Shown: positions 1-64,000 of the stretch, piece by piece | Layout: each line of letters opens with the position of its first letter | How positions within the stretch are numbered: position 1 is the first letter of the stretch | Source of the DNA: Nitrospirota bacterium | GTDB lineage: Bacteria > Nitrospirota > Thermodesulfovibrionia > UBA6902 > JAJYJJ01 | Length of the DNA: 64,000 bases | Assembly (NCBI GenBank): GCA_021789595.1 | Contig: JAJYJJ010000003.1 | Location: forward strand, 1-64,000 | Direction of reading: 5' to 3' | Made by a program: the position numbers and the translations under genes | Notes under the pieces: model-generated | Seen by the model: the letters and a program-made list of their open reading frames with translations, nothing else | Database searches by the model: none | What the model was told of the DNA's origin: nothing

Positions 1-445
1 TGTTAGGGTCTATTAACCCGTTGTTCCTGAGGGCTATCCTCATCTGTTTTTTGTAAAAGGGGATGTCTGCTATATACTCCACAGGTTCGCTGTATATATC
101 ATGCCTGTATAGGTGCTCTCTAAAAGGCATCCCGCCGATCATGGTATATGACACAAGGTTGTGGACATTGCCTGCCTTTACCCTTTGATAAAACAGACCC
201 TGGGGCTCTATCATCATAACAGGCCCTTTTTGGCACAGTCCCTGGCAGCCTGTTTTTACAACCTCGATGTCTATCCCCCTTCTGGATGCCTCTTCATTAA
301 ATGCCCCTACAACCTTTTTCGAGCCTGAGGCCGTACAGGCCGTTCCACAGCAGACCCTGACCCTGAGCGCATCCTTTATAAAGAGTTCGTCCTTAAGCAG
401 TTCCCGTAGATTCTTTAAGTCTCCAACACCCCTTAGTTTTTCCAC
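1..445 (-). CDS. NuoF/HndC-like NADH-binding iron-sulfur flavoprotein subunit (partial, N-terminal part)
   Basis: Only the first ~148 codons lie in the window; the gene runs off the left edge. It starts at a GTG two bases past the stop of the NuoE-like gene, with GAGGGG just upstream. The N-terminus is a thioredoxin-like [2Fe-2S] domain (RVCCGTACTASGS, then TGCQGLCQKGP), followed by the IEPQGLFYQRV stretch seen in HndC/HydB-type 51 kDa subunits, which carry this extra domain before the FMN/NADH module. Paired with the NuoE-like protein it should form a soluble NAD(P)H-oxidising or bifurcating flavoprotein unit rather than complex I, because no other nuo genes are visible. The partner enzyme (hydrogenase, methylene-THF reductase or formate dehydrogenase) would lie beyond the edge. 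Family is confident; exact role is inferred. Confidence 0.85.
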   Translation of the reverse strand, partial: MEKLRGVGDLKNLRELLKDELFIKDALRVRVCCGTACTASGSKKVVGAFNEEASRRGIDIEVVKTGCQGLCQKGPVMMIEPQGLFYQRVKAGNVHNLVSYTMIGGMPFREHLYRHDIYSEPVEYIADIPFYKKQMRIALRNNGLIDPN

Positions 446-446
446 A

Positions 447-923
447 TTACCCCTCTTTTACTGCCCTTATGATTGCATCTATCTTTTTCATATCAACCTC
501 GCCGATGACCTCCTCGTTAACAACAGCCACAGGCGCAAGGCCGCAGCAGCCCACACAACCAACGGTCTCCAATGTCAGCGAAAGGTCGCCTGTTGTCTCA
601 CCATCATCTATGCCGAATTCATCTTTAATCGCATCAAGAACCTTCCCGGCTCCTCTTACATGACAGGCAGTACCTGTGCAGACCCTTACAACCTTCTTGC
701 CCCTCGGGGTAAGATAGAAATGTTTATAAAATGAGGCTGTGCTGTATACCTCGGATAGAGGAATCCCAAGCCTTTCAGATAGGGCATTTATTACCTCCTC
801 AGGTAGATAGTTATACTCCTGCTGGATCTTCTGAAACGCATGTATCAGCATTCCTTTTTTCTTTTGTGTATCTGTCAGAATGTCTCCAACCTTCCCTATC
901 CCAGCCTCTATATTTATATCCAT
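447..923 (-). CDS. NuoE-like [2Fe-2S] NAD(P)H dehydrogenase subunit
   Basis: A 158-residue thioredoxin-like ferredoxin of the NuoE/HndA/HydC family, the usual length. The four cluster ligands are visible as CTGTAC (about residues 82-87) and VGCVGCCGLAP (about residues 121-131); the N-terminal half is the helical NuoE region (LIHAFQKIQQEYNYLPEE). It transfers electrons between the flavin of the NuoF-like subunit and another redox partner. It lies 33 bp after cooS and directly before the NuoF-like gene, so CO dehydrogenase, acetyl-CoA synthase and this flavoprotein pair are probably co-transcribed. This suggests coupling of NADH and ferredoxin pools to the Wood-Ljungdahl pathway. Whether the pair bifurcates electrons cannot be told from the sequence. 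Confidence 0.9.
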   Translation of the reverse strand: MDINIEAGIGKVGDILTDTQKKKGMLIHAFQKIQQEYNYLPEEVINALSERLGIPLSEVYSTASFYKHFYLTPRGKKVVRVCTGTACHVRGAGKVLDAIKDEFGIDDGETTGDLSLTLETVGCVGCCGLAPVAVVNEEVIGEVDMKKIDAIIRAVKEG

Positions 924-956
924 CTAACTAACCTCCAGATTTGAAATTTTAAACCG

Positions 957-2948
957 CTAATATATCCCTATATGCGGTTTGGCTGATGCCTTCTCTATTT
1001 CCCTTCTTGCAGCCATGTCAAGGAGCACCCTTTCCGCACCGAACTTTCCAGGCTCATACTTTTTAAGCTTTAAGGCTGCCCTTGCCCTGTCAATATAGTC
1101 AAGGGCTAAAGCAAGCATCTTTTCAGGGTCGGGCTCAAAATGCATTGGCCCCTTGAACCTTTCCCACCATACCTCAGTCATTATCCTTGTTACTTCACTG
1201 CTTGCACCTATAGGTGATTCTCCTCCAAAGATCACAGGCACACCTGATGCAGCAAAATAACATCCAATAGCAATTGCCTTTTCAGACATCCATTCAGGTG
1301 CAATACCAACAGCAGGCATGCCGCCTATCTCATCAGATAGGCCACCCTCCTCTGCCATTGCACTTGCAATGGTCAGTATCCTTGAATTATCAACACATGC
1401 ACCAAGATGCAGTATTGGCGGAATGCCTATGGCCTCGCACACCTCCCTCAAACCAGGACCGGCGTTTTCCAATGCCATCTCTGGTGTCAGATAGCCTGCT
1501 GTTCCGCATGCAGCAGAGCCGCAGCCTGTGGAGACAATAAGCACATCGTTTTTTATCAATTCTGTGGCCAGAAATCTGTGTATGCCTGTTGACGGAACCC
1601 TTGGATTGTCACAGCCTGCAAGTCCGACAACCCCACGAATCCTTCCTGCCATAATTGCATCATTTAACGGCCTGAAGGATGCCCTCCACCTGCCGCCCTG
1701 CATGTATTCTATGTATTCATGGGAAAAGCCTGCGATTACAGGGAACTTGTCTGTAATATGGCTGCCCTCTGTTTTCCTGTTGGGGAAATTATCAATGGCG
1801 ATCTTCACTATCTCCCTTGCTATCTCCCTTGCCCTGTGCTCACCATACTCTATATGCATTGCACCAGGAATTTTTGCCTTCTCAGAGGTCGTTATAACCT
1901 TTGTGTGGAACTTCTTCGAAAGCTCAGTAATTGCAGGCATTATACACTGCACATCTACGGTAATTGCATCCACAAGCCCTGTCATTATGCCCAGCTCCTG
2001 ATTTGTAAAGCCTCCAGCAGTGGGTATCCCATGCCTCATAAGAACCTCATTTGCCGTGCAGCACATTCCGCCGAGGTTAATGCCATTTGCACCTTTTGAT
2101 TGTGCATAGGCAATCATCTCAGGCTCAGATGTTACATCCACTATTATCTCGGCGAGGGACGGCTCATGTCCGTGAACAACAAGGTTCACCTCGTCCTCTT
2201 TAAATATCCCAAAACTCGCCTCTGCCTTTACTGGCCGCGGCGTTCCAAAAAGGATATCAGTAATGTCTGTAGCTATCATGCAGCCTCCCCAGCCGTCAGC
2301 AAGGGCAGTTCTTAAGCCGTGGGTAAGGAGATGGTCAGGCTCATGGTCAACGCCAACAGATGTCCTGTGCATGGCCTCGGCAATCTCCCTGTCTATACCC
2401 CGTGGAGCAATACCCCACTTCTTCCATCTCTCCTGAGTCTTTTTTGGCGCCCTTCTAAGGTAGTAAATCTCACCCTTCTGCCTGCCGAAATCCTCTAAAA
2501 ACCTGAGTGCCACATCCCTTGCAACATCATTTACAGCTCTGCCTTCAAACTCGATATCGAGTATTCCCGCAACCCTGTAAAGTTTTCTCACATCGGTTAT
2601 CTTAAAGTCCTTTGCCTCACCATTGGCAACTGCAAGCAATGTAAATGCCATATCCCTTGCATGGTCGCTGTGGGCTGCGGTTCCTGCAGCTATCATTCTC
2701 ACCATGTTCCTTGCAGCAACCGTTGGAAGGGTTGCCCCACAAACACCCCTGGCCTCTTCCTCTGCGTTTCTGCCCACAAACCTGCATGGGCCCATATGGC
2801 ACACCTTGCAGCATGCACCCGATGCACCAATAGGACATGGTTTCAACCTCTCTGCCCTTTCAAAACATGTCTCTATCTTATGGGACTCACCCCACTCTAT
2901 TATCTTTTCCGCTGCCTCATTAGCACTCTTTATAATATGCTTATCCAT
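957..2948 (-). CDS. cooS: Carbon monoxide dehydrogenase catalytic subunit (CooS/AcsA)
   Basis: A 663-residue Ni-Fe-S CO dehydrogenase that interconverts CO2 and CO for acetyl-CoA synthase. B/D-cluster cysteines are seen near the N-terminus (KPCPIGASGACCKVC, then MGPCRF). The C-cluster ligands match known CooS proteins: the His of VVHGHEPS, then Cys in GGMCCTANE, VDVQCIMPA, GLAGCDNPR, STGCGSAACGTAG and HLGACVDNS. An ATG four codons upstream is possible, but GGAGG sits 6 bp before the MDKHIIK start, so the shorter form is chosen. The gene follows acsB after a ~93-bp spacer with a hexamer palindrome and precedes the NuoE-like gene. It is the monofunctional-length catalytic subunit that pairs with AcsB. 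Very secure. Confidence 0.97.
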   Translation of the reverse strand: MDKHIIKSANEAAEKIIEWGESHKIETCFERAERLKPCPIGASGACCKVCHMGPCRFVGRNAEEEARGVCGATLPTVAARNMVRMIAAGTAAHSDHARDMAFTLLAVANGEAKDFKITDVRKLYRVAGILDIEFEGRAVNDVARDVALRFLEDFGRQKGEIYYLRRAPKKTQERWKKWGIAPRGIDREIAEAMHRTSVGVDHEPDHLLTHGLRTALADGWGGCMIATDITDILFGTPRPVKAEASFGIFKEDEVNLVVHGHEPSLAEIIVDVTSEPEMIAYAQSKGANGINLGGMCCTANEVLMRHGIPTAGGFTNQELGIMTGLVDAITVDVQCIMPAITELSKKFHTKVITTSEKAKIPGAMHIEYGEHRAREIAREIVKIAIDNFPNRKTEGSHITDKFPVIAGFSHEYIEYMQGGRWRASFRPLNDAIMAGRIRGVVGLAGCDNPRVPSTGIHRFLATELIKNDVLIVSTGCGSAACGTAGYLTPEMALENAGPGLREVCEAIGIPPILHLGACVDNSRILTIASAMAEEGGLSDEIGGMPAVGIAPEWMSEKAIAIGCYFAASGVPVIFGGESPIGASSEVTRIMTEVWWERFKGPMHFEPDPEKMLALALDYIDRARAALKLKKYEPGKFGAERVLLDMAARREIEKASAKPHIGIY

Positions 2949-2968
2949 TTTTACCTCCATATTAGCAT

Positions 2969-3038
2969 CAGGTTGAGGTTAAGGTTGGAGTTAAGATTTT
3001 TTTATCTTAATCTTAACCTTAGCCTTGTCCTTAACCTG
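2969..3038. repeat. Hexamer-based imperfect palindrome between acsB and cooS
   Basis: Units such as GGTTGA, GGTTAA and GGTTGG run on one side, an A/T centre follows, and the complementary TTAATC, TTAACC, TTAGCC, TTAACC units run on the other. The two arms can pair into a long imperfect hairpin. It begins directly after the acsB stop codon. The same design occurs between qmoB and qmoC. It may act as an intercistronic mRNA stability or processing element; there is no T-run typical of a terminator. Confidence 0.8.
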
Positions 3039-3041
3039 TCT

Positions 3042-5240
3042 TTAAATCATCGGTTCCATCTCCAGCGCCGGATGACCGACCTGGGTGAGGTATTCCACAA
3101 GCTTCTCTGAATCCTCGCAGATCGCCTCATCAGCAATCTTATCGAGAAGATCTGCAACCCCTTCATCAGCAGCCCTCTGCTCAAATGCCTCTTTAAGACC
3201 TTCTTTCAGGTTCTTTGTCATCCATACGACCCTTTTTATGCCGCCATCACCAAAGAGAAATTTTTTACTTGTAATAAAGTTTCTTCCAATGCCCATAAAC
3301 CCAGGTGTCTGAGCCCCGCCTCCAACTGTCCCGGCTAAGGTGGAAAACTTCATCCCTATCGGCGTCATACCTGTATGCCCTCTGTTTACAATCATAACAC
3401 CGTTTGCCTCGGGTATAATCGCCAGGATACATTCGAAACACCCGCATGATGTCATGGGATTTTCCATAATTGTATAGAGATTAAGCGTCTCAACAGCGCC
3501 TCCAGAGGCCTTTTTAAGGTATTCATCAACCCCTGAATAACGGCCATATCTCGCATCTATCAGACCGACCTTTGCAACAGGCTGGTTTCCGCCTGTCGGG
3601 TCTATCTCGTATGCAGCCTTTCCATCAAGCCAGTTATATGCGCCGCACAGGCCGAGCCTCTCAGGCGTTATAACACATACATGGCTTGGTGCAAAAGACT
3701 GACAGAGGAGGCAGGAGTAAAATGTATCAACCGATTCATCGGTCATACTGCCAAGCCTCAGGTCCCTTTCCCTGTACGTATTCCGTGCCTCTTGCTGCAT
3801 TGCAAGGACATCCTTTTCATCAACATACAGGGTCACCTTGACCTTATCAACGATGGACTTGAACCTGTTATGTGTCATTGTATTATGGATTATACCTATG
3901 TGCTCAAGATTAAAACCTTCGTTGTAAGCGGCCTTGCTTATCCTCATCCAGACAATATCCCTCTGTCCCATATGCCAGACGCCCTGGGCCTCATTGATGT
4001 TGTGATGGAGTTTCCTCTCTATGACAGACTCGAAGTCCTTCTGCATCTTTCTGCCTGCAACATCAACAACTATGCCCAAAGGCATAACTCCGCCATTTTT
4101 AAACCGTTCAGCAATATCTGTCCCTACAATGGTGATCCTGCCGTCTTCAACTTCATCGAACTCCTTCATCCTGACCCATTCAAATGCAGGGGACCGCTGG
4201 CCGCCAAACTCTACAAATGTATCCTCCTTCCTTATCCTCTCGCCCTCGAAGGCAGGCCCATATACAACAGGGATCGGCGGCTTTTCCACTGTAATCTTAA
4301 GCCCCCTCACCTCGATAGCCTTTTGCACCATCTTGCTGTGATCAAGCTCCCTGTCGACCTCCTCGTATGTGCATACCCCTGTAGGATGGATGACAGGCTG
4401 CATTGTATCGCATATGGCCGGATACCCCATGTTTATAGCCCCGGCGCCTGTTGACCACTTTATATCATCAAGTTCGCCGAGTACCATGGCAAAGGCAAAA
4501 ACCCTGTCCTTTGTATATTTAAGCTGTTTTTTATAGTCTCCCGGTTTGACATTCCCAAAGATGAGTGCTGCCCTTATAGACCAATCCAGGGCATAGATTG
4601 TATGTTCCGTATCAGGGCCGAGAGGAACTATCCTCGTGTCCCATCCAAGCTCAATGCCTTTCCTCTGAAGCTGTCTTGTAACGCTGTCGCCATTGGATTG
4701 GCCAGAAAGAAATATGAGGATGTTCTTCTCCTGAAGCTCCCTTATTATATTCACGGCAGTATCCTCATCAGGCGCAGCGCCAATGACAGCGGCAAATCCA
4801 GGCATAGTGCCGTCCACAAGCTGGATGCCCAGATTTCGCTGTATGGTATCTGTTATAAAACCGTTATAAACAAGCCCTGTATCGGGATCCTTATATGGCT
4901 CAAGCCCGTATATATAGCGTAGCGACATGATTATCTCCTCTGCAAAGAGGGTTGCCATTCCCGAGTCCAATGCCTCGCCCAGATATGGCTTATACAGACT
5001 TTCTGCAGGCTCCTCATGCAGCAATTCCTTGGCAAACCCCAATGCCACCTTCATGTCACCAAGATTTTTTACCGCAAAACCTGTCATTGCATATACCATA
5101 GGAAGAAAGTATGCGGTATCAGGAAACTCAAAGCTAAAATCCTTGCCTTTTTCTGTTATAGCCCTGTTGAGCATCTCATCTGTCTCTGCAACGATCCTGT
5201 GAGACGCCCTTATAGCCGCCGATGCAATATATTTAGACAC
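3042..5240 (-). CDS. acsB: CO-methylating acetyl-CoA synthase (CODH/ACS alpha/AcsB)
   Basis: A 732-residue acetyl-CoA synthase, almost the length of the Moorella enzyme. It joins CO, a methyl group from the corrinoid protein, and CoA. The A-cluster ligands are present: FYSCLLCQSFAPSHVC and ERLGLCGAYNW (about residues 507-535) and the SCGCFEC motif near residue 599. The N-terminal CODH-contacting domain is present at full length, so this is the bacterial AcsB type and not the shorter archaeal CdhC. It is first in its operon, ahead of cooS. The corrinoid protein genes (acsC, acsD) and methyltransferase are not adjacent, while the CooC-like maturation ATPase lies at 43.7 kb. Two TTGACT-type promoter elements lie upstream. 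Confidence 0.97.
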   Translation of the reverse strand: MSKYIASAAIRASHRIVAETDEMLNRAITEKGKDFSFEFPDTAYFLPMVYAMTGFAVKNLGDMKVALGFAKELLHEEPAESLYKPYLGEALDSGMATLFAEEIIMSLRYIYGLEPYKDPDTGLVYNGFITDTIQRNLGIQLVDGTMPGFAAVIGAAPDEDTAVNIIRELQEKNILIFLSGQSNGDSVTRQLQRKGIELGWDTRIVPLGPDTEHTIYALDWSIRAALIFGNVKPGDYKKQLKYTKDRVFAFAMVLGELDDIKWSTGAGAINMGYPAICDTMQPVIHPTGVCTYEEVDRELDHSKMVQKAIEVRGLKITVEKPPIPVVYGPAFEGERIRKEDTFVEFGGQRSPAFEWVRMKEFDEVEDGRITIVGTDIAERFKNGGVMPLGIVVDVAGRKMQKDFESVIERKLHHNINEAQGVWHMGQRDIVWMRISKAAYNEGFNLEHIGIIHNTMTHNRFKSIVDKVKVTLYVDEKDVLAMQQEARNTYRERDLRLGSMTDESVDTFYSCLLCQSFAPSHVCVITPERLGLCGAYNWLDGKAAYEIDPTGGNQPVAKVGLIDARYGRYSGVDEYLKKASGGAVETLNLYTIMENPMTSCGCFECILAIIPEANGVMIVNRGHTGMTPIGMKFSTLAGTVGGGAQTPGFMGIGRNFITSKKFLFGDGGIKRVVWMTKNLKEGLKEAFEQRAADEGVADLLDKIADEAICEDSEKLVEYLTQVGHPALEMEPMI

Positions 5241-5272
5241 ATCTACCTCCCTTGAGGAATCTTTAGGATATT

Positions 5273-5299
5273 TTTATAGTTTTTACTATATAAAGTCAA
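5273..5299 (-). promoter_or_regulatory. Proximal promoter-like element of the acsB operon
   Basis: On the minus strand TTGACT (5294-5299) is followed 15 bp later by TATAAA (5273-5278), or by TAAAAA at the standard 17 bp. It lies ~35-60 bp before the acsB start. A small inverted repeat (TATAGT/ACTATA) lies between the hexamers and could be a regulator site. Prediction only. Confidence 0.5.
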
Positions 5300-5406
5300 G
5301 AAATTTTTCACCTTCATATTCAGCCGCACTGTTACTGTCCTCTTCTAATCAAGGCATTCTGATTAAAGATATAACCATTAGAGCCTGCAATAAGAGGTAA
5401 TGTTAT

Positions 5407-5435
5407 TTATAAGCTTTTTTTATAGTTAAAGTCAA
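5407..5435 (-). promoter_or_regulatory. Distal promoter-like element upstream of acsB
   Basis: TTGACT (5430-5435) and TTATAA (5407-5412) on the minus strand are separated by exactly 17 bp. The sequence around the -35 hexamer (AAATTCCTTGACTTTA) nearly repeats that of the proximal element (AAATTTCTTGACTTTA), so the two look like a duplicated promoter. In the 363-bp gene-free stretch 5241-5603 I see only these two elements and the cspA terminator. Confidence 0.55.
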
Positions 5436-5550
5436 GGAATTTGGCTATTTATAAATTTTATTGAATTATTTGTATCACAAATCCACGATTCGTGAAGAAG
5501 CCGACGCAACAAGAAATGCAGGATTAACCACAAGAGCGGAAGGCAGATTT

Positions 5551-5586
5551 AAAAATGCCCCATGACGATAAATCGTCATGGGGCAT
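5551..5586 (-). terminator. Rho-independent terminator of cspA
   Basis: A perfect 15-bp stem (arms 5555-5569 and 5572-5586, ATGCCCCATGACGAT and its complement) is followed on the minus strand by a run of T (complement of 5551-5555). It lies 18 bp after the cspA stop. Confidence 0.92.
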
Positions 5587-5603
5587 TGATGTCTCTGTTT
5601 ATA

Positions 5604-5810
5604 CTATTGAATCTTTACCACATTGGAGGCCTTTGGCCCCTTTTCTCCATCAACCACTTCAAATTCAACCTTCTGCCCTTCAGCAAGGGTCTTATATCCA
5701 TCCCCTTTTATTGCTGAGTAGTGGACAAAAACATCAGGTCCATTTTCCTGCTGGATAAATCCATAACCCTTTGATTCATTAAACCATTTCACTGTACCCA
5801 TAAAACCCAT
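5604..5810 (-). CDS. cspA: Cold-shock domain protein (CspA family)
   Basis: A 68-residue single cold-shock domain with both RNA-binding motifs: KGYGFIQQ (RNP1-type) and DVFVHYSAI (RNP2-type), after the typical [11 protein letters not shown] opening. It binds single-stranded RNA/DNA and melts mRNA structure. The first ATG is preferred because AGGAGG lies 11 bp upstream; a second in-frame ATG follows three codons later. It is monocistronic, with a strong sigma-70-type promoter about 110 bp upstream giving a ~100-nt leader, and a strong terminator behind. Such long leaders are typical of cold-regulated csp genes, but whether this copy is cold-induced is unknown. Confidence 0.95.
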
Positions 5811-5918
5811 ACTTCTTAAAACCTCCTTCTGTCTTAGGCCATATCAAGACCTAATCTGATTACATTAAATCCCAGATAAACAGGGATGCCATTGGTATCG
5901 GCTACCAAGACATAACAT

Positions 5919-5947
5919 TTTATAGCACGATGGCGATTCCATGTCAA
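5919..5947 (-). promoter_or_regulatory. Sigma-70-type promoter of cspA
   Basis: On the minus strand TTGACA (5942-5947) and TATAAA (5919-5924) are spaced by exactly 17 bp. The inferred start of transcription near 5912 leaves a leader of about 100 nt before the cspA ATG. The 5811-6142 stretch otherwise holds only the groEL terminator; a 63-codon open frame at 5865-6056 lies across this promoter and has no recognisable product. Confidence 0.8.
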
Positions 5948-6071
5948 GAGCAAATCCAAAGCTGAAATTCAAAGCTGATTGAGGTTGTTTGACAGCGAAT
6001 AAGTAACCTCTCTGGTAAAATCCGTTGGGAACATCTTTAACAACGGTGACCTTCAACCTTTACAGCAGAAT

Positions 6072-6104
6072 AAAAAAGAGGGCCGGTAATTCTGCTGGCC
6101 CTCT
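6072..6104 (-). terminator. Rho-independent terminator of groESL
   Basis: Stem AGAGGGCC/GGCCCTCT (arms 6077-6084 and 6097-6104) with a 12-nt loop, followed on the minus strand by TTTTTT (complement of 6072-6077). It lies ~40 bp after the groEL stop. Confidence 0.9.
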
Positions 6105-6142
6105 TAGATATTTAGATATTAGATAGATGTGATTTTTCGAAA

Positions 6143-7771
6143 TTAATACATACCCTCCATGCCGCCGCCAGGCATCTTCGGCATCTCTGACTTTTCCTCA
6201 GGGATGTCCGTAATCATAACCGCTGTTGTGAGCATAAGGGCTGCAACAGATGCTGCATTCTGAAGGGCATATCTTGTGACCTTTGTTGGGTCTATGATAC
6301 CCGCCTTCATCATGTCGACATATTCCTCAGCATTTGCATCAAAGCCAAAGTTTATGTTCTTATCACCCTTTACCTTCTCAACAATAATAGCGCCCTCAAG
6401 CCCTGCATTATTTATTATCTGCCTGATAGGCTCTTCAAGCGCCCTTTTAACTATATCAACGCCAATGGACTGGTCGCCTTCAAGCTTCAGTTTGCTAAGG
6501 GCGGTAGCTGCCCTCAGGAGCGCAACACCGCCACCAGGCACAATGCCTTCCTCCACAGCAGCCCTTGTAGCATGAAGTGCATCCTCAACCCTTGCCTTCT
6601 TCTCCTTCATCTCGGTCTCGGTTGCAGCGCCGACATTTATTACTGCAACGCCGCCAACTATCTTTGCAAGTCTCTCCTGAAGCTTCTCCCTGTCATAATC
6701 TGATGTCGTTTCCTCTATCTGTGCCTTTATCTGCTTCACCCTGCCCTGTATCTTTGCATGGTCGCCAGCGCCCTCAACAATAGTAGTATTCTCCTTTTCA
6801 ACAGTTATCTTCTTTGCCCTTCCAAGGTCAGAGAGCTTTACATTCTCAAGCTTTATTCCAAGGTCCTCAGAGATCATCTGGCCGCCTGTGAGGACAGCTA
6901 TATCCTCAAGCATGGCCTTTCTCCTTTCACCAAAGCCAGGCGCCTTAACAGAGCATACCTGGAGGGTTCCGCGGAGTTTATTAACAACAAGGGTTGCAAG
7001 CGCCTCGCCCTCAACCTCCTCTGCAATAATCAGCAGCGGTCTGCCCATCTTCGCTATCTGCTCGAGGATAGGAAGGAGGTCTTTCATGGAGCTTATCTTC
7101 TTTTCATTGATCAGGATAAAGGCGTCTTCAAGCACGCACTCCATCCTTTCAGGGTCGGTGATAAAGTATGGAGAGATGTAGCCCCTGTCAAACTGCATAC
7201 CCTCTACAACATCAAGGGTAGTAGCCATGCTCTTGGCCTCCTCCACAGTTATTACCCCATCTTTTCCAACCTTATCCATTGCCTCGGCAATAAGTTCGCC
7301 TACAGAAGCATCATTATTTGCAGATATTGTCCCGACCTGGGCAATCTCTTTCTTGTCCGATACCATCTTGCTCAGCTTTTTTAATTCATCAACAACCACG
7401 CTAACTGCCTGTTCAATACCCCTCTTCAGCTCCATAGGGTTTGCCCCGGCAGCCACATTCTTCATCCCTTCCTTGTAGATGGCGTGTGCAAGCACAGTTG
7501 CGGTTGTTGTCCCATCGCCTGCAACATCAGATGTCTTTGATGCAACCTCTCTTACAAGCTGGGCACCCATGTTCTCATAATGGTCTTTAAGCTCGATCTC
7601 CTTTGCCACAGTCACCCCATCTTTTGTTATAGTCGGGGCGCCATATTTTTTGTCGATAATAACATTCCTTCCTTGTGGTCCAAGGGTTGCCTTGACCGCA
7701 TCAGTCAGCATGGCAACCCCTTTAAGGATTGCATTCCTTGCTGCCTCGTCGAAAAGTAACTGTTTTGCCAT
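6143..7771 (-). CDS. groEL: Chaperonin GroEL (Hsp60)
   Basis: A 542-residue group I chaperonin subunit that forms the double-ring folding chamber with GroES as lid. Recognisable are [16 protein letters not shown] near the N-terminus, the ATP-site motif [12 protein letters not shown] (about residues 85-96) and the flexible glycine/methionine-rich tail ending PGGGMEGMY. Length is normal. It follows groES by 10 bp in a two-gene operon controlled by a CIRCE operator, and a strong terminator follows. Nothing unusual was seen. Confidence 0.98.
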
Positions 7772-7781
7772 ATCTCCCTCC

Positions 7782-8072
7782 TTATCCTTCTACGATCCCT
7801 AAGATGTCTTCTTCCTTGATTATAAGATAATCCACACCATCGATATTGATCTTTGAACCAGAATACTTGTCAAAAAGAACAATATCACCCTTTTTAACCT
7901 CTATTGGCTGCAGTTTGCCGTCATCGGTAACCCTGCCGCTGCCTACAGCAATAACCTCGCCCTTTTGAGGTTTCTCCTTTGCTGCATCCGGTATAAAAAG
8001 ACCACCGGCTGTCTTTTCTGGTTCCTCAGAATATTTCACCAATACCCTGTCTTTAAGTGGTTTGAACTTCAT
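7782..8072 (-). CDS. groES: Co-chaperonin GroES
   Basis: A 96-residue Hsp10 with the standard opening ([13 protein letters not shown]), the mobile-loop region ([20 protein letters not shown]) and the C-terminal [20 protein letters not shown]. It caps GroEL. It is the first gene of the groESL operon; the upstream CIRCE element indicates repression by HrcA. hrcA itself is not in the window. Confidence 0.98.
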
Positions 8073-8113
8073 ATTCCTCTCTCCTTTCTTTTAAAGATTA
8101 AGATTCGAGTTTA

Positions 8114-8140
8114 TTAGCACTCACCTGCTGCGAGTGCTAA
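8114..8140. promoter_or_regulatory. CIRCE operator (HrcA binding site)
   Basis: TTAGCACTC, nine bases, GAGTGCTAA: a perfect match to the CIRCE consensus, ~40 bp before groES. HrcA binding here represses groESL in the absence of heat stress. The corresponding groES promoter on the minus strand is less clear; a TATTAT-like -10 lies directly beside the operator. Confidence 0.96.
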
Positions 8141-8150
8141 TATAATAGAC

Positions 8151-8179
8151 TTGACACTTTTGTGGCAAGGCGTTATATA
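8151..8179 (+). promoter_or_regulatory. Divergent plus-strand promoter beside CIRCE
   Basis: TTGACA (8151-8156) and TATATA (8174-8179) are spaced by exactly 17 bp and point to the DsrE-like gene, leaving a leader of about 165 nt. The -35 hexamer is only 10 bp from the CIRCE operator, so HrcA bound there could also affect this promoter. Confidence 0.7.
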
Positions 8180-8350
8180 ACCGAATTTTGGCGTTTATAG
8201 AAGATTTAGAGCATCTATCGCCATTTATTAGAAATTATCTCAAAAGAGTATGGATATCTGCGAAAAGTGGATTCATCGTTTGACTTTGAGTGCAATAAGG
8301 AGTTAAGCTGGAGTTATATACTATTTATACTATATTCAAGGAGGTTTCTG

Positions 8351-8710
8351 ATGGAACGATTAAAGGTGCTATTTCATGTAAATGAGCCTGAGCGGATAAA
8401 GGTTGCAATGGGTAACATAACCAACCTGATAAAGGATGTCTCGCCAGAGATGGCGGATATAGAGCTTGTTATCAACGGTGCAGCCATAAATGTTTACAGC
8501 AACAATGAAATAGTAGAAACGATGAAGGCCCTGAACAGTAAGGGTGTAAAATTCATGGCATGCAGAAATTCTCTGAGGATGCTATGCGAGAACAATCCTG
8601 TATGCATGTTAAATGAGGATACGCTTCCAGTCTTTGTTGAGGTTGTGCCTGCCGGTGTTACAGAGATAGCCAAAAAACAGGCTGAGGGTTACGCCTACAT
8701 CAAGCCTTAA
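8351..8710 (+). CDS. DsrE/DsrF-like family protein
   Basis: A 119-residue protein of the DsrE-like fold (ERLKVLFHVNEPERIKVAMGNITNL, then ADIELVINGAAINVY). Members include sulfur-relay proteins and many uncharacterised small proteins. The start at 8351 is set by AAGGAGG 7 bp upstream; a longer frame from 8267 has no ribosome site. Cysteines occur in FMACRNSLRMLCENNPVCML, in the region where sulfur-carrier DsrE-like proteins keep their active cysteine, but the family is too varied to assign sulfurtransfer. It stands alone downstream of a divergent promoter beside the groESL operator. A sulfur role is attractive in a sulfate reducer but unproven. Confidence 0.8.
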   Translation: MERLKVLFHVNEPERIKVAMGNITNLIKDVSPEMADIELVINGAAINVYSNNEIVETMKALNSKGVKFMACRNSLRMLCENNPVCMLNEDTLPVFVEVVPAGVTEIAKKQAEGYAYIKP

Positions 8711-8860
8711 ATCTTTACTCCTCGGCGTTATGAAGGGGCGTAAATTCAGAAGGGATTTTTTGACAACAAACCTTTATATATTTTAATATACATGATGCTG
8801 ACATTTAATTTCGCTCTATACAGAACAGAATGGTTAATCGCTATAAACTGAGGTGAAACA

Positions 8861-9970
8861 ATGTGCCGTTTAGTTGCCATCACATCCAGCAAGTATTTTT
8901 CTCCGATAGAGAATATACTTGCCCTCGAGACCATGAAAGAAGGGCATGATGGTTCGGGTCTCGGACTTACCCTGAAGGACCTTGGCGGCGGGTTTGAAAA
9001 ACTAAAAAGATATCCGATATTATCAGGCATCTGTTCCAAGACAGGCAAAGGGACTCTTGAGGACTTCATGAAGAAGCAGGGTTTTAAGCTGAAACACGAG
9101 TGGAAGCCGAAGATAAAAAAGGTCAAAGGCATAATCCCGAGAGATGACTATTTTGCACGCGTGTATGACTATCCTGCTGAATATAAAAACAAACCCCTAT
9201 CAGAAAAAGAAGACCTGCTAATGAACACACGGCTTGCGCTTAGAAGGATTGGCGAACCTGATGAGTCCATATTTGTATTTTCATTCTACCCCGATGTCAT
9301 TACCCTAAAAGAGGTTGGCGACCCACTTCAGCTTGGTGAATTCTTTGGCCTTGACAGGGACGATATTAAGGCAAAAATAATATTTGCACAGGGCAGGCAA
9401 AATACAAACTATGCCATATGTCTATATGCCTGCCATCCATTTTTCATCCAGGGGTGCTGCTCGATGACAAACGGCGAAAACACAGCCTTCGTTCCCATAA
9501 GAGAGTTTCTTATGAGCAGGGGATTCCCTGGATATATGGGATATAACAGCGACAGCGAGGTGTTCACGCATATACTCCATTATACGGTAAGAGCGTTGGG
9601 ATTCCCTTTACATTACTACAAGGATGTTATTACCCCGCTTAAGGCATCCGAGATTCAGCAGAGAAGTGACAGGGAGGCTTTAAGGCTCGTTAAACAGTCG
9701 CTTAGAGCCCTGTGTATAGATGGCCCAAATATGGTAATCGGGTTTCTGCCTGATGGAACATGTTTCATGGTGCAGGATTCTAAAAAACTACGGCCTGGTG
9801 TTGTCGGCGGAGTAAAAGGCAAATATGCACTGATGTCAGAGGAGTGCGGACTTGACAGGGCAATTCCTGAAAGGGACAGGGATAAGGACATCTTCCCCAT
9901 GAAATATGACATGGTAATTGTTCCACCAGGGGCAAAGGAGGCGAAGGTATGGAACCAGATGCAGGGATAA
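8861..9970 (+). CDS. Glutamate synthase, glutamine amidotransferase-like subunit (GltB1)
   Basis: A 369-residue class II (Ntn-type) amidotransferase domain protein. The start MCRLVAITS places the catalytic Cys at position 2, exposed after Met removal. It corresponds to the N-terminal, ammonia-releasing domain of glutamate synthase, which in archaea and some anaerobes is a separate polypeptide. Its 3' end overlaps the next gene by 22 bp, so translation is probably coupled. Together the three genes here supply the amidotransferase, FMN/Fe-S synthase and GXGXG parts of a complete GltB. The domain is somewhat diverged from class II enzymes of PurF type, so glutaminase activity is inferred from context. 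Confidence 0.88.
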   Translation: MCRLVAITSSKYFSPIENILALETMKEGHDGSGLGLTLKDLGGGFEKLKRYPILSGICSKTGKGTLEDFMKKQGFKLKHEWKPKIKKVKGIIPRDDYFARVYDYPAEYKNKPLSEKEDLLMNTRLALRRIGEPDESIFVFSFYPDVITLKEVGDPLQLGEFFGLDRDDIKAKIIFAQGRQNTNYAICLYACHPFFIQGCCSMTNGENTAFVPIREFLMSRGFPGYMGYNSDSEVFTHILHYTVRALGFPLHYYKDVITPLKASEIQQRSDREALRLVKQSLRALCIDGPNMVIGFLPDGTCFMVQDSKKLRPGVVGGVKGKYALMSEECGLDRAIPERDRDKDIFPMKYDMVIVPPGAKEAKVWNQMQG

Positions 9971-11616
9971 GATTAGACAATAATCACCAGCTCTCGTTAA
10001 GGGAGTTTCCATATATAATCAGGTGGAGGGATGACAGGTGTAAGAGGTGCGGAAGCTGCACTGCGGTCTGTCCTGTTAAGGCGATTGTGCCGACAGTAAA
10101 GGTTCAACGGCTGGTGCAATCAGAGGGGCCTGTTCCAACCCCTGCAGCAGTAAGAAGGACTGTCCATGTGGTAGAGCAGGTCACAGATATGGAAAGGTAC
10201 TGCACAGGCTGCGGGGCATGCACACTGGTCTGTCCAAATGAGGCAATAGAGCCTGAATTCAACCCACAAAACAAGTTTTTACATTATAAAAATAAAGGCG
10301 GAGAAGGATACAAGAGGGGTGGAAGGAGAAACGACCCGTCCATATCAACCCTTGACAGGCTGAAATTCACAAGAATCTCAATGCTCACAGACCCGGCCCT
10401 TGATGCAGGCAGGCATGAGTTCCGTGTAAGGTCTCTCCTTGGAAGGATTCTGCCCCCGGAAGATCTGCCATTAAAAATGATAAATGGAAAACTGGTGATA
10501 GACAAAGACAGCGGTAAATTCATCCCGCCTGTGCGTGAGATATTTCCCATAATGATTGGCAGTATGTCCATAGGCGCCCTTTCACCACCCATGTGGGAAG
10601 GTCTTGCAATGGGTGTGGCATATCTTAATGAAGTGGAAGGACTGCCTGTTGTGATGTGTTCTGGTGAGGGTGGAATGCCGCCAAGGCTCTTAAGGTCAAA
10701 GTATCTGAAATATTTCATCATCCAGATTGCCTCAGGGTATTTTGGGTGGGATGAGATTATACACGCATTGCCCCATATGGTGGAGGACCCAGCAGCAATA
10801 GAGATTAAGTATGGTCAGGGCGCAAAGCCAGGCGATGGTGGATTATTGATGGCACAGAAGGTCCTTAAGCTTATAGCCAAGATCCGCGGAGTGCCGCAGT
10901 TTGTGGACTTAGCATCGCCTCCTACACACCAGACAAAGTACTCTATCGAAGAGGCAGTTGCAAAGATGATCCAGTCCATGTCCATGGCATTCGGATTCAG
11001 GGTGCCTGTCTATCCGAAGATCTCAGGCACAAAGACAGCAAGGGCTGTTTTAAACAACCTCGCAAGAAATCCCTATGCAGCAGCCCTTTCCATTGACGGA
11101 GAGGATGGTGGAACAGGTGCAGCATACAATGTATCCATGGATAAGATGGGACACCCGATTGCATCAAATATAAGGGACTGCTATCTTGATCTCGTCAAAC
11201 AGGGAAAGCAGAATGAGCTACCTCTTATTGCAGCAGGAGGCATCAGCAAAAAGGGCAATCTTGCAGCCAATGCAGCAGCCCTTATAATGTTAGGCGCATC
11301 AGCAGTGTCCATCGGCAAATACATAATGCAGGCAACAGCAGACTGCTTTGGAGATGAATACAATCGCTGCAACCTCTGTAATACTGGGAAATGCCCGAGG
11401 GGAATAACAACACAGGACCCAAAGCTGTATAGAAGGCTTGACCCTGATAAGGTTGCAGAGCGTTTGGTAGAGGTCTTCAAGGCCGCTGATGTAGAGTTAA
11501 GGAAGATATTCGCACCAATGGGCAGAAGCACAGAGCTGCCCATTGGCATGTCTGATGGATTGAGCATAGACGATAAAGCAATGGCAGAGAGGTTAGAGAT
11601 AAGCTATGCGTGCTAA
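9949..11616 (+). CDS. Glutamate synthase, FMN-binding synthase subunit with N-terminal ferredoxin domain (GltB2)
   Basis: A 555-residue protein. An N-terminal ferredoxin module carries two 4Fe-4S motifs (CKRCGSCTAVCP near residue 29, CTGCGACTLVCP near residue 85). It is followed by the FMN-binding TIM barrel of glutamate synthase with the signature DGEDGGTGAA near residue 382 and a cysteine cluster CNLCNTGKCPRGITTQ near residue 473. It makes glutamate from 2-oxoglutarate and ammonia delivered from GltB1. The ferredoxin module, absent from the classical NADPH enzyme, suggests electrons arrive by an Fe-S relay. Start and stop overlap both neighbours, indicating tight translational coupling. Confidence 0.95.
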   Translation: MEPDAGIRLDNNHQLSLREFPYIIRWRDDRCKRCGSCTAVCPVKAIVPTVKVQRLVQSEGPVPTPAAVRRTVHVVEQVTDMERYCTGCGACTLVCPNEAIEPEFNPQNKFLHYKNKGGEGYKRGGRRNDPSISTLDRLKFTRISMLTDPALDAGRHEFRVRSLLGRILPPEDLPLKMINGKLVIDKDSGKFIPPVREIFPIMIGSMSIGALSPPMWEGLAMGVAYLNEVEGLPVVMCSGEGGMPPRLLRSKYLKYFIIQIASGYFGWDEIIHALPHMVEDPAAIEIKYGQGAKPGDGGLLMAQKVLKLIAKIRGVPQFVDLASPPTHQTKYSIEEAVAKMIQSMSMAFGFRVPVYPKISGTKTARAVLNNLARNPYAAALSIDGEDGGTGAAYNVSMDKMGHPIASNIRDCYLDLVKQGKQNELPLIAAGGISKKGNLAANAAALIMLGASAVSIGKYIMQATADCFGDEYNRCNLCNTGKCPRGITTQDPKLYRRLDPDKVAERLVEVFKAADVELRKIFAPMGRSTELPIGMSDGLSIDDKAMAERLEISYAC

Positions 11617-14032
11617 GAAAAAGGCAGCCAGCAGTCAGCAGCCAGCAGTCAGCAGTCAAGAGTCGAGAGTCAAAAGTCAGGAACCTATAGTCTGGAACAA
11701 AGATAAAAAATCCGTAACCATTTACGGAAATGTAAATGGCACGAGAACGCCGTCCAGAATCCTCGAAGAACAGATACAGCAGGCAGTCCGGGACGGCGCA
11801 AGGCAGTTATACATAATTGCCGATGGACAGCACGGCATTGGCGGCCGCATCTGGCCAAGGGGTGAGGCCGTAAAGATAACAGTTGAGGGTCCTGTAGGCC
11901 AGAGACTGGGAAGCATGGGAATGTTCGGCACTGAGATTATCATCAAAAACAGCGTCTCTGACGATGTGGGATGGCTTAACTGCGGTGCAAAGATAACGGT
12001 CTTAGGTGATGTGACTAACGGGGCATTTAACGCTGCGGCACAGGGAATCCTCTATGTTCAGGGCAGTGGCGGCGCAAGATGCGACACAATGACAAAACAC
12101 AATCCACGCTTTGACCCGCCCCAGTCGTGGTATTTCAGGGATGTAGGTGATTCATTTGCAGAGTTCAAGGCAGGCGGGATTGCTGTTGTCTGCGGTGTAA
12201 ATCCAAGGAACCCAAAAAACATACTCGGTTATCGCCCATGCGTAGGAATGGTGGGCGGAACCATATACTTCCGCGGTCCAATTCATGGATATAGTGAAAA
12301 GGATGTAAAACTCCTTGACCTTACTCCGCAGGACTGGGAATGGCTTAAAACCAATATGAGGCCGTTCCTTGAGGCCATTGACAGGATGTCATACTATGAA
12401 GAACTCACCTGTTCATCCGATGACTGGAAAAAGCTAATAGCATACACGCCTCAAGAAAAGCGTGAACGGAAATGGTTTAAGATGTCCGCTTCTGATTTCA
12501 GAACGAATGTGTGGGAAAAGGAGGTAGGGTGGGGCGGGATATTTGCAGAATATCTAGACCATGAGTTGACACTGCTGCCGTACATTACAGCAGGAAAGGA
12601 CAGAAGGAACAAGCCTGTCTGGGCAAATGAAAAATATGCACCGCCATGTGCATATGCATGTCCGACACATATCCCATCGCACAAAAGGGCATCTCTGATC
12701 AGACAGGGTAAAATCAATGAGGCACTTGAATTGGTATTGCAATACAGCCCGCTTCCCGCAACTGTCTGCGGGCAGATATGCCCAAATCTCTGCATGCAGA
12801 GCTGCACAAGGGGGCAGGTTGATAGACCTTTGAATATAGATAAACTGGGAAGCCTATCACTCGATATGCCTGCACCAAAAAGGGCAGGGCAAACAGGTCA
12901 CACAATAGCTGTAATTGGCGGAGGCCCTGCTGGATTGAGTGCTGCATGGCAGCTTGCATTAAAAGGTCATAGTGTTGACCTTTATGAAGCATCAGATAAA
13001 CTTGGCGGAAAGATTGAGTTATGTATTCCAAGGGAGCGTCTGCCCCATGAGATACTGGAGAAAGAGATTTCGAGGTTTAAAGAACTGGGCGTCAATCTCC
13101 ATCTCAACACAAAGGTAAGCAAAGAACTGTTCGCTGGAATATACAAAAATAATGAAGTGGTTATTCTGGCATGTGGTGCCCATCAACCAAGAAAGATAGA
13201 GTTCCCAGGCTCTGAAGATATTATTTCTGCCTATGATTTTCTTAAGGATATAAATCTTGGAGAAAGACCTGATTTGAAGGGCAAGAAGGTTGTAGTAATA
13301 GGCGCAGGCAATGTTGGAATGGATGTTGCCTCGGAGGCCTTTAACTATGGGGCAGAATCGGTCATAGCAATTGATATACAGAAGCCTGCAGCCTTTGGTA
13401 AAGAGATGGAGATAGCAAAGGCGAAGGGTGTAGAGATACTATGGCCTAAATTCGCTGAAAGATATGATAAAAAACAAAATAAGATATACTTTAAGGATGG
13501 GACATCCCTCGATGCTGACCTCGTTGTCATCTCCATAGGCGATGTGCCAATACTGGACTTCCTGCCACCAGGCATACACACAGAAAAGGGATGGATTGTA
13601 GTAAACGAGATTGCTCAGACATCTGATGTAAAGGTCTTTGCTATTGGAGATGCAACAGGACTTGGACTTGTAACACATGCGATAGGCCAGGGGAGGATTG
13701 CAGCAGAGACCATCCATTATCAGTTAATGCATGCACCAAGACAACCTGAGTTCAAACAGGCAATACCATATGAGAGAATAAAAACAGAATATTATGATGT
13801 ATGCCGAGGCGATTTCGCATCACCAGAAAAAGAGGCAGATAGATGCATGTCCTGCGCCACATGCCGTGACTGTAAAATGTGCGAAGCCACCTGTTATTGG
13901 GGTGCAATAAGCAGGGTTGAACACGAAGACGGCTCATACGAATATGTTGTGGATGATGAAAAGTGCATAGGCTGCGGCTTCTGTGCAGGCATCTGCCCAT
14001 GTGGTGTATGGGAGATGGTAGAGAATATATAA
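11606..14032 (+). CDS. Fusion of glutamate synthase GXGXG subunit (GltB3) with GltD-type reductase and ferredoxin domain
   Basis: An 808-residue fusion. After a short repeat-derived leader come the GXGXG beta-helix domain of glutamate synthase (RILEEQIQQAV, ADGQHGIGGRIWP; about residues 40-260) and a linker. A GltD-like region follows with an N-terminal Fe-S domain (CAYACPTHIPSHKR near 348, CGQICPNLC), FAD motif VIGGGPAGLSAAW near 435 and NAD(P)H motif VVVIGAGNVGMD. The protein ends in a double cluster domain (CMSCATCRDCKMC near 746, CIGCGFCAGICPCG near 787). In classical enzymes GltB3 belongs to the large subunit and GltD is a separate protein; here they are joined. The gene overlaps gltB2 by 11 bp. 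The only in-frame start upstream of the GXGXG domain is at 11606, so the heptamer repeat must be translated. Confidence 0.93.
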   Translation: MRAKKKAASSQQPAVSSQESRVKSQEPIVWNKDKKSVTIYGNVNGTRTPSRILEEQIQQAVRDGARQLYIIADGQHGIGGRIWPRGEAVKITVEGPVGQRLGSMGMFGTEIIIKNSVSDDVGWLNCGAKITVLGDVTNGAFNAAAQGILYVQGSGGARCDTMTKHNPRFDPPQSWYFRDVGDSFAEFKAGGIAVVCGVNPRNPKNILGYRPCVGMVGGTIYFRGPIHGYSEKDVKLLDLTPQDWEWLKTNMRPFLEAIDRMSYYEELTCSSDDWKKLIAYTPQEKRERKWFKMSASDFRTNVWEKEVGWGGIFAEYLDHELTLLPYITAGKDRRNKPVWANEKYAPPCAYACPTHIPSHKRASLIRQGKINEALELVLQYSPLPATVCGQICPNLCMQSCTRGQVDRPLNIDKLGSLSLDMPAPKRAGQTGHTIAVIGGGPAGLSAAWQLALKGHSVDLYEASDKLGGKIELCIPRERLPHEILEKEISRFKELGVNLHLNTKVSKELFAGIYKNNEVVILACGAHQPRKIEFPGSEDIISAYDFLKDINLGERPDLKGKKVVVIGAGNVGMDVASEAFNYGAESVIAIDIQKPAAFGKEMEIAKAKGVEILWPKFAERYDKKQNKIYFKDGTSLDADLVVISIGDVPILDFLPPGIHTEKGWIVVNEIAQTSDVKVFAIGDATGLGLVTHAIGQGRIAAETIHYQLMHAPRQPEFKQAIPYERIKTEYYDVCRGDFASPEKEADRCMSCATCRDCKMCEATCYWGAISRVEHEDGSYEYVVDDEKCIGCGFCAGICPCGVWEMVENI
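11626..11680 (+). repeat. In-frame heptamer repeat at the start of the GltB3-GltD fusion gene
   Basis: About eight units of seven bases (CAGCAGT, CAGCAGC, CAAGAGT, CGAGAGT, CAAAAGT types) follow the gltB2 stop by ~10 bp. Because 3 x 7 = 21, translation gives a seven-residue periodicity (SSQQPAV, SSQESRV, KSQEPIV). It resembles the heptamer repeats found in intergenic gaps elsewhere in the window, but here it is part of the coding region. Confidence 0.85.
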
Positions 14033-14078
14033 GAAATCCACAGATGATTCTCGTTTTATTTATTTAGATTGAAGGATG

Positions 14079-14387
14079 TTAATCAAATGCTTCAATAAAT
14101 GAAAGGTATTCAGGGCAAGGCTCTATGAGTTCGATGCCCATGCCGTTTTTCATTGCTGAGATCGATGTCTTGAATGTCCTTCTAACCCTGCCTTGAAGTC
14201 TCATCATAGAACTATCAGGCAAGGTAAGTTCAATATTGACGGTGGTCCCAGGCACAAAGCCGTGCATAGTCCTTATAAACATGCCGTGCTTAGAAAGGTT
14301 GCTGGTTATCCCTGCATAGCTTGAGCCCCCTGCCTCAAACCTTACATCAAGCCTCTTTGTATGTCTCTCTGCGCTCCGCTTGGACAT
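14079..14387 (-). CDS. PilZ domain protein
   Basis: A 102-residue protein made of one PilZ domain. The cyclic-di-GMP-type elements are an arginine-rich N-terminus (SAERHTKRLDVRF) and the second motif SNLSKHGMFI in the place of [DN]xSxxG. The end has the typical GMGIELIEP strand. PilZ proteins bind c-di-GMP and alter motility, adhesion or secretion by protein contact. The spacing and exact form of the RxxxR motif are slightly unusual, so nucleotide binding is probable but not certain. It stands alone between the glutamate synthase operon and argG, on the opposite strand to both. No clear ribosome site was seen. Confidence 0.85.
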   Translation of the reverse strand: MSKRSAERHTKRLDVRFEAGGSSYAGITSNLSKHGMFIRTMHGFVPGTTVNIELTLPDSSMMRLQGRVRRTFKTSISAMKNGMGIELIEPCPEYLSFIEAFD

Positions 14388-14480
14388 ATAAAATACTATC
14401 AGCTTTAAGGTCTTTTGTAAAGTTTACATTTTTTTCTACTTTGTGCTAAGTTATTTATCACCTTTTCAGGAGGTGCCTTT

Positions 14481-15692
14481 ATGATAAATATGATAAAGAA
14501 GATAGTATTGGCCTATTCAGGAGGGCTTGATACCTCGATTGCCATCAGATGGCTGATAGAGACCTATGACTGCGAGGTAATAGCCTTTTGCGCAGACCTC
14601 GGACAGGGAGAGGATATGGACTCCATAAAGCAAAAGGCATTAAAAACAGGGGCATCAAAGGTATATGTAGAGGATATGCAGGAGGAGTTTGTATCTGATT
14701 ATATATTCCCGATGCTGAGGGCAAATGCCGTATATGAGGGTTCATATCTGCTTGGCACATCAATTGCGCGGCCGCTTATAGCAAAAAAACAGATAGACAT
14801 CGCTGTAAAAGAGGGCGCAGATGCAGTAGCCCATGGTGCAACAGGCAAGGGAAATGACCAGGTCAGGTTTGAACTTTCCTACTATGCCCTCAGGCCTGAT
14901 ATAAAGGTAATAGCGCCGTGGAGACTCTGGCCCTTCAGGTCAAGGCAGTCACTTATAGAATATGCCGACAGATACGGCATAGCCGTTACCGCAACAAGGG
15001 AAAAGCCATACAGCATTGATAGAAACCTGTTTCACATAAGTTATGAAGGTGGAATCCTTGAGGACCCATGGACAGAGCCACCGCACGATATGCATACAAT
15101 GATTGTTCCGCCTGAGAATGCGCCTGATAAACCCCTGTTTATCGAGATATCATATGAAGCTGGAAACCCTGTTGCCCTGGATGGCAAGGCCATGACACCT
15201 TTATCCCTGCTGAAAAGGCTAAACCAACTTGCTGGAGAAAACGGCATTGGAAGGGTAGATCTGGTAGAAAACAGATATGTAGGGATAAAATCAAGGGGCG
15301 TGTATGAGACCCCTGGCGGAACTATACTGCATATTGCCCACAGGGCAGTGGAGTCTATCACCCTTGACAGGGAGGTAATGCATCTCAGGGATTCCCTGAT
15401 ACCAAGATACGCAGAGATCATATACTATGGCTACTGGTTTTCGCCTGAAAGAGAGGCCCTCCAGGGACTCATAGATTCCACGCAGAGGGATGTAACCGGC
15501 ACTGCGAGGCTGAAACTCTATAAGGGCAACTGCATGGCAGTGGGAAGAAAATCCCCCAGATCCCTTTACATACCAAAGCTTGCAACATTTGAAGAGGATG
15601 AGCTTTACGACCAGAAGGATGCAGAGGGCTTTATAAAACTAAATGCCCTCAGGCTGAAACTGAAAAGGCTTTTAAAGGATGGACAATCTTAG
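14481..15692 (+). CDS. argG: Argininosuccinate synthase
   Basis: A 403-residue enzyme joining citrulline and aspartate with ATP, the penultimate step of arginine synthesis. The N-terminus carries the PP-loop [28 protein letters not shown] and the citrulline/aspartate-binding stretches [19 protein letters not shown] are present. AGGAGG lies 7 bp before the chosen ATG; an internal ATG three codons later lacks its own site. It overlaps the dprA start by 14 bp. argH is not in the window, but an argD-type aminotransferase lies at 48.5 kb. Confidence 0.97.
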
Positions 15693-16764
15693 ATACTGGG
15701 TAGCACTTAGCTTCCTGCCTGACATAGGGCCGATCCTCTCAAGGAGGCTTCTGGACAGATTCGGTTGTCCTGAGGCTATCTTCCGTGCATCAAGAGCAGA
15801 GTTGCTGGAGGTTGAAAAGATAGGGGAATCAAAGGTAAAGGGCATCATACACTTCAATGAATGGGATAGGGTTGAACAGGAGATCAACCGCATAAAGCAA
15901 TCAGGCGCAAGGATATTAACATTTACAGAGCCGTCCTTTCCTGAGGCGATAAAGGCCATGCCTGATTGTCCCCCAATAATCTATGTCATGGGCGAATTTA
16001 TCAAGGAGGACAGATATTCTGTTGCCATTGTGGGCTCAAGAACACCGACATCCTACGGCGTATCAATTGCAGAAAAGATTAGCAGAGGCCTGTCATCTGC
16101 TGGCATAACTATTGTGAGCGGAATGGCAAGGGGCATTGATACAATTGCCCATAATGGAGCACTTAAGGCAAACGGCAGAACCATTGCAGTGCTCGGCTCA
16201 GGGATTGATGTCGTATATCCGCCTGAAAACAAGGCACTTTTAAATAAGATAGCCACCTCTGGTGCGGTGATAAGCGAATTTCCAACAGGGACAAAGCCAA
16301 ATCAGGAGAACTTCCCAAGGAGAAACAGGATTATAAGCGGCCTTTCCCTCGGGGTCGTGGTGATCGAGGCTGCCCTTGACAGCGGCTCTCTTATAACAGT
16401 CAGCCATGCCCTTGAGCAGGGCAAGGAGGTCTTTGCTGTACCTGGCAATGTAACATCAATGAGATCGCGGGGGACAAATGAACTGATCAAAAGGGGCGCA
16501 CGGCTTGTTGAAGGCGCAGAGGATATTATAGAAGAGCTAAGGCCTGTGCTCAAGGGAATACTCAGGGAGACCTCAAGGTCGCTGCCTCCGCTTTCAGAAG
16601 AAGAGAAGGGTATAATCAAGTTTTTAGATTTAGAGCCGAAACATATAGATGTAATAACAAGAGAAAGCGGAATACCTACACCCATGGCATTGAGCCTGCT
16701 TCTAAACCTTGAGTTAAAAGGTGTTGTCAGGCAGGCAGAAGGAAAAAGGTTTGTTATAGAATAG
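15679..16764 (+). CDS. dprA: DNA-processing protein DprA (Smf)
   Basis: A 361-residue DprA. A helical N-terminal region ([20 protein letters not shown]) precedes the Rossmann-like core with [22 protein letters not shown] and [15 protein letters not shown], and a winged-helix-like C-terminus follows. DprA binds single-stranded DNA and loads RecA during natural transformation. In many bacteria it is kept without other competence genes and sits next to topA, as here. It overlaps argG and is followed by a small gene and topA in one plus-strand operon. Confidence 0.96.
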
Positions 16765-16767
16765 GAG

Positions 16768-17064
16768 ATGAAATTGTCAAAAAAGATGCTCGATGCACTT
16801 CGTATGATTGCAAGGCAGATCCTTGAACAGAACATATATGAGGCAGAGGAACTTCTCGGCGGATTATTTCCACTCGACCCAGAGTTTGAGGTATTAGATG
16901 GAGAATTCCCCAACATTGCTGAGGGATATGCCCTGCTGAAAGATGAGGAGACAGATATGATAAAGGCCCTTTTTGCATCTATCATACTCAACAATACAGA
17001 CCTTGATAAGGATGAGGTCTATTCCTACCTCTTTGGGGGCGGAAAAAGGATATACTGGTGTTGA
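16768..17064 (+). CDS. Conserved-looking hypothetical protein between dprA and topA
   Basis: A 98-residue protein with a helical, acidic composition (LSKKMLDALRMIARQILEQ, then YALLKDEETDMIKALFASIILN) and no transmembrane segment or signal peptide. I do not recognise a family. The position resembles that of the smg/DUF494 gene in other bacteria, but the sequence does not show that family's features. GGAG directly abuts the ATG at 16768; a TTG two codons later (16774) would have a better spacing, so the start is uncertain. The tight spacing (3 bp after dprA, 19 bp before topA) supports a real gene. Confidence 0.65.
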   Translation: MKLSKKMLDALRMIARQILEQNIYEAEELLGGLFPLDPEFEVLDGEFPNIAEGYALLKDEETDMIKALFASIILNNTDLDKDEVYSYLFGGGKRIYWC

Positions 17065-17083
17065 CAGAAGGAGTTTTATTAGC

Positions 17084-19312
17084 ATGAAATCTCTTGTGAT
17101 TGTTGAATCCCCTGCAAAGGCAAAGACCATAAACAAGTTTCTTGGCAGAGACTTTGTTGTAAAGGCATCTGTTGGTCATATAAAAGACCTGCCTTCAAAC
17201 AAGATAGGGGTAGAAGTTGACAATAACTTTGAGCCACAGTATGTGGTTATTAAAGGTAAGGAAAAGGTTATAAGGGAATTAAAGAAGGCTGCCAAAGAGG
17301 CAGAGGAGGTATTTCTTGCTCCTGACCCTGACAGGGAAGGAGAGGCCATTGCCTGGCATATAGCAGAGGAGCTTAATGGCAATTCAAAAAAACTCTTCAG
17401 GATTATATTCAATGAGATTACGCCAAGGGCAGTGCTTGATGCGATAAAAAAACCAGGCAGGATAGACATGAACAAGGTAGAGGCACAGCAGGCAAGGAGA
17501 ATACTGGACAGGCTTGTTGGATACAACCTGAGCCCCCTTCTATGGAAAAAGGTACGGCGGGGGCTGAGTGCAGGAAGGGTTCAGTCAGTTGCCCTCAGAC
17601 TGCTCGTTGAGAGAGAGCGTGAGATAGAGGCATTCAGACCAGAGGAATACTGGAGCATAACCGCTATGCTTGAGGGCTCCATACCGCCTGCCTTTGCGGC
17701 AAGGCTGTGGAAGGTCAAGGATGAAAAGGTTGAGATAAAGACAGCAGATGAGGCAAATGGAATTTTACAGAGGCTTGAAGAGAAGACCTTCTCTATCGCA
17801 GGGGTTGAAAAAAAGGAAAGAAGGAAGAGCCCTCCGCCTCCTTTTATCACAAGCACCTTACAGCAGGAGGCATCAAGAAAACTAAGGTTTACTGCAAAAA
17901 AGACCATGATGCTGGCACAGCAGCTCTATGAGGGTCTTGAGATAGGCTCTGAGGGACCTGTCGGCCTTATAACATATATGAGAACGGATTCTGTGAGGCT
18001 TGCCCCTGAGGCCCAGGCCGAGGTAAGAAGATTTATTGAAGATAGGTTTGGTAAGGAATATATGCCTTCAAAACCTCCTGTATATAAAAGCAAGGCATCT
18101 GCCCAGGAGGCACATGAAGCCATCAGGGCAACCTCTGTCTTTAGAGGCCCGGAGGAGATAAAGAGATTTCTTACCAAGGATCAGTACAGCCTTTATAGAT
18201 TGATATGGAATAGATACCTCGCAAGCCAGATGAGCCCTGCAATCCTTGAACAGACAGCATTCGACATAAATGCAGGGGATTGTCAATTCAGGGCAACAGG
18301 AACGGTTGTAAAATTTCCTGGCTTTACAACCCTTTATGTCGAGGGCCAAGACGAAGAGGCTGAAGAAGAGGGATTATTACCTCCATTGAAGGAAGGCGAG
18401 ACCTTAAAACCCCTTGGTATTGAGCCAAGGCAGCACTTCACACAGCCTCCGCCAAGATATACAGAGGCAACTCTTGTAAAGGCATTGGAAGAAAAGGGCA
18501 TTGGAAGGCCCTCCACCTATGCCACTATACTTTCTGTTATCCAGGACAGAAAGTATGCTGAAAAGCTGGATAACAAGTTTAAGCCGACAGAACTCGGTGT
18601 TGTAGTAAGCGACCTGCTGGTTGAAAGATTCCCGGAGCTCATGGATATAGGCTTTACAGCCAAGATGGAAGAAAAACTTGACAGGATAGAGGAAGGGGAT
18701 ATCAGATGGGTAAATGTGGTTAAGGAATTTTATACCCCATTTAACCGTGACCTCTTAGAGGCACAAACAACCCTTGGAAGGGTTAAACCAAAGGATATGC
18801 CAACAGAGTATAAATGCGAAAAATGCGGGCTTCCAATGGTAATAAAATGGGGCAGACATGGAAGGTTCCTTGCCTGCTCTGGTTTTCCTGAATGTAAAAA
18901 CACAATGCCGCTTAATGGAGATAACAAGGTCGATTCCGTGCAAACTAATGAGGTCTGTGAAAAATGCGGAAGTCCAATGGTAGTAAAGTCAGGACGGTTT
19001 GGAAAATTTCTTGCCTGCTCCAGATACCCTGAGTGTAAGACAACAAGCCCCATTAAGATAGGGGTTAAATGCCCTGAGGATGGTGGTGACATAATAGAGA
19101 GGATGACTAAGAAGGGAAAGGTCTTTTACAGCTGCAGCAATTATCCAAGGTGCAAGTTTGCCACATGGCATAAGCCGATAATGAAGAAATGTCCGAAGTG
19201 CGGTGCAGATTTCCTTGGTGAAAAGAAAACAAAGGAAGGCTCATTCCTTATCTGTATTAAAAAAGGCTGCGGCTATAAAGAAAAAATAGAGGATGCAGTT
19301 AACGCCCCTTAG
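17084..19312 (+). CDS. topA: DNA topoisomerase I
   Basis: A 742-residue type IA topoisomerase that relaxes negative supercoils. The Toprim domain opens with MKSLVIVESPAKAKT and carries DPDREGEAIAWH. The active tyrosine is in ITYMRTDS (about residue 299). The C-terminus has four four-cysteine zinc ribbons from residue ~577 on (CEKCGLP...CSGFPEC, CEKCGSP...CSRYPEC, CPEDGG...CSNYPRC, CPKCGAD...C). The frame is open further upstream, but the start is set by the conserved MKSLVIVESP and the AGAAGGAG site. Last gene of the argG-dprA-topA operon. Confidence 0.97.
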   Translation: MKSLVIVESPAKAKTINKFLGRDFVVKASVGHIKDLPSNKIGVEVDNNFEPQYVVIKGKEKVIRELKKAAKEAEEVFLAPDPDREGEAIAWHIAEELNGNSKKLFRIIFNEITPRAVLDAIKKPGRIDMNKVEAQQARRILDRLVGYNLSPLLWKKVRRGLSAGRVQSVALRLLVEREREIEAFRPEEYWSITAMLEGSIPPAFAARLWKVKDEKVEIKTADEANGILQRLEEKTFSIAGVEKKERRKSPPPPFITSTLQQEASRKLRFTAKKTMMLAQQLYEGLEIGSEGPVGLITYMRTDSVRLAPEAQAEVRRFIEDRFGKEYMPSKPPVYKSKASAQEAHEAIRATSVFRGPEEIKRFLTKDQYSLYRLIWNRYLASQMSPAILEQTAFDINAGDCQFRATGTVVKFPGFTTLYVEGQDEEAEEEGLLPPLKEGETLKPLGIEPRQHFTQPPPRYTEATLVKALEEKGIGRPSTYATILSVIQDRKYAEKLDNKFKPTELGVVVSDLLVERFPELMDIGFTAKMEEKLDRIEEGDIRWVNVVKEFYTPFNRDLLEAQTTLGRVKPKDMPTEYKCEKCGLPMVIKWGRHGRFLACSGFPECKNTMPLNGDNKVDSVQTNEVCEKCGSPMVVKSGRFGKFLACSRYPECKTTSPIKIGVKCPEDGGDIIERMTKKGKVFYSCSNYPRCKFATWHKPIMKKCPKCGADFLGEKKTKEGSFLICIKKGCGYKEKIEDAVNAP

Positions 19313-19346
19313 GTCAAACAATCTGTCTAACAATTATGGTTGTTCC

Positions 19347-20264
19347 CTACAAATCCCTCCGCAGGTTATCTAAAACATATTTCATATCAGGAGGCATCGG
19401 GGATGTAAACTCAAGGGATTGTCCTGTGACAGGGTGGATAAACCCGAGGGTATCAGCATGAAGCATCTGCCTTGGAATCCTTATGCCATCTATAGTCCTC
19501 TTTCTCCCATAGGTTGTATCGCCAAGGACTGGATGGCCGATGCAAGACATATGAACCCTTATCTGGTGCGTCCTTCCTGTTTTAAGTCGAACCTCTATAA
19601 GGGTTGAATCCTTAAGGCTCTCAATGGCCTTCCAGAAAGTCACTGCCTCTTTACCCCTTTTAGTCCTCGTTGACATCCTCTTCCTGTCAGAGACAGCCCT
19701 CCCTATAGGGGTCTTGACCTCGCCTTGTCCTCTTAATGCACCATAAACAATGGCAATATATCGCCGCTTGATCTCCCTCTTTCTGAACTGCTCTACAAGG
19801 CTATAATATGCCCTGTCATCCTTTGCAATCACCATTACTCCTGATGTATCCTTATCAAGGCGATGCACCACGCCTGGCCTTAAAGGGCCGCCAATGCAGG
19901 CCAGCCTGTCACAGTGGTATGCTAAGGCATTAAGCAGCGTACCTTTCATATGGCCTGAAGCAGGATAGACCACCATATTATATGGCTTGTTAACAACAAC
20001 AAGGTATTCATCCTCGAAAAGTATTTCCAGGGGAATTGGCTCAGGCGTGAGTGCAGAAGACTCCTCAGTGGATACAACCACATCTATTCGGTCGCCTGGC
20101 CTAACTATGTAATTGGCCTTCTTTAATATAGAGTTTACCATTACATATCCCCCTTCTATGAGTTTCTTTACCTGAGAGCGTGTGAGTGTAGTCCTTTTTG
20201 AGATAAACCTGTCTATCCTCTCGCCTGCCTCTATCTGGGCAACATCGAATGTTACTGGTTCCAT
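19347..20264 (-). CDS. rluD: RluD-type 23S rRNA pseudouridine synthase
   Basis: A 305-residue enzyme with an N-terminal S4 RNA-binding domain (ERIDRFISKRTTLTRSQVKKLIEGG) and a RluA-family catalytic domain. The catalytic aspartate lies in VHRLDKDTSGVMVIAK, and LKTGRTHQIRVHM is also conserved. Family members convert uridines to pseudouridine in 23S rRNA, in helix 69 for RluD. RluC and RluD cannot be separated firmly by eye; the S4 domain and length fit RluD. It converges on topA with a 34-bp gap. Confidence 0.9.
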   Translation of the reverse strand: MEPVTFDVAQIEAGERIDRFISKRTTLTRSQVKKLIEGGYVMVNSILKKANYIVRPGDRIDVVVSTEESSALTPEPIPLEILFEDEYLVVVNKPYNMVVYPASGHMKGTLLNALAYHCDRLACIGGPLRPGVVHRLDKDTSGVMVIAKDDRAYYSLVEQFRKREIKRRYIAIVYGALRGQGEVKTPIGRAVSDRKRMSTRTKRGKEAVTFWKAIESLKDSTLIEVRLKTGRTHQIRVHMSCIGHPVLGDTTYGRKRTIDGIRIPRQMLHADTLGFIHPVTGQSLEFTSPMPPDMKYVLDNLRRDL

Positions 20265-20462
20265 AAAATATTTGCCTATTTCGCCATCCTTATCCTGTCA
20301 GCTCTATTGATTTTACTACATATCCTGGTTCTATCTCTATGTTCTGGGGGGGGCTGCAGAAAACCCTTGAAAAATATGGTGCATGTATGCTATTTATTAC
20401 GCTATACTTTGTTTAGTTAAAACATAAAGTTTGATTATTTCAGCTATTAGGGGGGAGGACTT

Positions 20463-20753
20463 ATGACAGGCTATACCGAGAAAAGAAGGCATATACGCCA
20501 GCCTCAGGTTAAGGAACTAAGTTATACCCTGAGTTATCTGGACATCAGGGAATTAAAGACAGTCTCAGGCAAGGCAACAACCATAGATGCAACTGATAAG
20601 GGTATTTCTATATACACAGATTTTCCTGTAGAAAAGGGGCATGTCCTCGTCCTTAATACTCACTCGCCAGCAAACAACGACAGATGTATCGCAGTTGTAA
20701 GATGGGTAGATAGAGAAGATGGCCGGTATAAAGCTGGCCTTGAATTTGTCTGA
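20463..20753 (+). CDS. PilZ domain protein
   Basis: A 96-residue single-domain PilZ-like protein. The N-terminal EKRRHIRQPQVKEL supplies the arginine motif. The second motif is TIDATDKGISIYTDF, in which the usual D/NxSxxG is DATDKG, so c-di-GMP binding is uncertain. The GRYKAGLEFV ending is typical of the family. A GGGGGGAGG site lies 4 bp before the ATG. The following gene overlaps or nearly touches it, suggesting a two-gene operon. It is the second PilZ protein in the window and is only distantly similar to the one at 14.1 kb. Confidence 0.75.
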   Translation: MTGYTEKRRHIRQPQVKELSYTLSYLDIRELKTVSGKATTIDATDKGISIYTDFPVEKGHVLVLNTHSPANNDRCIAVVRWVDREDGRYKAGLEFV

Positions 20754-20778
20754 GTATCAGCCTAATGAGGCAAGTGAA

Positions 20779-21171
20779 ATGGAAGATGAGGCAGGCTTAG
20801 AAAAAAGCATATTTGATATGCAAGATCTTAATGCGATAAAAAAGAGACCTGACATACTTTCAAGGATTAAATTTGATGTTACGCCACAAATCGTTATGGA
20901 GCCACGGTTTCAGTTAAAACCTGAAGATTTACAAAAGCTGAGGGAGATCACAGGCTATGTGTTCTATATAGAGACCGAATGCGAGAAGCCTACTCTCATG
21001 CTCATGAGAGTAGGGAAAAGTGATATCACCTCTACAGCAGGGATGATCGAAGAAATCCCCTCCGAGCTTATCCAGCGGGCAATAGATAACCCCGTTCATC
21101 CGCCGGTATATGGCATGTATGCAATAACAGAGGAGATTAAGGCGTGGCTTAAAAAACAACTCGATCTCTAA
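20779..21171 (+). CDS. Hypothetical protein downstream of a PilZ gene
   Basis: A 130-residue soluble protein of unrecognised family. An acidic N-terminus precedes ILSRIKFDVTPQIVMEPRF and a C-terminal LKKQLDL. The chosen start has TGAGG 8 bp upstream and follows the PilZ stop by 25 bp; the frame is open back to 20719, inside the PilZ gene. Its end overlaps by 4 bp the end of the convergent YkgJ-type gene. No motif identifies a function. Confidence 0.6.
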   Translation: MEDEAGLEKSIFDMQDLNAIKKRPDILSRIKFDVTPQIVMEPRFQLKPEDLQKLREITGYVFYIETECEKPTLMLMRVGKSDITSTAGMIEEIPSELIQRAIDNPVHPPVYGMYAITEEIKAWLKKQLDL

Positions 21172-21935
21172 GCTTTCGGTTTTGGTTTCAGGGTCTCTTC
21201 CATCATTAGTATATACCTCATGAATCTGAAGCCAAAGACCATGAGTTCAACATCATCCTCACGAATCTTTTCTTTTAGAGAATCCTCAATCTCAAAATGT
21301 TCTAAGAATCCACTCTCGAAGATAAACCTCCGGAACCTGTCCATATCATAGCAGGCCATATAAAACAGTGCCTGCTTCTTTCCATCAAGCTCCTGCCCTA
21401 TCCCATTCCTCATTAAGAGGATAGCCTTCCAATCCCTGTTGAGTTCATCATATCTGTCAACGCCCTGATCTTGTCTCCAGCCCTCAATAGTCCACTCATC
21501 ATCCTCCTGAAATCCCTTGCAGTGGTCTTCCTTTACGAAAAAGAAGAACTCTTCATCCACAATCTTTTTATCAATCGCCTTTTTCAGGATTCCCTGACCA
21601 ACAGGATAGTATCTGCAATTTACCGGTCTGTCTTCATAGATAGTGCAGCCATCGGCTGTAACAAAGGGACATCTCTTCATCTCATCATCCTTCATCCGTA
21701 AAAAGATCAGGGGGTAAGCTGCCTTTTCATCCGCCAAGGTGTAAGTATATTTCTCAAGAAACTCCTCGGATGTAATACCAAGCCTCTTTTTAAGAACAAT
21801 GATGTCATAAGGTGTGAGCATTATATCTATATTGCTGCAGCATTTCGTAAAGCACGAAATCCCCTTGTGACACCTGAATCTGAACCTGCCCTTTAAGGTA
21901 AGCTTAACAGGCTCGACTGCTTTCATATTAATCAT
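21168..21935 (-). CDS. YkgJ-family cysteine-cluster protein
   Basis: A 255-residue protein of the YkgJ/UPF0153 type. The N-terminal cluster FRCHKGISCFTKCCSN, then CPFVTADGCTIYEDRPVNCRYYPVG, provides the cysteines thought to bind zinc or an Fe-S cluster. The function of the family is not established. GGAGG lies 5 bp before the ATG. It is single, after the hppA terminator. The C-terminal ~100 residues are helical and without motifs. Confidence 0.82.
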   Translation of the reverse strand: MINMKAVEPVKLTLKGRFRFRCHKGISCFTKCCSNIDIMLTPYDIIVLKKRLGITSEEFLEKYTYTLADEKAAYPLIFLRMKDDEMKRCPFVTADGCTIYEDRPVNCRYYPVGQGILKKAIDKKIVDEEFFFFVKEDHCKGFQEDDEWTIEGWRQDQGVDRYDELNRDWKAILLMRNGIGQELDGKKQALFYMACYDMDRFRRFIFESGFLEHFEIEDSLKEKIREDDVELMVFGFRFMRYILMMEETLKPKPKA

Positions 21936-21970
21936 CTACGCCTCCAGGTTTTTTACTACAGACACAAAAA

Positions 21971-22004
21971 ACAAAGAGGGCTGACCTCTTTGAGATCAGC
22001 CCTC
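21971..22004 (-). terminator. Rho-independent terminator of hppA
   Basis: Stem GAGGGCTGA/TCAGCCCTC (arms 21976-21984 and 21996-22004), followed on the minus strand by a T-rich tract (complement of 21965-21975). It lies 14 bp after the hppA stop and marks the end of the sulfate-reduction gene block. Confidence 0.88.
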
Positions 22005-22017
22005 CTAACATATTGAC

Positions 22018-24057
22018 CTATTTTATAAGCGGGACAATGAGAAGTGCAACGATGTTTATAACCTTGATCATCGGGTTAATCGCAGGGCCTGCAGTATCCT
22101 TATATGGATCACCAACTGTATCGCCTGTTACCGCTGCCTTATGCGCATCTGACTTCTTTCCTCCATAAGCGCCGTCCTCGATAAACTTTTTTGCATTATC
22201 CCATGCACCGCCGCCGCTTGTCATAGAGATGGCCAGGAAAAGACCTGTAACAATAGTGCCGATCAAAACCCCGCCAAGTGCCTCTTTACCGAGTACAAAA
22301 CCAACAATAATCGGGGCAGCAACAGGAAGGAGTGCTGGAACCATCATCTGCTTTATTGCACCCTTTGTGACAATATCAACACATTTACCGTATTCAGGCT
22401 TCCCTGTCCCTTCCATGATCCCCTTTATCTCACGGAACTGCCTTCTTACCTCCTCAACAACTCCACCTGCAGCCTTTCCAACTGCCTCCATAAGCAGTGC
22501 GCTGTAATAATAGGGCAGCAATCCACCGATCAGAAGACCTGCCAGAACCTTCGGGTTAGCAAGTTCAAATGACAGGGTTGTTCCAAAAGATCTCGAATAC
22601 TCCGCAAAAAGAACAAGTGCTGCTAATGCAGCAGAGCCTATAGCATAGCCCTTTGTTACGGCCTTTGTGGTATTACCAACTGCATCCAATGGGTCGGTAA
22701 CCTGCCTCACCTTTTCATCCAGTTCAGCCATCTCCGCTATACCACCGGCATTATCTGTAATTGGGCCGTAGGAGTCAATTGATATAACCATGCCTGTCAT
22801 TGAAAGCATAGAGACACAAGCCAGTGCGATAGAGAAGAGCCCAACATTGGCATTGCCGCTGAATCCACCGCCAAGGGAAAATGCCCAGAGGATTGCGCCA
22901 ACAATGACTATAACAGGGAGTCCTGTTGATTTCATACTAACAGCAAGCCCGGCAATAATGTTTGTGCCATGACCTGTCTGGCTTGCTGCAGCAATATGCT
23001 TGACCGGAGCAAAGCTCTTTGATGTGAAGTATTCGGTAATCATAACAATAAGTCCTGTAAGTATCAGGCCGATCACTGCGGTTGTGAACACAGATGCGGC
23101 TGTAAATACCTGCTCTACCCCCGGCTGGCTCAGGAACTGCTGTGATGCGAAGTAGAAGCCGATTGCAGCCAGTATGCCTGATGCTGCAAGACCCTTATAA
23201 AGGGCGCCCATTATATACTGGCTCTTGCCGAGGCGTACAAAGAATGTTCCAACAACAGAGGCCACTATTGAAATGCCGCCGAGCAATAGTGGAAACCTAA
23301 CCCACGCACTCTCGGTTCCAAAAACGGTCTTTGCCAGAAGCATAGCAGCTATACAGGTAACAGCATAAGTCTCATAGAGGTCTGCTGCCATTCCCGCACA
23401 GTCACCAACATTGTCGCCAACATTATCTGCAATAACTGCAGGGTTACGCGGGTCATCCTCAGGGATGCCTGCCTCAACCTTACCCACAAGGTCTGCGCCA
23501 ACATCAGCAGCCTTTGTATAAATACCACCTGCTATTCGTGCAAAAACGCTCATGAGGGAGCAGCCAAACCCAAGGCCAATCATCGCCCTGAATGCCTCTT
23601 CTGCCGGAACCACTGCCCTCAGAAATGCATAGTAGCTTGCGACGCTAATGAGCCCAAGACTTACAACCATCATGCCTGTTACAGAACCGCCTTTAAAGGC
23701 AAGCCTTAATCCACTATTTAATCCGCCATTTGCTGCCTGTGCAGTACGGACATTGGCCCTCACAGCAACCATCATGCCAAGATAGCCAGCAAGGGCAGAG
23801 CCCACAGCTCCAATCACAAACCCTACAGCCGTCCATACGCCCAGAAAGAACAGCAATATAAAAACCACAACACCTGTGATTGCTACTGTCTTATATTCAC
23901 GCCTCAGAAAGGCAGTAGCACCTTCTCTAACAGCATCAGATATCGCCTTCATACGGTCAGTGCCAGCATCCTGTTTCAGCACCCAGCTTGCAGTAAAGGC
24001 CGAGTATAACAAACCCAGGACACCGCTTGCCAAAGCAAACAGTATAATTCTACTCAT
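22018..24057 (-). CDS. hppA: Membrane-bound proton-pumping pyrophosphatase
   Basis: A 679-residue integral membrane pyrophosphatase with many hydrophobic helices. The pyrophosphate site is seen in [41 protein letters not shown] and the C-terminal [26 protein letters not shown] has Lys and Thr at the positions that distinguish the K+-independent, H+-pumping type from the K+-dependent type (GNTTAA). It hydrolyses PPi made by Sat and conserves the energy as an ion gradient. It lies 183 bp after qmoC, on the same strand and before a strong terminator. Its position next to the sulfate genes supports a role in making sulfate activation less costly. Confidence 0.96.
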
Positions 24058-24240
24058 CTATCTCCTCCTTTTTAGATTTTATACCTTTAACAATATTTGT
24101 CCTCTCACTATCCATTGTATAATCTTTAAGCGTGACTTCCCTTCACCTCCTTAATTATAAATAACTAATCCAAAAATATACCATGTGAACCTACCCTGGA
24201 TACCTATCAGTAAGATATCCCTTGCCTTCATGGTATTAAT

Positions 24241-25401
24241 CTAAACCTCTCTGCCTGTCTGCCTTGCAAAAACCATTGCTGTTGTCCTGTAAACCATATG
24301 CGCCATCTTTGAAAATGGTGCGTATGCAAAGAGGAAAAAGACAAATGTAAGATGAATAAAATAGATAGGGTAAGCCAGAACAGCAATATTTGCAAGTCTT
24401 GTTAACTCTGTGAGTATCCCGGTGGCTGCAATAACAAAAACGACTGTTATAAAAAGCCAGTCAAAATAACTGCCGATACCTGCCTTGTCTTTATTTGCCA
24501 GCCTGTTTAAAACCACAAGTGTTATGCCAACTATGAGGGCCAGTGCGCTAAGATTTCCGAGTATCTTTAACGGGTCATAAAGGGGATAGGGCGATTCCCC
24601 AAAGTGAAACAGCGACGACGCTGTTATACCAAAAAATTCATACCCGTAAAGATACGCAATCGCCCATGTGGTTGTAATAGCAAGCCCTACAAACCCGTAG
24701 AACACATAGAGATGCGACTTCGCCCTTGCCTTTGTAACATCGCACTTTTTAAATCTTTTGTGCAGGAGTATCTCGCTGATTGTAGATATAAGACTCTTTG
24801 AGATATCTCCTCCTTTTATGCCTTCATTTCTGGATATCGCCTTCCAATATCTATATACACCCATGATAAAGGAGAACACCGCAAAGGCCGCAGCAAGGCC
24901 AAAAAGCGTGTCTATATACGGAACAGGCATGAACTTCGAGTAGACTATCCCGCCATCTTCCCCTCGCGGTATCTCGGATATATTCAAATGGCCCAATGAT
25001 CCAAGGATTGTCAGAAGGATTACCACAGGCACCAAAAACAAGATGATAAGGAACCGCTGATCTCCAACAGCCCTACCAAGAAAATTGGGTATAGAATAAT
25101 GGCTTATTGTCAGTTTCCTCACAGCCTGCAGCACCTCTCCTGGCTTTGCGCCCCTTGGACAGTATGCTGTACAGTCGCTACACTGATGACAGAGCCAGAC
25201 ATCAGGATTGTCTAACAGCTTATCCTTAAGTCCCCACTGCGCCCACATCATCTCCTTCCTTGGAAAGGGTTTGCTGTCAGGTGTGACATTACATACAACC
25301 GAACATGTGGCACACTGATAGCACTTCTTTAGTGATTCTCCTCCATTTCTGATTATGTCCTTAACAAAATTTAAATCAGGACTTATGACCTGTTCTGCCA
25401 T
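24241..25401 (-). CDS. qmoC: QmoC, membrane subunit of the quinone-interacting APS reductase partner complex
   Basis: A 386-residue fusion of an HdrC-like domain with two 4Fe-4S motifs (CYQCATCSVVC near residue 27, CHQCSDCTAYCPRG near residue 70) and an HdrE/NarI-like membrane domain from residue ~120 on with several helices and heme b histidines (for example HLTFVFFLFAYAP). QmoC takes electrons from menaquinol and passes them through QmoA/B towards AprAB. Order, strand and spacing (84 bp after qmoB, with a hexamer palindrome between) match qmoABC operons of sulfate reducers. Confidence 0.95.
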   Translation of the reverse strand: MAEQVISPDLNFVKDIIRNGGESLKKCYQCATCSVVCNVTPDSKPFPRKEMMWAQWGLKDKLLDNPDVWLCHQCSDCTAYCPRGAKPGEVLQAVRKLTISHYSIPNFLGRAVGDQRFLIILFLVPVVILLTILGSLGHLNISEIPRGEDGGIVYSKFMPVPYIDTLFGLAAAFAVFSFIMGVYRYWKAISRNEGIKGGDISKSLISTISEILLHKRFKKCDVTKARAKSHLYVFYGFVGLAITTTWAIAYLYGYEFFGITASSLFHFGESPYPLYDPLKILGNLSALALIVGITLVVLNRLANKDKAGIGSYFDWLFITVVFVIAATGILTELTRLANIAVLAYPIYFIHLTFVFFLFAYAPFSKMAHMVYRTTAMVFARQTGREV

Positions 25402-25421
25402 TTATTTACCTCCATATGAAT

Positions 25422-25482
25422 TAGGTTGAGGCTGAGGTTTAGGTTAAGTAAAAATCTCAACCTTAGCCTTAACCTTAACCTG
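25422..25482. repeat. Hexamer-based imperfect palindrome between qmoB and qmoC
   Basis: GGTTGA, GGCTGA, GGTTTA, GGTTAA units on one side and CTCAACC, TTAGCC, TTAACC units on the other, with an A/T centre. It starts 3 bp after the qmoB stop codon. It is a close relative of the element between acsB and cooS, in the same orientation to the genes. Confidence 0.8.
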
Positions 25483-25484
25483 AT

Positions 25485-27767
25485 TTAGAATCCCTTAAAT
25501 GGATTAGGCCCTATCTCCTTAACCTTCTCCACAAATTCGTTTATCATGTCAGGAAGCTTATCATATTCTGAAATGGCTACCTGCATCATCTGGACCCTTT
25601 CTGCCTCAAGCTGAAGCCTGTTAAGCGTCTCCCCAACTTTGCCGAACCTGTAATCTGCAAGCTCACTTCCCTTCACAAAGTGGCATTGATAGTTCTCGCC
25701 AAACTTGCAGCCAAGAAGGAGCATGCCATCAATGCCCTTGGAAAGGGCATCAGCAACCCATACGAGGTTCATACCTCCGAGACATCTTAAGGGAATGATC
25801 CTCACACTCGGGTCGATCTGCCTGCGGTTAATACCGGCTGTATCCAGAGCCGGGTATGCGTCGTTTTCACAGGCGAGGGCTATTATCCTGAACTCATCCT
25901 CCTCGGACTCTATAGACTTGATCATCGACCCTATTATGTCGACGCTGTAATCCTTGAAGGAGACGATCCTCTCAGGACATGCACCCATGCAGGTTCCGCA
26001 CCGCCTGCAGCGGTTGATCTTGTAATAGGGGATGCCCTTTTCATCCTCATCAATAGCACCAAAGGGGCATTCTTCTGTACACCTTTTGCAGGCTGTACAT
26101 TTAATGAGCAATGGGTCAGGGAATGTCAGATCCCATGTCCTCGGATGGACTGCGATGCCCCTCGAAACATGGTCAACACACTGTATTGCCTTAAATGCAG
26201 CGCCTGCTGCATCCTCCTGGGCCTCAGCCATATTCATGGGCTGTCTTACACACCCTGCTGCATAGATACCTGTTCTCCTGGTCTCATACTGGAAGCATAT
26301 GAAGTTTGAGTCTGCAAATCCGTATGCACCCTCAAGGGATGGTATCTCAGGGCCCTGCCTGTAGCTGAGGTTAAGGATAAATTCAGGTTTTGGGGTCGAC
26401 TCTATGTATGCCTTCTTTGCATCATCGCCACCTGCCGCTGCCTTTGTAAGGCCGTCAAGGTATTCCTGGGGTTCCCTTGTAGCAGGGACTACTCCTACTG
26501 CGAGAACAATAAGGTCAGTCTCTACCTTTACCTTCTCGCCGAGCAGACTATTGTCCATCTCAACAAAGAGATTGCCGTTTCCAGCATCTATAACGCCTGT
26601 CACATCTCCCTTTGTGAGCATAACACCTGCATCATTCTGCGCCTCCTTATAGTAATACTCAAGCCTTCCAGGCGTCCTGATGTCTTTGTACAGTATCATT
26701 GCTGTAGCCTCTGGATTCTGCCTGACATACCTTGCCTGTTTTAGAGATGTTACGCAGCACATGGAAGAGCAATAGGGAAGATGATTAGGGTCCCTGCTTC
26801 CAGCGCACTGGATAAAGGCTACCTTCTTTACCTCTTTCCCATCAGATGGCCTTACAATCTTACCTCTTTTTGCCATCTCTTCAAATTCGATATTTGTAAC
26901 AACATCCTTAAACCTGCCATAGCCAAGGTGCTGCAGTTTGTTGGCATCGTATGGCTTCCAGCCTGCAGCGAGGACGATAGCTCCTATCTTCAGGGTCTCA
27001 GAACTACCAGGGGACGAGTTATTAATCCCCCCCTGCCCCCCTTTAGGAAAGGGGGGTGAGGGGGGATTTGATGATATGGTCACATCGTATAGACCAGGCT
27101 GGCCATCGGTCTTTTCTACCTTTGCTGATTTATAGACCTTAATATTAGGATTACTCTCGACCTCTTTAATCATCTTATCTATGTCTGTGTCGACAATCAG
27201 CGGCTCTTTGAATTCACCTGTTGGTATCTTCTTATATAACTTATTTACAAAGCCGCCAAGCTGTGGCTCCTTTTCCACCAGGACAACATTGTATCCTGCA
27301 TTGGCTGCCTCAAGGGCTGCTGTCATACCTGTTATGCCGCCGCCGATTACCAGTATTGTATTGCTCAGATTATCAAGGATATTCGGCTCAGGAAGGTCAC
27401 CTTTTTGTGTCCTTATTATTCCCATTGTCAGATAATCATTAGCCAGACTCTGGGTCTCTTCTGTATTAGGCTCCTGCATCCATGCAACGAATTCCCTGAT
27501 ATTCACCCTTTCTGTTATCGTGCTTGGGAAATCAAAGACATCATACTTGACCCTCGGGGAGCACGCAGCGATTGTTATGGTGTTTACCCCTTCTTTGGCT
27601 ATATCCTCTTTGATAAGCTGAACCCCTTCAGGGCTGCACATGATATCGTGGATCTTACAGATAGGGATCTTCCTATCCTTTGTCGCAACATTGGAAAGCT
27701 TCTCTATATCAATGGCCTCCCCTATCCCGCAGCCTTTGCATATATATACGCCGAATTTCTTCTCCAT
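25485..27767 (-). CDS. qmoB: QmoB, HdrA/MvhD-like flavin and iron-sulfur subunit
   Basis: A 760-residue protein. An N-terminal HdrA-like region with the FAD motif VIGGGITGMTAALEAA precedes two 4Fe-4S motifs (CTACKRCTEECP, CRRCGTCMGACP, about residues 575-615). A C-terminal MvhD-like domain carries conserved cysteines (LACENDAYPALD, PLRCLGGMN, LLGCKFGENYQC). This domain order is that of QmoB. It relays electrons between QmoC and QmoA/AprAB. Residues ~234-248 (PPFPKGGQGG region) are encoded by a C/G-rich palindromic insertion that keeps the frame and lies in a loop between VTISS and the ETLKIGAIVLAAG strand. RBS GGAGG overlaps the end of qmoA. Confidence 0.95.
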   Translation of the reverse strand: MEKKFGVYICKGCGIGEAIDIEKLSNVATKDRKIPICKIHDIMCSPEGVQLIKEDIAKEGVNTITIAACSPRVKYDVFDFPSTITERVNIREFVAWMQEPNTEETQSLANDYLTMGIIRTQKGDLPEPNILDNLSNTILVIGGGITGMTAALEAANAGYNVVLVEKEPQLGGFVNKLYKKIPTGEFKEPLIVDTDIDKMIKEVESNPNIKVYKSAKVEKTDGQPGLYDVTISSNPPSPPFPKGGQGGINNSSPGSSETLKIGAIVLAAGWKPYDANKLQHLGYGRFKDVVTNIEFEEMAKRGKIVRPSDGKEVKKVAFIQCAGSRDPNHLPYCSSMCCVTSLKQARYVRQNPEATAMILYKDIRTPGRLEYYYKEAQNDAGVMLTKGDVTGVIDAGNGNLFVEMDNSLLGEKVKVETDLIVLAVGVVPATREPQEYLDGLTKAAAGGDDAKKAYIESTPKPEFILNLSYRQGPEIPSLEGAYGFADSNFICFQYETRRTGIYAAGCVRQPMNMAEAQEDAAGAAFKAIQCVDHVSRGIAVHPRTWDLTFPDPLLIKCTACKRCTEECPFGAIDEDEKGIPYYKINRCRRCGTCMGACPERIVSFKDYSVDIIGSMIKSIESEEDEFRIIALACENDAYPALDTAGINRRQIDPSVRIIPLRCLGGMNLVWVADALSKGIDGMLLLGCKFGENYQCHFVKGSELADYRFGKVGETLNRLQLEAERVQMMQVAISEYDKLPDMINEFVEKVKEIGPNPFKGF
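27024..27068. repeat. C/G-rich palindromic element inserted in frame in qmoB
   Basis: A 45-bp near-perfect palindrome of C-runs and G-runs (CCCCCCC, TG, CCCCCC, then GGGGGG, TGA, GGGGGG) around TTTAGGAAA. Read on the minus strand it encodes PPSPPFPKGGQGGI without a stop. A related copy in the same orientation and phase lies in the nuclease gene (39560-39603). Confidence 0.9.
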
Positions 27768-27769
27768 CC

Positions 27770-29044
27770 CTACCTCCTCTTCAAACTCTGGCTCTTCAAA
27801 CTCTGGATGCTCTTCATAACAACGCCTGTGGCATCCTGCGCTGAGCGTGCAACATCAACAGGACTCTTGAGTGTTCCCACTGCATATATCCCCTTTTTTA
27901 AAGTCGGGGCATTAACAAATCCTTCCTCCGTCAAAGGAATATCTGCCGCAATCCTGGAATCCCTTGTGCTGGGCACCATACCTGCGGCAAGAACTACCAT
28001 GTCGAATGTAGCCTTGATCTTACCACCAGCATGGATATCTTCTACCTCAACAATTACATCCTTGGTCTCTGGATCCTCGGTAATCTTTGCAACCTTACCC
28101 TTTGTAAGGGTAACATTCGTGTCATCTTTTACCTTCCAGAGGAATCTATGCTCATAGAGTCCAGGGGTTCTCAGGTCTATGTAGAATATCTGGGCCTTTG
28201 AATCAGGATACTGCTCCCTCACATAGGTAGTCTGCTTCAATGATGCCAGGCAGCATATATAGGAGCAGTATGGGAGATGGTTCTCATCCCTCGACCCGGC
28301 GCACTGAACAAAGGCGATGTTCTTCACCTCTTTCCCATCAGAGGGTCTCACTATCTTCCCCTTTGTCGGCCCATTAGGTGCAGAAAGCCTCTCCATCATC
28401 ATGTTCGTTATCACATTCTTTACCACGCCAAAGCCGAGGTTGTCTGCCTTGCTCACATCATAGAGGTTCCAGCCTGTCGCCATAACAATTGCTCCAGCCT
28501 TAATGCTTATCGTCTCCGTCTTCATGTTGAAGTCAATTGCATTGTATTTGCAGGCATCGAGACATGGCTTTTTGCAGTCGGGTGCACAGGACTTTTCATC
28601 TATAACATACTGGAATGGAAATGCCTGCTCAAAGGGCAGGTAGGCTGCCTTTGTCTTATCCATGCCGAAGTTAAATTCATTGTCTCTGTAGGAAGGACAT
28701 GCCTGGGCGCAGGCATCGCAGCCAACGCACTTGTCATTCACATATCTCGGGTTGACCTTAACCGCAACATCGAAATTCCCTTCCTCACCCTTTATATCCT
28801 CCACCTCTGCGAGGGTATAGAACCTCACATTCCCATTGTTCTTTATCCTCTTGAAGTTCATCTCGAGCCCACAGGTCGGGGGACATAGCTTCCAGAAGTA
28901 TTTATTATGCTGCGCCACCCTGCCGCCGAGGTAGGGATTCTTTTCGACGATAACCGCATCAAATCCTGCCTCAGCAGCCTCTACTGCTGCAGTAAGTCCG
29001 CTGAAACCTCCTCCAATTACGAGAACTGTCTTCTTCTCTGCCAT
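27770..29044 (-). CDS. qmoA: QmoA, HdrA-like flavoprotein
   Basis: A 424-residue HdrA-like flavoprotein with the FAD motif VIGGGFSGLTAAVEAA and a 4Fe-4S motif CVGCDACAQACP (about residue 103). Further cysteines are in CAPDCKKPCLDAC and CAGSRDENHLPYCSYICC. Together with QmoB and QmoC it links the quinone pool to APS reductase. It ends 3 bp before qmoB. The last codons contain a 15-bp tandem duplication (27777-27806) giving the tail QSLKSQSLKRR. The ~320-bp gap to aprA holds repeats. Confidence 0.95.
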   Translation of the reverse strand: MAEKKTVLVIGGGFSGLTAAVEAAEAGFDAVIVEKNPYLGGRVAQHNKYFWKLCPPTCGLEMNFKRIKNNGNVRFYTLAEVEDIKGEEGNFDVAVKVNPRYVNDKCVGCDACAQACPSYRDNEFNFGMDKTKAAYLPFEQAFPFQYVIDEKSCAPDCKKPCLDACKYNAIDFNMKTETISIKAGAIVMATGWNLYDVSKADNLGFGVVKNVITNMMMERLSAPNGPTKGKIVRPSDGKEVKNIAFVQCAGSRDENHLPYCSYICCLASLKQTTYVREQYPDSKAQIFYIDLRTPGLYEHRFLWKVKDDTNVTLTKGKVAKITEDPETKDVIVEVEDIHAGGKIKATFDMVVLAAGMVPSTRDSRIAADIPLTEEGFVNAPTLKKGIYAVGTLKSPVDVARSAQDATGVVMKSIQSLKSQSLKRR

Positions 29045-29079
29045 CTTTTTCCTCCTTAAGGCAGTATGTCAACTACCGA

Positions 29080-29345
29080 AATTCAAAGTGAAAAATGAAG
29101 AATGCAAAATTCAAATCAGCCAAAAACCCTTCTCGCCACAGAGGTCACAGAGAAAGCTTTACTAAATAAGCCTATGACCTTATTCTGTCATTGCGGCTTG
29201 TCCGCAATCCTTCAGAAAGATTCCCGACAAGCGGGAATGACACACAAACCTTCCTCTCGAACTCATTAGTTAATCTGAAAGTCATCCTTCTCTTTTGCAC
29301 TTTTCATTTTTCGCTTTGCAATATTAATTGGGGAGGGCATTGCCC
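29080..29345. repeat. Composite repeat region between aprA and qmoA
   Basis: The 319-bp gene-free stretch 29045-29363 holds three things. Two A/T-rich heptamer tracts in opposite orientation (about 29085-29120 and 29295-29325; units like AAAATGA, AAAGTGC and complements) flank an interspersed inverted repeat (29187-29241, GTCATT...GGGAATGAC). A G/C-rich hairpin (about 29333-29352) lies next to the aprA stop. No gene or T-run terminator was found, so aprBA and qmoABC could still be co-transcribed. Confidence 0.75.
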
Positions 29346-29363
29346 CCCCCCTTAAAACATCAC

Positions 29364-31391
29364 TTATGGGTAGATCTGAACATACGGAACCTTTTTGAAT
29401 TCCCACTTTCCTGTCGCAGCATCATACTTTGAGTTTGTGAAGCACTTCCAGTTGTCATCATCAATAAAGTCTTTGTCAGACCTGTAATAGTATCCAGGGT
29501 ACCTTGACTCTTCCCTGAAGAGGATGTGCCTTGCATGTGCTTCTGCAGTCAATGTTCTGTGGTAGTTCTCCCAGCACCTGAGGAGTTCATGGAGGTTGGA
29601 TGCCGCGAGCCTGTTGGAGTCCTCTTTCAGGAGTTCGAGTCTCTTCAAACCTTCCTCAATCATGGTCTTACTCGTCTTGAACCATGTGCTAACACCACCG
29701 AAATACTCATCTGCTATCTTCATGAGTCTCTTCTGGAACATGTCGGGTTTGATGTAGTTGGGGTTGACATTCGGTGCAGTTGAGTATGTCTTGTACTTTT
29801 CATAAACCTCATATGGCTGGTAGATCTCCGCAACAACGTCATCCACCTTTTCTTTAAATGCCGGATTGAAGCCTGCATTGTCAAGGATGTATGCGATTGC
29901 TGACTTTCCTGCAATCCTTCCTTCAGCGTGAGAGCCTGATGAGAACTTGTGTCCTGATGCACCCACAGTGTCACCAGCCATAAACAGACCGTTCACTGTG
30001 CTCATCCTGTTGTAACCCCATGACCATTCGGCTGGAGCACCCGCTATGTCGCCAGGGCCGCTCACCCAGAAGCCAGCACATCCTGCGTGGGAGCCGAGGA
30101 GGTAAGGCTCTGAGGGGATTATCTCGGATGGAACCTTGTCAGGCTCTATATTATTGGCAGCCCACATACCTGCCTGACCAATGGTCATATCAAGGAAGTC
30201 CTCCCATGCCTCTGCCTCGAGGTGTTTGAGCTTCTTGGCACCTTCCTTCTCACCTAACTTTTCCTTGAAGGTCTGCCCAATTGCAGCCATCGCCTCATGT
30301 GTCCTCATGAGTATTGGACCTTTTCCCTTCAGCATTGCTTCCATCATAAAATGGTTCCTGATAGTTGTGCCCATGACATCAACATACTTACCGTATTTTT
30401 TCTTTGCATCAGCAATATATTCCTGATTTGCACAATAGTCATCTCCGTAGCTATCTGTTGCCTTTGCCTTGAAGAATAGGAACCATGCGCCGACAGGGCC
30501 GTATCCGTCCTTAAACCTTGCAGGGACGAACCTGTTTTCCATGAGGGTGAGCTCGGCACCCACCTGTGAACCCATTGCATATCCTGAGCCTGCATTCCAG
30601 ACGGGGAACCATGTCCTACCCATTCCCTCACCGATGGAACGGGGCCTGAAGACATTAACACATCCGCCTGGGACAAGGAGGATTGCCTTTGCCTTGAAGA
30701 TGTAAACCTTATTCTCCCTGACGCTGAACCCGATAGCGCCAGAGATGGTGTTGGGCTTATTGGCATCAAGAAGCAGTCTCGTTATAAATACCCTCTCAAA
30801 GTGATTCTGTTCAACCCCTGTTGCCTGCCTGTTGTATTCAAGTGCCTTCTTTGCAGCCTCTGCAACGATAACCTTATAGGACTCACCGTTGATCATTATC
30901 TGCCATTTACCTGACCTGACAACGACTTTTTCCCTCTCTGCATCATCCTTTACATCCTTTAAAAGTGGTTTCCCGGCATCCTTTGCCTGGAAGCCGTCAA
31001 GGGAGAATCCGTCATCTCCTTTTTTCCATACAGGGAGACCCCACTCCTCGAAGAGATGGACAGAGTTATCCACATGCCTTCCAAGGTCAAAGACGAGGTC
31101 TTCACGGATTATTCCCATGAGATCGTTTCTTACATATTTGACATAATCTTTAATATCGTTTCCGCCCATATAGGTGTTGATAGCAGACAGACCCATGGCA
31201 ACGGCGCCGCTTCTGTCTGTTGCGGCCTTGTCAACCATTGTTATCCTGAGCTTTTTAGGGTTTGCCCATCTTGCTGCCTCAAATGCAGCTCCGCAAGCAG
31301 CCATGCCGCCGCCGACAAGCAAAAAGTCTGTCTCATGCTCTACTACCTCGGGTCTTGCACAATATGAAAACGTACAGGTTTCTTTTTCCAT
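29364..31391 (-). CDS. aprA: Adenylylsulfate reductase alpha subunit
   Basis: A 675-residue FAD enzyme that reduces APS to sulfite and AMP, in complex with AprB. The FAD-binding opening LLVGGGMAACGAAFEAARW (about residues 24-42) is clear, and the substrate-region blocks (GCVNVFRPRSIGEGMGRTW, LMENRFVPARF) are conserved. Length matches other AprA proteins. AAAGGAGG precedes the ATG. It lies 18 bp after aprB. The context (sat, qmoABC, hppA) supports use in the reductive direction; from the protein alone an oxidative role could not be excluded. Confidence 0.97.
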   Translation of the reverse strand: MEKETCTFSYCARPEVVEHETDFLLVGGGMAACGAAFEAARWANPKKLRITMVDKAATDRSGAVAMGLSAINTYMGGNDIKDYVKYVRNDLMGIIREDLVFDLGRHVDNSVHLFEEWGLPVWKKGDDGFSLDGFQAKDAGKPLLKDVKDDAEREKVVVRSGKWQIMINGESYKVIVAEAAKKALEYNRQATGVEQNHFERVFITRLLLDANKPNTISGAIGFSVRENKVYIFKAKAILLVPGGCVNVFRPRSIGEGMGRTWFPVWNAGSGYAMGSQVGAELTLMENRFVPARFKDGYGPVGAWFLFFKAKATDSYGDDYCANQEYIADAKKKYGKYVDVMGTTIRNHFMMEAMLKGKGPILMRTHEAMAAIGQTFKEKLGEKEGAKKLKHLEAEAWEDFLDMTIGQAGMWAANNIEPDKVPSEIIPSEPYLLGSHAGCAGFWVSGPGDIAGAPAEWSWGYNRMSTVNGLFMAGDTVGASGHKFSSGSHAEGRIAGKSAIAYILDNAGFNPAFKEKVDDVVAEIYQPYEVYEKYKTYSTAPNVNPNYIKPDMFQKRLMKIADEYFGGVSTWFKTSKTMIEEGLKRLELLKEDSNRLAASNLHELLRCWENYHRTLTAEAHARHILFREESRYPGYYYRSDKDFIDDDNWKCFTNSKYDAATGKWEFKKVPYVQIYP

Positions 31392-31409
31392 TCTTTTGTC
31401 CTCCTTTCC

Positions 31410-31829
31410 TTAAGCCTTTTTTGCTTCATAGTTGAAGTAACCAGGTTGTTTAATCTTTGAATAGTCAGGCTCAGGAAGCCCCTTGTATGGGTCAATCGAG
31501 CCCTCAGGGGTCGTCCTGATGGGGAACTTAAATCTCTTGAGCGCGCCATTTCTGAATTTGATTGTCCACATAATGGAATCAGTACCTCTTAAAGGTATAA
31601 CATTACCTCCAAGCGGGATATAATCTGCATATCCCCTGACCTCGATTGCCTGCTGGGGGCATATCTTCACGCAGTTGTAACATTCCCAGCACTGCTCAGG
31701 TTCCTGATTATATGCCTTCATCTTCTCCCTGTCGAGAGCCATAAGGTCATGGGGACATATATACTGACATGCAGTCTTGTCCTGAGCCTTACACCCGTCA
31801 CACTTCTCTGCAATTACAAAACTCGGCAT
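31410..31829 (-). CDS. aprB: Adenylylsulfate reductase beta subunit
   Basis: A 139-residue iron-sulfur subunit with two 4Fe-4S sites (CDGCKAQDKTACQYICP, residues ~10-26, where the first cluster has the extended spacing typical of AprB, and CWECYNCVKICP, residues ~47-58). The C-terminal tail wraps around AprA in known structures. It carries electrons to the AprA FAD. AAAGGAGG sits 8 bp before the ATG. First of the aprBA pair, separated from sat by a heptamer palindrome. Confidence 0.97.
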   Translation of the reverse strand: MPSFVIAEKCDGCKAQDKTACQYICPHDLMALDREKMKAYNQEPEQCWECYNCVKICPQQAIEVRGYADYIPLGGNVIPLRGTDSIMWTIKFRNGALKRFKFPIRTTPEGSIDPYKGLPEPDYSKIKQPGYFNYEAKKA

Positions 31830-31929
31830 AATCTAACCTCCTTTGAGATATAGTTTTAACAATCGGGCTTAACATTAATAAAGCCCTAAAACTTCTACCC
31901 TTAAATCTTCACCCCCTCTCGCCCTTTAT

Positions 31930-31998
31930 AGTTATTAGTTGTTAGTAGTTAGTTTTTAGTTGTTACTGACAACTGACCGCTAACAACTGACCACTGAA
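31930..31998. repeat. Heptamer palindrome between sat and aprB
   Basis: AGTTATT, AGTTGTT, AGTAGTT, AGTTTTT, AGTTGTT units are followed by ACTGACA, ACTGACC, GCTAACA, ACTGACC, i.e. an imperfect inverted repeat with 7-bp periodicity. It begins 2 bp after the sat stop codon. The rest of the 171-bp gap (31830-31929) holds nothing recognisable. Confidence 0.85.
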
Positions 31999-32000
31999 TC

Positions 32001-33215
32001 TTATGCGCCCTCTGCATATTTGTGGGTCTTTATCTCAACCTTCTCGGTCAACCCCTGATAGTATGCCTGCAATATCTTAAGAACCTCTGGTCTGCTGAAG
32101 TGGTCAGGCACCTCCTCCCCTTCTGAAAGCATCTTTCTTAATTTTGTCCCGCTGAGGATTAATCTATCCTCTTTACCATGCGGGCATGTCCTCATAGATG
32201 CCATGCCATCACACTTAAAGCAATAGAATGTCCAGTCAATCTTAAGCGGCACGGTCTCAAGCGCTCCTTCTGGTATCTCATTAAATATCTTCTGTGCATC
32301 AAATGGGCCATAGTACTCACCAACGCCTGCGTGGTCTCTACCTATAATCATATGGCTGCATCCATAGTTCTGCCTGAAGAGTGCATGAAGCAGTGCCTCG
32401 CGCGGCCCTGCATACCGCATATCAAGGGGATAGCCTGCCTGTATACAGGTATCCTTTACAAAATAATCCTCTACGAGGGTATTAATTGCCTTGACCCTAA
32501 CATCTGCGGGTATATCACCAGGCTTTAGCTTTCCTAATAACTGATGAATTAATAAGCCATCGCATGTCTCTATAGCAATCTTTGCAAGATATTCATGGGA
32601 ACGGTGCATAGGATTCCTCAACTGAAGGGCCGCAACCTTGCTCCAGCCCTTATCCTCAAACATCTTTCTTGTCTCTGCAGGTTTCATGTATACACCAGGG
32701 TATTCTTTCGGGAAAGTCCCCTCGCTGAGAACCTTTACATTACCGGCAAGATTAACATCCGGTTGAGCCATAACCTTTGCTACCCCTGGATGTTCCAGGT
32801 CTGTTGTCTTAAAGACCTGTTTGCATTCATGGGCTTTATCAATCTTATATTTTTCTTTGACCTTCATTGTTGCCATCAACTCGCCCGACTCTTCATCAAC
32901 AAGCGCTATCTCCTGCCCTTCCTTTATGCTGTCTGCCTGTCCCTGTGTTGTAGAAAGGGTGACCGGTATTGGCCAGAATGTGCCATCAGCCATCTTATAT
33001 TTGTCACAGACGCCCTTCCAGTCATCGTATCCCATAAAGCCTTTCAGCGGAGTGAAACCTCCGATACCCATCATAATCAAGTCGCCTGATTCCCTTGAGG
33101 CTATCCTGACCTGAGTCAGGGTCTTGGCCTTCTTCTTCTCTTCCTTGAGTTCTTCGCCTGTCAGCAACAAGGGCATCAACTTTTTCTGTTTTCCATGCGG
33201 ATTTACCAGTGCCAT
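32001..33215 (-). CDS. sat: Sulfate adenylyltransferase (ATP sulfurylase)
   Basis: A 404-residue dissimilatory-type ATP sulfurylase making APS and PPi from sulfate and ATP. The active-site motifs [11 protein letters not shown] (about residues 197-207) and [12 protein letters not shown] are intact. [16 protein letters not shown] is the zinc-binding segment found in prokaryotic Sat. No APS-kinase domain is fused, as expected for respiration. Its product feeds AprBA, encoded directly downstream, and its PPi feeds HppA. AGGAGAGG precedes the ATG. It lies 45 bp after adk. Confidence 0.97.
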
Positions 33216-33260
33216 TTTCCTCTCCTCCTTGATTTAATTAATTTTGGAATCTGAAACCTT

Positions 33261-33905
33261 TCACTTTCCTAATACTGCACACACCTTATTAAATATCTCC
33301 TCGATATCGCCGACCCCCTGCACAGACTTTAGTATCCCCTTTTTCCTATAGTAGTCAATTAGCGGTGCAGTCTGGGCATCATAGACATCAAGCCTCTTTT
33401 TAATTGTTTCTTCCTTATCGTCATCCCTCTGGAAGAGTTCGCCACCGCATTTGTCGCATACGCCATCCTTTTTAGAAGGTGAAAAGTAGATGTTGTACAT
33501 CTGACCGCAACTCCTGCATGTCCTCCTTCCTGTTAACCTCTTCATAAGGACATCCTTATCCACATCAACACTCAAGGCGGTGTCAAGCGGAGCCTTCATT
33601 TCAGCAAGCACCTTATCCAGGACCTCTGCCTGAGCAGTATTCCTTGGAAAACCGTCGAGTATATAGCCCTTTTTACAGTCATCCTGAGCAATCCTTTCCT
33701 TGACAAGCCCGATTACAACACTATCAGGAACAAGCTCACCCTTGTTCATATAAGATTTTGCCTCTTTACCGAGGGGGGTGCCATCTGCAACAGCCTTTCT
33801 TAAGATATCGCCTGTAGAGATCTGGGGGATTCCATATTTTTCTATAAGCTTCTTGGCCTGTGTTCCCTTCCCTGCTCCTGGCGCACCGAGTAGTACAAGT
33901 CTCAT
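33261..33905 (-). CDS. adk: Adenylate kinase (zinc-finger LID type)
   Basis: A 214-residue adenylate kinase with P-loop GAPGAGKGTQ (residues 7-16), the NMP-binding DGFPRN and a LID carrying four cysteines (CRSCGQMY and CDKCGG), the zinc-binding variant common in Gram-positives and anaerobes. GGAGG lies 5 bp before MRLVLLG, so the frame that is open for 59 more codons upstream is rejected; that part is interspersed repeat. Placed ahead of sat-aprBA, it can return the AMP released by APS reductase to ADP using ATP, making it a functional part of the sulfate module. Confidence 0.96.
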   Translation of the reverse strand: MRLVLLGAPGAGKGTQAKKLIEKYGIPQISTGDILRKAVADGTPLGKEAKSYMNKGELVPDSVVIGLVKERIAQDDCKKGYILDGFPRNTAQAEVLDKVLAEMKAPLDTALSVDVDKDVLMKRLTGRRTCRSCGQMYNIYFSPSKKDGVCDKCGGELFQRDDDKEETIKKRLDVYDAQTAPLIDYYRKKGILKSVQGVGDIEEIFNKVCAVLGK

Positions 33906-33933
33906 ATATGCCTCCATAGAATTTAATGAACCT

Positions 33934-33953
33934 CCCCGCAGCAAACTGCGGGG
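33934..33953. repeat. Short perfect palindrome upstream of adk
   Basis: CCCCGCAG and CTGCGGGG (8-bp arms, CAAA loop), 28 bp before adk. A related hairpin GTGGCAAGCCAC lies at about 34067-34080. This type of GC-rich interspersed hairpin is common in intergenic DNA of many bacteria. Confidence 0.75.
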
Positions 33954-33990
33954 TATCCAAAAACTAAACAGACAACATAGATTGTCTCTC

Positions 33991-34054
33991 GTCATTCCTG
34001 CGAAGGCAGAAATCCAGTGAAAAAAACTGGATTCCGCATCAAGTGCGGAATGAC
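33991..34054. repeat. Interspersed inverted repeat upstream of adk
   Basis: Arms GTCATTCC/GGAATGAC and ATCCAGT/ACTGGAT in a 64-bp imperfect palindrome. Its translation (HSALDAES, WISAFAGMT) is the familiar spurious peptide of this repeat class. A degenerate relative is at 29187-29241. The remaining gene-free stretch 34091-34338 is AT-rich, with a TTGCAA...AATATA promoter-like match near 34130-34160 on the minus strand and an imperfect GC hairpin near 34270-34297; I see no gene in it. Confidence 0.85.
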
Positions 34055-34338
34055 AGAATAAGATAACCCCGTGGCAAGCCACAGGAAATTATCAGGTTAA
34101 TGTTGCCTGACTTCTATTAAAACGATATATATTTGCTAAAAGCAGTTATTTTTGCAAGTTTAAAATTATAATTATACTATTAATTTTCCTTATAGGGTTT
34201 ATATCTATCAGAATTATTAGACATTTCTTTGAAATATTCATATCCCAAAAGGGCAATGAAGGCAATTCCACACGCCTCATAGAAAAGTGAGCGTGGGGAT
34301 TGAAAAGGTATTTTAAGGTAAAGATTTCAGGACAATAG

Positions 34339-34920
34339 CTATCTCCCGTTTTGATTTCCCTGTGTCGCCTTCCATGTATGATAGACCCTCTGGATAACCG
34401 TTATATGGCTCAGGACAAAAAGCCCCCATAGTATGGGTAGAAGCCATCCTGTCAGACATCCAACAGAAAGCAGTATAATCCTCTCTGCCCTCTCCAGAAG
34501 CCCAACATGACAATCCCTGCCAATAGCCTCTGCCCTTGCCCTGGCATAACTTATTAGAAAGGCCCCCACAAGGCTGCCAAGGGAAAGGAATACACCTGCC
34601 TTACTCATAGGCCTGAGGTAATACACAGTAATACCGATGAAAAGCACTGCATCCGAATACCTGTCAAGCACAGAGTCAAGAAAGGCCCCAAAGCGTGTCA
34701 CCCTGCCATTTGTCCTTGCCATAACGCCATCAAGCATATCAAAGAAACCGCCGACGAGAATCAAGACACCTGCCAATCTGATATTATAGAGTATCGTCAG
34801 GGCAGCAACAGTAGTTATCAGAAAGCCTGTTATAGTTAAAAGATTAGGGTTAACTGGAAATCTCTTTACAAGGGGAGCAAGGGGCCTATCTAAGAAATGT
34901 TCCAGTCTTGCACTAATCAT
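34339..34920 (-). CDS. CDP-alcohol phosphatidyltransferase, probably inositol-phosphate phospholipid synthase
   Basis: A 193-residue membrane enzyme with the family signature DGVMARTNGRVTRFGAFLD then SVLD (DGxxAR...G...D...D), residues ~62-90, and several hydrophobic helices. It transfers an alcohol to CDP-diacylglycerol. It directly follows the inositol-3-phosphate synthase gene, so the likely product is phosphatidylinositol phosphate. A frame from a GTG at 34977 would add 19 residues encoded by a heptamer repeat; the ATG at 34920 is preferred, although its ribosome site is weak. PgsA-type glycerophosphate transfer is the alternative. Confidence 0.85.
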   Translation of the reverse strand: MISARLEHFLDRPLAPLVKRFPVNPNLLTITGFLITTVAALTILYNIRLAGVLILVGGFFDMLDGVMARTNGRVTRFGAFLDSVLDRYSDAVLFIGITVYYLRPMSKAGVFLSLGSLVGAFLISYARARAEAIGRDCHVGLLERAERIILLSVGCLTGWLLPILWGLFVLSHITVIQRVYHTWKATQGNQNGR

Positions 34921-34986
34921 AATCCATGGTTCGTATCCGTGATTCGTCTCCGTCAACGGATAACGGAATACCGTCACAGGTCCCTA

Positions 34987-36090
34987 CTACCTTTTCCTTT
35001 CTCCCCTGATAAATTCTTCAACCATATGTCTTGCCTCTTCATCAGGCATCTGTATTATGGGGTGCTTCATAAAATAGGCAGATGGTGATGTAAGAACACC
35101 CCCAACAGCCCTGTCTCTTGCAATCTTACAGCATCTTATAGCGTCTATTACTACACCTGCGCTGTTTGGTGAGTCCTCAACAGAAAGCCTGAGCTCCACA
35201 TTAATAGGGATATTGCCAAACCCCCTGCCCTCTATCCTCAGAAAACACACCTTATTATCATTAAGCCAGGGTATATAATCGGAAGGGCCGATGTGTATGT
35301 TGTCATCTGTAAGTGGGTTATCCATCTGGGACTGGACAGCCTCGGTCTTCGATATCTTCTTTGACCGCAGCCTACTGTGATTAAGCATGTTTAGGAAATC
35401 CGTATTGCCCCCGACATTTAACTGGTATGTGCTGTCTATCCTTACGCCCCTGTCAATAAAGAGTTTTGTGAGAGCCCTGTGTATTATGGTCGCTCCAACC
35501 TGGCTCTTTATGTCATCGCCCATTACAGGGATGCCTTTTTTCTCAAACCTCTTTGCCCATTTCTTGTCGGATGCAATAAAGACAGGGATACAGTTTATAA
35601 GACTTGCCCCTGTAGTTAGACATGCCTCTGCATAGAAGGCAGATGCCTTCTCAGAGCCAACTGGAAGATAATTGAGGAGAATCTGGGTGCCGCTATCTCT
35701 GATGACCTCTACTACATCGCATGGTCTTTCCCCAGAAACGACAACCCTCCTGTCCTCTGAATAATCCATCATGTGAGGAGAAACACCATCCATTACCTCA
35801 CCCATCTGCACTGTAACCTTATACTTTGGAAGGTTTTTAAAAAAGACCTTCGTGCAGTTTGGCTTTGCAAAAACTGCTTCCTCAAGAGGTCGACCAACCT
35901 TTCTTTTGTCTATATCAAAGGCGGCAACAACCTCTATATCCCCTGGCCTGTATCCTCCAAGGTTATAATGCATCAATCCGATGGATCTGTGTGGGTCATC
36001 CTTTCCGAGTGACCTATAATACTCAATGCCTTGAATAAGAGAGCTTGCGCAATTCCCTAAACCAGCAATGGCTATTCTTATTTTCTTCAT
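34987..36090 (-). CDS. ino1: myo-Inositol-1-phosphate synthase
   Basis: A 367-residue NAD-dependent synthase of the bacterial/archaeal short type, converting glucose 6-phosphate to inositol phosphate. Seen are the NAD-binding opening IAIAGLGNCASSLIQGIEYY and the catalytic-domain blocks SEKASAFYAEA, GDDIKSQVGATI and NVGGNTDFLNM. It precedes a CDP-alcohol phosphatidyltransferase. Inositol lipids are not usual in bacteria outside actinobacteria and a few other groups, so this pair is informative. The ribosome site is weak, and the gene lies 32 bp after hsp20. Confidence 0.93.
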   Translation of the reverse strand: MKKIRIAIAGLGNCASSLIQGIEYYRSLGKDDPHRSIGLMHYNLGGYRPGDIEVVAAFDIDKRKVGRPLEEAVFAKPNCTKVFFKNLPKYKVTVQMGEVMDGVSPHMMDYSEDRRVVVSGERPCDVVEVIRDSGTQILLNYLPVGSEKASAFYAEACLTTGASLINCIPVFIASDKKWAKRFEKKGIPVMGDDIKSQVGATIIHRALTKLFIDRGVRIDSTYQLNVGGNTDFLNMLNHSRLRSKKISKTEAVQSQMDNPLTDDNIHIGPSDYIPWLNDNKVCFLRIEGRGFGNIPINVELRLSVEDSPNSAGVVIDAIRCCKIARDRAVGGVLTSPSAYFMKHPIIQMPDEEARHMVEEFIRGERKR

Positions 36091-36122
36091 AACTTTTTAG
36101 TTAGGCCCAATTTTGATGTCCC

Positions 36123-36575
36123 TCACTCTTTAGCCTCTATGGTTATCTGCCTCGGTCTTATATCGTGTCTTTTGGGCATCGTGATCTTCAACACCCCATC
36201 TTTATAGCTCGCCTTTATGCCTTCCTGGTAAACTGTATTTGGAAGCAGGAATGACCTCGAAAAATTCCCATACGCCCTTTCTATCCTGTGATAGTTCTCC
36301 TCCTTCGTTCCCCTCAGAAACCGCCTTTCACCCTTGATTATCAGGGCGTTGTCCTCAACCCTTATATCCATCTCATCTATATTGACCTCTGGAAGTTCCG
36401 CCTTTACAATAATCTCATCCTCTGTCTCATAGATGTCAACAGCAGGCGACCATGTGCCTGAGGAAAGTCCTTCATCTATTATCCTGTCAAGCGTCCCCTC
36501 AAAGAGACGATTTACCCGTTCCTGAATTGCAGCAAGGTCTCTAAACGGGTCACGGCGTATCCGTTGCATCGTCAC
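36123..36575 (-). CDS. Small heat-shock protein (Hsp20/alpha-crystallin)
   Basis: A 150-residue Hsp20. An N-terminal arm (RRDPFRDLAAIQERVNRLF) precedes the alpha-crystallin domain (WSPAVDIYETEDEIIVKAELP through GVLKITMPKR), with the conserved GVL motif and a C-terminal extension holding an I-x-I-like PRQITIEAKE. It binds unfolding proteins without ATP. Its start overlaps the end of the zinc-ribbon gene by 4 bp (ATGA), so the two are translationally coupled. Confidence 0.95.
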   Translation of the reverse strand: MTMQRIRRDPFRDLAAIQERVNRLFEGTLDRIIDEGLSSGTWSPAVDIYETEDEIIVKAELPEVNIDEMDIRVEDNALIIKGERRFLRGTKEENYHRIERAYGNFSRSFLLPNTVYQEGIKASYKDGVLKITMPKRHDIRPRQITIEAKE

Positions 36576-36982
36576 ACTTCCTGTCTCTTTTTCCTGCCCA
36601 TAAAAGAAACGCAGTCATTAATATCCATCCCTCTCAGATTTATATCCTCGATAAATCCCGTAATGGTCATCTCCCAGTTATCTATCACCCTTTTCCATAT
36701 CCTCTGAACAGTATCCTTATCGAGACCAACCTCTTTAGCAGTCATTCTTATGCTATTGCCCTTAAAAAGCGACCTGACAGTCTGCCTTATAATGCCGTCA
36801 TCTGTATGAAGGCCAAAAAAAATATTCCACCGCCTTTCTGAAAAACGGTAATTACAGGTCTTACATCTTAAGAGTCTGCGCCTTGTCTTTCCGTAGCGGT
36901 CACATACAACAACATTGCCAAGTCCTGCTTTACCGTAATCCCTGCATCGGGTATTTGGACATGAATAAATAGACGCCTTCAT
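36572..36982 (-). CDS. Zinc-ribbon/helix-turn-helix protein resembling IS1-type InsA
   Basis: A 136-residue protein. An N-terminal zinc ribbon has CPNTRC and later LLRCKTCNYRFSERR, and a helix-turn-helix-like region follows (GNSIRMTAKEVGLDKDTVQRIWKRVI). This arrangement is seen in the N-terminal parts of IS1-like transposases and in small transcription factors derived from them. No DDE catalytic domain follows; the gene ends inside the hsp20 start by an ATGA overlap. A regulatory role for hsp20 is the best inference. A transposase remnant is the alternative, but the tight coupling and intact frame argue against decay. Confidence 0.75.
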   Translation of the reverse strand: MKASIYSCPNTRCRDYGKAGLGNVVVCDRYGKTRRRLLRCKTCNYRFSERRWNIFFGLHTDDGIIRQTVRSLFKGNSIRMTAKEVGLDKDTVQRIWKRVIDNWEMTITGFIEDINLRGMDINDCVSFMGRKKRQEV

Positions 36983-37053
36983 GGATTCCTATATAGCCTA
37001 AATCTATACGGAATGTCAAGACAAAAATGCAATAAAGTGGGGACACACCACGA

Positions 37054-37797
37054 CTATAGGGTACTCTTAAAAGCAACCCCGTATCTCTTTCTTACCTCTT
37101 TTATCTTTCCACAGGTGTACTCGCCTTCGGGACATGGTGCATGTAAACAGGCAGGCCCTGCTTTTTCAAAGATTGTTGGAGCAACCCTCTTTACCAGGAA
37201 CAGCATTTGATGAGCCATATTTCTTATCTCCCACTGTGCCCTGTAACAGCATCTCTGCCTGAAAAAATGCAGAAGCTCCCTTGCATTCATCGTCACCATT
37301 ATCTTTGTCTCTGCGGCATTGGGAAGAACGAATCTCGCATCCTGATTTGCCGCCTCGCCCTTTATGCCCTTTTCATCAAGGTTTTTGACGATATAGTTAT
37401 ATGTATTCTGTGCTTCTGCCATGAAGTCTTCAAAGTGCTTTTTAAGCTCTTTATTCTCTTTAATTATTGGCGGGATGATGTAATCAAAGCCTGTTTCTTC
37501 ACTCACATATCTTTGTGATTGTTGCGAATAGGATGCAAGCCTGTGTCTGACAAGTTGATGGGAGCATGCCCTTGATATGCCCTCGATGGCAAAGGTAAAT
37601 GAGGCATGCTCGATGGGACTCATATGCCCCATCTTCATAAGTTTCTCAACAAATGCCTCCTGGTCCTTTGCCTCTATCTTTTCTTTCAAGGACTCGATAT
37701 CCGAAGGGCTGTAACACAGTTTTGCAGCCATTGCTATGGTTTCCTCGGGGTTGGGGGTATAACACAGTAAAATAACCTTTAATTCAGACTCTGCCAT
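37054..37797 (-). CDS. thyX: Flavin-dependent thymidylate synthase
   Basis: A 247-residue ThyX that methylates dUMP using methylene-THF, FAD and NADPH. The ThyX signature RHRLASYSQQSQR is seen near residues 82-95, with the preceding SPIEHASFTFAIEG also conserved. It replaces ThyA in many anaerobes and saves tetrahydrofolate. AAGGAG lies 6 bp before the ATG. It is probably transcribed with mazG (49 bp upstream), both concerned with nucleotide pools. Confidence 0.96.
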   Translation of the reverse strand: MAESELKVILLCYTPNPEETIAMAAKLCYSPSDIESLKEKIEAKDQEAFVEKLMKMGHMSPIEHASFTFAIEGISRACSHQLVRHRLASYSQQSQRYVSEETGFDYIIPPIIKENKELKKHFEDFMAEAQNTYNYIVKNLDEKGIKGEAANQDARFVLPNAAETKIMVTMNARELLHFFRQRCCYRAQWEIRNMAHQMLFLVKRVAPTIFEKAGPACLHAPCPEGEYTCGKIKEVRKRYGVAFKSTL

Positions 37798-37846
37798 GTA
37801 GACTCCTTCATCTGCAAGATTATCCTAATTATAGCAGGCACTTACG

Positions 37847-38620
37847 CTACCTGCGGCTTGACTGTTTTGCCTCTTCCCATAGTGTATCCATCTCTTCAAG
37901 GCTCATGTCTGCAAGGCATCTTCCTGCATCCGCAGCCTTCATCTCTATATAACGGAAACGGGAAATAAATTTGCTGATTGTCTTTCTCAAAGCATCCTCT
38001 GGATTAACTCCCACAAACCGTGAGATGTTAACAAGGACAAAAAATATGTCTCCAAGCTCATCCTCAATCCCTTTCTGCTCTTTGCTCTTAAGGGCATCCC
38101 TGAATTCCTCTAATTCCTCATCAAGTTTTTCCAGCACATTCTCTATCTTTTCCCAGTCAAATCCTACCCTTGCAGCCCTTGCCTGAAGCCTTTGGGCCCT
38201 GAGGAGAGAGGGGAGCTCCTTTGGAATGCCTTCAAGGATGGACTCCCTGAGCTTTCCCTCTTCCTTCTTCCTTTCATCCCATTGCTTCAATACTTCCTCT
38301 GAGGTCTCAAATCTTTCCTTGCCAAAGACATGGGGGTGTCTTGCTATCATCTTATCGCTAATTTTTCTTATAACATCATCCATATCAAATTCAGCCTTTT
38401 CCTTTGCTATCTGGCAGTGAAATATAATCTGAAACAACAGGTCGCCAAGCTCCTCCTTTATCTTTTCAGGTTCCCCTTCATCCAGTGCCTCAAGAACCTC
38501 ATATGTCTCTTCTATCAGAAATGGTTTGAGAGATTCCCTCGTCTGTTCCCTGTCCCACGGGCATCCATTTTCTGAACGGAGCGATGTCATTATGTCCAAG
38601 AGTTTTTGGAAATTGTTCAT
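37847..38620 (-). CDS. mazG: Nucleoside triphosphate pyrophosphohydrolase MazG
   Basis: A 257-residue two-domain MazG. The N-terminal domain opens CPWDREQTRESLKPFLIEET and holds the metal-binding EELGDLLFQIIFH. The second domain has EIEDELGDIFFVLVN-like residues (KGIEDELGDIFFVLV). It hydrolyses non-canonical and surplus NTPs to NMP and PPi. Followed by thyX on the same strand. Confidence 0.95.
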   Translation of the reverse strand: MNNFQKLLDIMTSLRSENGCPWDREQTRESLKPFLIEETYEVLEALDEGEPEKIKEELGDLLFQIIFHCQIAKEKAEFDMDDVIRKISDKMIARHPHVFGKERFETSEEVLKQWDERKKEEGKLRESILEGIPKELPSLLRAQRLQARAARVGFDWEKIENVLEKLDEELEEFRDALKSKEQKGIEDELGDIFFVLVNISRFVGVNPEDALRKTISKFISRFRYIEMKAADAGRCLADMSLEEMDTLWEEAKQSSRR

Positions 38621-38737
38621 GGGTATAGTTTACATAAAAAGCTGTAATAAATCATTAGGTTCATTTAAGGTGAGAGTGCTTTCAGTAAGCTCATCACTTA
38701 CTACAAAGGGGTTCAATGTGAACAAATAGAAGGAAAG

Positions 38738-39718
38738 TTAGTTTGGCGTGGGTATTCTCTCCTGTGATCTTATCTTTATTTGAGAAGGGTTCTTTAAAAT
38801 TATCTCAGCCCTGTCTTCGTATTCTCTAATTTCGCCTGTTACATCGATCGTCTTGCCCCAATAATATTCATCAGGTTCTTTTGGGAATTTATGTCTATCA
38901 TCCGTGAAGATTACAGTGGTAAAGTTATGGAAATCATGGGAATTTTTTCCGCTGTTTAGAAAGATTGCCTTTCCGCTATCGTAGGATTTTCTCACAAAAA
39001 ATCTAACAGTTTTAAATTCGCCTTTATAATATATAGCATTCTCTGGACAAATAGTGCCTTCATAACCACATGTTTTAGCTACCTCTTTGTTTTTTCTCAC
39101 CTTATTTCCCCATTCTTTTTGTTTTTCCTGGTTCCATAAACCCCGATTGTTTTCTCTCGCATTCCTTGCGTATTTTCTAAAATCCTCTAAATACTGGAAT
39201 GGATACTTTGTGTATGCAAAGGCATATCCCTGTTTTACAAGTTCTGCATTTACAAAGAAATTGCCTAACCAGAGATAACGAAGTAATCTTCCATACTTAT
39301 CTATATCTTGTGTCTTATCCCTATCCATCTTCAGGCAAACTGTTTTTCCTTCAACCCACTCTCTAAGCTTCCTGGTTGCCTCTTTGCCAAACCACTCAAC
39401 ATCCTTCTCTGGATGGACTGTTTCAGGGGTATCGATACCTATAAGCCTTACCTTAACCTCCTTACCATTTACTAAAATCTTCACAGTATCACCATCAATG
39501 ACTTTATAGACTGTTTTATAATCGCATTTATCGGTAGTTTGTACCTGCTGTGCAAGGACAATCCCCCCTTGCCCCCCTTTGCTAAAGGGGGGATGGGGGG
39601 ATTGCGGTACGACTGAAAGTGATAAAAATAAGACAGATGCTATTAATAATCTTCCGTTCATAACAGTCGTCATATCTATCGTTGAATGTTTTCTTTTCAT
39701 ATTATACACCCATTGCAT
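38738..39718 (-). CDS. Secreted thermonuclease (SNase-like) family protein with C-terminal extension
   Basis: A 326-residue protein. A signal peptide (NGRLLIASVLFLSLSVV) precedes an SNase domain: YKVIDGDTVKI, VRLIGIDTPETVHP, DKYGRLLRYLWLGNFFVNAELVKQGYAFAY. The catalytic Arg/Glu/Arg pattern appears kept. A further ~100-residue C-terminal region (KTCGYEGTICPENAIYYKG on) looks like an OB-fold nucleic-acid-binding addition. GGAGG lies 8 bp before the first ATG. Residues ~39-53 (PPFSKGGQGG), right after the signal peptide, come from an in-frame C/G palindrome like that in qmoB. Nutrition from extracellular DNA or biofilm turnover is a plausible role. Confidence 0.88.
   Translation of the reverse strand: MQWVYNMKRKHSTIDMTTVMNGRLLIASVLFLSLSVVPQSPHPPFSKGGQGGIVLAQQVQTTDKCDYKTVYKVIDGDTVKILVNGKEVKVRLIGIDTPETVHPEKDVEWFGKEATRKLREWVEGKTVCLKMDRDKTQDIDKYGRLLRYLWLGNFFVNAELVKQGYAFAYTKYPFQYLEDFRKYARNARENNRGLWNQEKQKEWGNKVRKNKEVAKTCGYEGTICPENAIYYKGEFKTVRFFVRKSYDSGKAIFLNSGKNSHDFHNFTTVIFTDDRHKFPKEPDEYYWGKTIDVTGEIREYEDRAEIILKNPSQIKIRSQERIPTPN
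39560..39603. repeat. C/G-rich palindromic element inserted in frame in the nuclease gene
   Basis: A 44-bp palindrome of C-runs and G-runs around TTTGCTAAA. It encodes PHPPFSKGGQGGI in the minus-strand frame, the same phase and orientation as the copy inside qmoB (27024-27068). It lies between the signal peptide and the mature domain, where an insertion is easily tolerated. Confidence 0.9.
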
Positions 39719-39845
39719 CTCATCGCCCTCCAGAAGAATTCTCTCACATCTTTTAAGAGTTGGGGTCGGGTCTATTTTATTAGCATTTATTCCGCATAAT
39801 CCTGAAGCCAGTTGTAGCGGTTATCAACATGAAGAGTTGAAATGC

Positions 39846-40727
39846 CTATCTCGTCAATATCTCCAATATCTCCCTGTATCTTGCCGCTGTCTTCTCTATG
39901 ATGCCATCAGGAAGCACAGGCCCAGGATATGTCTTATCCCAATCCAATGTAAGGAGATAATCCCTCACAATCTGCTTATCAAAACTGTCCTGACCTCTCC
40001 CGGCTCTATAGTCCTTTATTGACCAGAACCTTGATGAATCAGGGGTAAGGAGTTCATCGATCAGGATTAGTTTATCTCCAAGCATCCCGAACTCCATCTT
40101 TGTATCGGCAATGATTATCCCCTTTTTTCCCGCCATCTGCCTTGCCCTTTTATAAACCCTCAGGCTGCAATCCCTGAGCCTTTCAGCCAAATCATTACCT
40201 CCAACAACCTTTTTCATCTCATCAAGGCTTATATTTATATCATGCCCTTCTTCTGCCTTTGTGCTCGGCGTAAAAATTGGCTCATCAAGCCTTGATGACT
40301 CCACAAGGCCCACAGGAAGTCTTATCCCGCAAACTGTTCCCCTTTCTTTATACTCCTTCCATCCGGAGCCCGAAAGATAGCCCCTCACAATGCATTCTAC
40401 AGGCATTGGTCTTGCCTTTTTCACGAGCATGCTCCTGCCTTCCAATGCATCTTTATATTTATGAAGTATTTCAGGATAATCATTCACCTCTGTAGCTACT
40501 ATATGATTTTCAACTATATCCTTCATCTGATTGAACCAGTAAATTGAAATCTGGGTTAAAATCCTGCCCTTGTCAGGAATACCATTTGGCAAGACCACAT
40601 CAAATGCTGATACCCTGTCTGTGGCGATAATCAAGAGATAATCATCAATCTCATAAACATCACGGACTTTCCCCCGCCTGAGGAGTTTCACATCGCTAAA
40701 ATTAGTTTCCATTATGACATCAACCAT
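39846..40727 (-). CDS. purC: SAICAR synthase (phosphoribosylaminoimidazole-succinocarboxamide synthase)
   Basis: A 293-residue PurC with ATP-site LLRRGKVRDVYEIDD and ATDRVSAFDVVLPNGIPDKG, and later VECIVRGYLSGSGWKEY and LIDELLTPDSSRFW, all typical. It joins aspartate to CAIR in purine synthesis. The length is that of the longer bacterial type. AGGAGG lies 5 bp before the ATG. It is not clustered with other pur genes in this window. Confidence 0.97.
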   Translation of the reverse strand: MVDVIMETNFSDVKLLRRGKVRDVYEIDDYLLIIATDRVSAFDVVLPNGIPDKGRILTQISIYWFNQMKDIVENHIVATEVNDYPEILHKYKDALEGRSMLVKKARPMPVECIVRGYLSGSGWKEYKERGTVCGIRLPVGLVESSRLDEPIFTPSTKAEEGHDINISLDEMKKVVGGNDLAERLRDCSLRVYKRARQMAGKKGIIIADTKMEFGMLGDKLILIDELLTPDSSRFWSIKDYRAGRGQDSFDKQIVRDYLLTLDWDKTYPGPVLPDGIIEKTAARYREILEILTR

Positions 40728-40856
40728 ATCTTCCTCCTGAATAATTTCTCAAGCTCCACTGCAAAGAATACCATAGATGACAGGGCAGGTGTAAACACCA
40801 TCTTACCAAAGGTAATGATGTCTTTGAGTCATCAAATGTTAGCATCAAATTATTAC

Positions 40857-40970
40857 CTAAAACCTTTTAACCCTATCTCCCTGAACACCGCATATTGGAC
40901 ATCTGTTAGGGGCTTTACCGACAACCGTATGACCGCAAACAGGACAGATATGTATCTGACTCGATACGTA
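40857..40970 (-). pseudogene. Rubredoxin-domain remnant downstream of rubrerythrin
   Basis: An open stretch of 37 codons without any ATG, GTG or TTG. It encodes SQIHICPVCGHTVVGKAP followed by NRCPICGVQGDRVKRF, the complete CxxCG...CxxCG rubredoxin-type iron site of a rubrerythrin C-terminus, and ends in a proper stop. It lies 24 bp after the stop of the intact rubrerythrin gene and is unlike that gene's own rubredoxin domain. It looks like the tail of a second, lost rubrerythrin. The rest of the 40728-40994 gap (purC upstream region) has no gene. Confidence 0.7.
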
Positions 40971-40994
40971 CTATTTTAATATCTCTTTAACCCC

Positions 40995-41579
40995 CTAATA
41001 TTCTTCACATTTAATCTGAAAATAATTCGACTCGTGGTCGCATGAAGGACATTTTTCCGGCGGCATTTCACCTTCATGGATATAGCCGCATTTCCTGCAA
41101 ACCCAGTAGACCTTTTTGCCTTTCTTAAATACCGTGCTTCCTTCGACTTCCTTCAATAATTTTTTGTATCTTTCTTCGTGATGCTCCTCTGCCCTGGCGA
41201 TTGCCCTTAAACGCCTGGCAATTTCAGGGAAACCCTCCTTTTCAGCAACATCGGCAAATTCAGGATACATCTGGGCATATTCATAATGTTCTCCTGCAAT
41301 TGCCGCCTTTAGATTTCCTACAGTGCTTTCAAGCACCGTCGGCGCTGCTGCCTCAACGATTATCTCGTTCAGGTTCTCATTGCTTTTCTTCTTCAACTTA
41401 TTGATTAAATTGAACAACCACTTTGCATGTTCCCTTTCATTATCCGCTGTGATAAGGAAAATCTCTGAAATCTGGTCGAAGCCCTCTTTCTGCGCTATCT
41501 TTGAATAAAATGTGTAACGGTTTCTTGCCTGGCTTTCGCCGATAAATGCCTTTGTCAGATTTTCAATTGTCTTTTGCAT
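40995..41579 (-). CDS. rbr: Rubrerythrin
   Basis: A 194-residue rubrerythrin. The N-terminal four-helix di-iron domain has the [38 protein letters not shown] and [10 protein letters not shown] iron-ligand helices. The C-terminal rubredoxin domain has VCRKCGY and [11 protein letters not shown]. It reduces hydrogen peroxide with electrons from NADH via rubredoxin-type partners in anaerobes. GGAGG lies 7 bp before the ATG. It follows a PerR-type regulator gene by 49 bp, a classic peroxide-defence pair. Confidence 0.97.
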
Positions 41580-41628
41580 AATTTTACCTCCAATTTTTTA
41601 TGGTTAGTTATAGATTTAACTTATTTTA

Positions 41629-42111
41629 TCATTTCAGTGCCACAGGAATACGCTCGCGTCCCAGCGGCCAAAAATGCCTATTACATTCTTTACAGTAACC
41701 ATAATATTCAAAACGCATCTCATAAGGCTTAAAGCCTGTTTTCTCCTCTATCACCTTCTGGGAGAAAGGCAATCCCTCTTTAAAATCCTGTATCTTCCCG
41801 CAGCCTATACAGATAAGATTGAGGTGGTTGGATATATCTCCCTCATAGCGGTTTTCCATATCGTAAAATTCGAGCTCCTTAATTGCCTTATATTTTTTGA
41901 AGATGTCTAATGTATAATAAACTGTTGACATGCTTATCGTTGGAGCCTTTTCCCTTGCCTTTTGAAAAATGGTCCGGGCACTCGGATGGCTTTTCTCACT
42001 GGAAAGGATCTCGATAATCTCACGCCTCTGTGGGGTGAGCTTAAGACCTTTTTCCTTGAGACAGTTCAGAAGTCGTTGCCTTATCTCTTCAGGTTTTATG
42101 ACACCCTCCAA
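41629..42111 (-). CDS. Fur-family regulator, PerR-like
   Basis: A 160-residue Fur-family repressor. A winged helix (LKLTPQRREIIEILSS, ISMSTVYYTLDIFKKY) precedes the metal-binding part with NHLNLICIGCGKIQDF and YGYCKECNRHFW, the structural zinc cysteines. Placement directly before rubrerythrin points to peroxide sensing (PerR) rather than iron. The start is a TTG with AGGAA 9 bp upstream; no in-frame ATG precedes it. An AT-rich imperfect palindrome (about 42127-42147, ATTAAAG/CTTAAT) just upstream could be an autoregulatory PerR box. Confidence 0.88.
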   Translation of the reverse strand: MEGVIKPEEIRQRLLNCLKEKGLKLTPQRREIIEILSSEKSHPSARTIFQKAREKAPTISMSTVYYTLDIFKKYKAIKELEFYDMENRYEGDISNHLNLICIGCGKIQDFKEGLPFSQKVIEEKTGFKPYEMRFEYYGYCKECNRHFWPLGRERIPVALK

Positions 42112-42295
42112 TCGGAATGATTCCTGATTAAAGTATATTCTTAATTGTATACGATGTCAACAGGAGGCAACGAATAACTATTTTGAGTAGATTTTTATGT
42201 GAGGCAACAGGTAAGCTTTTAAAAGCAATCTTCAGCAAAAAACAAAAATTGCTGGCCTTAAAAAAAGGAGAAAAGGCCCATACGAAAATGCAGCA

Positions 42296-43069
42296 ATGAT
42301 AAGACAGAAAAAATCACTCGGCCAGTATTTTTTATCCGACCCGTCGATTGTTAAAAGGATTATAGATGCTGCCCATCTAAATGACAAAGACACGGTTGTT
42401 GAGATAGGCCCCGGGCCAGGGGTTATGACAGGGATGCTCGCTAAAAGGGTTAAGAGGGTTATTGCCATTGAGATAGATGAGGACATCCTGAAAAAGGCAA
42501 TGGATTCTCTATCAGGACGCAGCAATATCGAGTTTGTCCTATCAGATGCACTGATATACGATTATGACAGCATAGGGACGCCATTCAAGGTTGTGGCCAA
42601 TATCCCCTATTATATAACAACCCCGCTTATCTTCAGGCTCCTGGACAGCAAGGACATCCTGTCAATGACCCTCACATTACAGAAAGAGGTGGCAAGGAGA
42701 ATAGTTGCCTCTCCTAACAACAAGGACTACGGCGTTCTTTCTATAGCATGCCAGTTTTATACAGCCCCAAGCCTTTGCCTTACAATCCCTAAAGGTGCAT
42801 TCAGACCTGTGCCAAAGGTAGATTCGGCTGCTGTATATTTTGAGGTTCTGAAAAAACCATCAGTGGATGTCCCCTCTAAAGAGATGTTCTTCAGGATAGT
42901 AAGGACTGCATTTTCTCAGAGGCGTAAGATGCTATTAAACTCTTTAAAGGCACTTGGTCTTGGCCAGCGGCTCAGGGAGGTGCTGGATAATGCAGGGATC
43001 GATCCATCAAGAAGGCCAGAGACGCTAAGCCTTGATGAGTTTGCAGTAATTGCAAGGCTGTTGGGATAA
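42296..43069 (+). CDS. rsmA: 16S rRNA dimethyladenosine transferase
   Basis: A 257-residue KsgA/RsmA that dimethylates the two adjacent adenines at the 3' end of 16S rRNA. Motifs seen: KKSLGQYFL at the start, SAM-binding VVEIGPGPGVMTGMLA, the catalytic VVANIPYYITTPLIF, and FRPVPKVDSAAVYF. Length is normal. It is a single plus-strand gene among minus-strand operons, converging on the formyl-THF cycloligase gene. The ribosome site is not obvious. In the upstream 184-bp gap only a small hairpin (CAGCAA/TTGCTG near 42234-42255) was noticed. Confidence 0.96.
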   Translation: MIRQKKSLGQYFLSDPSIVKRIIDAAHLNDKDTVVEIGPGPGVMTGMLAKRVKRVIAIEIDEDILKKAMDSLSGRSNIEFVLSDALIYDYDSIGTPFKVVANIPYYITTPLIFRLLDSKDILSMTLTLQKEVARRIVASPNNKDYGVLSIACQFYTAPSLCLTIPKGAFRPVPKVDSAAVYFEVLKKPSVDVPSKEMFFRIVRTAFSQRRKMLLNSLKALGLGQRLREVLDNAGIDPSRRPETLSLDEFAVIARLLG

Positions 43070-43107
43070 TATTGAGCATGTCGAAATGCAGGATTACAAA
43101 AACCCTT

Positions 43108-43692
43108 TTAACCGCGGCAGTCTATCACCCTTTTGTCCGTGATTATCTTTCTGACCCTTATGTCATGGGACTCATGGGGGATCTCTTTAAGGACCTGCTC
43201 CTCGTATGCAAGGGCAGCAACCTCAACATCGGCCATTACATCCTTCAAGAGGGTATCATAGTAGCCTGCGCCATAGCCGAGCCTGTTTCCCCTTTCATCA
43301 ATCCCTGCACACGGGACAGCTATAAATTCTATCTCCTTTATATTGACAGCCCTGCCCTCCAGGACAGAAGGCTCTGGGATTCCCATATACCCGGGGATAA
43401 GCTCATTAACGGCCTTTATCTCATAGAGGTTTAATCTCTTATTCCTCCTGTCAACAACAGGAAGGACAACCCTCTTGCCCAGAGACAGTGCAGCCTCTAT
43501 ATGGCTTATTGTCTCTACCTCGCTGCGAAAGGACGCATAAAGAAGCACTGTCTTTGCCCTGTGAAATCCTGAAAGGGACAAGAGCCGCTGTCTTATTAGC
43601 TTATCCTTTATCTCCCTGTCATGAGGATGGATGCTATCCCTCTTGTTGAGAACCTCCTGCCTAAGATGTGCCTTCAGAAAGCCTCTCCTCAA
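43108..43692 (-). CDS. 5-formyltetrahydrofolate cyclo-ligase
   Basis: A ~194-residue cycloligase (YgfA/MTHFS family) that converts 5-formyl-THF with ATP to methenyl-THF, feeding the folate one-carbon pool. Seen are LLYASFRSEVETI, VVLPVVDRRNKRLNLYEI, FIAVPCAGIDERGNRLGYGAGYYDTLL. The frame opens at a TTG at 43692, inside the end of the CooC-like gene, with no clear ribosome site; the true start may be a little downstream. Its coupling to the CooC gene ties it to Wood-Ljungdahl folate chemistry. Confidence 0.9.
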   Translation of the reverse strand: MRRGFLKAHLRQEVLNKRDSIHPHDREIKDKLIRQRLLSLSGFHRAKTVLLYASFRSEVETISHIEAALSLGKRVVLPVVDRRNKRLNLYEIKAVNELIPGYMGIPEPSVLEGRAVNIKEIEFIAVPCAGIDERGNRLGYGAGYYDTLLKDVMADVEVAALAYEEQVLKEIPHESHDIRVRKIITDKRVIDCRG

Positions 43693-44449
43693 GGGCCTTC
43701 TTTAGCTTCATGGCCTCTTCAATGGCAAGGGGTGATGAGCTGTAGGGGGAAGAGCCCTTTAAATCTGCCTCCATAATCTCGTGGTTGAAGGACATATAGC
43801 CCAGAAACTCCATGTCCTTGATATTCCCTTTTATAAACCGCAGGTCATCCTCGGTTCGTATCTTGTTTGCTATAACGAATACACTCTTGACTCCAAGTCC
43901 TTTGGCAAGCCCCCTTACAGTCTCTGCTGTCTGAAAGCTCCTTTGTCCCGGCTCTACAACTACGATAAAGGCATCAACACCCTCCGCAGTCCCCCTTGTC
44001 AGGTGCTCTATGCCTGCCTCCATGTCAACTATAACAACCTCATCCCTTTCTACAATGAGATGTTTAAGCAGCCTCCTTAGTAGGACGCTCTCAGGGCAAT
44101 AGCAGCCGGATGCTGCAGCCTTTGACTTACCCATGGTCAAAAGGGTTATACCATCAAGCCTGTAACCAATCTCATCAGGAATGTCATCCACCTTTGGATT
44201 CAGTTTAAACATGCCTCCCATGCTGCCAGGCCTTGCCCCTGTCCTTTCCTCTATAAGCTCAGCCATGTCTGCTATTGGCCTTATCTTTTCAGCCTCTTTT
44301 CTTGGTATACCGAGGGCAGAGGCGAGGTTTGCATCAGGGTCTGCATCAACGGCAATCACCTTTTTGCCCTCTGATTGATAGAGCTTACTGAGAAGGGCTG
44401 CAATGGTTGTCTTTCCAACACCGCCTTTGCCTGTTATGGCTATCTTCAT
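43661..44449 (-). CDS. cooC: CooC/AcsF-type nickel-insertion ATPase for CO dehydrogenase
   Basis: A 262-residue MinD/ParA-like ATPase with the deviant Walker A GKGGVGKTTIAALL, the VDADPDANLASALG block and the CooC hallmark Cys-x-Cys (SGCYCPE, near residue 117) used for metal binding by dimeric CooC. VDMEAGIEHLTRGT (near residue 146) is typical of this family. It loads Ni into CooS or AcsB. It is encoded ~38 kb from cooS-acsB, between dapB (3-bp gap) and formyl-THF cycloligase (overlap). Confidence 0.93.
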   Translation of the reverse strand: MKIAITGKGGVGKTTIAALLSKLYQSEGKKVIAVDADPDANLASALGIPRKEAEKIRPIADMAELIEERTGARPGSMGGMFKLNPKVDDIPDEIGYRLDGITLLTMGKSKAAASGCYCPESVLLRRLLKHLIVERDEVVIVDMEAGIEHLTRGTAEGVDAFIVVVEPGQRSFQTAETVRGLAKGLGVKSVFVIANKIRTEDDLRFIKGNIKDMEFLGYMSFNHEIMEADLKGSSPYSSSPLAIEEAMKLKKALEERLSEGTS

Positions 44450-44452
44450 TTC

Positions 44453-45256
44453 TTATTTTAAACCCAGTACATCCTGCATGTCGTAAAGTCCGGGGCCTTT
44501 CCCTGATAACCACTGTGCGGCCCGCAACGCACCCCTTGCAAATGTATCCCTGCTGCTGGCCTTATGTGTTATCTCAATCCTTTCGCCAAGACCGCCAAAT
44601 ATTACCGTGTGCTCGCCAACAATATCGCCTGCCCTGATGGCCTGTATCCCGATCTCTCTTTTCGACCTTTCCCCTATAATGCCGTGTCTTGCATATACAG
44701 CAACATCCTCAAGGTTCCGGCCAACTGCCTCTGCAATCACAGATGCCATCTTAAGCGCAGTGCCAGAAGGGGCGTCCTTCTTGAGCCTGTGGTGTGCCTC
44801 TACAATCTCTATATCGTAGTCCTCGCCAAGCACAACCGCAACATCCCTTAATACCTTCAGAAGCAGGTTTACCCCAACGCTCATGTTTGGTGCAAAAACA
44901 CAGGGAATATCCCTGGTCAGGTTTTTTATCTCTGCCATTTCATCCCCTGAAAAGCCTGTTGTGCCGATGACCATTGAAATCCCCTTCTTAGAGGCGATCC
45001 TCAAGTGCTCAAGGGTTGCTGCTACACTGGAGAATTCTATAAGCACATCTGCCTTGCCTGCCAAATCCTCTACGCTGCTGCTAAGTCTGACTCCAAGCTC
45101 CCCAAGGCTGATAAGGCTGCCTACATCCTTGCCTATGCCGGGGTGGTCGTTCCTGTCTATGGCAGCAGCAAGCGAAAGCCCCTCATACTCATTCATAAGG
45201 GCTATAATCCTGCTTCCCATCCTGCCTGTAGCACCTGACACAGCGACCCTAAGCAT
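44453..45256 (-). CDS. dapB: 4-Hydroxy-tetrahydrodipicolinate reductase
   Basis: A 267-residue DapB for lysine and diaminopimelate synthesis. NAD(P)-binding VSGATGRMGSRI, then VIGTTGFSGDEM, the catalytic region EAHHRLKKDAPSGTALKMA and EITHKASSRDTFARGALRAA are all present. GGGAGG lies before the ATG. First gene of a three-gene unit with cooC and formyl-THF cycloligase; the metabolic link to these is not apparent and may only be shared transcription. Confidence 0.97.
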   Translation of the reverse strand: MLRVAVSGATGRMGSRIIALMNEYEGLSLAAAIDRNDHPGIGKDVGSLISLGELGVRLSSSVEDLAGKADVLIEFSSVAATLEHLRIASKKGISMVIGTTGFSGDEMAEIKNLTRDIPCVFAPNMSVGVNLLLKVLRDVAVVLGEDYDIEIVEAHHRLKKDAPSGTALKMASVIAEAVGRNLEDVAVYARHGIIGERSKREIGIQAIRAGDIVGEHTVIFGGLGERIEITHKASSRDTFARGALRAAQWLSGKGPGLYDMQDVLGLK

Positions 45257-45287
45257 AATACACCTCCCTCAGGCAATAAAGACCAAT

Positions 45288-45419
45288 TTATTCTACTGAC
45301 GGTTTATTAGTTTTAACACGGATGTTAGAATAATTTCCAGTATAAACCGTAGTATTGACATTACCAATACCTGTCGCTGACTGTGATTGTAAATTAGTGT
45401 CCTGTATGGTAACATGATA
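45288..45419 (-). pseudogene. Possible gene remnant, C-terminal fragment
   Basis: An open stretch of 43 codons ending in a stop and lacking a start codon. It encodes an Asn/Thr/Ser-rich peptide (VTIQDTNLQSQSATGIG, then NVNTTVYTGNYSNIRV), which looks like the end of a beta-rich surface or secreted protein. It lies between dapB and the DUF4258 gene. The assignment as a remnant is based only on protein-like composition; it may be chance. Confidence 0.3.
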
Positions 45420-45662
45420 TTAATGAAACCGCTGAGGTATACCAGACATGCTAAGAACAGAATGCGGTTACACAGGATTTCAGAATTTGAGGTTGAGTCT
45501 GCTATTAACCACCCTGATTTTATTGAGCCTTCACAGGAGGGCAGATTAAATGCATGGTTAAGGTGCTCTGAAAGATATCTGAGAGTGACATATAAAGAAG
45601 AATCGGAGGGAATTTTGATTATAACAGCAGTTAAGAAGAAGAAAGGATGGGAGGTGATCTAA
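45414..45662 (+). CDS. DUF4258 domain protein
   Basis: An 82-residue small protein with the DUF4258 features: YTRHAKNRMRLHRISEFEVE, a central RLNAWLRCSERYLRVTYKEE, and a terminal ILIITAVKKKK strand. The family is related in fold to RelE/mRNase-type toxins, and members are often next to DUF2283 genes, as here. An ATG three codons later is equally possible, and neither has a good ribosome site. Toxin activity is an inference from the family; no cognate antitoxin other than the DUF2283 protein is present. Confidence 0.8.
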   Translation: MILMKPLRYTRHAKNRMRLHRISEFEVESAINHPDFIEPSQEGRLNAWLRCSERYLRVTYKEESEGILIITAVKKKKGWEVI

Positions 45663-45663
45663 T

Positions 45664-45891
45664 TTGAAGATAGAATACGATAGAGAGGCTGATGCACTAT
45701 ATATACAGTTAAAGGATGCATTGGTGGATGACAATATAGACATTGAGGAAGGCATTACGGTTGACCTTGATGAAAAAAGGCATGTGGTTGGCATTGAGAT
45801 CCTTGATGTGAGTAAAACGCTGTCTTTAAAAGACCTGGTAAACATAACCATAGAGAATATTCCTGTTGAGATGGCATCAGCAACAGGGTGA
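45664..45891 (+). CDS. DUF2283 domain protein
   Basis: A 75-residue DUF2283 protein: MKIEYDREADALYIQL, then EEGITVDLDEKRHVVGIEILDVSK, matching the family along its length. It starts at a TTG with GGAGG 9 bp upstream inside the end of the DUF4258 gene, 1 bp after that gene's stop. The pair is a recurrent cassette in bacteria and resembles a toxin-antitoxin module, but direct evidence for the family is limited. Confidence 0.85.
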   Translation: MKIEYDREADALYIQLKDALVDDNIDIEEGITVDLDEKRHVVGIEILDVSKTLSLKDLVNITIENIPVEMASATG

Positions 45892-45978
45892 TTTCCCATG
45901 GATCTGGTGCAGAAGCCCTGCTTCAAACTATCTTCGCTCACTGAAAAGACCACAAAGATTCTCAGGGAAGACTTCCCC

Positions 45979-46338
45979 CTATCCTGACTTTGCTACAAGA
46001 CGGGCAACCTCGATAACTATCTTTTTAGAGCTCTCTTTTTTGATCTTCTTGAAATACCTTAGAAGTTTGCCTTCTTCAGGCAAATACCAGGACGACCTTT
46101 CAGCAACAAATGCCTCCTCTGGTTCAAAGAAATATGACACAGGCACAGATAGTGCATCTGCTACCAATTGTATATTTTCCACATTGAGCCTGTTGGTTCC
46201 ATTTTCATACCTTTGCACCTGTTGATAGGTGACACCTAATGTTTCTGCCAGTTCCTCTTGCGAGATCCCGAGTTCCCCTCTCCGCCTTTTAATTCTTTCG
46301 CCGATCTCTCTGCTCGTTTTTACCCTCGTTTTATACAT
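45979..46338 (-). CDS. XRE-family transcriptional regulator
   Basis: A 119-residue protein with an N-terminal Cro/C1-type helix-turn-helix (GERIKRRRGELGISQEELAE, then TLGVTYQQVQRYENGTNRL, about residues 12-55). The C-terminal tail (SSWYLPEEGKLLRYFKKIKK) has no known ligand domain. It is divergent from a plus-strand promoter whose -35 box lies inside a perfect 19-bp palindrome (46384-46402), the probable operator. Regulation of itself and of the lipoprotein transcript is inferred. The adjacent DUF4258/DUF2283 pair converges on it. Confidence 0.92.
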   Translation of the reverse strand: MYKTRVKTSREIGERIKRRRGELGISQEELAETLGVTYQQVQRYENGTNRLNVENIQLVADALSVPVSYFFEPEEAFVAERSSWYLPEEGKLLRYFKKIKKESSKKIVIEVARLVAKSG

Positions 46339-46383
46339 AAAACACTATAACAACCCAAAGATTTGTTTGCTACAATGTAAAAA

Positions 46384-46402
46384 ATTGTATTGACAATACA
46401 AT
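46384..46402. promoter_or_regulatory. Perfect 19-bp palindrome, probable XRE operator
   Basis: ATTGTATTG, central A, CAATACAAT. It covers the -35 hexamer of the plus-strand promoter and lies 46 bp before the divergent XRE gene. A further half-site pair ACAAT/ATTGT stands immediately to the left (46374-46389). The symmetry fits a dimeric Cro-like repressor. Confidence 0.75.
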
Positions 46403-46418
46403 ACATAAGGTGTATAAG
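46390..46418 (+). promoter_or_regulatory. Sigma-70-type promoter of the lipoprotein transcript
   Basis: TTGACA (46390-46395) and TATAAG (46413-46418) with exactly 17 bp between. Transcription would start near 46425 and leave a leader of ~195 nt before the ATG at 46620. Confidence 0.8.
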
Positions 46419-46424
46419 ATAGCA

Positions 46425-46619
46425 GGGGATGAAAAACAGTGAACCATATGGCAGGCAAGCCGCCTGTCATACTTTGATAGGGTGTGGATGAAACTCATAA
46501 CCTTATGACGAAAAAATATCCTTGCATATTCTTGTAGGACAGCCGTCACGACTGTCCGAAATATCGAGCCTATGACAGGGGTCATTATTAACAAAAGGCA
46601 TCAAAAAAGGAGGGTCTCC
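46425..46619 (+). ncRNA. Structured 5' leader, possible RNA regulatory element
   Basis: The leader can form a 10-bp hairpin TATGGCAGGC/GCCTGTCATA (46447-46456 with 46462-46471, one G-U pair) and a second hairpin GGACAG/CTGTCC (46537-46557). A later segment TATGACAGG (46571-46579) is perfectly complementary to 46463-46471, so it can compete for the right arm of the first hairpin. Such mutually exclusive pairing is typical of riboswitch-like leaders. It matches no riboswitch class I recognise (checked by eye against c-di-GMP, cobalamin, SAM and TPP core motifs). Confidence 0.45.
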
Positions 46620-46647
46620 ATGAAAAGGCTAAAGACATTCTTAGCAT

Positions 46648-47190
46648 TTGGTACTAATGGCCACACTCCCTCTTGTCCTCTCATGCGGAGGGGGTGGCGG
46701 GGGCGGGGGAACAACAACCGGAGGGGGAACACCCATAGATCCACAGGGTAATTATACAGTAACTTACAATCCATCCTCTGTAATTGAAACCTGCACAGTT
46801 ACCAATACCAGCACAGGAGCTACGAGCCAAGTTTCTGTTACTGTTCCTTTTAGTAGTGGGACCCTAACCATTACAAAGGATACATCAGGAAACTTCACTG
46901 CTACATCGCCAGATGGAGAAAGTTTTAATAATGTCCAGCTTACATGTGATTCTAACTCATGCACTGGTTCATACAATGCTACTGTTGTTCTCACAGGAAG
47001 CGATCCCAATCTTGGGCCTTATACTGTATCTGAGCCAGTAGCAGCAAATAATATAGTTATTACCTCTAACAGCATCGCTTGGAGTGAGACCATAGGGACT
47101 ATTACTGTTAGTTATTCTAATCATCCGGAGATAACAGAATCATGCACTGTATCACCAAATACTATAAATGTCTCAGGAACAAAACAATAG
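46648..47190 (+). CDS. Lipoprotein-like secreted protein, signal peptide split by a frameshift
   Basis: A ~180-residue protein with a lipobox-like LVLSC followed by a glycine run (GGGGGGGGTTTGGG) and a Thr/Ser/Asn-rich beta-type domain of unrecognised family. The frame opens only with a TTG at 46648 without ribosome site. A proper ATG with GGAGG at 46620 begins MKRLKTFLA in another frame; removing one T of the TTT at 46647-46649 would join the two into a perfect lipoprotein signal (MKRLKTFLALVLMATLPLVL then SC). So this is a frameshifted gene, a sequencing error, or a slipping site. Four cysteines in the domain could form disulfides. A weak hairpin terminator follows. Confidence 0.6.
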   Translation: MVLMATLPLVLSCGGGGGGGGTTTGGGTPIDPQGNYTVTYNPSSVIETCTVTNTSTGATSQVSVTVPFSSGTLTITKDTSGNFTATSPDGESFNNVQLTCDSNSCTGSYNATVVLTGSDPNLGPYTVSEPVAANNIVITSNSIAWSETIGTITVSYSNHPEITESCTVSPNTINVSGTKQ

Positions 47191-47209
47191 TGCTGAAGTG
47201 ATGAATAAG

Positions 47210-47230
47210 GCGGAGGCTAAAAGCCTCCGC
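47210..47230 (+). terminator. Probable terminator after the lipoprotein gene
   Basis: Stem GCGGAGGC/GCCTCCGC with a 5-nt TAAAA loop, followed by TCCCTTTTA; the T-run is short. It lies 20 bp after the stop. The remainder of the gap to 47388 reads as a start-less open stretch ending near 47368 (HQGNDWEFYPIIRKVK), perhaps a remnant. Confidence 0.65.
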
Positions 47231-47387
47231 TCCCTTTTACGCCTCTAATAATTTCACCTTTAAAGCATACGCCGGCCCCTTCACTCTAACCTCCCATCAA
47301 GGGAATGACTGGGAATTCTATCCCATTATTAGAAAAGTTAAGGCAGTCCTGGGCGAAAAATGGTAGAATAAAACAGGAGGTAAGAGA

Positions 47388-47603
47388 ATGAGATGGGAGG
47401 AAATCGTAGAAGGTTTTAAAGATGAGTGGGTATTAATTTATGTGAAAGAAGTAGATGATGATTTCAACCTCAAGGAAGGAGATGTGATTGCCCACTCAAA
47501 GGACAAAGAAGAGATTTATAGAAAGCTGTTAGAAATCAGGCCAAAAAACTTTTCCATAGAATATACAGGGGAAATACCAGAAGACCTTGCTGTAGTCCTT
47601 TAG
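47388..47603 (+). CDS. Small acidic hypothetical protein
   Basis: A 71-residue protein (MRWEEIVEGFKDEWVLIYVK, then VDDDFNLKEGDVIAHSKDKE), soluble and acidic, with no cysteine. AGGAGG lies 8 bp before the ATG, which supports a real gene. Small proteins of this type occur in many bacteria, often near toxin-like genes, but I cannot name a family with certainty. The downstream DUF2400 gene begins 48 bp later on the same strand. Confidence 0.75.
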   Translation: MRWEEIVEGFKDEWVLIYVKEVDDDFNLKEGDVIAHSKDKEEIYRKLLEIRPKNFSIEYTGEIPEDLAVVL

Positions 47604-47651
47604 ATTTATACATCTTCCAAGCGGACGCAACCCTGTTTGGGGGATTTTAAT

Positions 47652-48503
47652 ATGCAATCATTAAAACAGACACTCGAGAGGTTTTATAAGGAATATGATT
47701 TTAGAGAAAGGCTCTCTCACGACCCCATAGAATTCCCGCACCAATACAGAAGACCAGAAGACATCGAGGTCTCGGGCTTTATTGCCTCATGTCTGGCATA
47801 TGGGAGGGTAGATCTGTTCAGGCCTGTGATTAAAAGGCTCCTTTCTGTCATGGGGAAAAGCCCGTATGATTTCTTAATGGGTTTTGATGTGAAAAGACAG
47901 GGGCATCTGTTTTCTGAAATAAGATACAGATTCAACGGGGACAGAGATATTGTCTGCCTGTTTTTTATACTGCATGAGATATTAAATAAGACTCTGTCTA
48001 TACAGTCTGCATTCATGAGGTTCTATAAACCTGATGACACAAACATCGGCAATGGATTAACAGGGCTTATCAATTATATCCTTGAGATTGACACATCAAA
48101 GGTGTACGGCAGGAACATCCATCCTGCGGGGCTAATGCAGTTCTTTCCGTCTCCTTCAGGCGGCAGTGCATGCAAGCGGGCAAACCTCTTTTTAAGGTGG
48201 ATGGTCAGGGACAGGGATATTGATTTTGGGATATGGAAGGGGATTCCCAAGAACAGGCTCGTTATACCGCTTGATACACACATAGCAAGGATATCCAGAT
48301 GCCTCGGTTTTACAAGACGGGCATCATCTGACTGGAAGACAGCAGTGGAGATAACAGAGGCATTGAAGGAGCTTAACCCTGAGGATCCCCTCAAATACGA
48401 TTTTGCCCTGTGCCATCATGGGATCTCAGGCATGTGCACATCCAAATCTAAAGGGCTGGAGAATAATTGTACAGGCTGTGCACTATGGCATATAACTGAT
48501 TGA
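47652..48503 (+). CDS. TIGR02757/DUF2400 family protein
   Basis: A 283-residue protein of the DUF2400 family, of unknown function and found in many bacteria. Seen are PEDIEVSGFIASCLAYGRV, a central NRLVIPLDTHIARISRCLGF resembling the helix-hairpin-helix/Asp region of DNA glycosylases such as EndoIII, and a cysteine-rich end (CHHGISGMC, NNCTGCALW). The GGGGG site is 8 bp before the ATG at 47652; the TTG at 47637 is less likely. A DNA-repair link is suggested only by the fold likeness. Confidence 0.88.
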   Translation: MQSLKQTLERFYKEYDFRERLSHDPIEFPHQYRRPEDIEVSGFIASCLAYGRVDLFRPVIKRLLSVMGKSPYDFLMGFDVKRQGHLFSEIRYRFNGDRDIVCLFFILHEILNKTLSIQSAFMRFYKPDDTNIGNGLTGLINYILEIDTSKVYGRNIHPAGLMQFFPSPSGGSACKRANLFLRWMVRDRDIDFGIWKGIPKNRLVIPLDTHIARISRCLGFTRRASSDWKTAVEITEALKELNPEDPLKYDFALCHHGISGMCTSKSKGLENNCTGCALWHITD

Positions 48504-48540
48504 TTTTTTATGTCTTATACGGTATCTTTCTATAAAAGGG

Positions 48541-49752
48541 ATGGGTATGGATACAAAAAAACTTATTGAAGATTCAGAACATTATTTGATGAATACCTAC
48601 AAACGATTTCCAGTTGTCCTGCGAAAAGGCAGAGGCCTGAAGGTGTGGGGAACCGATGGGAAGGAATATCTGGATTTTGTTGGCGGTATCGCGGTGAACT
48701 GCCTTGGGCACTGTCATCCAAAGGTTGTTGTGGCAATACAAAAACAGGCACAGAGACTGCTGCATGTCTCAAATCTATATCATATCGAGCCCCAGATAAG
48801 GCTTGCAAAGCTCCTTGTTGAGCACTCATTTGCAGACAAGGTATTTTTCTGTAATTCAGGCGCCGAGGCCAATGAGGCAGCCATAAAACTTGCAAGAAAA
48901 TATGCAAAGGACAACATCGGGCCTGATAGATACGAGATAATCACAGCCATTGGCTCATTTCACGGCAGGACCCTCGGTGCACTTACAGCAACAGGCCAGG
49001 AAAAATTTCATAAGGGTTTTGAACCCCTGTGTCCTGGATTCAGGTATGTAGCCTTTGATGACCTCGATGCTATAAGAAATGCCGTTAACAAAAAGACATG
49101 CGCTATTATGCTTGAACCCATTCAGGGAGAGATGGGCGTAAGGATGCCCGGGGAGGATTATCTCAAGGGCGTAAGGGAGATATGCGATAAAGAGGGGATA
49201 CTCCTCATCCTCGATGAGGTTCAGACAGGCATGGGCAGGACAGGTAAGCTTTTTGCCTATGAACATTATGGGATACAACCTGATATTATGAGCCTTGCCA
49301 AGGGCCTTGGGGGAGGCGTTGCTATTGGGGCGATGCTTGCAACCAGGGCTGTTGCAGCAGCATTTCAGCCCGGCTCCCATGCCGCTACCTTCGGGGGCAA
49401 CCCATTGGCCTGCGCTGCTGCAGTGGCTACTATTGAGACCCTGCTTGAGGATGGATTTATACTTGACAATTGTAAGAGGATGGGCAGATACCTGATGCAT
49501 GAGATAGAAGATATAAAAAAGGAGTTTCTGTCGCTTGTGGTTGATGTCAGGGGAAAGGGACTTCTCATAGGGATGGAACTTACAAGGGACTGCAGCTCTA
49601 TTGTAATGGATATGCTTAAGAAAGGAGTCCTGATAAACTGCACATCAGGGAATGTGCTGCGTTTTACGCCGCCACTGATAGTAACCGAAAAGGACATAGA
49701 ACACCTTACCATCGCCCTTGGAGAGGTCTTTCACGAGCTGCACGCCGGATAA
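48541..49752 (+). CDS. argD: Acetylornithine/succinyldiaminopimelate-type aminotransferase (ArgD)
   Basis: A 403-residue class III PLP aminotransferase. Substrate and PLP motifs are FVGGIAVNCLGHCHPKV, FFCNSGAEANEAAIKLARK, SFHGRTLGALTATGQ, LILDEVQTGMGRTGKLFAYEH and the PLP-lysine in SLAKGLGGGVAIGAML. The best fit is N-acetylornithine aminotransferase of arginine synthesis, in line with argG at 14.5 kb. Related ornithine or 4-aminobutyrate aminotransferases are less likely on motif grounds. A second ATG two codons later has a comparable ribosome site. Confidence 0.93.
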   Translation: MGMDTKKLIEDSEHYLMNTYKRFPVVLRKGRGLKVWGTDGKEYLDFVGGIAVNCLGHCHPKVVVAIQKQAQRLLHVSNLYHIEPQIRLAKLLVEHSFADKVFFCNSGAEANEAAIKLARKYAKDNIGPDRYEIITAIGSFHGRTLGALTATGQEKFHKGFEPLCPGFRYVAFDDLDAIRNAVNKKTCAIMLEPIQGEMGVRMPGEDYLKGVREICDKEGILLILDEVQTGMGRTGKLFAYEHYGIQPDIMSLAKGLGGGVAIGAMLATRAVAAAFQPGSHAATFGGNPLACAAAVATIETLLEDGFILDNCKRMGRYLMHEIEDIKKEFLSLVVDVRGKGLLIGMELTRDCSSIVMDMLKKGVLINCTSGNVLRFTPPLIVTEKDIEHLTIALGEVFHELHAG

Positions 49753-49829
49753 AAAAGACACTCCGGGGCAAAACCCCATCTGTAAACATTAGATCTTGAA
49801 ACATTAGATATTGCTGCCTCTGATTTTTT

Positions 49830-49848
49830 GAAAATGATTTTCATTTTC
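49830..49848. promoter_or_regulatory. Fur box upstream of fur-feoB
   Basis: A perfect palindrome GAAAATGA, TTT, TCATTTTC that agrees with the classic 19-bp Fur consensus at 15 positions. TTGACA (49851-49856), a -35 hexamer, follows 2 bp later; the -10 is less clear (TATTAC at 15 bp). Iron-bound Fur here would repress the whole fur-feoB unit. Confidence 0.85.
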
Positions 49849-49936
49849 TATTGACAAAAGGATCTTTTTTATATTACCTTATCAAAAAAATGATGTTTAC
49901 TCACTTTTAATAACGAACAGGTAATAACAAGCAGGC

Positions 49937-50380
49937 ATGACAATAAAGGAAAAGAAGGAAAGGCTGAGAAGGTTTATAAAGGAGAAGGGGCTTAAGGCAA
50001 CATGGCAGAGGGATTTTGTCGTTGATACCTTTTTTAAGACGAACATACACCTTACTGCCGAAGAACTCTATCTAAAGGTCAGAAAGAAAAAACCAGAGAT
50101 AGGCTTTACAACTGTCTGGAGGGCATTGAAACTGCTTTCTCAGACAGGGCTTGCTACTGAGAGGGTATTTGTAGACGGCCTTACAAGGTATGAGCAGACA
50201 ACCATTGATGGACATCATGACCACATCATATGCCTTAACTGTGGGAGGATCGCAGAGTTTGAAAATAAGAAGATAGAGAATCTACAGAGGCTTGTGGCCA
50301 ACGAACTTGATTTCGAGGTTGTAAGCCACAGAATGGAGCTTTATGGCTACTGTAAAGAATGCAGAAACAACAAAACCTAA
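49937..50380 (+). CDS. fur: Ferric uptake regulator (Fur family)
   Basis: A 147-residue Fur-family protein. The winged helix (LKATWQRDFVVDTFFKT, IGFTTVWRALKLLSQTGL) and metal domain (DGHHDHIICLNCGRIAEF, MELYGYCKECRNN) with four cysteines for structural zinc are clear. The HHDHIICLNCG motif is the usual Fur metal-site signature, and the neighbouring Fur box and feoB identify it as the iron sensor, in contrast to the PerR-like paralogue at 41.6 kb. Its end overlaps feoB by 38 bp. Confidence 0.94.
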   Translation: MTIKEKKERLRRFIKEKGLKATWQRDFVVDTFFKTNIHLTAEELYLKVRKKKPEIGFTTVWRALKLLSQTGLATERVFVDGLTRYEQTTIDGHHDHIICLNCGRIAEFENKKIENLQRLVANELDFEVVSHRMELYGYCKECRNNKT

Positions 50381-52331
50381 GCTGAAACACCAGAACCCCT
50401 TGAATATCTTTCTGATTGGCAATCCCAATGTCGGTAAGAGTGTAATCTTCGGACTCCTGACCGGCAGATATACTACCGTGTCAAATTATCCAGGGACTAC
50501 GGTTGAGGTATCTCACGGCAATGCAGGTTTTGGCAAGCACAGGATACACATAGTAGATACGCCTGGTGTGAACAATCTCATGCCGATGAGTGAGGATGAG
50601 AAGGTCACAAGGGATATCCTCCTTTTGGAAAAGGCAGATGCAATTATACAGGTTGCAGATTCAAAGAACATGAAGAGGACGCTGCTTTTAACCCTTCAGC
50701 TTATCGAGATGGGTCTGCCTGTTGTGCTTGACCTTAATATGGCTGATGAGGCTGAGAGCAAGGGGCTGCACATCAATGTGACAAGGCTTTCTGAACTCCT
50801 TGATGTAGAGGTTGTCAGCACTATTGCGGTTCATAGAAAGGGGATAGACAGCCTTAAACATTCAGCGCTCAGGGCAAGGCTGTCGAACTTTAAGTTCACA
50901 TATGAAGATGCCATTGAGGAATCTATCACACGGATAGAGGCATATCTGCCTAATGCAAACATATCAAGGCGTTCAATAGCCATCATGCTCCTTGCAGGGG
51001 ATAAGAGTATGAGAGGATGGCTGAATGCGAACATAGATAAAGACAAGATCAACAAGATTAATGCAATAAGGTATGAGGCAGAAACAAGGTACAGGGAGCC
51101 CATTAATTATGTAATAAACCAAAACAGGATGAAGGTTGTTGATGAGATTGCAAATGAGGTTGTTATAAAGAAGGAGAAAAAAGGCAGGGAGTTTTCTGTA
51201 TTCATCGGCAATGTCTCCATGCATCCCATATGGGGAATACCTGTTCTTATTCTGGTCCTCTGGGCCCTCTATGAGTTTGTCGGCAGGTTTGGTGCAGGCA
51301 CACTTGTCAATCTCCTTGAAAGGAATGTATTTGGCGAATACATAAACCCATGGATGGAGAAGATTGTCAGATTTGCCCTGCCGTGGACATCCCTGCAGGA
51401 GCTTTTTATTGGACCCTATGGAGTATTCACAATGGCTCTGACCTATTCCATTGCTATCATACTACCCATAACCCTTACCTTCTTTATAGCATTTGGGATC
51501 CTTGAGGACTCAGGTTATATGCCGAGGCTTGCCCTTATGCTCAATAAGGTCTTCAGGCTCATGGGCCTGAATGGCAAGGCAGTCCTGCCGATGATCCTCG
51601 GTCTTGGGTGCGACACAATGGCCACTATGACTGCAAGGATACTTGAGACAAAGAAAGAAAAGATAATAGTCACCCTGCTGCTTGCCCTCGGTGTTCCATG
51701 CTCTGCCCAGCTTGGGGCAATTCTCGGGATGTTTGGAACACAGCCGATAAGCGCTGTCATTCTATGGGGCGGTGTGGTGACAGGCATAATACTTCTGGTT
51801 GGCTATCTCGGTTCAAAGGTGATACCAGGGGAGAGGCCTGATTTTGTCCTTGAGATACCGCCGCTCAGGATCCCGCAGGCATCAAATGTCCTTATAAAGA
51901 CTGTAAGCAGGATCGAGTGGTACCTGAGAGAGGCAGTGCCGTTGTTTATACTGGGGACGCTGATCCTCTTTATCGCCGATAAGTTGCGCATCCTCCCTGT
52001 CATTGAAGAGGCAACAGAGCCTGTTGTAACAGGCTTTCTCGGTCTGCCTCCAAAGGCGGCAGAGGCGTTTCTTCTTGGATTCCTGCGGAGAGACTATGGG
52101 GCAGCAGGGCTCTTTACCATGGAAAAACAGGGATTATTAAACACGCACCAGGTTGTTGTCAGCCTTGTTACTATTACGCTTTTTATCCCATGCATAGCCA
52201 ACTTCTTCATAATAGTGAAAGAGAGGGGGCTAAAGACCGCCATGTGGATGGCGGCCTTCATATTCCCCTTTGCCTTCCTTGTAGGCGGCCTGTTGAACTG
52301 GACAATGAATGTGCTGGGAATTTTTGCATAG
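50343..52331 (+). CDS. feoB: Ferrous iron transporter FeoB
   Basis: A 662-residue Fe(II) transporter. The N-terminal G domain has GNPNVGKSVIFG (residue 26 on), the switch DTPGVNNLMP and NMADEAE in the NKxD position. Two Gate domains follow with many membrane helices, containing GLGCDTMATMTARI and LALGVPCSAQLGAILG. GGAG lies 5 bp before the ATG. No feoA precedes it, although feoA often does; its place is taken by fur, with translational overlap. A small zinc-ribbon gene follows. Confidence 0.96.
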   Translation: MATVKNAETTKPKLKHQNPLNIFLIGNPNVGKSVIFGLLTGRYTTVSNYPGTTVEVSHGNAGFGKHRIHIVDTPGVNNLMPMSEDEKVTRDILLLEKADAIIQVADSKNMKRTLLLTLQLIEMGLPVVLDLNMADEAESKGLHINVTRLSELLDVEVVSTIAVHRKGIDSLKHSALRARLSNFKFTYEDAIEESITRIEAYLPNANISRRSIAIMLLAGDKSMRGWLNANIDKDKINKINAIRYEAETRYREPINYVINQNRMKVVDEIANEVVIKKEKKGREFSVFIGNVSMHPIWGIPVLILVLWALYEFVGRFGAGTLVNLLERNVFGEYINPWMEKIVRFALPWTSLQELFIGPYGVFTMALTYSIAIILPITLTFFIAFGILEDSGYMPRLALMLNKVFRLMGLNGKAVLPMILGLGCDTMATMTARILETKKEKIIVTLLLALGVPCSAQLGAILGMFGTQPISAVILWGGVVTGIILLVGYLGSKVIPGERPDFVLEIPPLRIPQASNVLIKTVSRIEWYLREAVPLFILGTLILFIADKLRILPVIEEATEPVVTGFLGLPPKAAEAFLLGFLRRDYGAAGLFTMEKQGLLNTHQVVVSLVTITLFIPCIANFFIIVKERGLKTAMWMAAFIFPFAFLVGGLLNWTMNVLGIFA

Positions 52332-52389
52332 TACAGAGACTATGATTTAAATCATAGAAGGGACTCATTCCCTGCGGTATACTTAGACT

Positions 52390-52632
52390 ATGTTCAAGGA
52401 GAGCTGTCCAGGAAGCAAGGAGATACGCCAGCCTACGCCTGGTGAGATCAGGTGCAGAAACTGCGGTGAATTGGTGGAGATATGGTCTGACGAGACAGAG
52501 GCCGTATGCAAGAAATGCGGTAAGACAAACCTTCGCCTTATCGGCCCCACATGTATAGACTGGTGCCCACATGCAAAGGAATGCGTAGGTGAGGAGAAGT
52601 TCAAAAGGCTGAAAGACAGGGTAAAGGTGTGA
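52390..52632 (+). CDS. Small zinc-ribbon protein downstream of feoB
   Basis: An 80-residue cysteine-rich protein with a rubredoxin/zinc-ribbon-like pair CRNCGELVEIW and CKKCGKTNL, a leading CPGSKEIRQPTPGEI and a tail with TCIDWCPHAKECVGEEKFKRL. Proteins of this layout are found in anaerobes and archaea, function unknown. It is 58 bp after feoB on the same strand, so a role in iron homeostasis is possible but unproven. Confidence 0.8.
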   Translation: MFKESCPGSKEIRQPTPGEIRCRNCGELVEIWSDETEAVCKKCGKTNLRLIGPTCIDWCPHAKECVGEEKFKRLKDRVKV

Positions 52633-52695
52633 AGGCTATATTTTATCCTCGAAGCTCTGCTGCGGGGTAGTTCATTTCAAGTAATTCTAACAATG

Positions 52696-53460
52696 TTACC
52701 TGATGAGACTTTCAACAAGTCTTTTTAATGACTTCATCTCTTCGTAGATGACACTCAGGATAAAGGCTCTCAGGGTATTCAGGTCTCCTTTATTTGATTT
52801 TTGTAATGCAGTTATATATTCTGCCCGTCTTATAGGAGGAATAACCACAGGACAGTAGCCATTTTTCAAAGTCAGAATACTTAACAAAAGTCTTCCTATC
52901 CTTCCATTGCCGTCTGTGAAAGGATGAATTGCCTCAAATTCAGCATGCAGGTCACTTGCCCATTCAAGTATATGTTCGTCTTTAGCATTCTTATTTAAGT
53001 TTTCAATATGTTTTTTCATTAATTCAGAAACTTTCTGATGATCCGGAGGCAAATAATCAGTTCCGGTAATGATAACATTCTTCTGTCTGTATCGGCCTGC
53101 GTTTTCAGGGTCTATCTGTTGAAAAAAGAGCTTATGCAGGAATAAAACATCCTCCTCAGATATAGGTCTATCCAGCAAAGAATAAATATGATCATAAGCC
53201 TTTGCATGCCCTATAGCCTCAAAATGCTCTCTCAGGGATTTACCACCTATGGTTATACCATCTTCAATAATAACCTTTGTCTCTGACTCTGTAAGAGTGT
53301 TCCCTTCAATTGCATTGGATGCGTAGGTCAGTCCTATCCGATAGTAATCCTTAAGTTGTTTGACAACATGGTCAGGAAAAGGACGATAGCTGTCGAGGAC
53401 GGACTTGAGAGAGGCGATTTTATCAAGGATGTCTTTCATTTCTACAAGATGCGATTTCAT
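52696..53460 (-). CDS. Fic family protein with N-terminal inhibitory helix
   Basis: A 254-residue Fic protein, a probable AMP-transferase (or related nucleotide transferase). The active motif HPFTDGNGRIGR begins near residue 178. An auto-inhibitory motif S-x-x-x-E-G (SNAIEG, residues 48-53) places it in the class with inhibition inside the N-terminal part. Between them is HKLFFQQIDPENAGRYRQ, the flap region. It overlaps by 4 bp the end of the DUF2130 gene, so both form an operon. Targets are unknown. Confidence 0.93.
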   Translation of the reverse strand: MKSHLVEMKDILDKIASLKSVLDSYRPFPDHVVKQLKDYYRIGLTYASNAIEGNTLTESETKVIIEDGITIGGKSLREHFEAIGHAKAYDHIYSLLDRPISEEDVLFLHKLFFQQIDPENAGRYRQKNVIITGTDYLPPDHQKVSELMKKHIENLNKNAKDEHILEWASDLHAEFEAIHPFTDGNGRIGRLLLSILTLKNGYCPVVIPPIRRAEYITALQKSNKGDLNTLRAFILSVIYEEMKSLKRLVESLIR

Positions 53461-54725
53461 ATTGTTTCTTCACTCTCAGCAAACCCCTCAGTTTCATCTT
53501 CTGCTCCAAGTTCAAGCATCTTGATTTGGGGTAGAGATGCTCCGATAATTCCCTGCATATCGCCATACATGCCAGCGGTATTCATTATGACACGTTCAAT
53601 CTGTTTTCCCCTTTGCGCCCATATCTTTGTTATAGACCGTTTCTCTTTGTCTAAGTCCTCTTTCATTGATTTGAAAGTTTCAACAATAGCCTCAACCTTC
53701 TGCTTAAATTCAGGCCCTGACAGATAATTGTAAAGAACCTCCATCTTTTCATTTTTGCCAACAGCAGAAAGTTTTGCCTGAAATACCTGCATCAAGCCTG
53801 TTCTTAGAACCTCTGCCAGACTGCCAGCCAATGAGAAAGTAGTAACCCAGACTCCTTCTATTTGTACAAATGAACCAGCATCTTTAGGCATTGTTTCAGT
53901 GACTATTACTGCAATCTCGGCCTTTATCTCCCGCTGGTCATCCTTAAGCTTTGAAATCCAGCCATCACTCCACGCCCTTGTACGCTTTGTCTCCCACACT
54001 ATCGTCCCACAATGTTGTCCACCTCGACTATACACCTTTTGCAAAATATCAGTCCCTCTCATTCCTTTAGGGACAGGCTCGATTTCATCAACGGGGAATC
54101 TTGTTTTCAAGAGGGCCTCTAAGTCAAGTTCCAATACCTCTCCTTGAGTCTGCATAGAACCCTGTTCTGCCTTCCTTTTAAGATCTTCTATTGTCTTAAG
54201 CATATCGCTAATCTTTTTGTCTTTCTCAAGGTCTTTCAGCCTGTGATCATCTGTAAATGTTTCAAGTGCTTTTTGTTTTATTTTTTCTCTTTCCTCATCA
54301 ATTCTGCGAGCAACTTCCAGATCTGCGCTCTTTTTAGCTTCTTCCGCTTCCCGTACCTTCTTTCTTAAATCTAATTCTATACTCCGTGATTCTTCAATTT
54401 TTTTCTCTTTTTCAGCAATCTGCTCCTGTAAATCCTTTCGCTCCAAAAGAATGGCTTCCTCGGCTTCTTTTTTAGCCTCCTGTTTCAATTTTTCTCTTTC
54501 AGCTTTTAGCCTTTCTGCTATCTGTTGTTCAACGGCCTGCTTTGAGTCCTCAATCTTCCGGGCCTCTTCCGCAAGTAACTTTTCGCGCCTGGCAAGCTCT
54601 TGTTCTTTTTCTCTTGCTTTATCATCGTATTCTTTCTGAAGACTCTCTTTTATCTGATGAAAAAGAGTCTCTGTCAAAGGAATCTCTTTACCACAATTCG
54701 GGCATACTATTGTCTGTTCTTGCAT
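53457..54725 (-). CDS. DUF2130 domain protein with long coiled coil
   Basis: A 422-residue protein. An N-terminal zinc-ribbon-like CPNCGKEIPL is followed by about 170 residues of charged, heptad-like coiled coil (EKEQELARREKLLAEEARKI type). The DUF2130 core then follows (LDLEALLKTRFPVDEIEPVP, IVWETKRTRAWSDGWISKLK), which carries an E-x-K likeness of restriction-endonuclease folds. The family is of unknown function and is often found in accessory DNA. It is coupled to fic by an ATGA overlap. Nuclease activity is only a suggestion from the WETKRT motif. Confidence 0.88.
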   Translation of the reverse strand: MQEQTIVCPNCGKEIPLTETLFHQIKESLQKEYDDKAREKEQELARREKLLAEEARKIEDSKQAVEQQIAERLKAEREKLKQEAKKEAEEAILLERKDLQEQIAEKEKKIEESRSIELDLRKKVREAEEAKKSADLEVARRIDEEREKIKQKALETFTDDHRLKDLEKDKKISDMLKTIEDLKRKAEQGSMQTQGEVLELDLEALLKTRFPVDEIEPVPKGMRGTDILQKVYSRGGQHCGTIVWETKRTRAWSDGWISKLKDDQREIKAEIAVIVTETMPKDAGSFVQIEGVWVTTFSLAGSLAEVLRTGLMQVFQAKLSAVGKNEKMEVLYNYLSGPEFKQKVEAIVETFKSMKEDLDKEKRSITKIWAQRGKQIERVIMNTAGMYGDMQGIIGASLPQIKMLELGAEDETEGFAESEETI

Positions 54726-54751
54726 ATATCGTTACCTCTCATAATTAATAT

Positions 54752-56725
54752 TTATTTAAGGCTTTCCAACTCAACATTGCTAAGTTGAACTTCATGGGCA
54801 ATTGCTGTAAATTCTGCCATATATCTGCTATGTAAGGCATAGAACTCTCCAATATTTAGATTTTCGTATTCCCATGGTTTTTGTTTCGCAAGTGCTTCTT
54901 GAATTTTATAGACGATGTTTTCTGATACTATTTCTGCCAATAATAATTTAAAATGGGGCATATTTTGTCCTTCATAATCTGGTTGAGGACCTAGGTATCT
55001 CTTTACAGAGGGATGACTTGCAGAAATTTTCAAATTGTTGGGGTTGTTAGGTGTATCCCATCTTGCTCTGGAACTCCCAAAAGATTCTGATACAATCTCA
55101 ATTGAAAGAGGAATGTCTTCGTCTGGCTTAGATTGAATTACTTTAACTTCAGTCTGAGCAGACCGTCCATGTATTGAGGCGGTTATTTTACCCTTTGCTT
55201 TAAGCCTTCTACTGTGAATAGTTACATAACCTTCAGCATAATTTCTTCCCTGAATAGGTCTAAGGCGAGCCTGGGGTTTAACAATTACAATGTCTTCACA
55301 ATCGCAATTAACTTCAACGGGTGTTTCTTCAGATACTACTTCTGGATATTTTGCACGCAAAACCAATTGTTTCTTACGACCTTCTCTCATATGATATAAT
55401 TCTCGCTCAAAAGCCAATCCATTAGGAATATCTATATCTTCTGTTTTACTTTCTACTACAGAGACTATTGCCTCAGCATTAATAAATCCATCGTAAAATA
55501 CAGTTATAATAGCACTGTCTGTCGGTTGAACTCCTTGAACTTTAAAACTACCAGTGAGAATTCCCTCACTGGTAGGACTTTTTGAAAGAAGAAATTCTGG
55601 AGTAATAATACGAACCCTGTCATCATCACAAGTTACTCTTGCCACCTCTTTTTCTGATACCCCTTCTTTCTTTTTCGCTCTAAATCCAAAGGTTTTAATC
55701 TCATTAACTGCAAGTATATAACTTGGAGGAAGGATTAAGACACCCGATTTAGCAAATGCTTTAAGTTCTGTTTTATCAAGTTCATTAGCAAATTCTTCTA
55801 ATTCTTCTACCTTATCTTGTATAAATTTGCTTGCAGCTCTCGCCAGTTTCTTCAACCGTTCTTTTGTTTCTTCATTTTCTATTTGAACTCTTTTAGCCTT
55901 TTCTTTTTCTTTGTCTTTGGCAATTAAGGCTCGTAAACTTTCAGTAGGTATTTGAAATAATGCCTTTGTAAAAGGATGATCTCTTCTTAGTCCGCCTTGT
56001 CTATTAGGGTCAATAAGAAGATTGGGGTTATTTTCTGGATGAGGTTGTTTGTCTTCTCTTCGTTTATCGAATTCTTTACAAATCTTATCAATGTGAGAAC
56101 AGGTTAGTTTGCCAAAATAAAAATGTGCATAATGGTCACTTTCAAATTCATTGCTAAAGAGTGTAATCTCATGAACTGCTCGCTCACCTTTTATTAAAAA
56201 ACCAGTTCTTCTAAACCGCTTATCATATGGGTCTTCAAGGGGTTCAGAATGTTTATAAATTATTAAATGTGCTGTAGCTCCTTGATAATCAGGAACTTCA
56301 AATTCTTCATCAATTATTTTTTCAGCAGGTGGGTCATTGTAAATAAGAGGGTCTAAAGTGTTTTCATTCAAGTTTCTTAAAAGAACCTTCTGTTCAGAAT
56401 CTTTATGCATTATATCTCTAAGTGCAAAGTGTTTAGGCAACTCACTAAGAAGTGTCTCATGTCGTGGAACTCCTCTAATATTTTGATTAACTTCTATAGT
56501 AACAACTGTGCCATTCCCTCTTAGAACCCCCAAGTTTTTGCGTATTTCGTCGGTAGCCTTAATAGAGGGAGTATATGGAACAAATTCCATGCTTGAAAGC
56601 ACTTCGCATTTATGGTAGAGGTTATCTTTAACTGACTCAAAAGTAATTTCCCCTATCGCTGCACAGTCTTTAGCACCCCTTCCCATAAATCCACGACTGC
56701 CGTCTTCACTTGTTCTGTCTCCCAC
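54752..56725 (-). CDS. GHKL-type ATPase, C-terminal part after frameshift
   Basis: The frame begins, after a one-base shift, with GDRTSEDGSRGFMGRGAKD, which contains the G-rich ATP-lid motif of the Hsp90/MutL/MORC (GHKL) superfamily. The downstream gene lacks its own ribosome site at the GTG start. About 650 residues follow with a charged helical segment near residues 260-310 and a beta-rich C-terminal half (VQGVQPTDSAIITVFYDGF), possibly Ig-like. The N-terminal ATP-site motifs lie in the other frame (56653-56979). Adding one A to the AAA at 56726-56728 would restore a ~740-residue protein. Bacterial MORC/MutL-like ATPases are known from predicted restriction systems; this one is not assignable to a named system by eye. 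Confidence 0.75.
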   Translation of the reverse strand: MGDRTSEDGSRGFMGRGAKDCAAIGEITFESVKDNLYHKCEVLSSMEFVPYTPSIKATDEIRKNLGVLRGNGTVVTIEVNQNIRGVPRHETLLSELPKHFALRDIMHKDSEQKVLLRNLNENTLDPLIYNDPPAEKIIDEEFEVPDYQGATAHLIIYKHSEPLEDPYDKRFRRTGFLIKGERAVHEITLFSNEFESDHYAHFYFGKLTCSHIDKICKEFDKRREDKQPHPENNPNLLIDPNRQGGLRRDHPFTKALFQIPTESLRALIAKDKEKEKAKRVQIENEETKERLKKLARAASKFIQDKVEELEEFANELDKTELKAFAKSGVLILPPSYILAVNEIKTFGFRAKKKEGVSEKEVARVTCDDDRVRIITPEFLLSKSPTSEGILTGSFKVQGVQPTDSAIITVFYDGFINAEAIVSVVESKTEDIDIPNGLAFERELYHMREGRKKQLVLRAKYPEVVSEETPVEVNCDCEDIVIVKPQARLRPIQGRNYAEGYVTIHSRRLKAKGKITASIHGRSAQTEVKVIQSKPDEDIPLSIEIVSESFGSSRARWDTPNNPNNLKISASHPSVKRYLGPQPDYEGQNMPHFKLLLAEIVSENIVYKIQEALAKQKPWEYENLNIGEFYALHSRYMAEFTAIAHEVQLSNVELESLK

Positions 56726-56979
56726 TTTCTTAACCTCCGCATTTCATCCAAAGTCATTCCCTCTGCACGGTCTTTAACTATTATCTTTGAGTTGCCTTTG
56801 TATCTATGGTCAACTTCTATTAGAATTTGCCCATCTGCTTTACCCATACGGGAATAACTATCGTCTGAATTTGTTATAAGTTCCACTAATGCATCATATA
56901 CATCTCTGATAGCATATTGTGCTGTTAAATAACCATGTCGCCTTGTATAGTCAAGTGCTTCCGGAGATTGTGGTTTCAT
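56653..56979 (-). CDS. GHKL-type ATPase, N-terminal fragment
   Basis: A 108-residue fragment whose first ~90 residues carry the Bergerat-fold N box (DALVELITNSDDSY, near residues 29-42) and the G1-like VKDRAEGMT. AGGAGG lies directly before the ATG. After RLRK the frame diverges into an unrelated tail, while the true continuation is found in the overlapping frame of the next gene. Together they describe a single GHKL ATPase. It lies 13 bp after the 207-residue partner gene. Confidence 0.7.
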   Translation of the reverse strand: MKPQSPEALDYTRRHGYLTAQYAIRDVYDALVELITNSDDSYSRMGKADGQILIEVDHRYKGNSKIIVKDRAEGMTLDEMRRLRKWETEQVKTAVVDLWEGVLKTVQR

Positions 56980-56992
56980 ATTTCAAACCTCC

Positions 56993-57616
56993 TTAATAGA
57001 TCATTAATTCTTTGAAAACTTGCTCGCACTCATTAATAAATGAAATGATTGATTTATCCTGTGTTAATTCAGCCTGTGCCTTTAACTTTTGAAAATTCTT
57101 AGAAATTACCTCTGGTGCCGCATCTGGACGGCATAACAGCATATCTGTAAACTCATATTTATTTACATTTTGCAAAGAACCATCTTGAAGATATTTTTGA
57201 TAGCATTTTTCGCCTTCAAGTTTTTTAATAATCTTACTTACTTCAGGGCGTTTAACAGGTTTATCAGTTATCTTTAAAGCTTCCTCTATTCGTTTTTGAT
57301 TGCTTAAAATCCATTTAACCCCCTCAGGAGTTAATCTCCATCCATCGGTTTCTTTGCCTACTGCTGTAGCACCTGCCCTACCTTTAAGCAATATAGGACC
57401 CTTATTTTTTTTGCTTTTCAAGTTTTTCAATGTAACTCGTGCAATTTCTTTATCTGGAAACTTTTTAAAATATTTTGACTGTGTCCACGAAAACTTTTCT
57501 GGAGATAACTTAAAGCATTCCATTGCTATATCTTCTGTATGGATTTTTTTCTCTATACCACCTAACTTAAATATAGCGTAAATAACAATATCATTATTTG
57601 ATAATTCCTGAGTCAT
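56993..57616 (-). CDS. Hypothetical partner protein of the GHKL ATPase, with winged-helix-like start
   Basis: A 207-residue soluble, lysine-rich protein of no recognised family. Its N-terminal half (IVIYAIFKLGGIEKKIHTED, GWRLTPEGVKWILSN) looks like a winged-helix DNA-binding domain. The C-terminal half (NKYEFTDMLLCRPDAAPEVI, AELTQDKSIISFINECEQVF) is helical. GGAG lies 6 bp before the ATG at 57616, favoured over the ATG at 57628. It ends 13 bp before the ATPase gene. The two genes form a compact unit, reminiscent of ATPase/specificity pairs of defence islands, but the function is unknown. Confidence 0.75.
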   Translation of the reverse strand: MTQELSNNDIVIYAIFKLGGIEKKIHTEDIAMECFKLSPEKFSWTQSKYFKKFPDKEIARVTLKNLKSKKNKGPILLKGRAGATAVGKETDGWRLTPEGVKWILSNQKRIEEALKITDKPVKRPEVSKIIKKLEGEKCYQKYLQDGSLQNVNKYEFTDMLLCRPDAAPEVISKNFQKLKAQAELTQDKSIISFINECEQVFKELMIY

Positions 57617-57634
57617 CGGTTTCTCCATATTTTT

Positions 57635-57724
57635 TCACAGCTTAAATCTCTTCCTTTTCCCCGCCAGAAACTTTGCCTTTGTCAGTTTTGACTGTTTATC
57701 TATCTCAGAGAAAATCTTATTCAC
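57635..57724 (-). pseudogene. Fragment of the small conserved protein, duplicated downstream of ORF6N
   Basis: Thirty codons (GTG AAT AAG start to a stop) encode NKIFSEIDKQSKLTKAKFL and a KRKRFKL end. This is a close copy of the C-terminus of the 75-residue protein at 58331-58558 (NKIFFEIDKQLKLIKAKFL, RERFKL). The ORF6N gene runs into the fragment and ends 8 bp inside it, so its last residues may derive from the recombination. The two segments are ~90 bp long, in direct orientation. Confidence 0.75.
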
Positions 57725-58235
57725 CCTTCTTTCCCCTTAAAAATCCAATCCTTCTTTTGTGTTTCTCAGGAGGCGTCATTAATTGTCTTATAGCATCAAA
57801 AACCACTCTGAACTGTGCATCATATTTCTTTTCAAGCTCATCAAGTCTTTTAGCAAGGTCTTTGTGAGAGGCTATCATCTCACGCAGTTTTACGAACGCA
57901 CGCACAACCTGTATGCTTGCCCGAACAGCAACAGGACTGTTGAGAATTGTTGCTACCATAATTGCTCCATGCTCAGTAAATGCATTAGGCAATGATGGTG
58001 AAAATTTGAGCTTTTTGAGGTGGTCACAGTTTGTGACCACCTCATCTTTTTCCTCTTTTGTCAGATGAAACATAAAATCATCGGGAAAGCGATCTCTGTT
58101 GCGTCTCACAGCTTGATTAAGGACTTTGGTAGGGACATTATAAATCTCTGCCAGATCAGCATCCAGCATCACCTTTTGCCCGCGAATCAGAAGAATTTTC
58201 TTTTCAACCGTCTCTAATGGAACAATATCAGCCAT
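57717..58235 (-). CDS. ORF6N domain protein
   Basis: A 172-residue ORF6N/KilA-N-type protein: VPLETVEKKILLIRGQKVML, LAEIYNVPTKVLNQAVRRNR, and then FMFHLTKEEKDEVVTNC, AFTEHGAIMVATILNS, followed by a helical coiled end. Such DNA-binding domains come from phage and are spread in mobile and accessory DNA. The start at 58235 has GAGAG close upstream and the family's usual opening; a frame open to 58274 is rejected. The role is unknown, regulator or phage-derived factor. Confidence 0.9.
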   Translation of the reverse strand: MADIVPLETVEKKILLIRGQKVMLDADLAEIYNVPTKVLNQAVRRNRDRFPDDFMFHLTKEEKDEVVTNCDHLKKLKFSPSLPNAFTEHGAIMVATILNSPVAVRASIQVVRAFVKLREMIASHKDLAKRLDELEKKYDAQFRVVFDAIRQLMTPPEKHKRRIGFLRGKKGE

Positions 58236-58330
58236 TTTGTCTCTCAATCTTGAAGTACCAAATTGTAACCTCAAGTTTTATCGGTTTATAATTACCAGAG
58301 AACATATCACAATTTGTGATATGTTCCTTT

Positions 58331-58558
58331 TCACAGCTTAAACCTCTCCCTTTTTCCTCCGAGAAACTTTGCCTTTATTAATTTCAATTGCTTATCAATC
58401 TCGAAGAAAATCTTATTTACCTCCCCCTCTGTATACTCATATGAACTCTTATTTGAGCAATTTCCGAGTATTCTGATTTTCTCAAGGATTTCATTTGTCC
58501 GCTTAGAGGCGAGTCTTTTAAACCGTTCATGCCTGCTTTCCTGTTTTTCCTGCTCCAT
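58331..58558 (-). CDS. Small conserved helical protein
   Basis: A 75-residue, charged, helical protein (RHERFKRLASKRTNEILEKI, then ILGNCSNKSSYEYTEGEVNK, IFFEIDKQLKLIKAKF). I do not know a named family. A proper promoter (TTGATA, 17 bp, TATTAT) would start transcription near 58584, so the ATG at 58558 (GGGAG upstream) is used rather than the more distal ATG at 58612. Its last ~28 codons are duplicated at 57635-57724. Confidence 0.75.
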   Translation of the reverse strand: MEQEKQESRHERFKRLASKRTNEILEKIRILGNCSNKSSYEYTEGEVNKIFFEIDKQLKLIKAKFLGGKRERFKL

Positions 58559-58590
58559 AAATCTCCCGAATATAGTGGAATTATGGTCAA

Positions 58591-58619
58591 ATAATATCAC
58601 AGCTATATACAAATATCAA
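58591..58619 (-). promoter_or_regulatory. Promoter of the small protein and ORF6N genes
   Basis: On the minus strand TTGATA (58614-58619) and TATTAT (58591-58596), with exactly 17 bp between. The inferred transcript begins ~26 nt before the ATG at 58558. Confidence 0.75.
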
Positions 58620-58890
58620 GAAAATATTGTAACTATTTATATTAAATCGGGGTTAAGCTTAAAGGGTGTTTTTGATTAAACCAGCTTAAGAAGTGGCCGT
58701 TCTGACGGGCTTTTTCAGTGAGTTTGGATTTTTTCATCCACTATTTCCTTATTTCTGGTGCATAGAAATCAGAATGAGCGAGGGTTTACTTTTTCAGACT
58801 GGTACTTAAAAATAAGCGTGCTACACCGTCTGCAAGGAGCAGCCTCAGTTTCTCAGGGACCTGTAGTTTAAGCTACGAAGGTTGGGAAAA
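58620..58890. other. Gene-free stretch between the accessory island and the TonB-family gene
   Basis: No open frame with protein-like content, hairpin terminator or recognisable RNA was found in these ~270 bases. It marks the edge of the AT-rich island. A short GACGGGCTTTTTC tract near 58715 could be part of a weak terminator for the minus-strand genes to the right, but the pairing is unconvincing. Confidence 0.4.
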
Positions 58891-59715
58891 CTATCTTATA
58901 TAAGTTCCGCTTATGGAATATATAAAGTGACCTGTAATAGAGATGCTGTCCTTTTTCCAGTCTTCTGGCAGCGGCCAGAAGGGTGCGGCATCCTTCAATG
59001 CCCTCATTGCAGCATTATCAAGGTCCTCCCTTCCAGATGTCCTTACGAGCTCAATGCCTCCCAGACGGCCGTTTTTTAGTATGGTAAATTTTATATAAAG
59101 GTCTCCCTGAACCCCGTGACTTGCTGCGTCAGTTGGATACTGCCATATCCCCTCTATCCTTTCTTTCAACTGTCTCATGTAGCCGAGATACATGAACTCC
59201 TTTGTATCAAAGGTAAGGCTGTTGTCCTTTGGCGGCTCTTTCTTTGCGAGTTGTTCAATAGTCTCTTTATCAAAGAGTTCTGAAAAAAGACCCTTGCCCT
59301 TGTGTCCTATGAGGCCTTGTCGTGGAACTGCCCCCGCGGCTCCAGGGATGCCTTTCCCTGACTGACCTACTGAACCTGGCAATGTCTCGGGTGTCTTCTT
59401 GGCCTCATACGGCTGTGGCAATATGCCTTTGCCCTCTGACAGCAGCCCCCCGGGGCTTTTAAAAGAAGGATGGGCAGGTATTGTTGGGGCGGCCTTTTTT
59501 AGATGAGTAATGCCTGGTCTTCTGTTAGCATGATTGTTTGTTGGGGGTATTGGCAGGACAGATGGCTGACTTGGCAAAAGGGACTGTAATGGGCCGACTA
59601 TGTTCACATCGAATGTGCCCTGCTTTACAGGCGCCTTCATGGTGATCATAAATAGCGAGGCTATAAGAATAATGTGTATGCCAATGGATGTTGCTATGGA
59701 TATAGGTAGTCTCAT
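58891..59715 (-). CDS. TonB-family protein (energy transducer C-terminal domain)
   Basis: A 274-residue protein. An N-terminal membrane anchor (ISIATSIGIHIILIASLFMI) leads to a long Pro/Gly/Ser-rich periplasmic linker. The C-terminal domain has the TonB/TolA pattern (YLGYMRQLKERIEGIWQYP, GDLYIKFTILKNGRLGGIEL, DNAAMRALKDAAPFWPLP). It should transmit proton-motive force to outer-membrane transporters or act as a TolA-like protein. exbB and exbD are not adjacent. The start overlaps by 4 bp the end of the flavoprotein gene upstream. Confidence 0.9.
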   Translation of the reverse strand: MRLPISIATSIGIHIILIASLFMITMKAPVKQGTFDVNIVGPLQSLLPSQPSVLPIPPTNNHANRRPGITHLKKAAPTIPAHPSFKSPGGLLSEGKGILPQPYEAKKTPETLPGSVGQSGKGIPGAAGAVPRQGLIGHKGKGLFSELFDKETIEQLAKKEPPKDNSLTFDTKEFMYLGYMRQLKERIEGIWQYPTDAASHGVQGDLYIKFTILKNGRLGGIELVRTSGREDLDNAAMRALKDAAPFWPLPEDWKKDSISITGHFIYSISGTYIR

Positions 59716-60812
59716 CCTGTTAAAAACCTCTTTAAAAATCCGATGTAACTGAGAAGGCTCTTTGATTTGAGGTCTTTTTCAAGCCACAGCCTCATGGATG
59801 CCGCCTGTATCTCAGGCCTCCTGTGCAGCTCAACAAGTCTCTCTGATGCCGCATCATCCTTGAGAAAATGTTTTTCCAGTCTCCTCATGAGTAGAAACCT
59901 TTTGGCATAAAGGGCCTTCCACATCTTCTCATAAAGCCCTGGTTTTGCATCTGCGATAGCCATTGCAGCCATCTCCCCGCTTTTCATGGAATAGTATATG
60001 CCTTCATAACTCAGCGGCATAACAGTCCCTGCTGCATCGCCGACGAAGAGGATCCTGTTAGCTGCCCATATTCCACGGGGACCCATTGGAATCCTGTAGG
60101 CTCTTGCAGTGCCATTTGTAGCAACGCTGCGGCGCATTTTGAACCTCTCAAGCATTGGCAGAGGATTTCCTTTTAAACAGCCTGTGCCAATGCTTGCATG
60201 GCCTTTTTTGGGAAAGACCCAGGAATAAAACGCCGGGGCATGCTCTGAGCCAAACCAGAATTCGCAGGCATCTCCATCAATGCCATCGACCTCCTCATGA
60301 ATAGTATTAATGCACCTTTGCGGTTTAATGCCAAGACATGATGAGATCCTTGAGTTTACACCGTCTGCGGCAATTACATAATCTGCCTTTATGGTCATTC
60401 TCTCCCTGGATACCTTCAGCATAAATGATGCCTCGTAAACACCGCTTGTTTGCCCTATGGAAAAGAATTCCCCCTCTATAATTGTTGCACCAGCATCCTT
60501 TGCCTGTGCCCTCATGGCACTGTCAAAGGACCTTCGATCAACCATTGAGAGATGACCTCCTTTAAGCGGAATCGCCACCTTTACATTAGCTGGAGAGTAG
60601 ATATGTATCTCTCTTATCTCTTTGTTTATCACAGTGGTTGGCAGGGCAAGCTCATCAAAGGCAGTTGACGGGATACCGCCTCCGCAGGGCTTTAAATTAT
60701 TAAGGTCTCTTTCAAAAAGACAGGTATCAATGCCTTTCTTTGCGAGCTCTCTTGCGGCTATTGAACCTGAAGGGCCGCCACCAACAACAAGGACTTTAAA
60801 ACGCTCCGCCAT
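59712..60812 (-). CDS. Geranylgeranyl-reductase-family FAD-dependent oxidoreductase
   Basis: A 366-residue flavoprotein with FAD motif VLVVGGGPSGSIAARELAKKG, the family motif KPCGGGIP, the ADGVNSRISSCLG and the third FAD contact ILFVGDAAGTVMPLSYEGIYYSM. The family saturates isoprenoid chains (lipids, quinones, chlorophyll side chain) or works on related substrates. A role in menaquinone side-chain or lipid reduction is plausible in a menaquinone-using sulfate reducer, but the substrate is not determined by sequence. Confidence 0.92.
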   Translation of the reverse strand: MAERFKVLVVGGGPSGSIAARELAKKGIDTCLFERDLNNLKPCGGGIPSTAFDELALPTTVINKEIREIHIYSPANVKVAIPLKGGHLSMVDRRSFDSAMRAQAKDAGATIIEGEFFSIGQTSGVYEASFMLKVSRERMTIKADYVIAADGVNSRISSCLGIKPQRCINTIHEEVDGIDGDACEFWFGSEHAPAFYSWVFPKKGHASIGTGCLKGNPLPMLERFKMRRSVATNGTARAYRIPMGPRGIWAANRILFVGDAAGTVMPLSYEGIYYSMKSGEMAAMAIADAKPGLYEKMWKALYAKRFLLMRRLEKHFLKDDAASERLVELHRRPEIQAASMRLWLEKDLKSKSLLSYIGFLKRFLTG

Positions 60813-60821
60813 CTCGACAGC

Positions 60822-61343
60822 TTAGCTTCCCTCCCTGAATCCTGAGGGGAACTGGCAGTAGATCTTTCCTCTCCGTGGTTGTGTCTTGCCCTCCTTCAGA
60901 AAAAAGGCAGCGATCTTAAAGAAGAAGTCCCCTATGCCTCCAGAGAGACTGCCATCCCTGTTTTCTCTCCAGGGCAGCCTCTTTTCTGTATTGTTTATAG
61001 CAGCAATGATATACACATTGGCTGCCTCCATCTCTGCTATATCCTCTTCGCTTGGTATTGGTATACCTTTGGAATTGCCAAACTGGGTATGGGAATGGAA
61101 ATCCCCTATTATCTGCAACTTTTCAAAGCTCGATATTATAGGCTGTATCTTCTTATGGTTTCTGTCGTGGAAACTCACGCCTTTAGGTCTTCTCCTTGCT
61201 GTCTGGAAGCTGAAGGCATGTTCCACTATAAACCTGTCCAAAAGCCTGTAGCCAAGCAGAAAGCCGAGACACTCCTTCTTATAGACCTCAGCAGAGCTGA
61301 GGAGTATATCCATGAATGCATTCTCTGAGAGATATACCTTCAC
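60822..61343 (-). CDS. JAB/MPN-domain metalloprotease-like protein
   Basis: A 173-residue protein with a JAMM-type metal site. A glutamate in ECLGFLLG is followed by GDFHSHTQFG and the aspartate of SEEDIAEME, i.e. E...HxH...D as in JAB peptidases and deubiquitinase-like proteins. The spacing includes a longer segment, GNSKGIPIPSEED, with the serine of the motif displaced. Prokaryotic members release sulfur-carrier proteins or act in unknown processing. The start lies directly beside the UspA stop. No ubiquitin-like protein gene is adjacent. Confidence 0.85.
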   Translation of the reverse strand: MKVYLSENAFMDILLSSAEVYKKECLGFLLGYRLLDRFIVEHAFSFQTARRRPKGVSFHDRNHKKIQPIISSFEKLQIIGDFHSHTQFGNSKGIPIPSEEDIAEMEAANVYIIAAINNTEKRLPWRENRDGSLSGGIGDFFFKIAAFFLKEGKTQPRRGKIYCQFPSGFREGS

Positions 61344-61799
61344 CTATTGCCTTTTCTGCTCTGTTGCCCTTACTGTAAGCACAGGGCATGGAGCCCTTTT
61401 TACGACCTTCTCTGCTGTGCTGCCAAAGATTATCCTGTCAATACCAGTCCTTCCCTGCGTTCCCATGACGATCATGTCTATCTTTTCCTCTGATGCATAC
61501 CTGAGGATTTCATCAGAGGGGATGCCCTTAATAACCATCTTCTCTACATTTTGAAGCCCTCTTGTCTCCTCTATACAGCACCTCTCCATCTCCTTCCATG
61601 CATGCTCGGTCATATCCTTGTAAAGCTCCTCTATAGGCACATGCGGCACATACCATCCTGTAACCTTTACAACATCATAGATAACATGGAGGATATAAAG
61701 CCTTGCGTTGTAAAACCTTGCAAGGTCAACAGCATAAGGCAGGGCATAATAAGAGCCCTCTGAAAAGTCCGTCGGAAATAAGATCCTTTCAATCTTCAT
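61344..61799 (-). CDS. Universal stress protein (UspA family)
   Basis: A 151-residue single-domain UspA with the ATP-binding signature GTQGRTGIDRIIFGSTAEKV (G-2x-G-9x-G-S/T) and the opening RILFPTDFSEGS. It is likely an ATP-binding stress protein. It is packed immediately between galT (no gap) and the JAB gene. Confidence 0.95.
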   Translation of the reverse strand: MKIERILFPTDFSEGSYYALPYAVDLARFYNARLYILHVIYDVVKVTGWYVPHVPIEELYKDMTEHAWKEMERCCIEETRGLQNVEKMVIKGIPSDEILRYASEEKIDMIVMGTQGRTGIDRIIFGSTAEKVVKRAPCPVLTVRATEQKRQ

Positions 61800-62819
61800 C
61801 TAAACCTCCCTTAGATATTTTGCCCCATCCTCAGGGGATGTTGGCAGGATATAAAAACCAGAGCCCCATTCAAAACCAGCGGTTCTGACAAGTCGGGGCA
61901 TGATCTCTATGTGCCAGTGAAAGTCCTCTCCAAGTGTATGCCAGTGATTCCTCCGTGGAACCCTGTTGGGCGCCGTATGCAGGACATAATTATATGGCGG
62001 ATCATTGAGAAGCTTTCTGAGCTTCAGGAGTATTGTCATAAACATCATGGCGAGGTCTTCCATCTCTTCGTCAGAGATGTCCTCAAATGCACAGCTATGC
62101 TTCTTGGGCATTATCCAGAGCTCAAAGGGAAACCTCGGTGCATACGGTGAAAATGCTATGAAACTCCTGTTTTCCATCACAACCCTCTCTGCTGTCTTCA
62201 ATTCCTCCCGCATCATATCGCAGAATATGCACCTGTCTTTATAGTTGTAATATAGCTTTGCGCCGTCAAGCTCCTCCTTCACCCTCTTGGGTATTATGGG
62301 GGTTGCCACAACTTGTGAATGCGGATGGCTGAATAGGGCGCCTGCAGAGTAGCCGTAGTTTTTAAAGACAATGACATATCTGAATCTCGGGTCCTTCTGG
62401 AGGTCAAAGATTCGTGCCTTGTAGGTGGATACCACCCTGTGCATCTGCGCTAAACCCATGTCCGCTGGAGGTTTTCCATGTTCAGGGGATTCTATTACAA
62501 TCTCATTTGCGCCAATACCATCCATGGCGTCGTACATCCCAACACCCCTTCTATTAAGTTCGCCCTCTATCTGTAATATGGGATGGAAATTTGGGATAAC
62601 CCTTGTAAACCAGTGGGGCGTATCTGGCTCTGTGCCTTTTTCCCTGATAGCTGTGATTTCATGTGGAGTGTTTTTTTCATTCCCCTCACACAGTGGGCAG
62701 GGCCCTTCATCAGGAGATGGATTTTCTTCCCCTATTGAATAAGATTCAGGACCTAAGGATTCTTCCTTTAATACTATTACCCACCGTCCAAGAAGCGGGT
62801 CTTTCCTCAGCTCGTGCAT
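61800..62819 (-). CDS. galT: Galactose-1-phosphate uridylyltransferase (GalT/HIT superfamily)
   Basis: A 339-residue GalT-type enzyme of the HIT superfamily. The first zinc-binding cysteines are in CPLCEGNE. The nucleotide-binding NYGYSAGALFSHPHSQ holds the active HPHSQ motif with the histidine attacked by UMP, and a second CIFCDMM follows. The C-terminal block HWHIEIMPR is also typical. In bacteria without a Leloir pathway this type may use other sugar phosphates (ADP-sugar type), so the substrate is uncertain. It overlaps coaX by 13 bp. Confidence 0.9.
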   Translation of the reverse strand: MHELRKDPLLGRWVIVLKEESLGPESYSIGEENPSPDEGPCPLCEGNEKNTPHEITAIREKGTEPDTPHWFTRVIPNFHPILQIEGELNRRGVGMYDAMDGIGANEIVIESPEHGKPPADMGLAQMHRVVSTYKARIFDLQKDPRFRYVIVFKNYGYSAGALFSHPHSQVVATPIIPKRVKEELDGAKLYYNYKDRCIFCDMMREELKTAERVVMENRSFIAFSPYAPRFPFELWIMPKKHSCAFEDISDEEMEDLAMMFMTILLKLRKLLNDPPYNYVLHTAPNRVPRRNHWHTLGEDFHWHIEIMPRLVRTAGFEWGSGFYILPTSPEDGAKYLREV

Positions 62820-63583
62820 GTCTTGTTCCTTTCATAAAGCATCCTGAGCCCCTCAAGTGTAAGCTCTGGCACTACCTTATACCTTCTAAGGTAATTTTTC
62901 ATAATACCAGAGAACCCGCCTGTGAGGATAACACGGACAGATGATGACCCCAACTCCCTTTTAATACCTTTTAATATCTTCTCAACAGCACCAACATGGC
63001 CAAATACAATGCCCGAGCAGAGGTTTGACCTGGTATCATCCCCTATAAACCTTTCAGGGGGATTAAGGCTAATCTCTGGAAGCCCTGCAGTCATTCTGGC
63101 CAGGGCATCTATTGACATCCCGATGCCTGGCATGATTGCCCCGCCAATATACTCGCCGTTTTCTGTGACAACGCTGAAGGTTGTTGCTGTGCCAAAATCA
63201 ACAACCACAACAGGGCCGCCATAAAGGCCATAGGCTGCCACTGCACTGGCTATCCTGTCAGGGCCGAGTCCTTCTGGTCTTGGTATGGAAAGCCTTATGT
63301 CCATATCAAGCTGATAGTTTACCACAACAGGCATCAAAGAAAAATGGCCTATGCACATGGCCTCAAAAATGGGGGTCAGAGGAGGAACAACAGAGGATAA
63401 AATGGCACTGTCTAAAGAGTGGATAGAGCTTTCCCTTAGTATGGTTTTTATGATCATGGCATACTCATCCACTGCCCTTTTTGGCTGTGAGGAGAGCCGA
63501 AAAGTACGAATAAGGGCATCGCCGTCAAAAAAACCAAGGGTAATATTTGTATTACCAATATCTATTGCAAGAAGCATTACCAC
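62807..63583 (-). CDS. coaX: Type III pantothenate kinase
   Basis: A 258-residue CoaX, first enzyme of CoA synthesis. The ASKHA-type ATP motif LLAIDIGNTNITLGFFDG, the PRPEGLGPDRIASAVAAYGLYG region and VVVDFGTATTFSVVTENGEYIGG and GAIMPGIGMS are clear. Length is normal. It lies after birA by 50 bp, a common neighbourhood in bacteria, and its product CoA is needed for acetyl-CoA synthase. Confidence 0.96.
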   Translation of the reverse strand: MVMLLAIDIGNTNITLGFFDGDALIRTFRLSSQPKRAVDEYAMIIKTILRESSIHSLDSAILSSVVPPLTPIFEAMCIGHFSLMPVVVNYQLDMDIRLSIPRPEGLGPDRIASAVAAYGLYGGPVVVVDFGTATTFSVVTENGEYIGGAIMPGIGMSIDALARMTAGLPEISLNPPERFIGDDTRSNLCSGIVFGHVGAVEKILKGIKRELGSSSVRVILTGGFSGIMKNYLRRYKVVPELTLEGLRMLYERNKTCTS

Positions 63584-63633
63584 CTAATAAACATATTAAA
63601 ATAGTATTACTGTATTTTAAAGGTTTTTCAGGC

Positions 63634-64000
63634 TCAACTTTTCAGTATCGTCACATCCCCGGCATTTAACTTCTCTATATGACCTGATTGCAGCCTGATA
63701 AGCAGCGCGCCTTCATCGTCTATGCCCTCTGCAATGCCTGATAATTCCCTTCCACCTGAAAATGCCTTTATCTTTTTTCCAATAGTAGAATCCATGAGCT
63801 TCCATTCATCAAGTATAAAAGATTTCCCCCTCTTCTGCAATATCTTATACCAGTGTTCAAGCTCTTCAAGGATGCGGCCTATAAGCACAAGCCTGTCAAA
63901 CTCCATCCCGAGGGACTCTTTTATGGATGTTGCTCTGGCAGCTACATCCTGAGGCAGCGTGGATACATCAAGGTTTACATTCAGCCCTATGCCTAAGGCG
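63634..64000 (-). CDS. birA: Biotin--[acetyl-CoA-carboxylase] ligase, C-terminal part (partial)
   Basis: The 3' third of a biotin protein ligase, continuing past the right edge. Visible are the end of the catalytic domain (ALGIGLNVNLDV, then ATSIKESLG) and the C-terminal SH3-like domain (IAEGIDDEGALLIRL). The first in-frame ATG in view at 63906 is internal. It transfers biotin to carboxylase carrier proteins. Whether an N-terminal repressor HTH is present cannot be seen. Confidence 0.93.
   Translation of the reverse strand, partial: ALGIGLNVNLDVSTLPQDVAARATSIKESLGMEFDRLVLIGRILEELEHWYKILQKRGKSFILDEWKLMDSTIGKKIKAFSGGRELSGIAEGIDDEGALLIRLQSGHIEKLNAGDVTILKS

Follow-up and report, generated by a model that had tools for sequence, protein, structure and literature searches.

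GHKL ATPases connect topoisomerases, mismatch repair, Hsp90 and the eukaryotic MORC silencers, and in Topo VI-B, MutL and MORC the binding of ATP closes the protein as a clamp. Iyer, Abhiman and Aravind (2008) described MORC and paraMORC1-5 as GHKL ATPases of restriction-modification systems and traced the ancestry of MORC to prokaryotic restriction systems; the paraMORCs carry family-specific extensions, with ExxxH in paraMORC2, REase in paraMORC3, TIR in paraMORC4 and HxH in paraMORC5 (PMC2292703). VcSduA is a GHKL-nuclease (Shedu) fusion whose anti-phage activity has been measured (PMC12137116). A GHKL protein and a winged-helix protein also occur together as CapK, an HTH-STAS-GHKL kinase, and CapS, a STAS-winged-helix repressor, a pair that heads immune operons (PMC13373217). 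A literature search restricted to open-access papers, and hence weak evidence, turned up nothing nearer than these three studies. WonAB, considered as a candidate for the nearest system, was set aside, being an ABC and not a GHKL system.

The window (the whole stretch of 64,000 nucleotides of a Nitrospirota contig analysed here) encodes a winged-helix protein and a GHKL ATPase as neighbouring genes (Table 1). This pair is real, conserved, mobile and absent from the defence and family libraries searched (PADLOC, NCBIfam and Pfam). No model of PADLOC or NCBIfam fits either protein and Pfam gives a weak HATPase_c_3 match only, in agreement with the initial annotation, which could assign the pair to no system that it could name. 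The patch that holds the pair runs from the Fic gene (52696) to a small gene (58612) and has a G+C content of 0.35-0.41 (53-59 kb) versus 0.45-0.48 in its near flanks. On the minus strand the order is small gene, ORF6N, a tail copy of the small gene, winged helix, ATPase, DUF2130 and Fic, the ORF6N gene sitting between the small gene and the pair, with its stop codon inside the tail copy. The AT-rich patch with Fic, DUF2130 and ORF6N genes noted earlier is thus borne out by both base composition and Pfam. The Fic gene recurs at the same place in other genomes, and the accessory genes around the slot behind the small gene are alike between genomes (75-86% identity between loci for Fic, 68-77% for ORF6N and 75% for DUF2130); the pairs at the slot are 25-43% identical to the window pair, which makes the pair the variable module. 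DUF2130, which lies directly behind the ATPase also in locus L009, is a possible nuclease partner in these two loci. The window protein holds GTDI...WETK, by our reading a putative PD-(D/E)xK-type nuclease signature. As a dedicated nuclease partner DUF2130 was rejected, because it is found in 58 of 296 genomes and is common without the pair.

Table 1. Features of the locus in the window, and plasmid records carrying the small gene
Feature	Coordinates	Strand	Basis or remark
Fic gene, 254 aa, end of foreign patch	52696..53460	-	Pfam E 1.2e-21; PADLOC PDC-S04 E 3e-38
DUF2130 gene, 422 aa	53457..54725	-	Pfam E 6.9e-71; 26 bp behind ATPase
Remainder of GHKL ATPase, 657 aa	54752..56725	-	Lid GFMGRGAKD, GNGT, transducer, helical stalk, beta domains, C-terminal helices
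GHKL ATPase N-terminal part, 108-aa ORF (first ~85 codons in right frame)	56653..56979	-	N-box ELITNSDDSY and DRAEGM
Frameshift point AGGTTAAGAAAGTGGGA, one base short of the frame of all relatives	56720..56736	-	ORFs and alignment
Winged-helix protein P0001, 211 aa	56993..57628	-	ORF and translation
Tail copy (3' end) of the small gene, ~90 bp	57634..57724	-	Between ORF6N and winged-helix gene
ORF6N-domain gene, 185 aa	57717..58274	-	Pfam ORF6N E 4.5e-31; PADLOC PDC-S05 E 4e-56
Small gene, 93 aa from TTG, about 75 aa from likely Met at 58558	58331..58612	-	Companion gene, also conserved ahead of the pair in other phyla
Plasmid records (L166-L172)			CP029775, NZ_CP118719, NZ_CP019642, NZ_CP118613, NZ_CP117870, NZ_CP068014, NZ_CP117691

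The ATPase had been taken for a protein of ~740 residues encoded within 13 bp of the winged-helix gene. The GHKL coding sequence is present and begins 13 bp after the winged-helix ORF on the minus strand, but it is not one ORF, and the ~740 residues result from joining two frames (ORFs of 108 and 657 aa). The two frames cross in AAGAAAGTGGGAG near 56725, with a deletion-type shift of one base at about 56725-56731. Intact homologues are uninterrupted across this point, for instance that of locus L007 (756 aa, about 43% identical to the window copy). Programmed frameshifting was judged unlikely, given that there is no good slippery heptamer at 56725 and that the relatives keep one frame. Because the 657-aa part is free of further stops, the break is either recent or an assembly error, and the window gene is accordingly either a truly broken allele or an artefact of assembly. 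Broken copies are not unique to the window, the ATPase of a WOR-3 locus (L030, 9947-11822) being likewise split over two frames.

The GHKL superfamily motif set, composed of the N-box (E..N..D), D-x-(G/A)-x-G, a glycine-rich lid and the G2 GT motif, is present in the family, and in the window copy it is divided between the 108-aa and 657-aa ORFs. The former has a weak Pfam match to HATPase_c_3 (E 4.5e-5, under the family cut-off), and the domain layout of the latter was taken from an alignment with 32 relatives and from a model of the intact L007 relative. Residues E33, N37, D40, D78, G82, G109, R110 and G111 are invariant in all ATPase members that cover them, and the G2 GT motif is mostly retained. 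Since the catalytic residues are invariant, the ATPase is predicted to hydrolyse ATP. According to the alignment, it occurs in two forms, short (~620-650 aa) and long (~720-760 aa), of which the long one has an extra beta domain; the window ATPase is of the long form. The AlphaFold2 model of the L007 ATPase has a pLDDT of 84.7 and a pTM of 0.56, hence an uncertain placement of domains, and comprises a GHKL domain (1-190), a transducer (~205-345), long helices (348-411), two beta domains (~425-520 and ~533-627), which by our own reading appear Ig-like, and two C-terminal helices. When this model was compared with the PDB by Foldseek, Topo VI-B of M. mazei came first (E 9e-13, 654-681 columns), followed by Hsp90 and gyrase B, all with low TM-scores of about 0.2-0.5. 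The model, at its pTM of 0.56, and these three matches indicate a GHKL fold followed by a transducer/S5 domain. By sequence, the best PDB match was MORC3 (E 0.0022). These results agree with the earlier description of a GHKL ATPase of the Hsp90/MutL/MORC sort with a beta-rich C-terminal half.

Regarding the partner, the 207 residues given initially are those counted from an internal methionine (Met5) of the 211-aa ORF, and the winged-helix-like character proposed for it is reproduced by a confident AlphaFold2 model (pLDDT 88.8), with a winged helix at the N-terminus and a helical domain at the C-terminus. The model has helices at 11-21, 31-41, 52-56 and 60-71 and strands at 81-84 and 96-99. 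Its fold matches in the PDB are weak (best E 0.34), and winged-helix proteins (PadR, MarR, forkhead and RIO2) make up most of the top ones. Seven of the 33 winged-helix partner members match the N-terminal family of HVO_A0261, with a best E of 3.9e-5. A Topo VI-A-like role of the partner was rejected for want of an invariant tyrosine, and a nuclease domain was recognised in neither P0001 nor the GHKL ATPase.

Relatives were sought in one genome per species (84,980 species) with an alignment of four ATPase sequences as the query; the scan rests on two short conserved peptides and is not a census. It returned 43 ATPase loci from a wide range of phyla, among them Bathyarchaeota, Nitrososphaerota, Nanoarchaeota and Pacearchaeota. 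Nine of them are distant relatives of the Thermoleophilia type, with 24-26% identity and without a winged-helix partner. The others span more than 10 phyla, archaea included, and a winged-helix gene adjoins the ATPase in all 34, upstream in 32 and downstream in two (L014 and L046); four close pairs of loci (L012/L016, L018/L019, L013/L024 and L038/L039) bring the independent number nearer 30. Over 29 loci the distance matrices of the two proteins correlate with r = 0.92, a value reached in none of 5,000 permutations and to which shared descent alone would add. The homologous pairs therefore do travel together, as the initial annotation had suggested asking of their neighbourhoods, and the homologues are neither single genes of core genomes nor members of a described family. 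The ATPase is present in only 6 of the 231 genomes of the source genome's class, which together with the foreign G+C content supports mobility. Transfer is favoured also by the nearest relatives of the window copy, which are found in a Deltaproteobacterium, a Roizmanbacterium and another Nitrospirota genome. Queries with window-type and short-form ATPases gave no match to the pair on plasmids, and no copy was found in viral contigs; the only plasmid case, from Ensifer, is a divergent GHKL/winged-helix relative. Gene transfer has carried the pair, as a fixed two-gene unit, into many phyla of bacteria and archaea.

The gene neighbourhoods uphold in part the idea of defence islands. The context is often of restriction or defence type, but several relatives are flanked by housekeeping genes, and no nuclease or methyltransferase is seen near them. 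N6/N4 methyltransferases gave eight matches among 131 genes within 3 kb of 29 pairs versus zero for the 115 genes lying beyond 4.5 kb (Fisher p 0.008). This enrichment is supportive only, as the two families were chosen once methylases had already been noticed, a single protein could be counted under both, and near and far genes are non-independent. The far set contains one cytosine methyltransferase and one type I R gene, so a count of any restriction gene is less lopsided than that of N6/N4 enzymes. In L029 and L073 (genome G132) the methylase gene overlaps the winged-helix gene, the enzyme being of Eco57I type by Pfam in L029 and assigned by sequence likeness in L073. The methylase gene of L027 begins 20 bp after the ATPase, and in L022 a methylase with an HNH domain comes after the pair. 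Many pairs are solitary among housekeeping genes, such as L018/L019, which lie inside an ATP synthase operon, and also L012/L016 and L013/L024. Loci L015 and L020 have a common third gene, a stretch of which resembles sigma-70 region 4.

A further gene upstream, encoding a protein of ~75 aa, is often part of the unit. This small gene is found just upstream of the pair in L006, L007, L008, L030, L032 and L047, and probably in L025; in the window, L017 and L011 it is upstream with ORF6N in between. Besides the full gene, copies of its tail separate stacked genes, one in the window, three in genome G284 and one in G406, and in G371 (C89, L070 608-641) a tail of ~30 bp is all that remains. The copies outside the window (L112 9048-11535 in G284; L069 5503-6442 in G406) fall with the window copy in a range of 27-90 bp. 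Elsewhere in the genome of the window the small gene occurs once more in decayed form, interrupted by three stops (G000:C33, 190426-190623). A 27-bp end motif, with up to three mismatches allowed, occurs in 29 of 230 class genomes and its reversed control in 0 of 230; in seven of the 29, copies lie within about 2 kb of one another. The window tail is 80% identical to the window's full gene over the last 66 aligned bases but 86% identical to the G067 sequence, and, because tails are not closest to the local full gene, they may have arrived together with their modules. The arrangement looks as if modules had been inserted behind the small gene. The slot in sister genomes holds an EcoO109I restriction-modification pair (E 1.7e-87), a TIR protein, other HATPase_c_3 proteins and an HNH nuclease, as well as type IIG-like and toxin-antitoxin genes, named by reading of the sequence only. 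In G246 it holds a homologous winged helix (E 2.5e-22) and a divergent GHKL (E 2.4e-8). This locus (L150, 1418-6147), made up of the small gene, the winged helix and the divergent GHKL with a glycine-rich linker, is a second family of the same plan. Downstream of its divergent GHKL lies the gene for a 651-aa protein that contains a stretch resembling sigma-70 region 4 and is locally similar to the third gene of L015 and L020.

Seven plasmid records (Table 1) have the small gene upstream of a protein of 450-800 aa. On the Ensifer adhaerens plasmid NZ_CP118613 the order is small gene, GHKL relative and then winged-helix relative (E 2.4e-8 and 1.8e-7). The six others encode a different family, GHKL-like by motifs (E..QN..DA and GGSFGIG) in complete copies, not by profile match. 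All seven records have an annotated methyltransferase, Vsr, REase or Shedu gene in the flanks retrieved; six carry dcm, Vsr or REase, and Ensifer has a DNA methyltransferase. DUF6339 genes are often present at the plasmid small-gene loci, which come from distant phyla. Tentatively, the small gene could be a general companion and anchor for several GHKL-ATPase defence modules, which would be exchanged and stacked behind its 3' end, leaving tails of 27-90 bp. The winged-helix/GHKL pair would then be one such module type, and the small protein a shared working subunit or regulator.

Adjacency in 34 of 34 loci, co-divergence (r = 0.92), invariant catalytic residues and restriction/defence contexts point to a function of the MORC/paraMORC kind. 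On balance, the pair probably forms the core of a module for DNA interference that has spread horizontally and acts as an ATP-driven DNA clamp, in the manner of the MORC/paraMORC GHKL ATPases known from restriction-modification systems; an anti-phage or defence function is what we infer for it. The winged-helix protein, perhaps with the ~75-aa protein, would contact or select DNA. By analogy with Topo VI-B, MutL and MORC, binding of ATP would shut the GHKL-transducer dimer around the DNA, and its ATP state would be relayed to a partner by the stalk and beta domains. With a methyltransferase or nuclease gene next to the pair, the clamp could gate the attack on foreign DNA; a pair on its own could trap or compact DNA, or enlist a nuclease from another locus. 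The main weaknesses of the clamp and restriction reading are the core pair without a nuclease, the many solitary loci, the absence of the MORC S5 motif and the broken window copy. If the reading is true, this widespread branch, with its winged-helix partner and tiny companion, would offer a small and tractable model for the recognition of foreign DNA by such clamps, and the small gene would help to locate further modules of this sort in phyla that have received little study.

Alternatively, the pair could serve in signalling or transcription control, with the GHKL protein as a sensor kinase or switch acting on the winged-helix protein, which would repress its own or adjacent defence genes. CapK-CapS, found at the head of immune operons (PMC13373217), likewise combines a GHKL with a winged-helix protein, the winged-helix gene of the pair usually comes first, as regulators often do, and Fic, ORF6N and toxin-antitoxin genes lie around. 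We nevertheless regard such a role as unlikely, for CapK and CapS have STAS domains, to which neither the winged-helix protein nor the ATPase gave a match. Moreover, the ATPase is far larger, its transducer, stalk and beta domains are of Topo VI-B/Hsp90 type, and it has retained the ATPase N-box Glu; a constant downstream effector operon is absent. Less probable still is that the pair serves housekeeping or repair in the carrier lineages, in a topoisomerase-like, mismatch-repair-like or chaperone role, its genes having been moved by ordinary transfer. The rarity of the ATPase within the class, the low-GC patch of the window, the recurrence of accessory, restriction and toxin-antitoxin neighbours, and a partner without the Topo VI-A-type invariant tyrosine all argue against it, even though the nearest folds are those of housekeeping enzymes and some loci within housekeeping operons are kept in related species (L018/L019, L012/L016 and L013/L024). 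The least probable explanation is a toxin-antitoxin or abortive-infection pair, with either the ATPase or the winged-helix protein being toxic when its partner does not restrain it. This would suit two co-inherited, short-spaced or overlapping genes at a slot that carries toxin-antitoxin genes in other genomes, but neither protein has a known toxin fold, gene order differs in two loci, and the partner ORF stays open in the window copy with its broken ATPase.

Among described systems, topoisomerase VI subunit B is the best whole-ATPase fold match, sharing the GHKL domain, transducer, stalk and a beta domain; in contrast, identity is about 10%, the Topo VI-A partner (TOPRIM and catalytic tyrosine) is absent and no H2TH was identified. 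CapK-CapS resembles the pair in joining a GHKL with a winged-helix protein near immune genes (PMC13373217), and differs in its STAS domains, found in neither protein here, and from the topoisomerase/Hsp90-type architecture of an ATPase of 620-760 aa. VcSduA shares with the pair a GHKL ATPase module with a clamp-like middle domain, which in VcSduA has a defence role (PMC12137116). Its nuclease (DUF4263) lies in the same chain, unlike the pair, which has no nuclease domain or Shedu model match: DUF4263 (Pfam) and Shedu (PADLOC) gave no match in 33 members, which also set aside an identity with Shedu/paraMORC3. As for MORC itself, the motif GhXhhpXXRhl of its S5 domain (PMC2292703) has no occurrence in the 33 aligned ATPase members, which by this motif fall outside the MORC family. 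REase, TIR and HEPN domains had no Pfam match in the 33 members, whose alignment lacks an invariant His, the paraMORCs being compared by description. Further differences from MORC and paraMORC1-5 are the lack of a recognised fused nuclease, TIR or HEPN domain, the dedicated winged-helix partner and often a ~75-aa companion, the lack of consistent helicases, and the many loci without restriction genes. Shared with them are a GHKL domain followed by an S5/transducer-type domain and a C-terminal extension, a sporadic distribution in bacteria and archaea, and, at part of the loci, methyltransferase and endonuclease neighbours (PMC2292703). Rather than standing without precedent, the unit falls within an established kind, that of the restriction-associated GHKL ATPases (PMC2292703), among which the pair most likely represents a previously undescribed branch of the MORC/paraMORC type.
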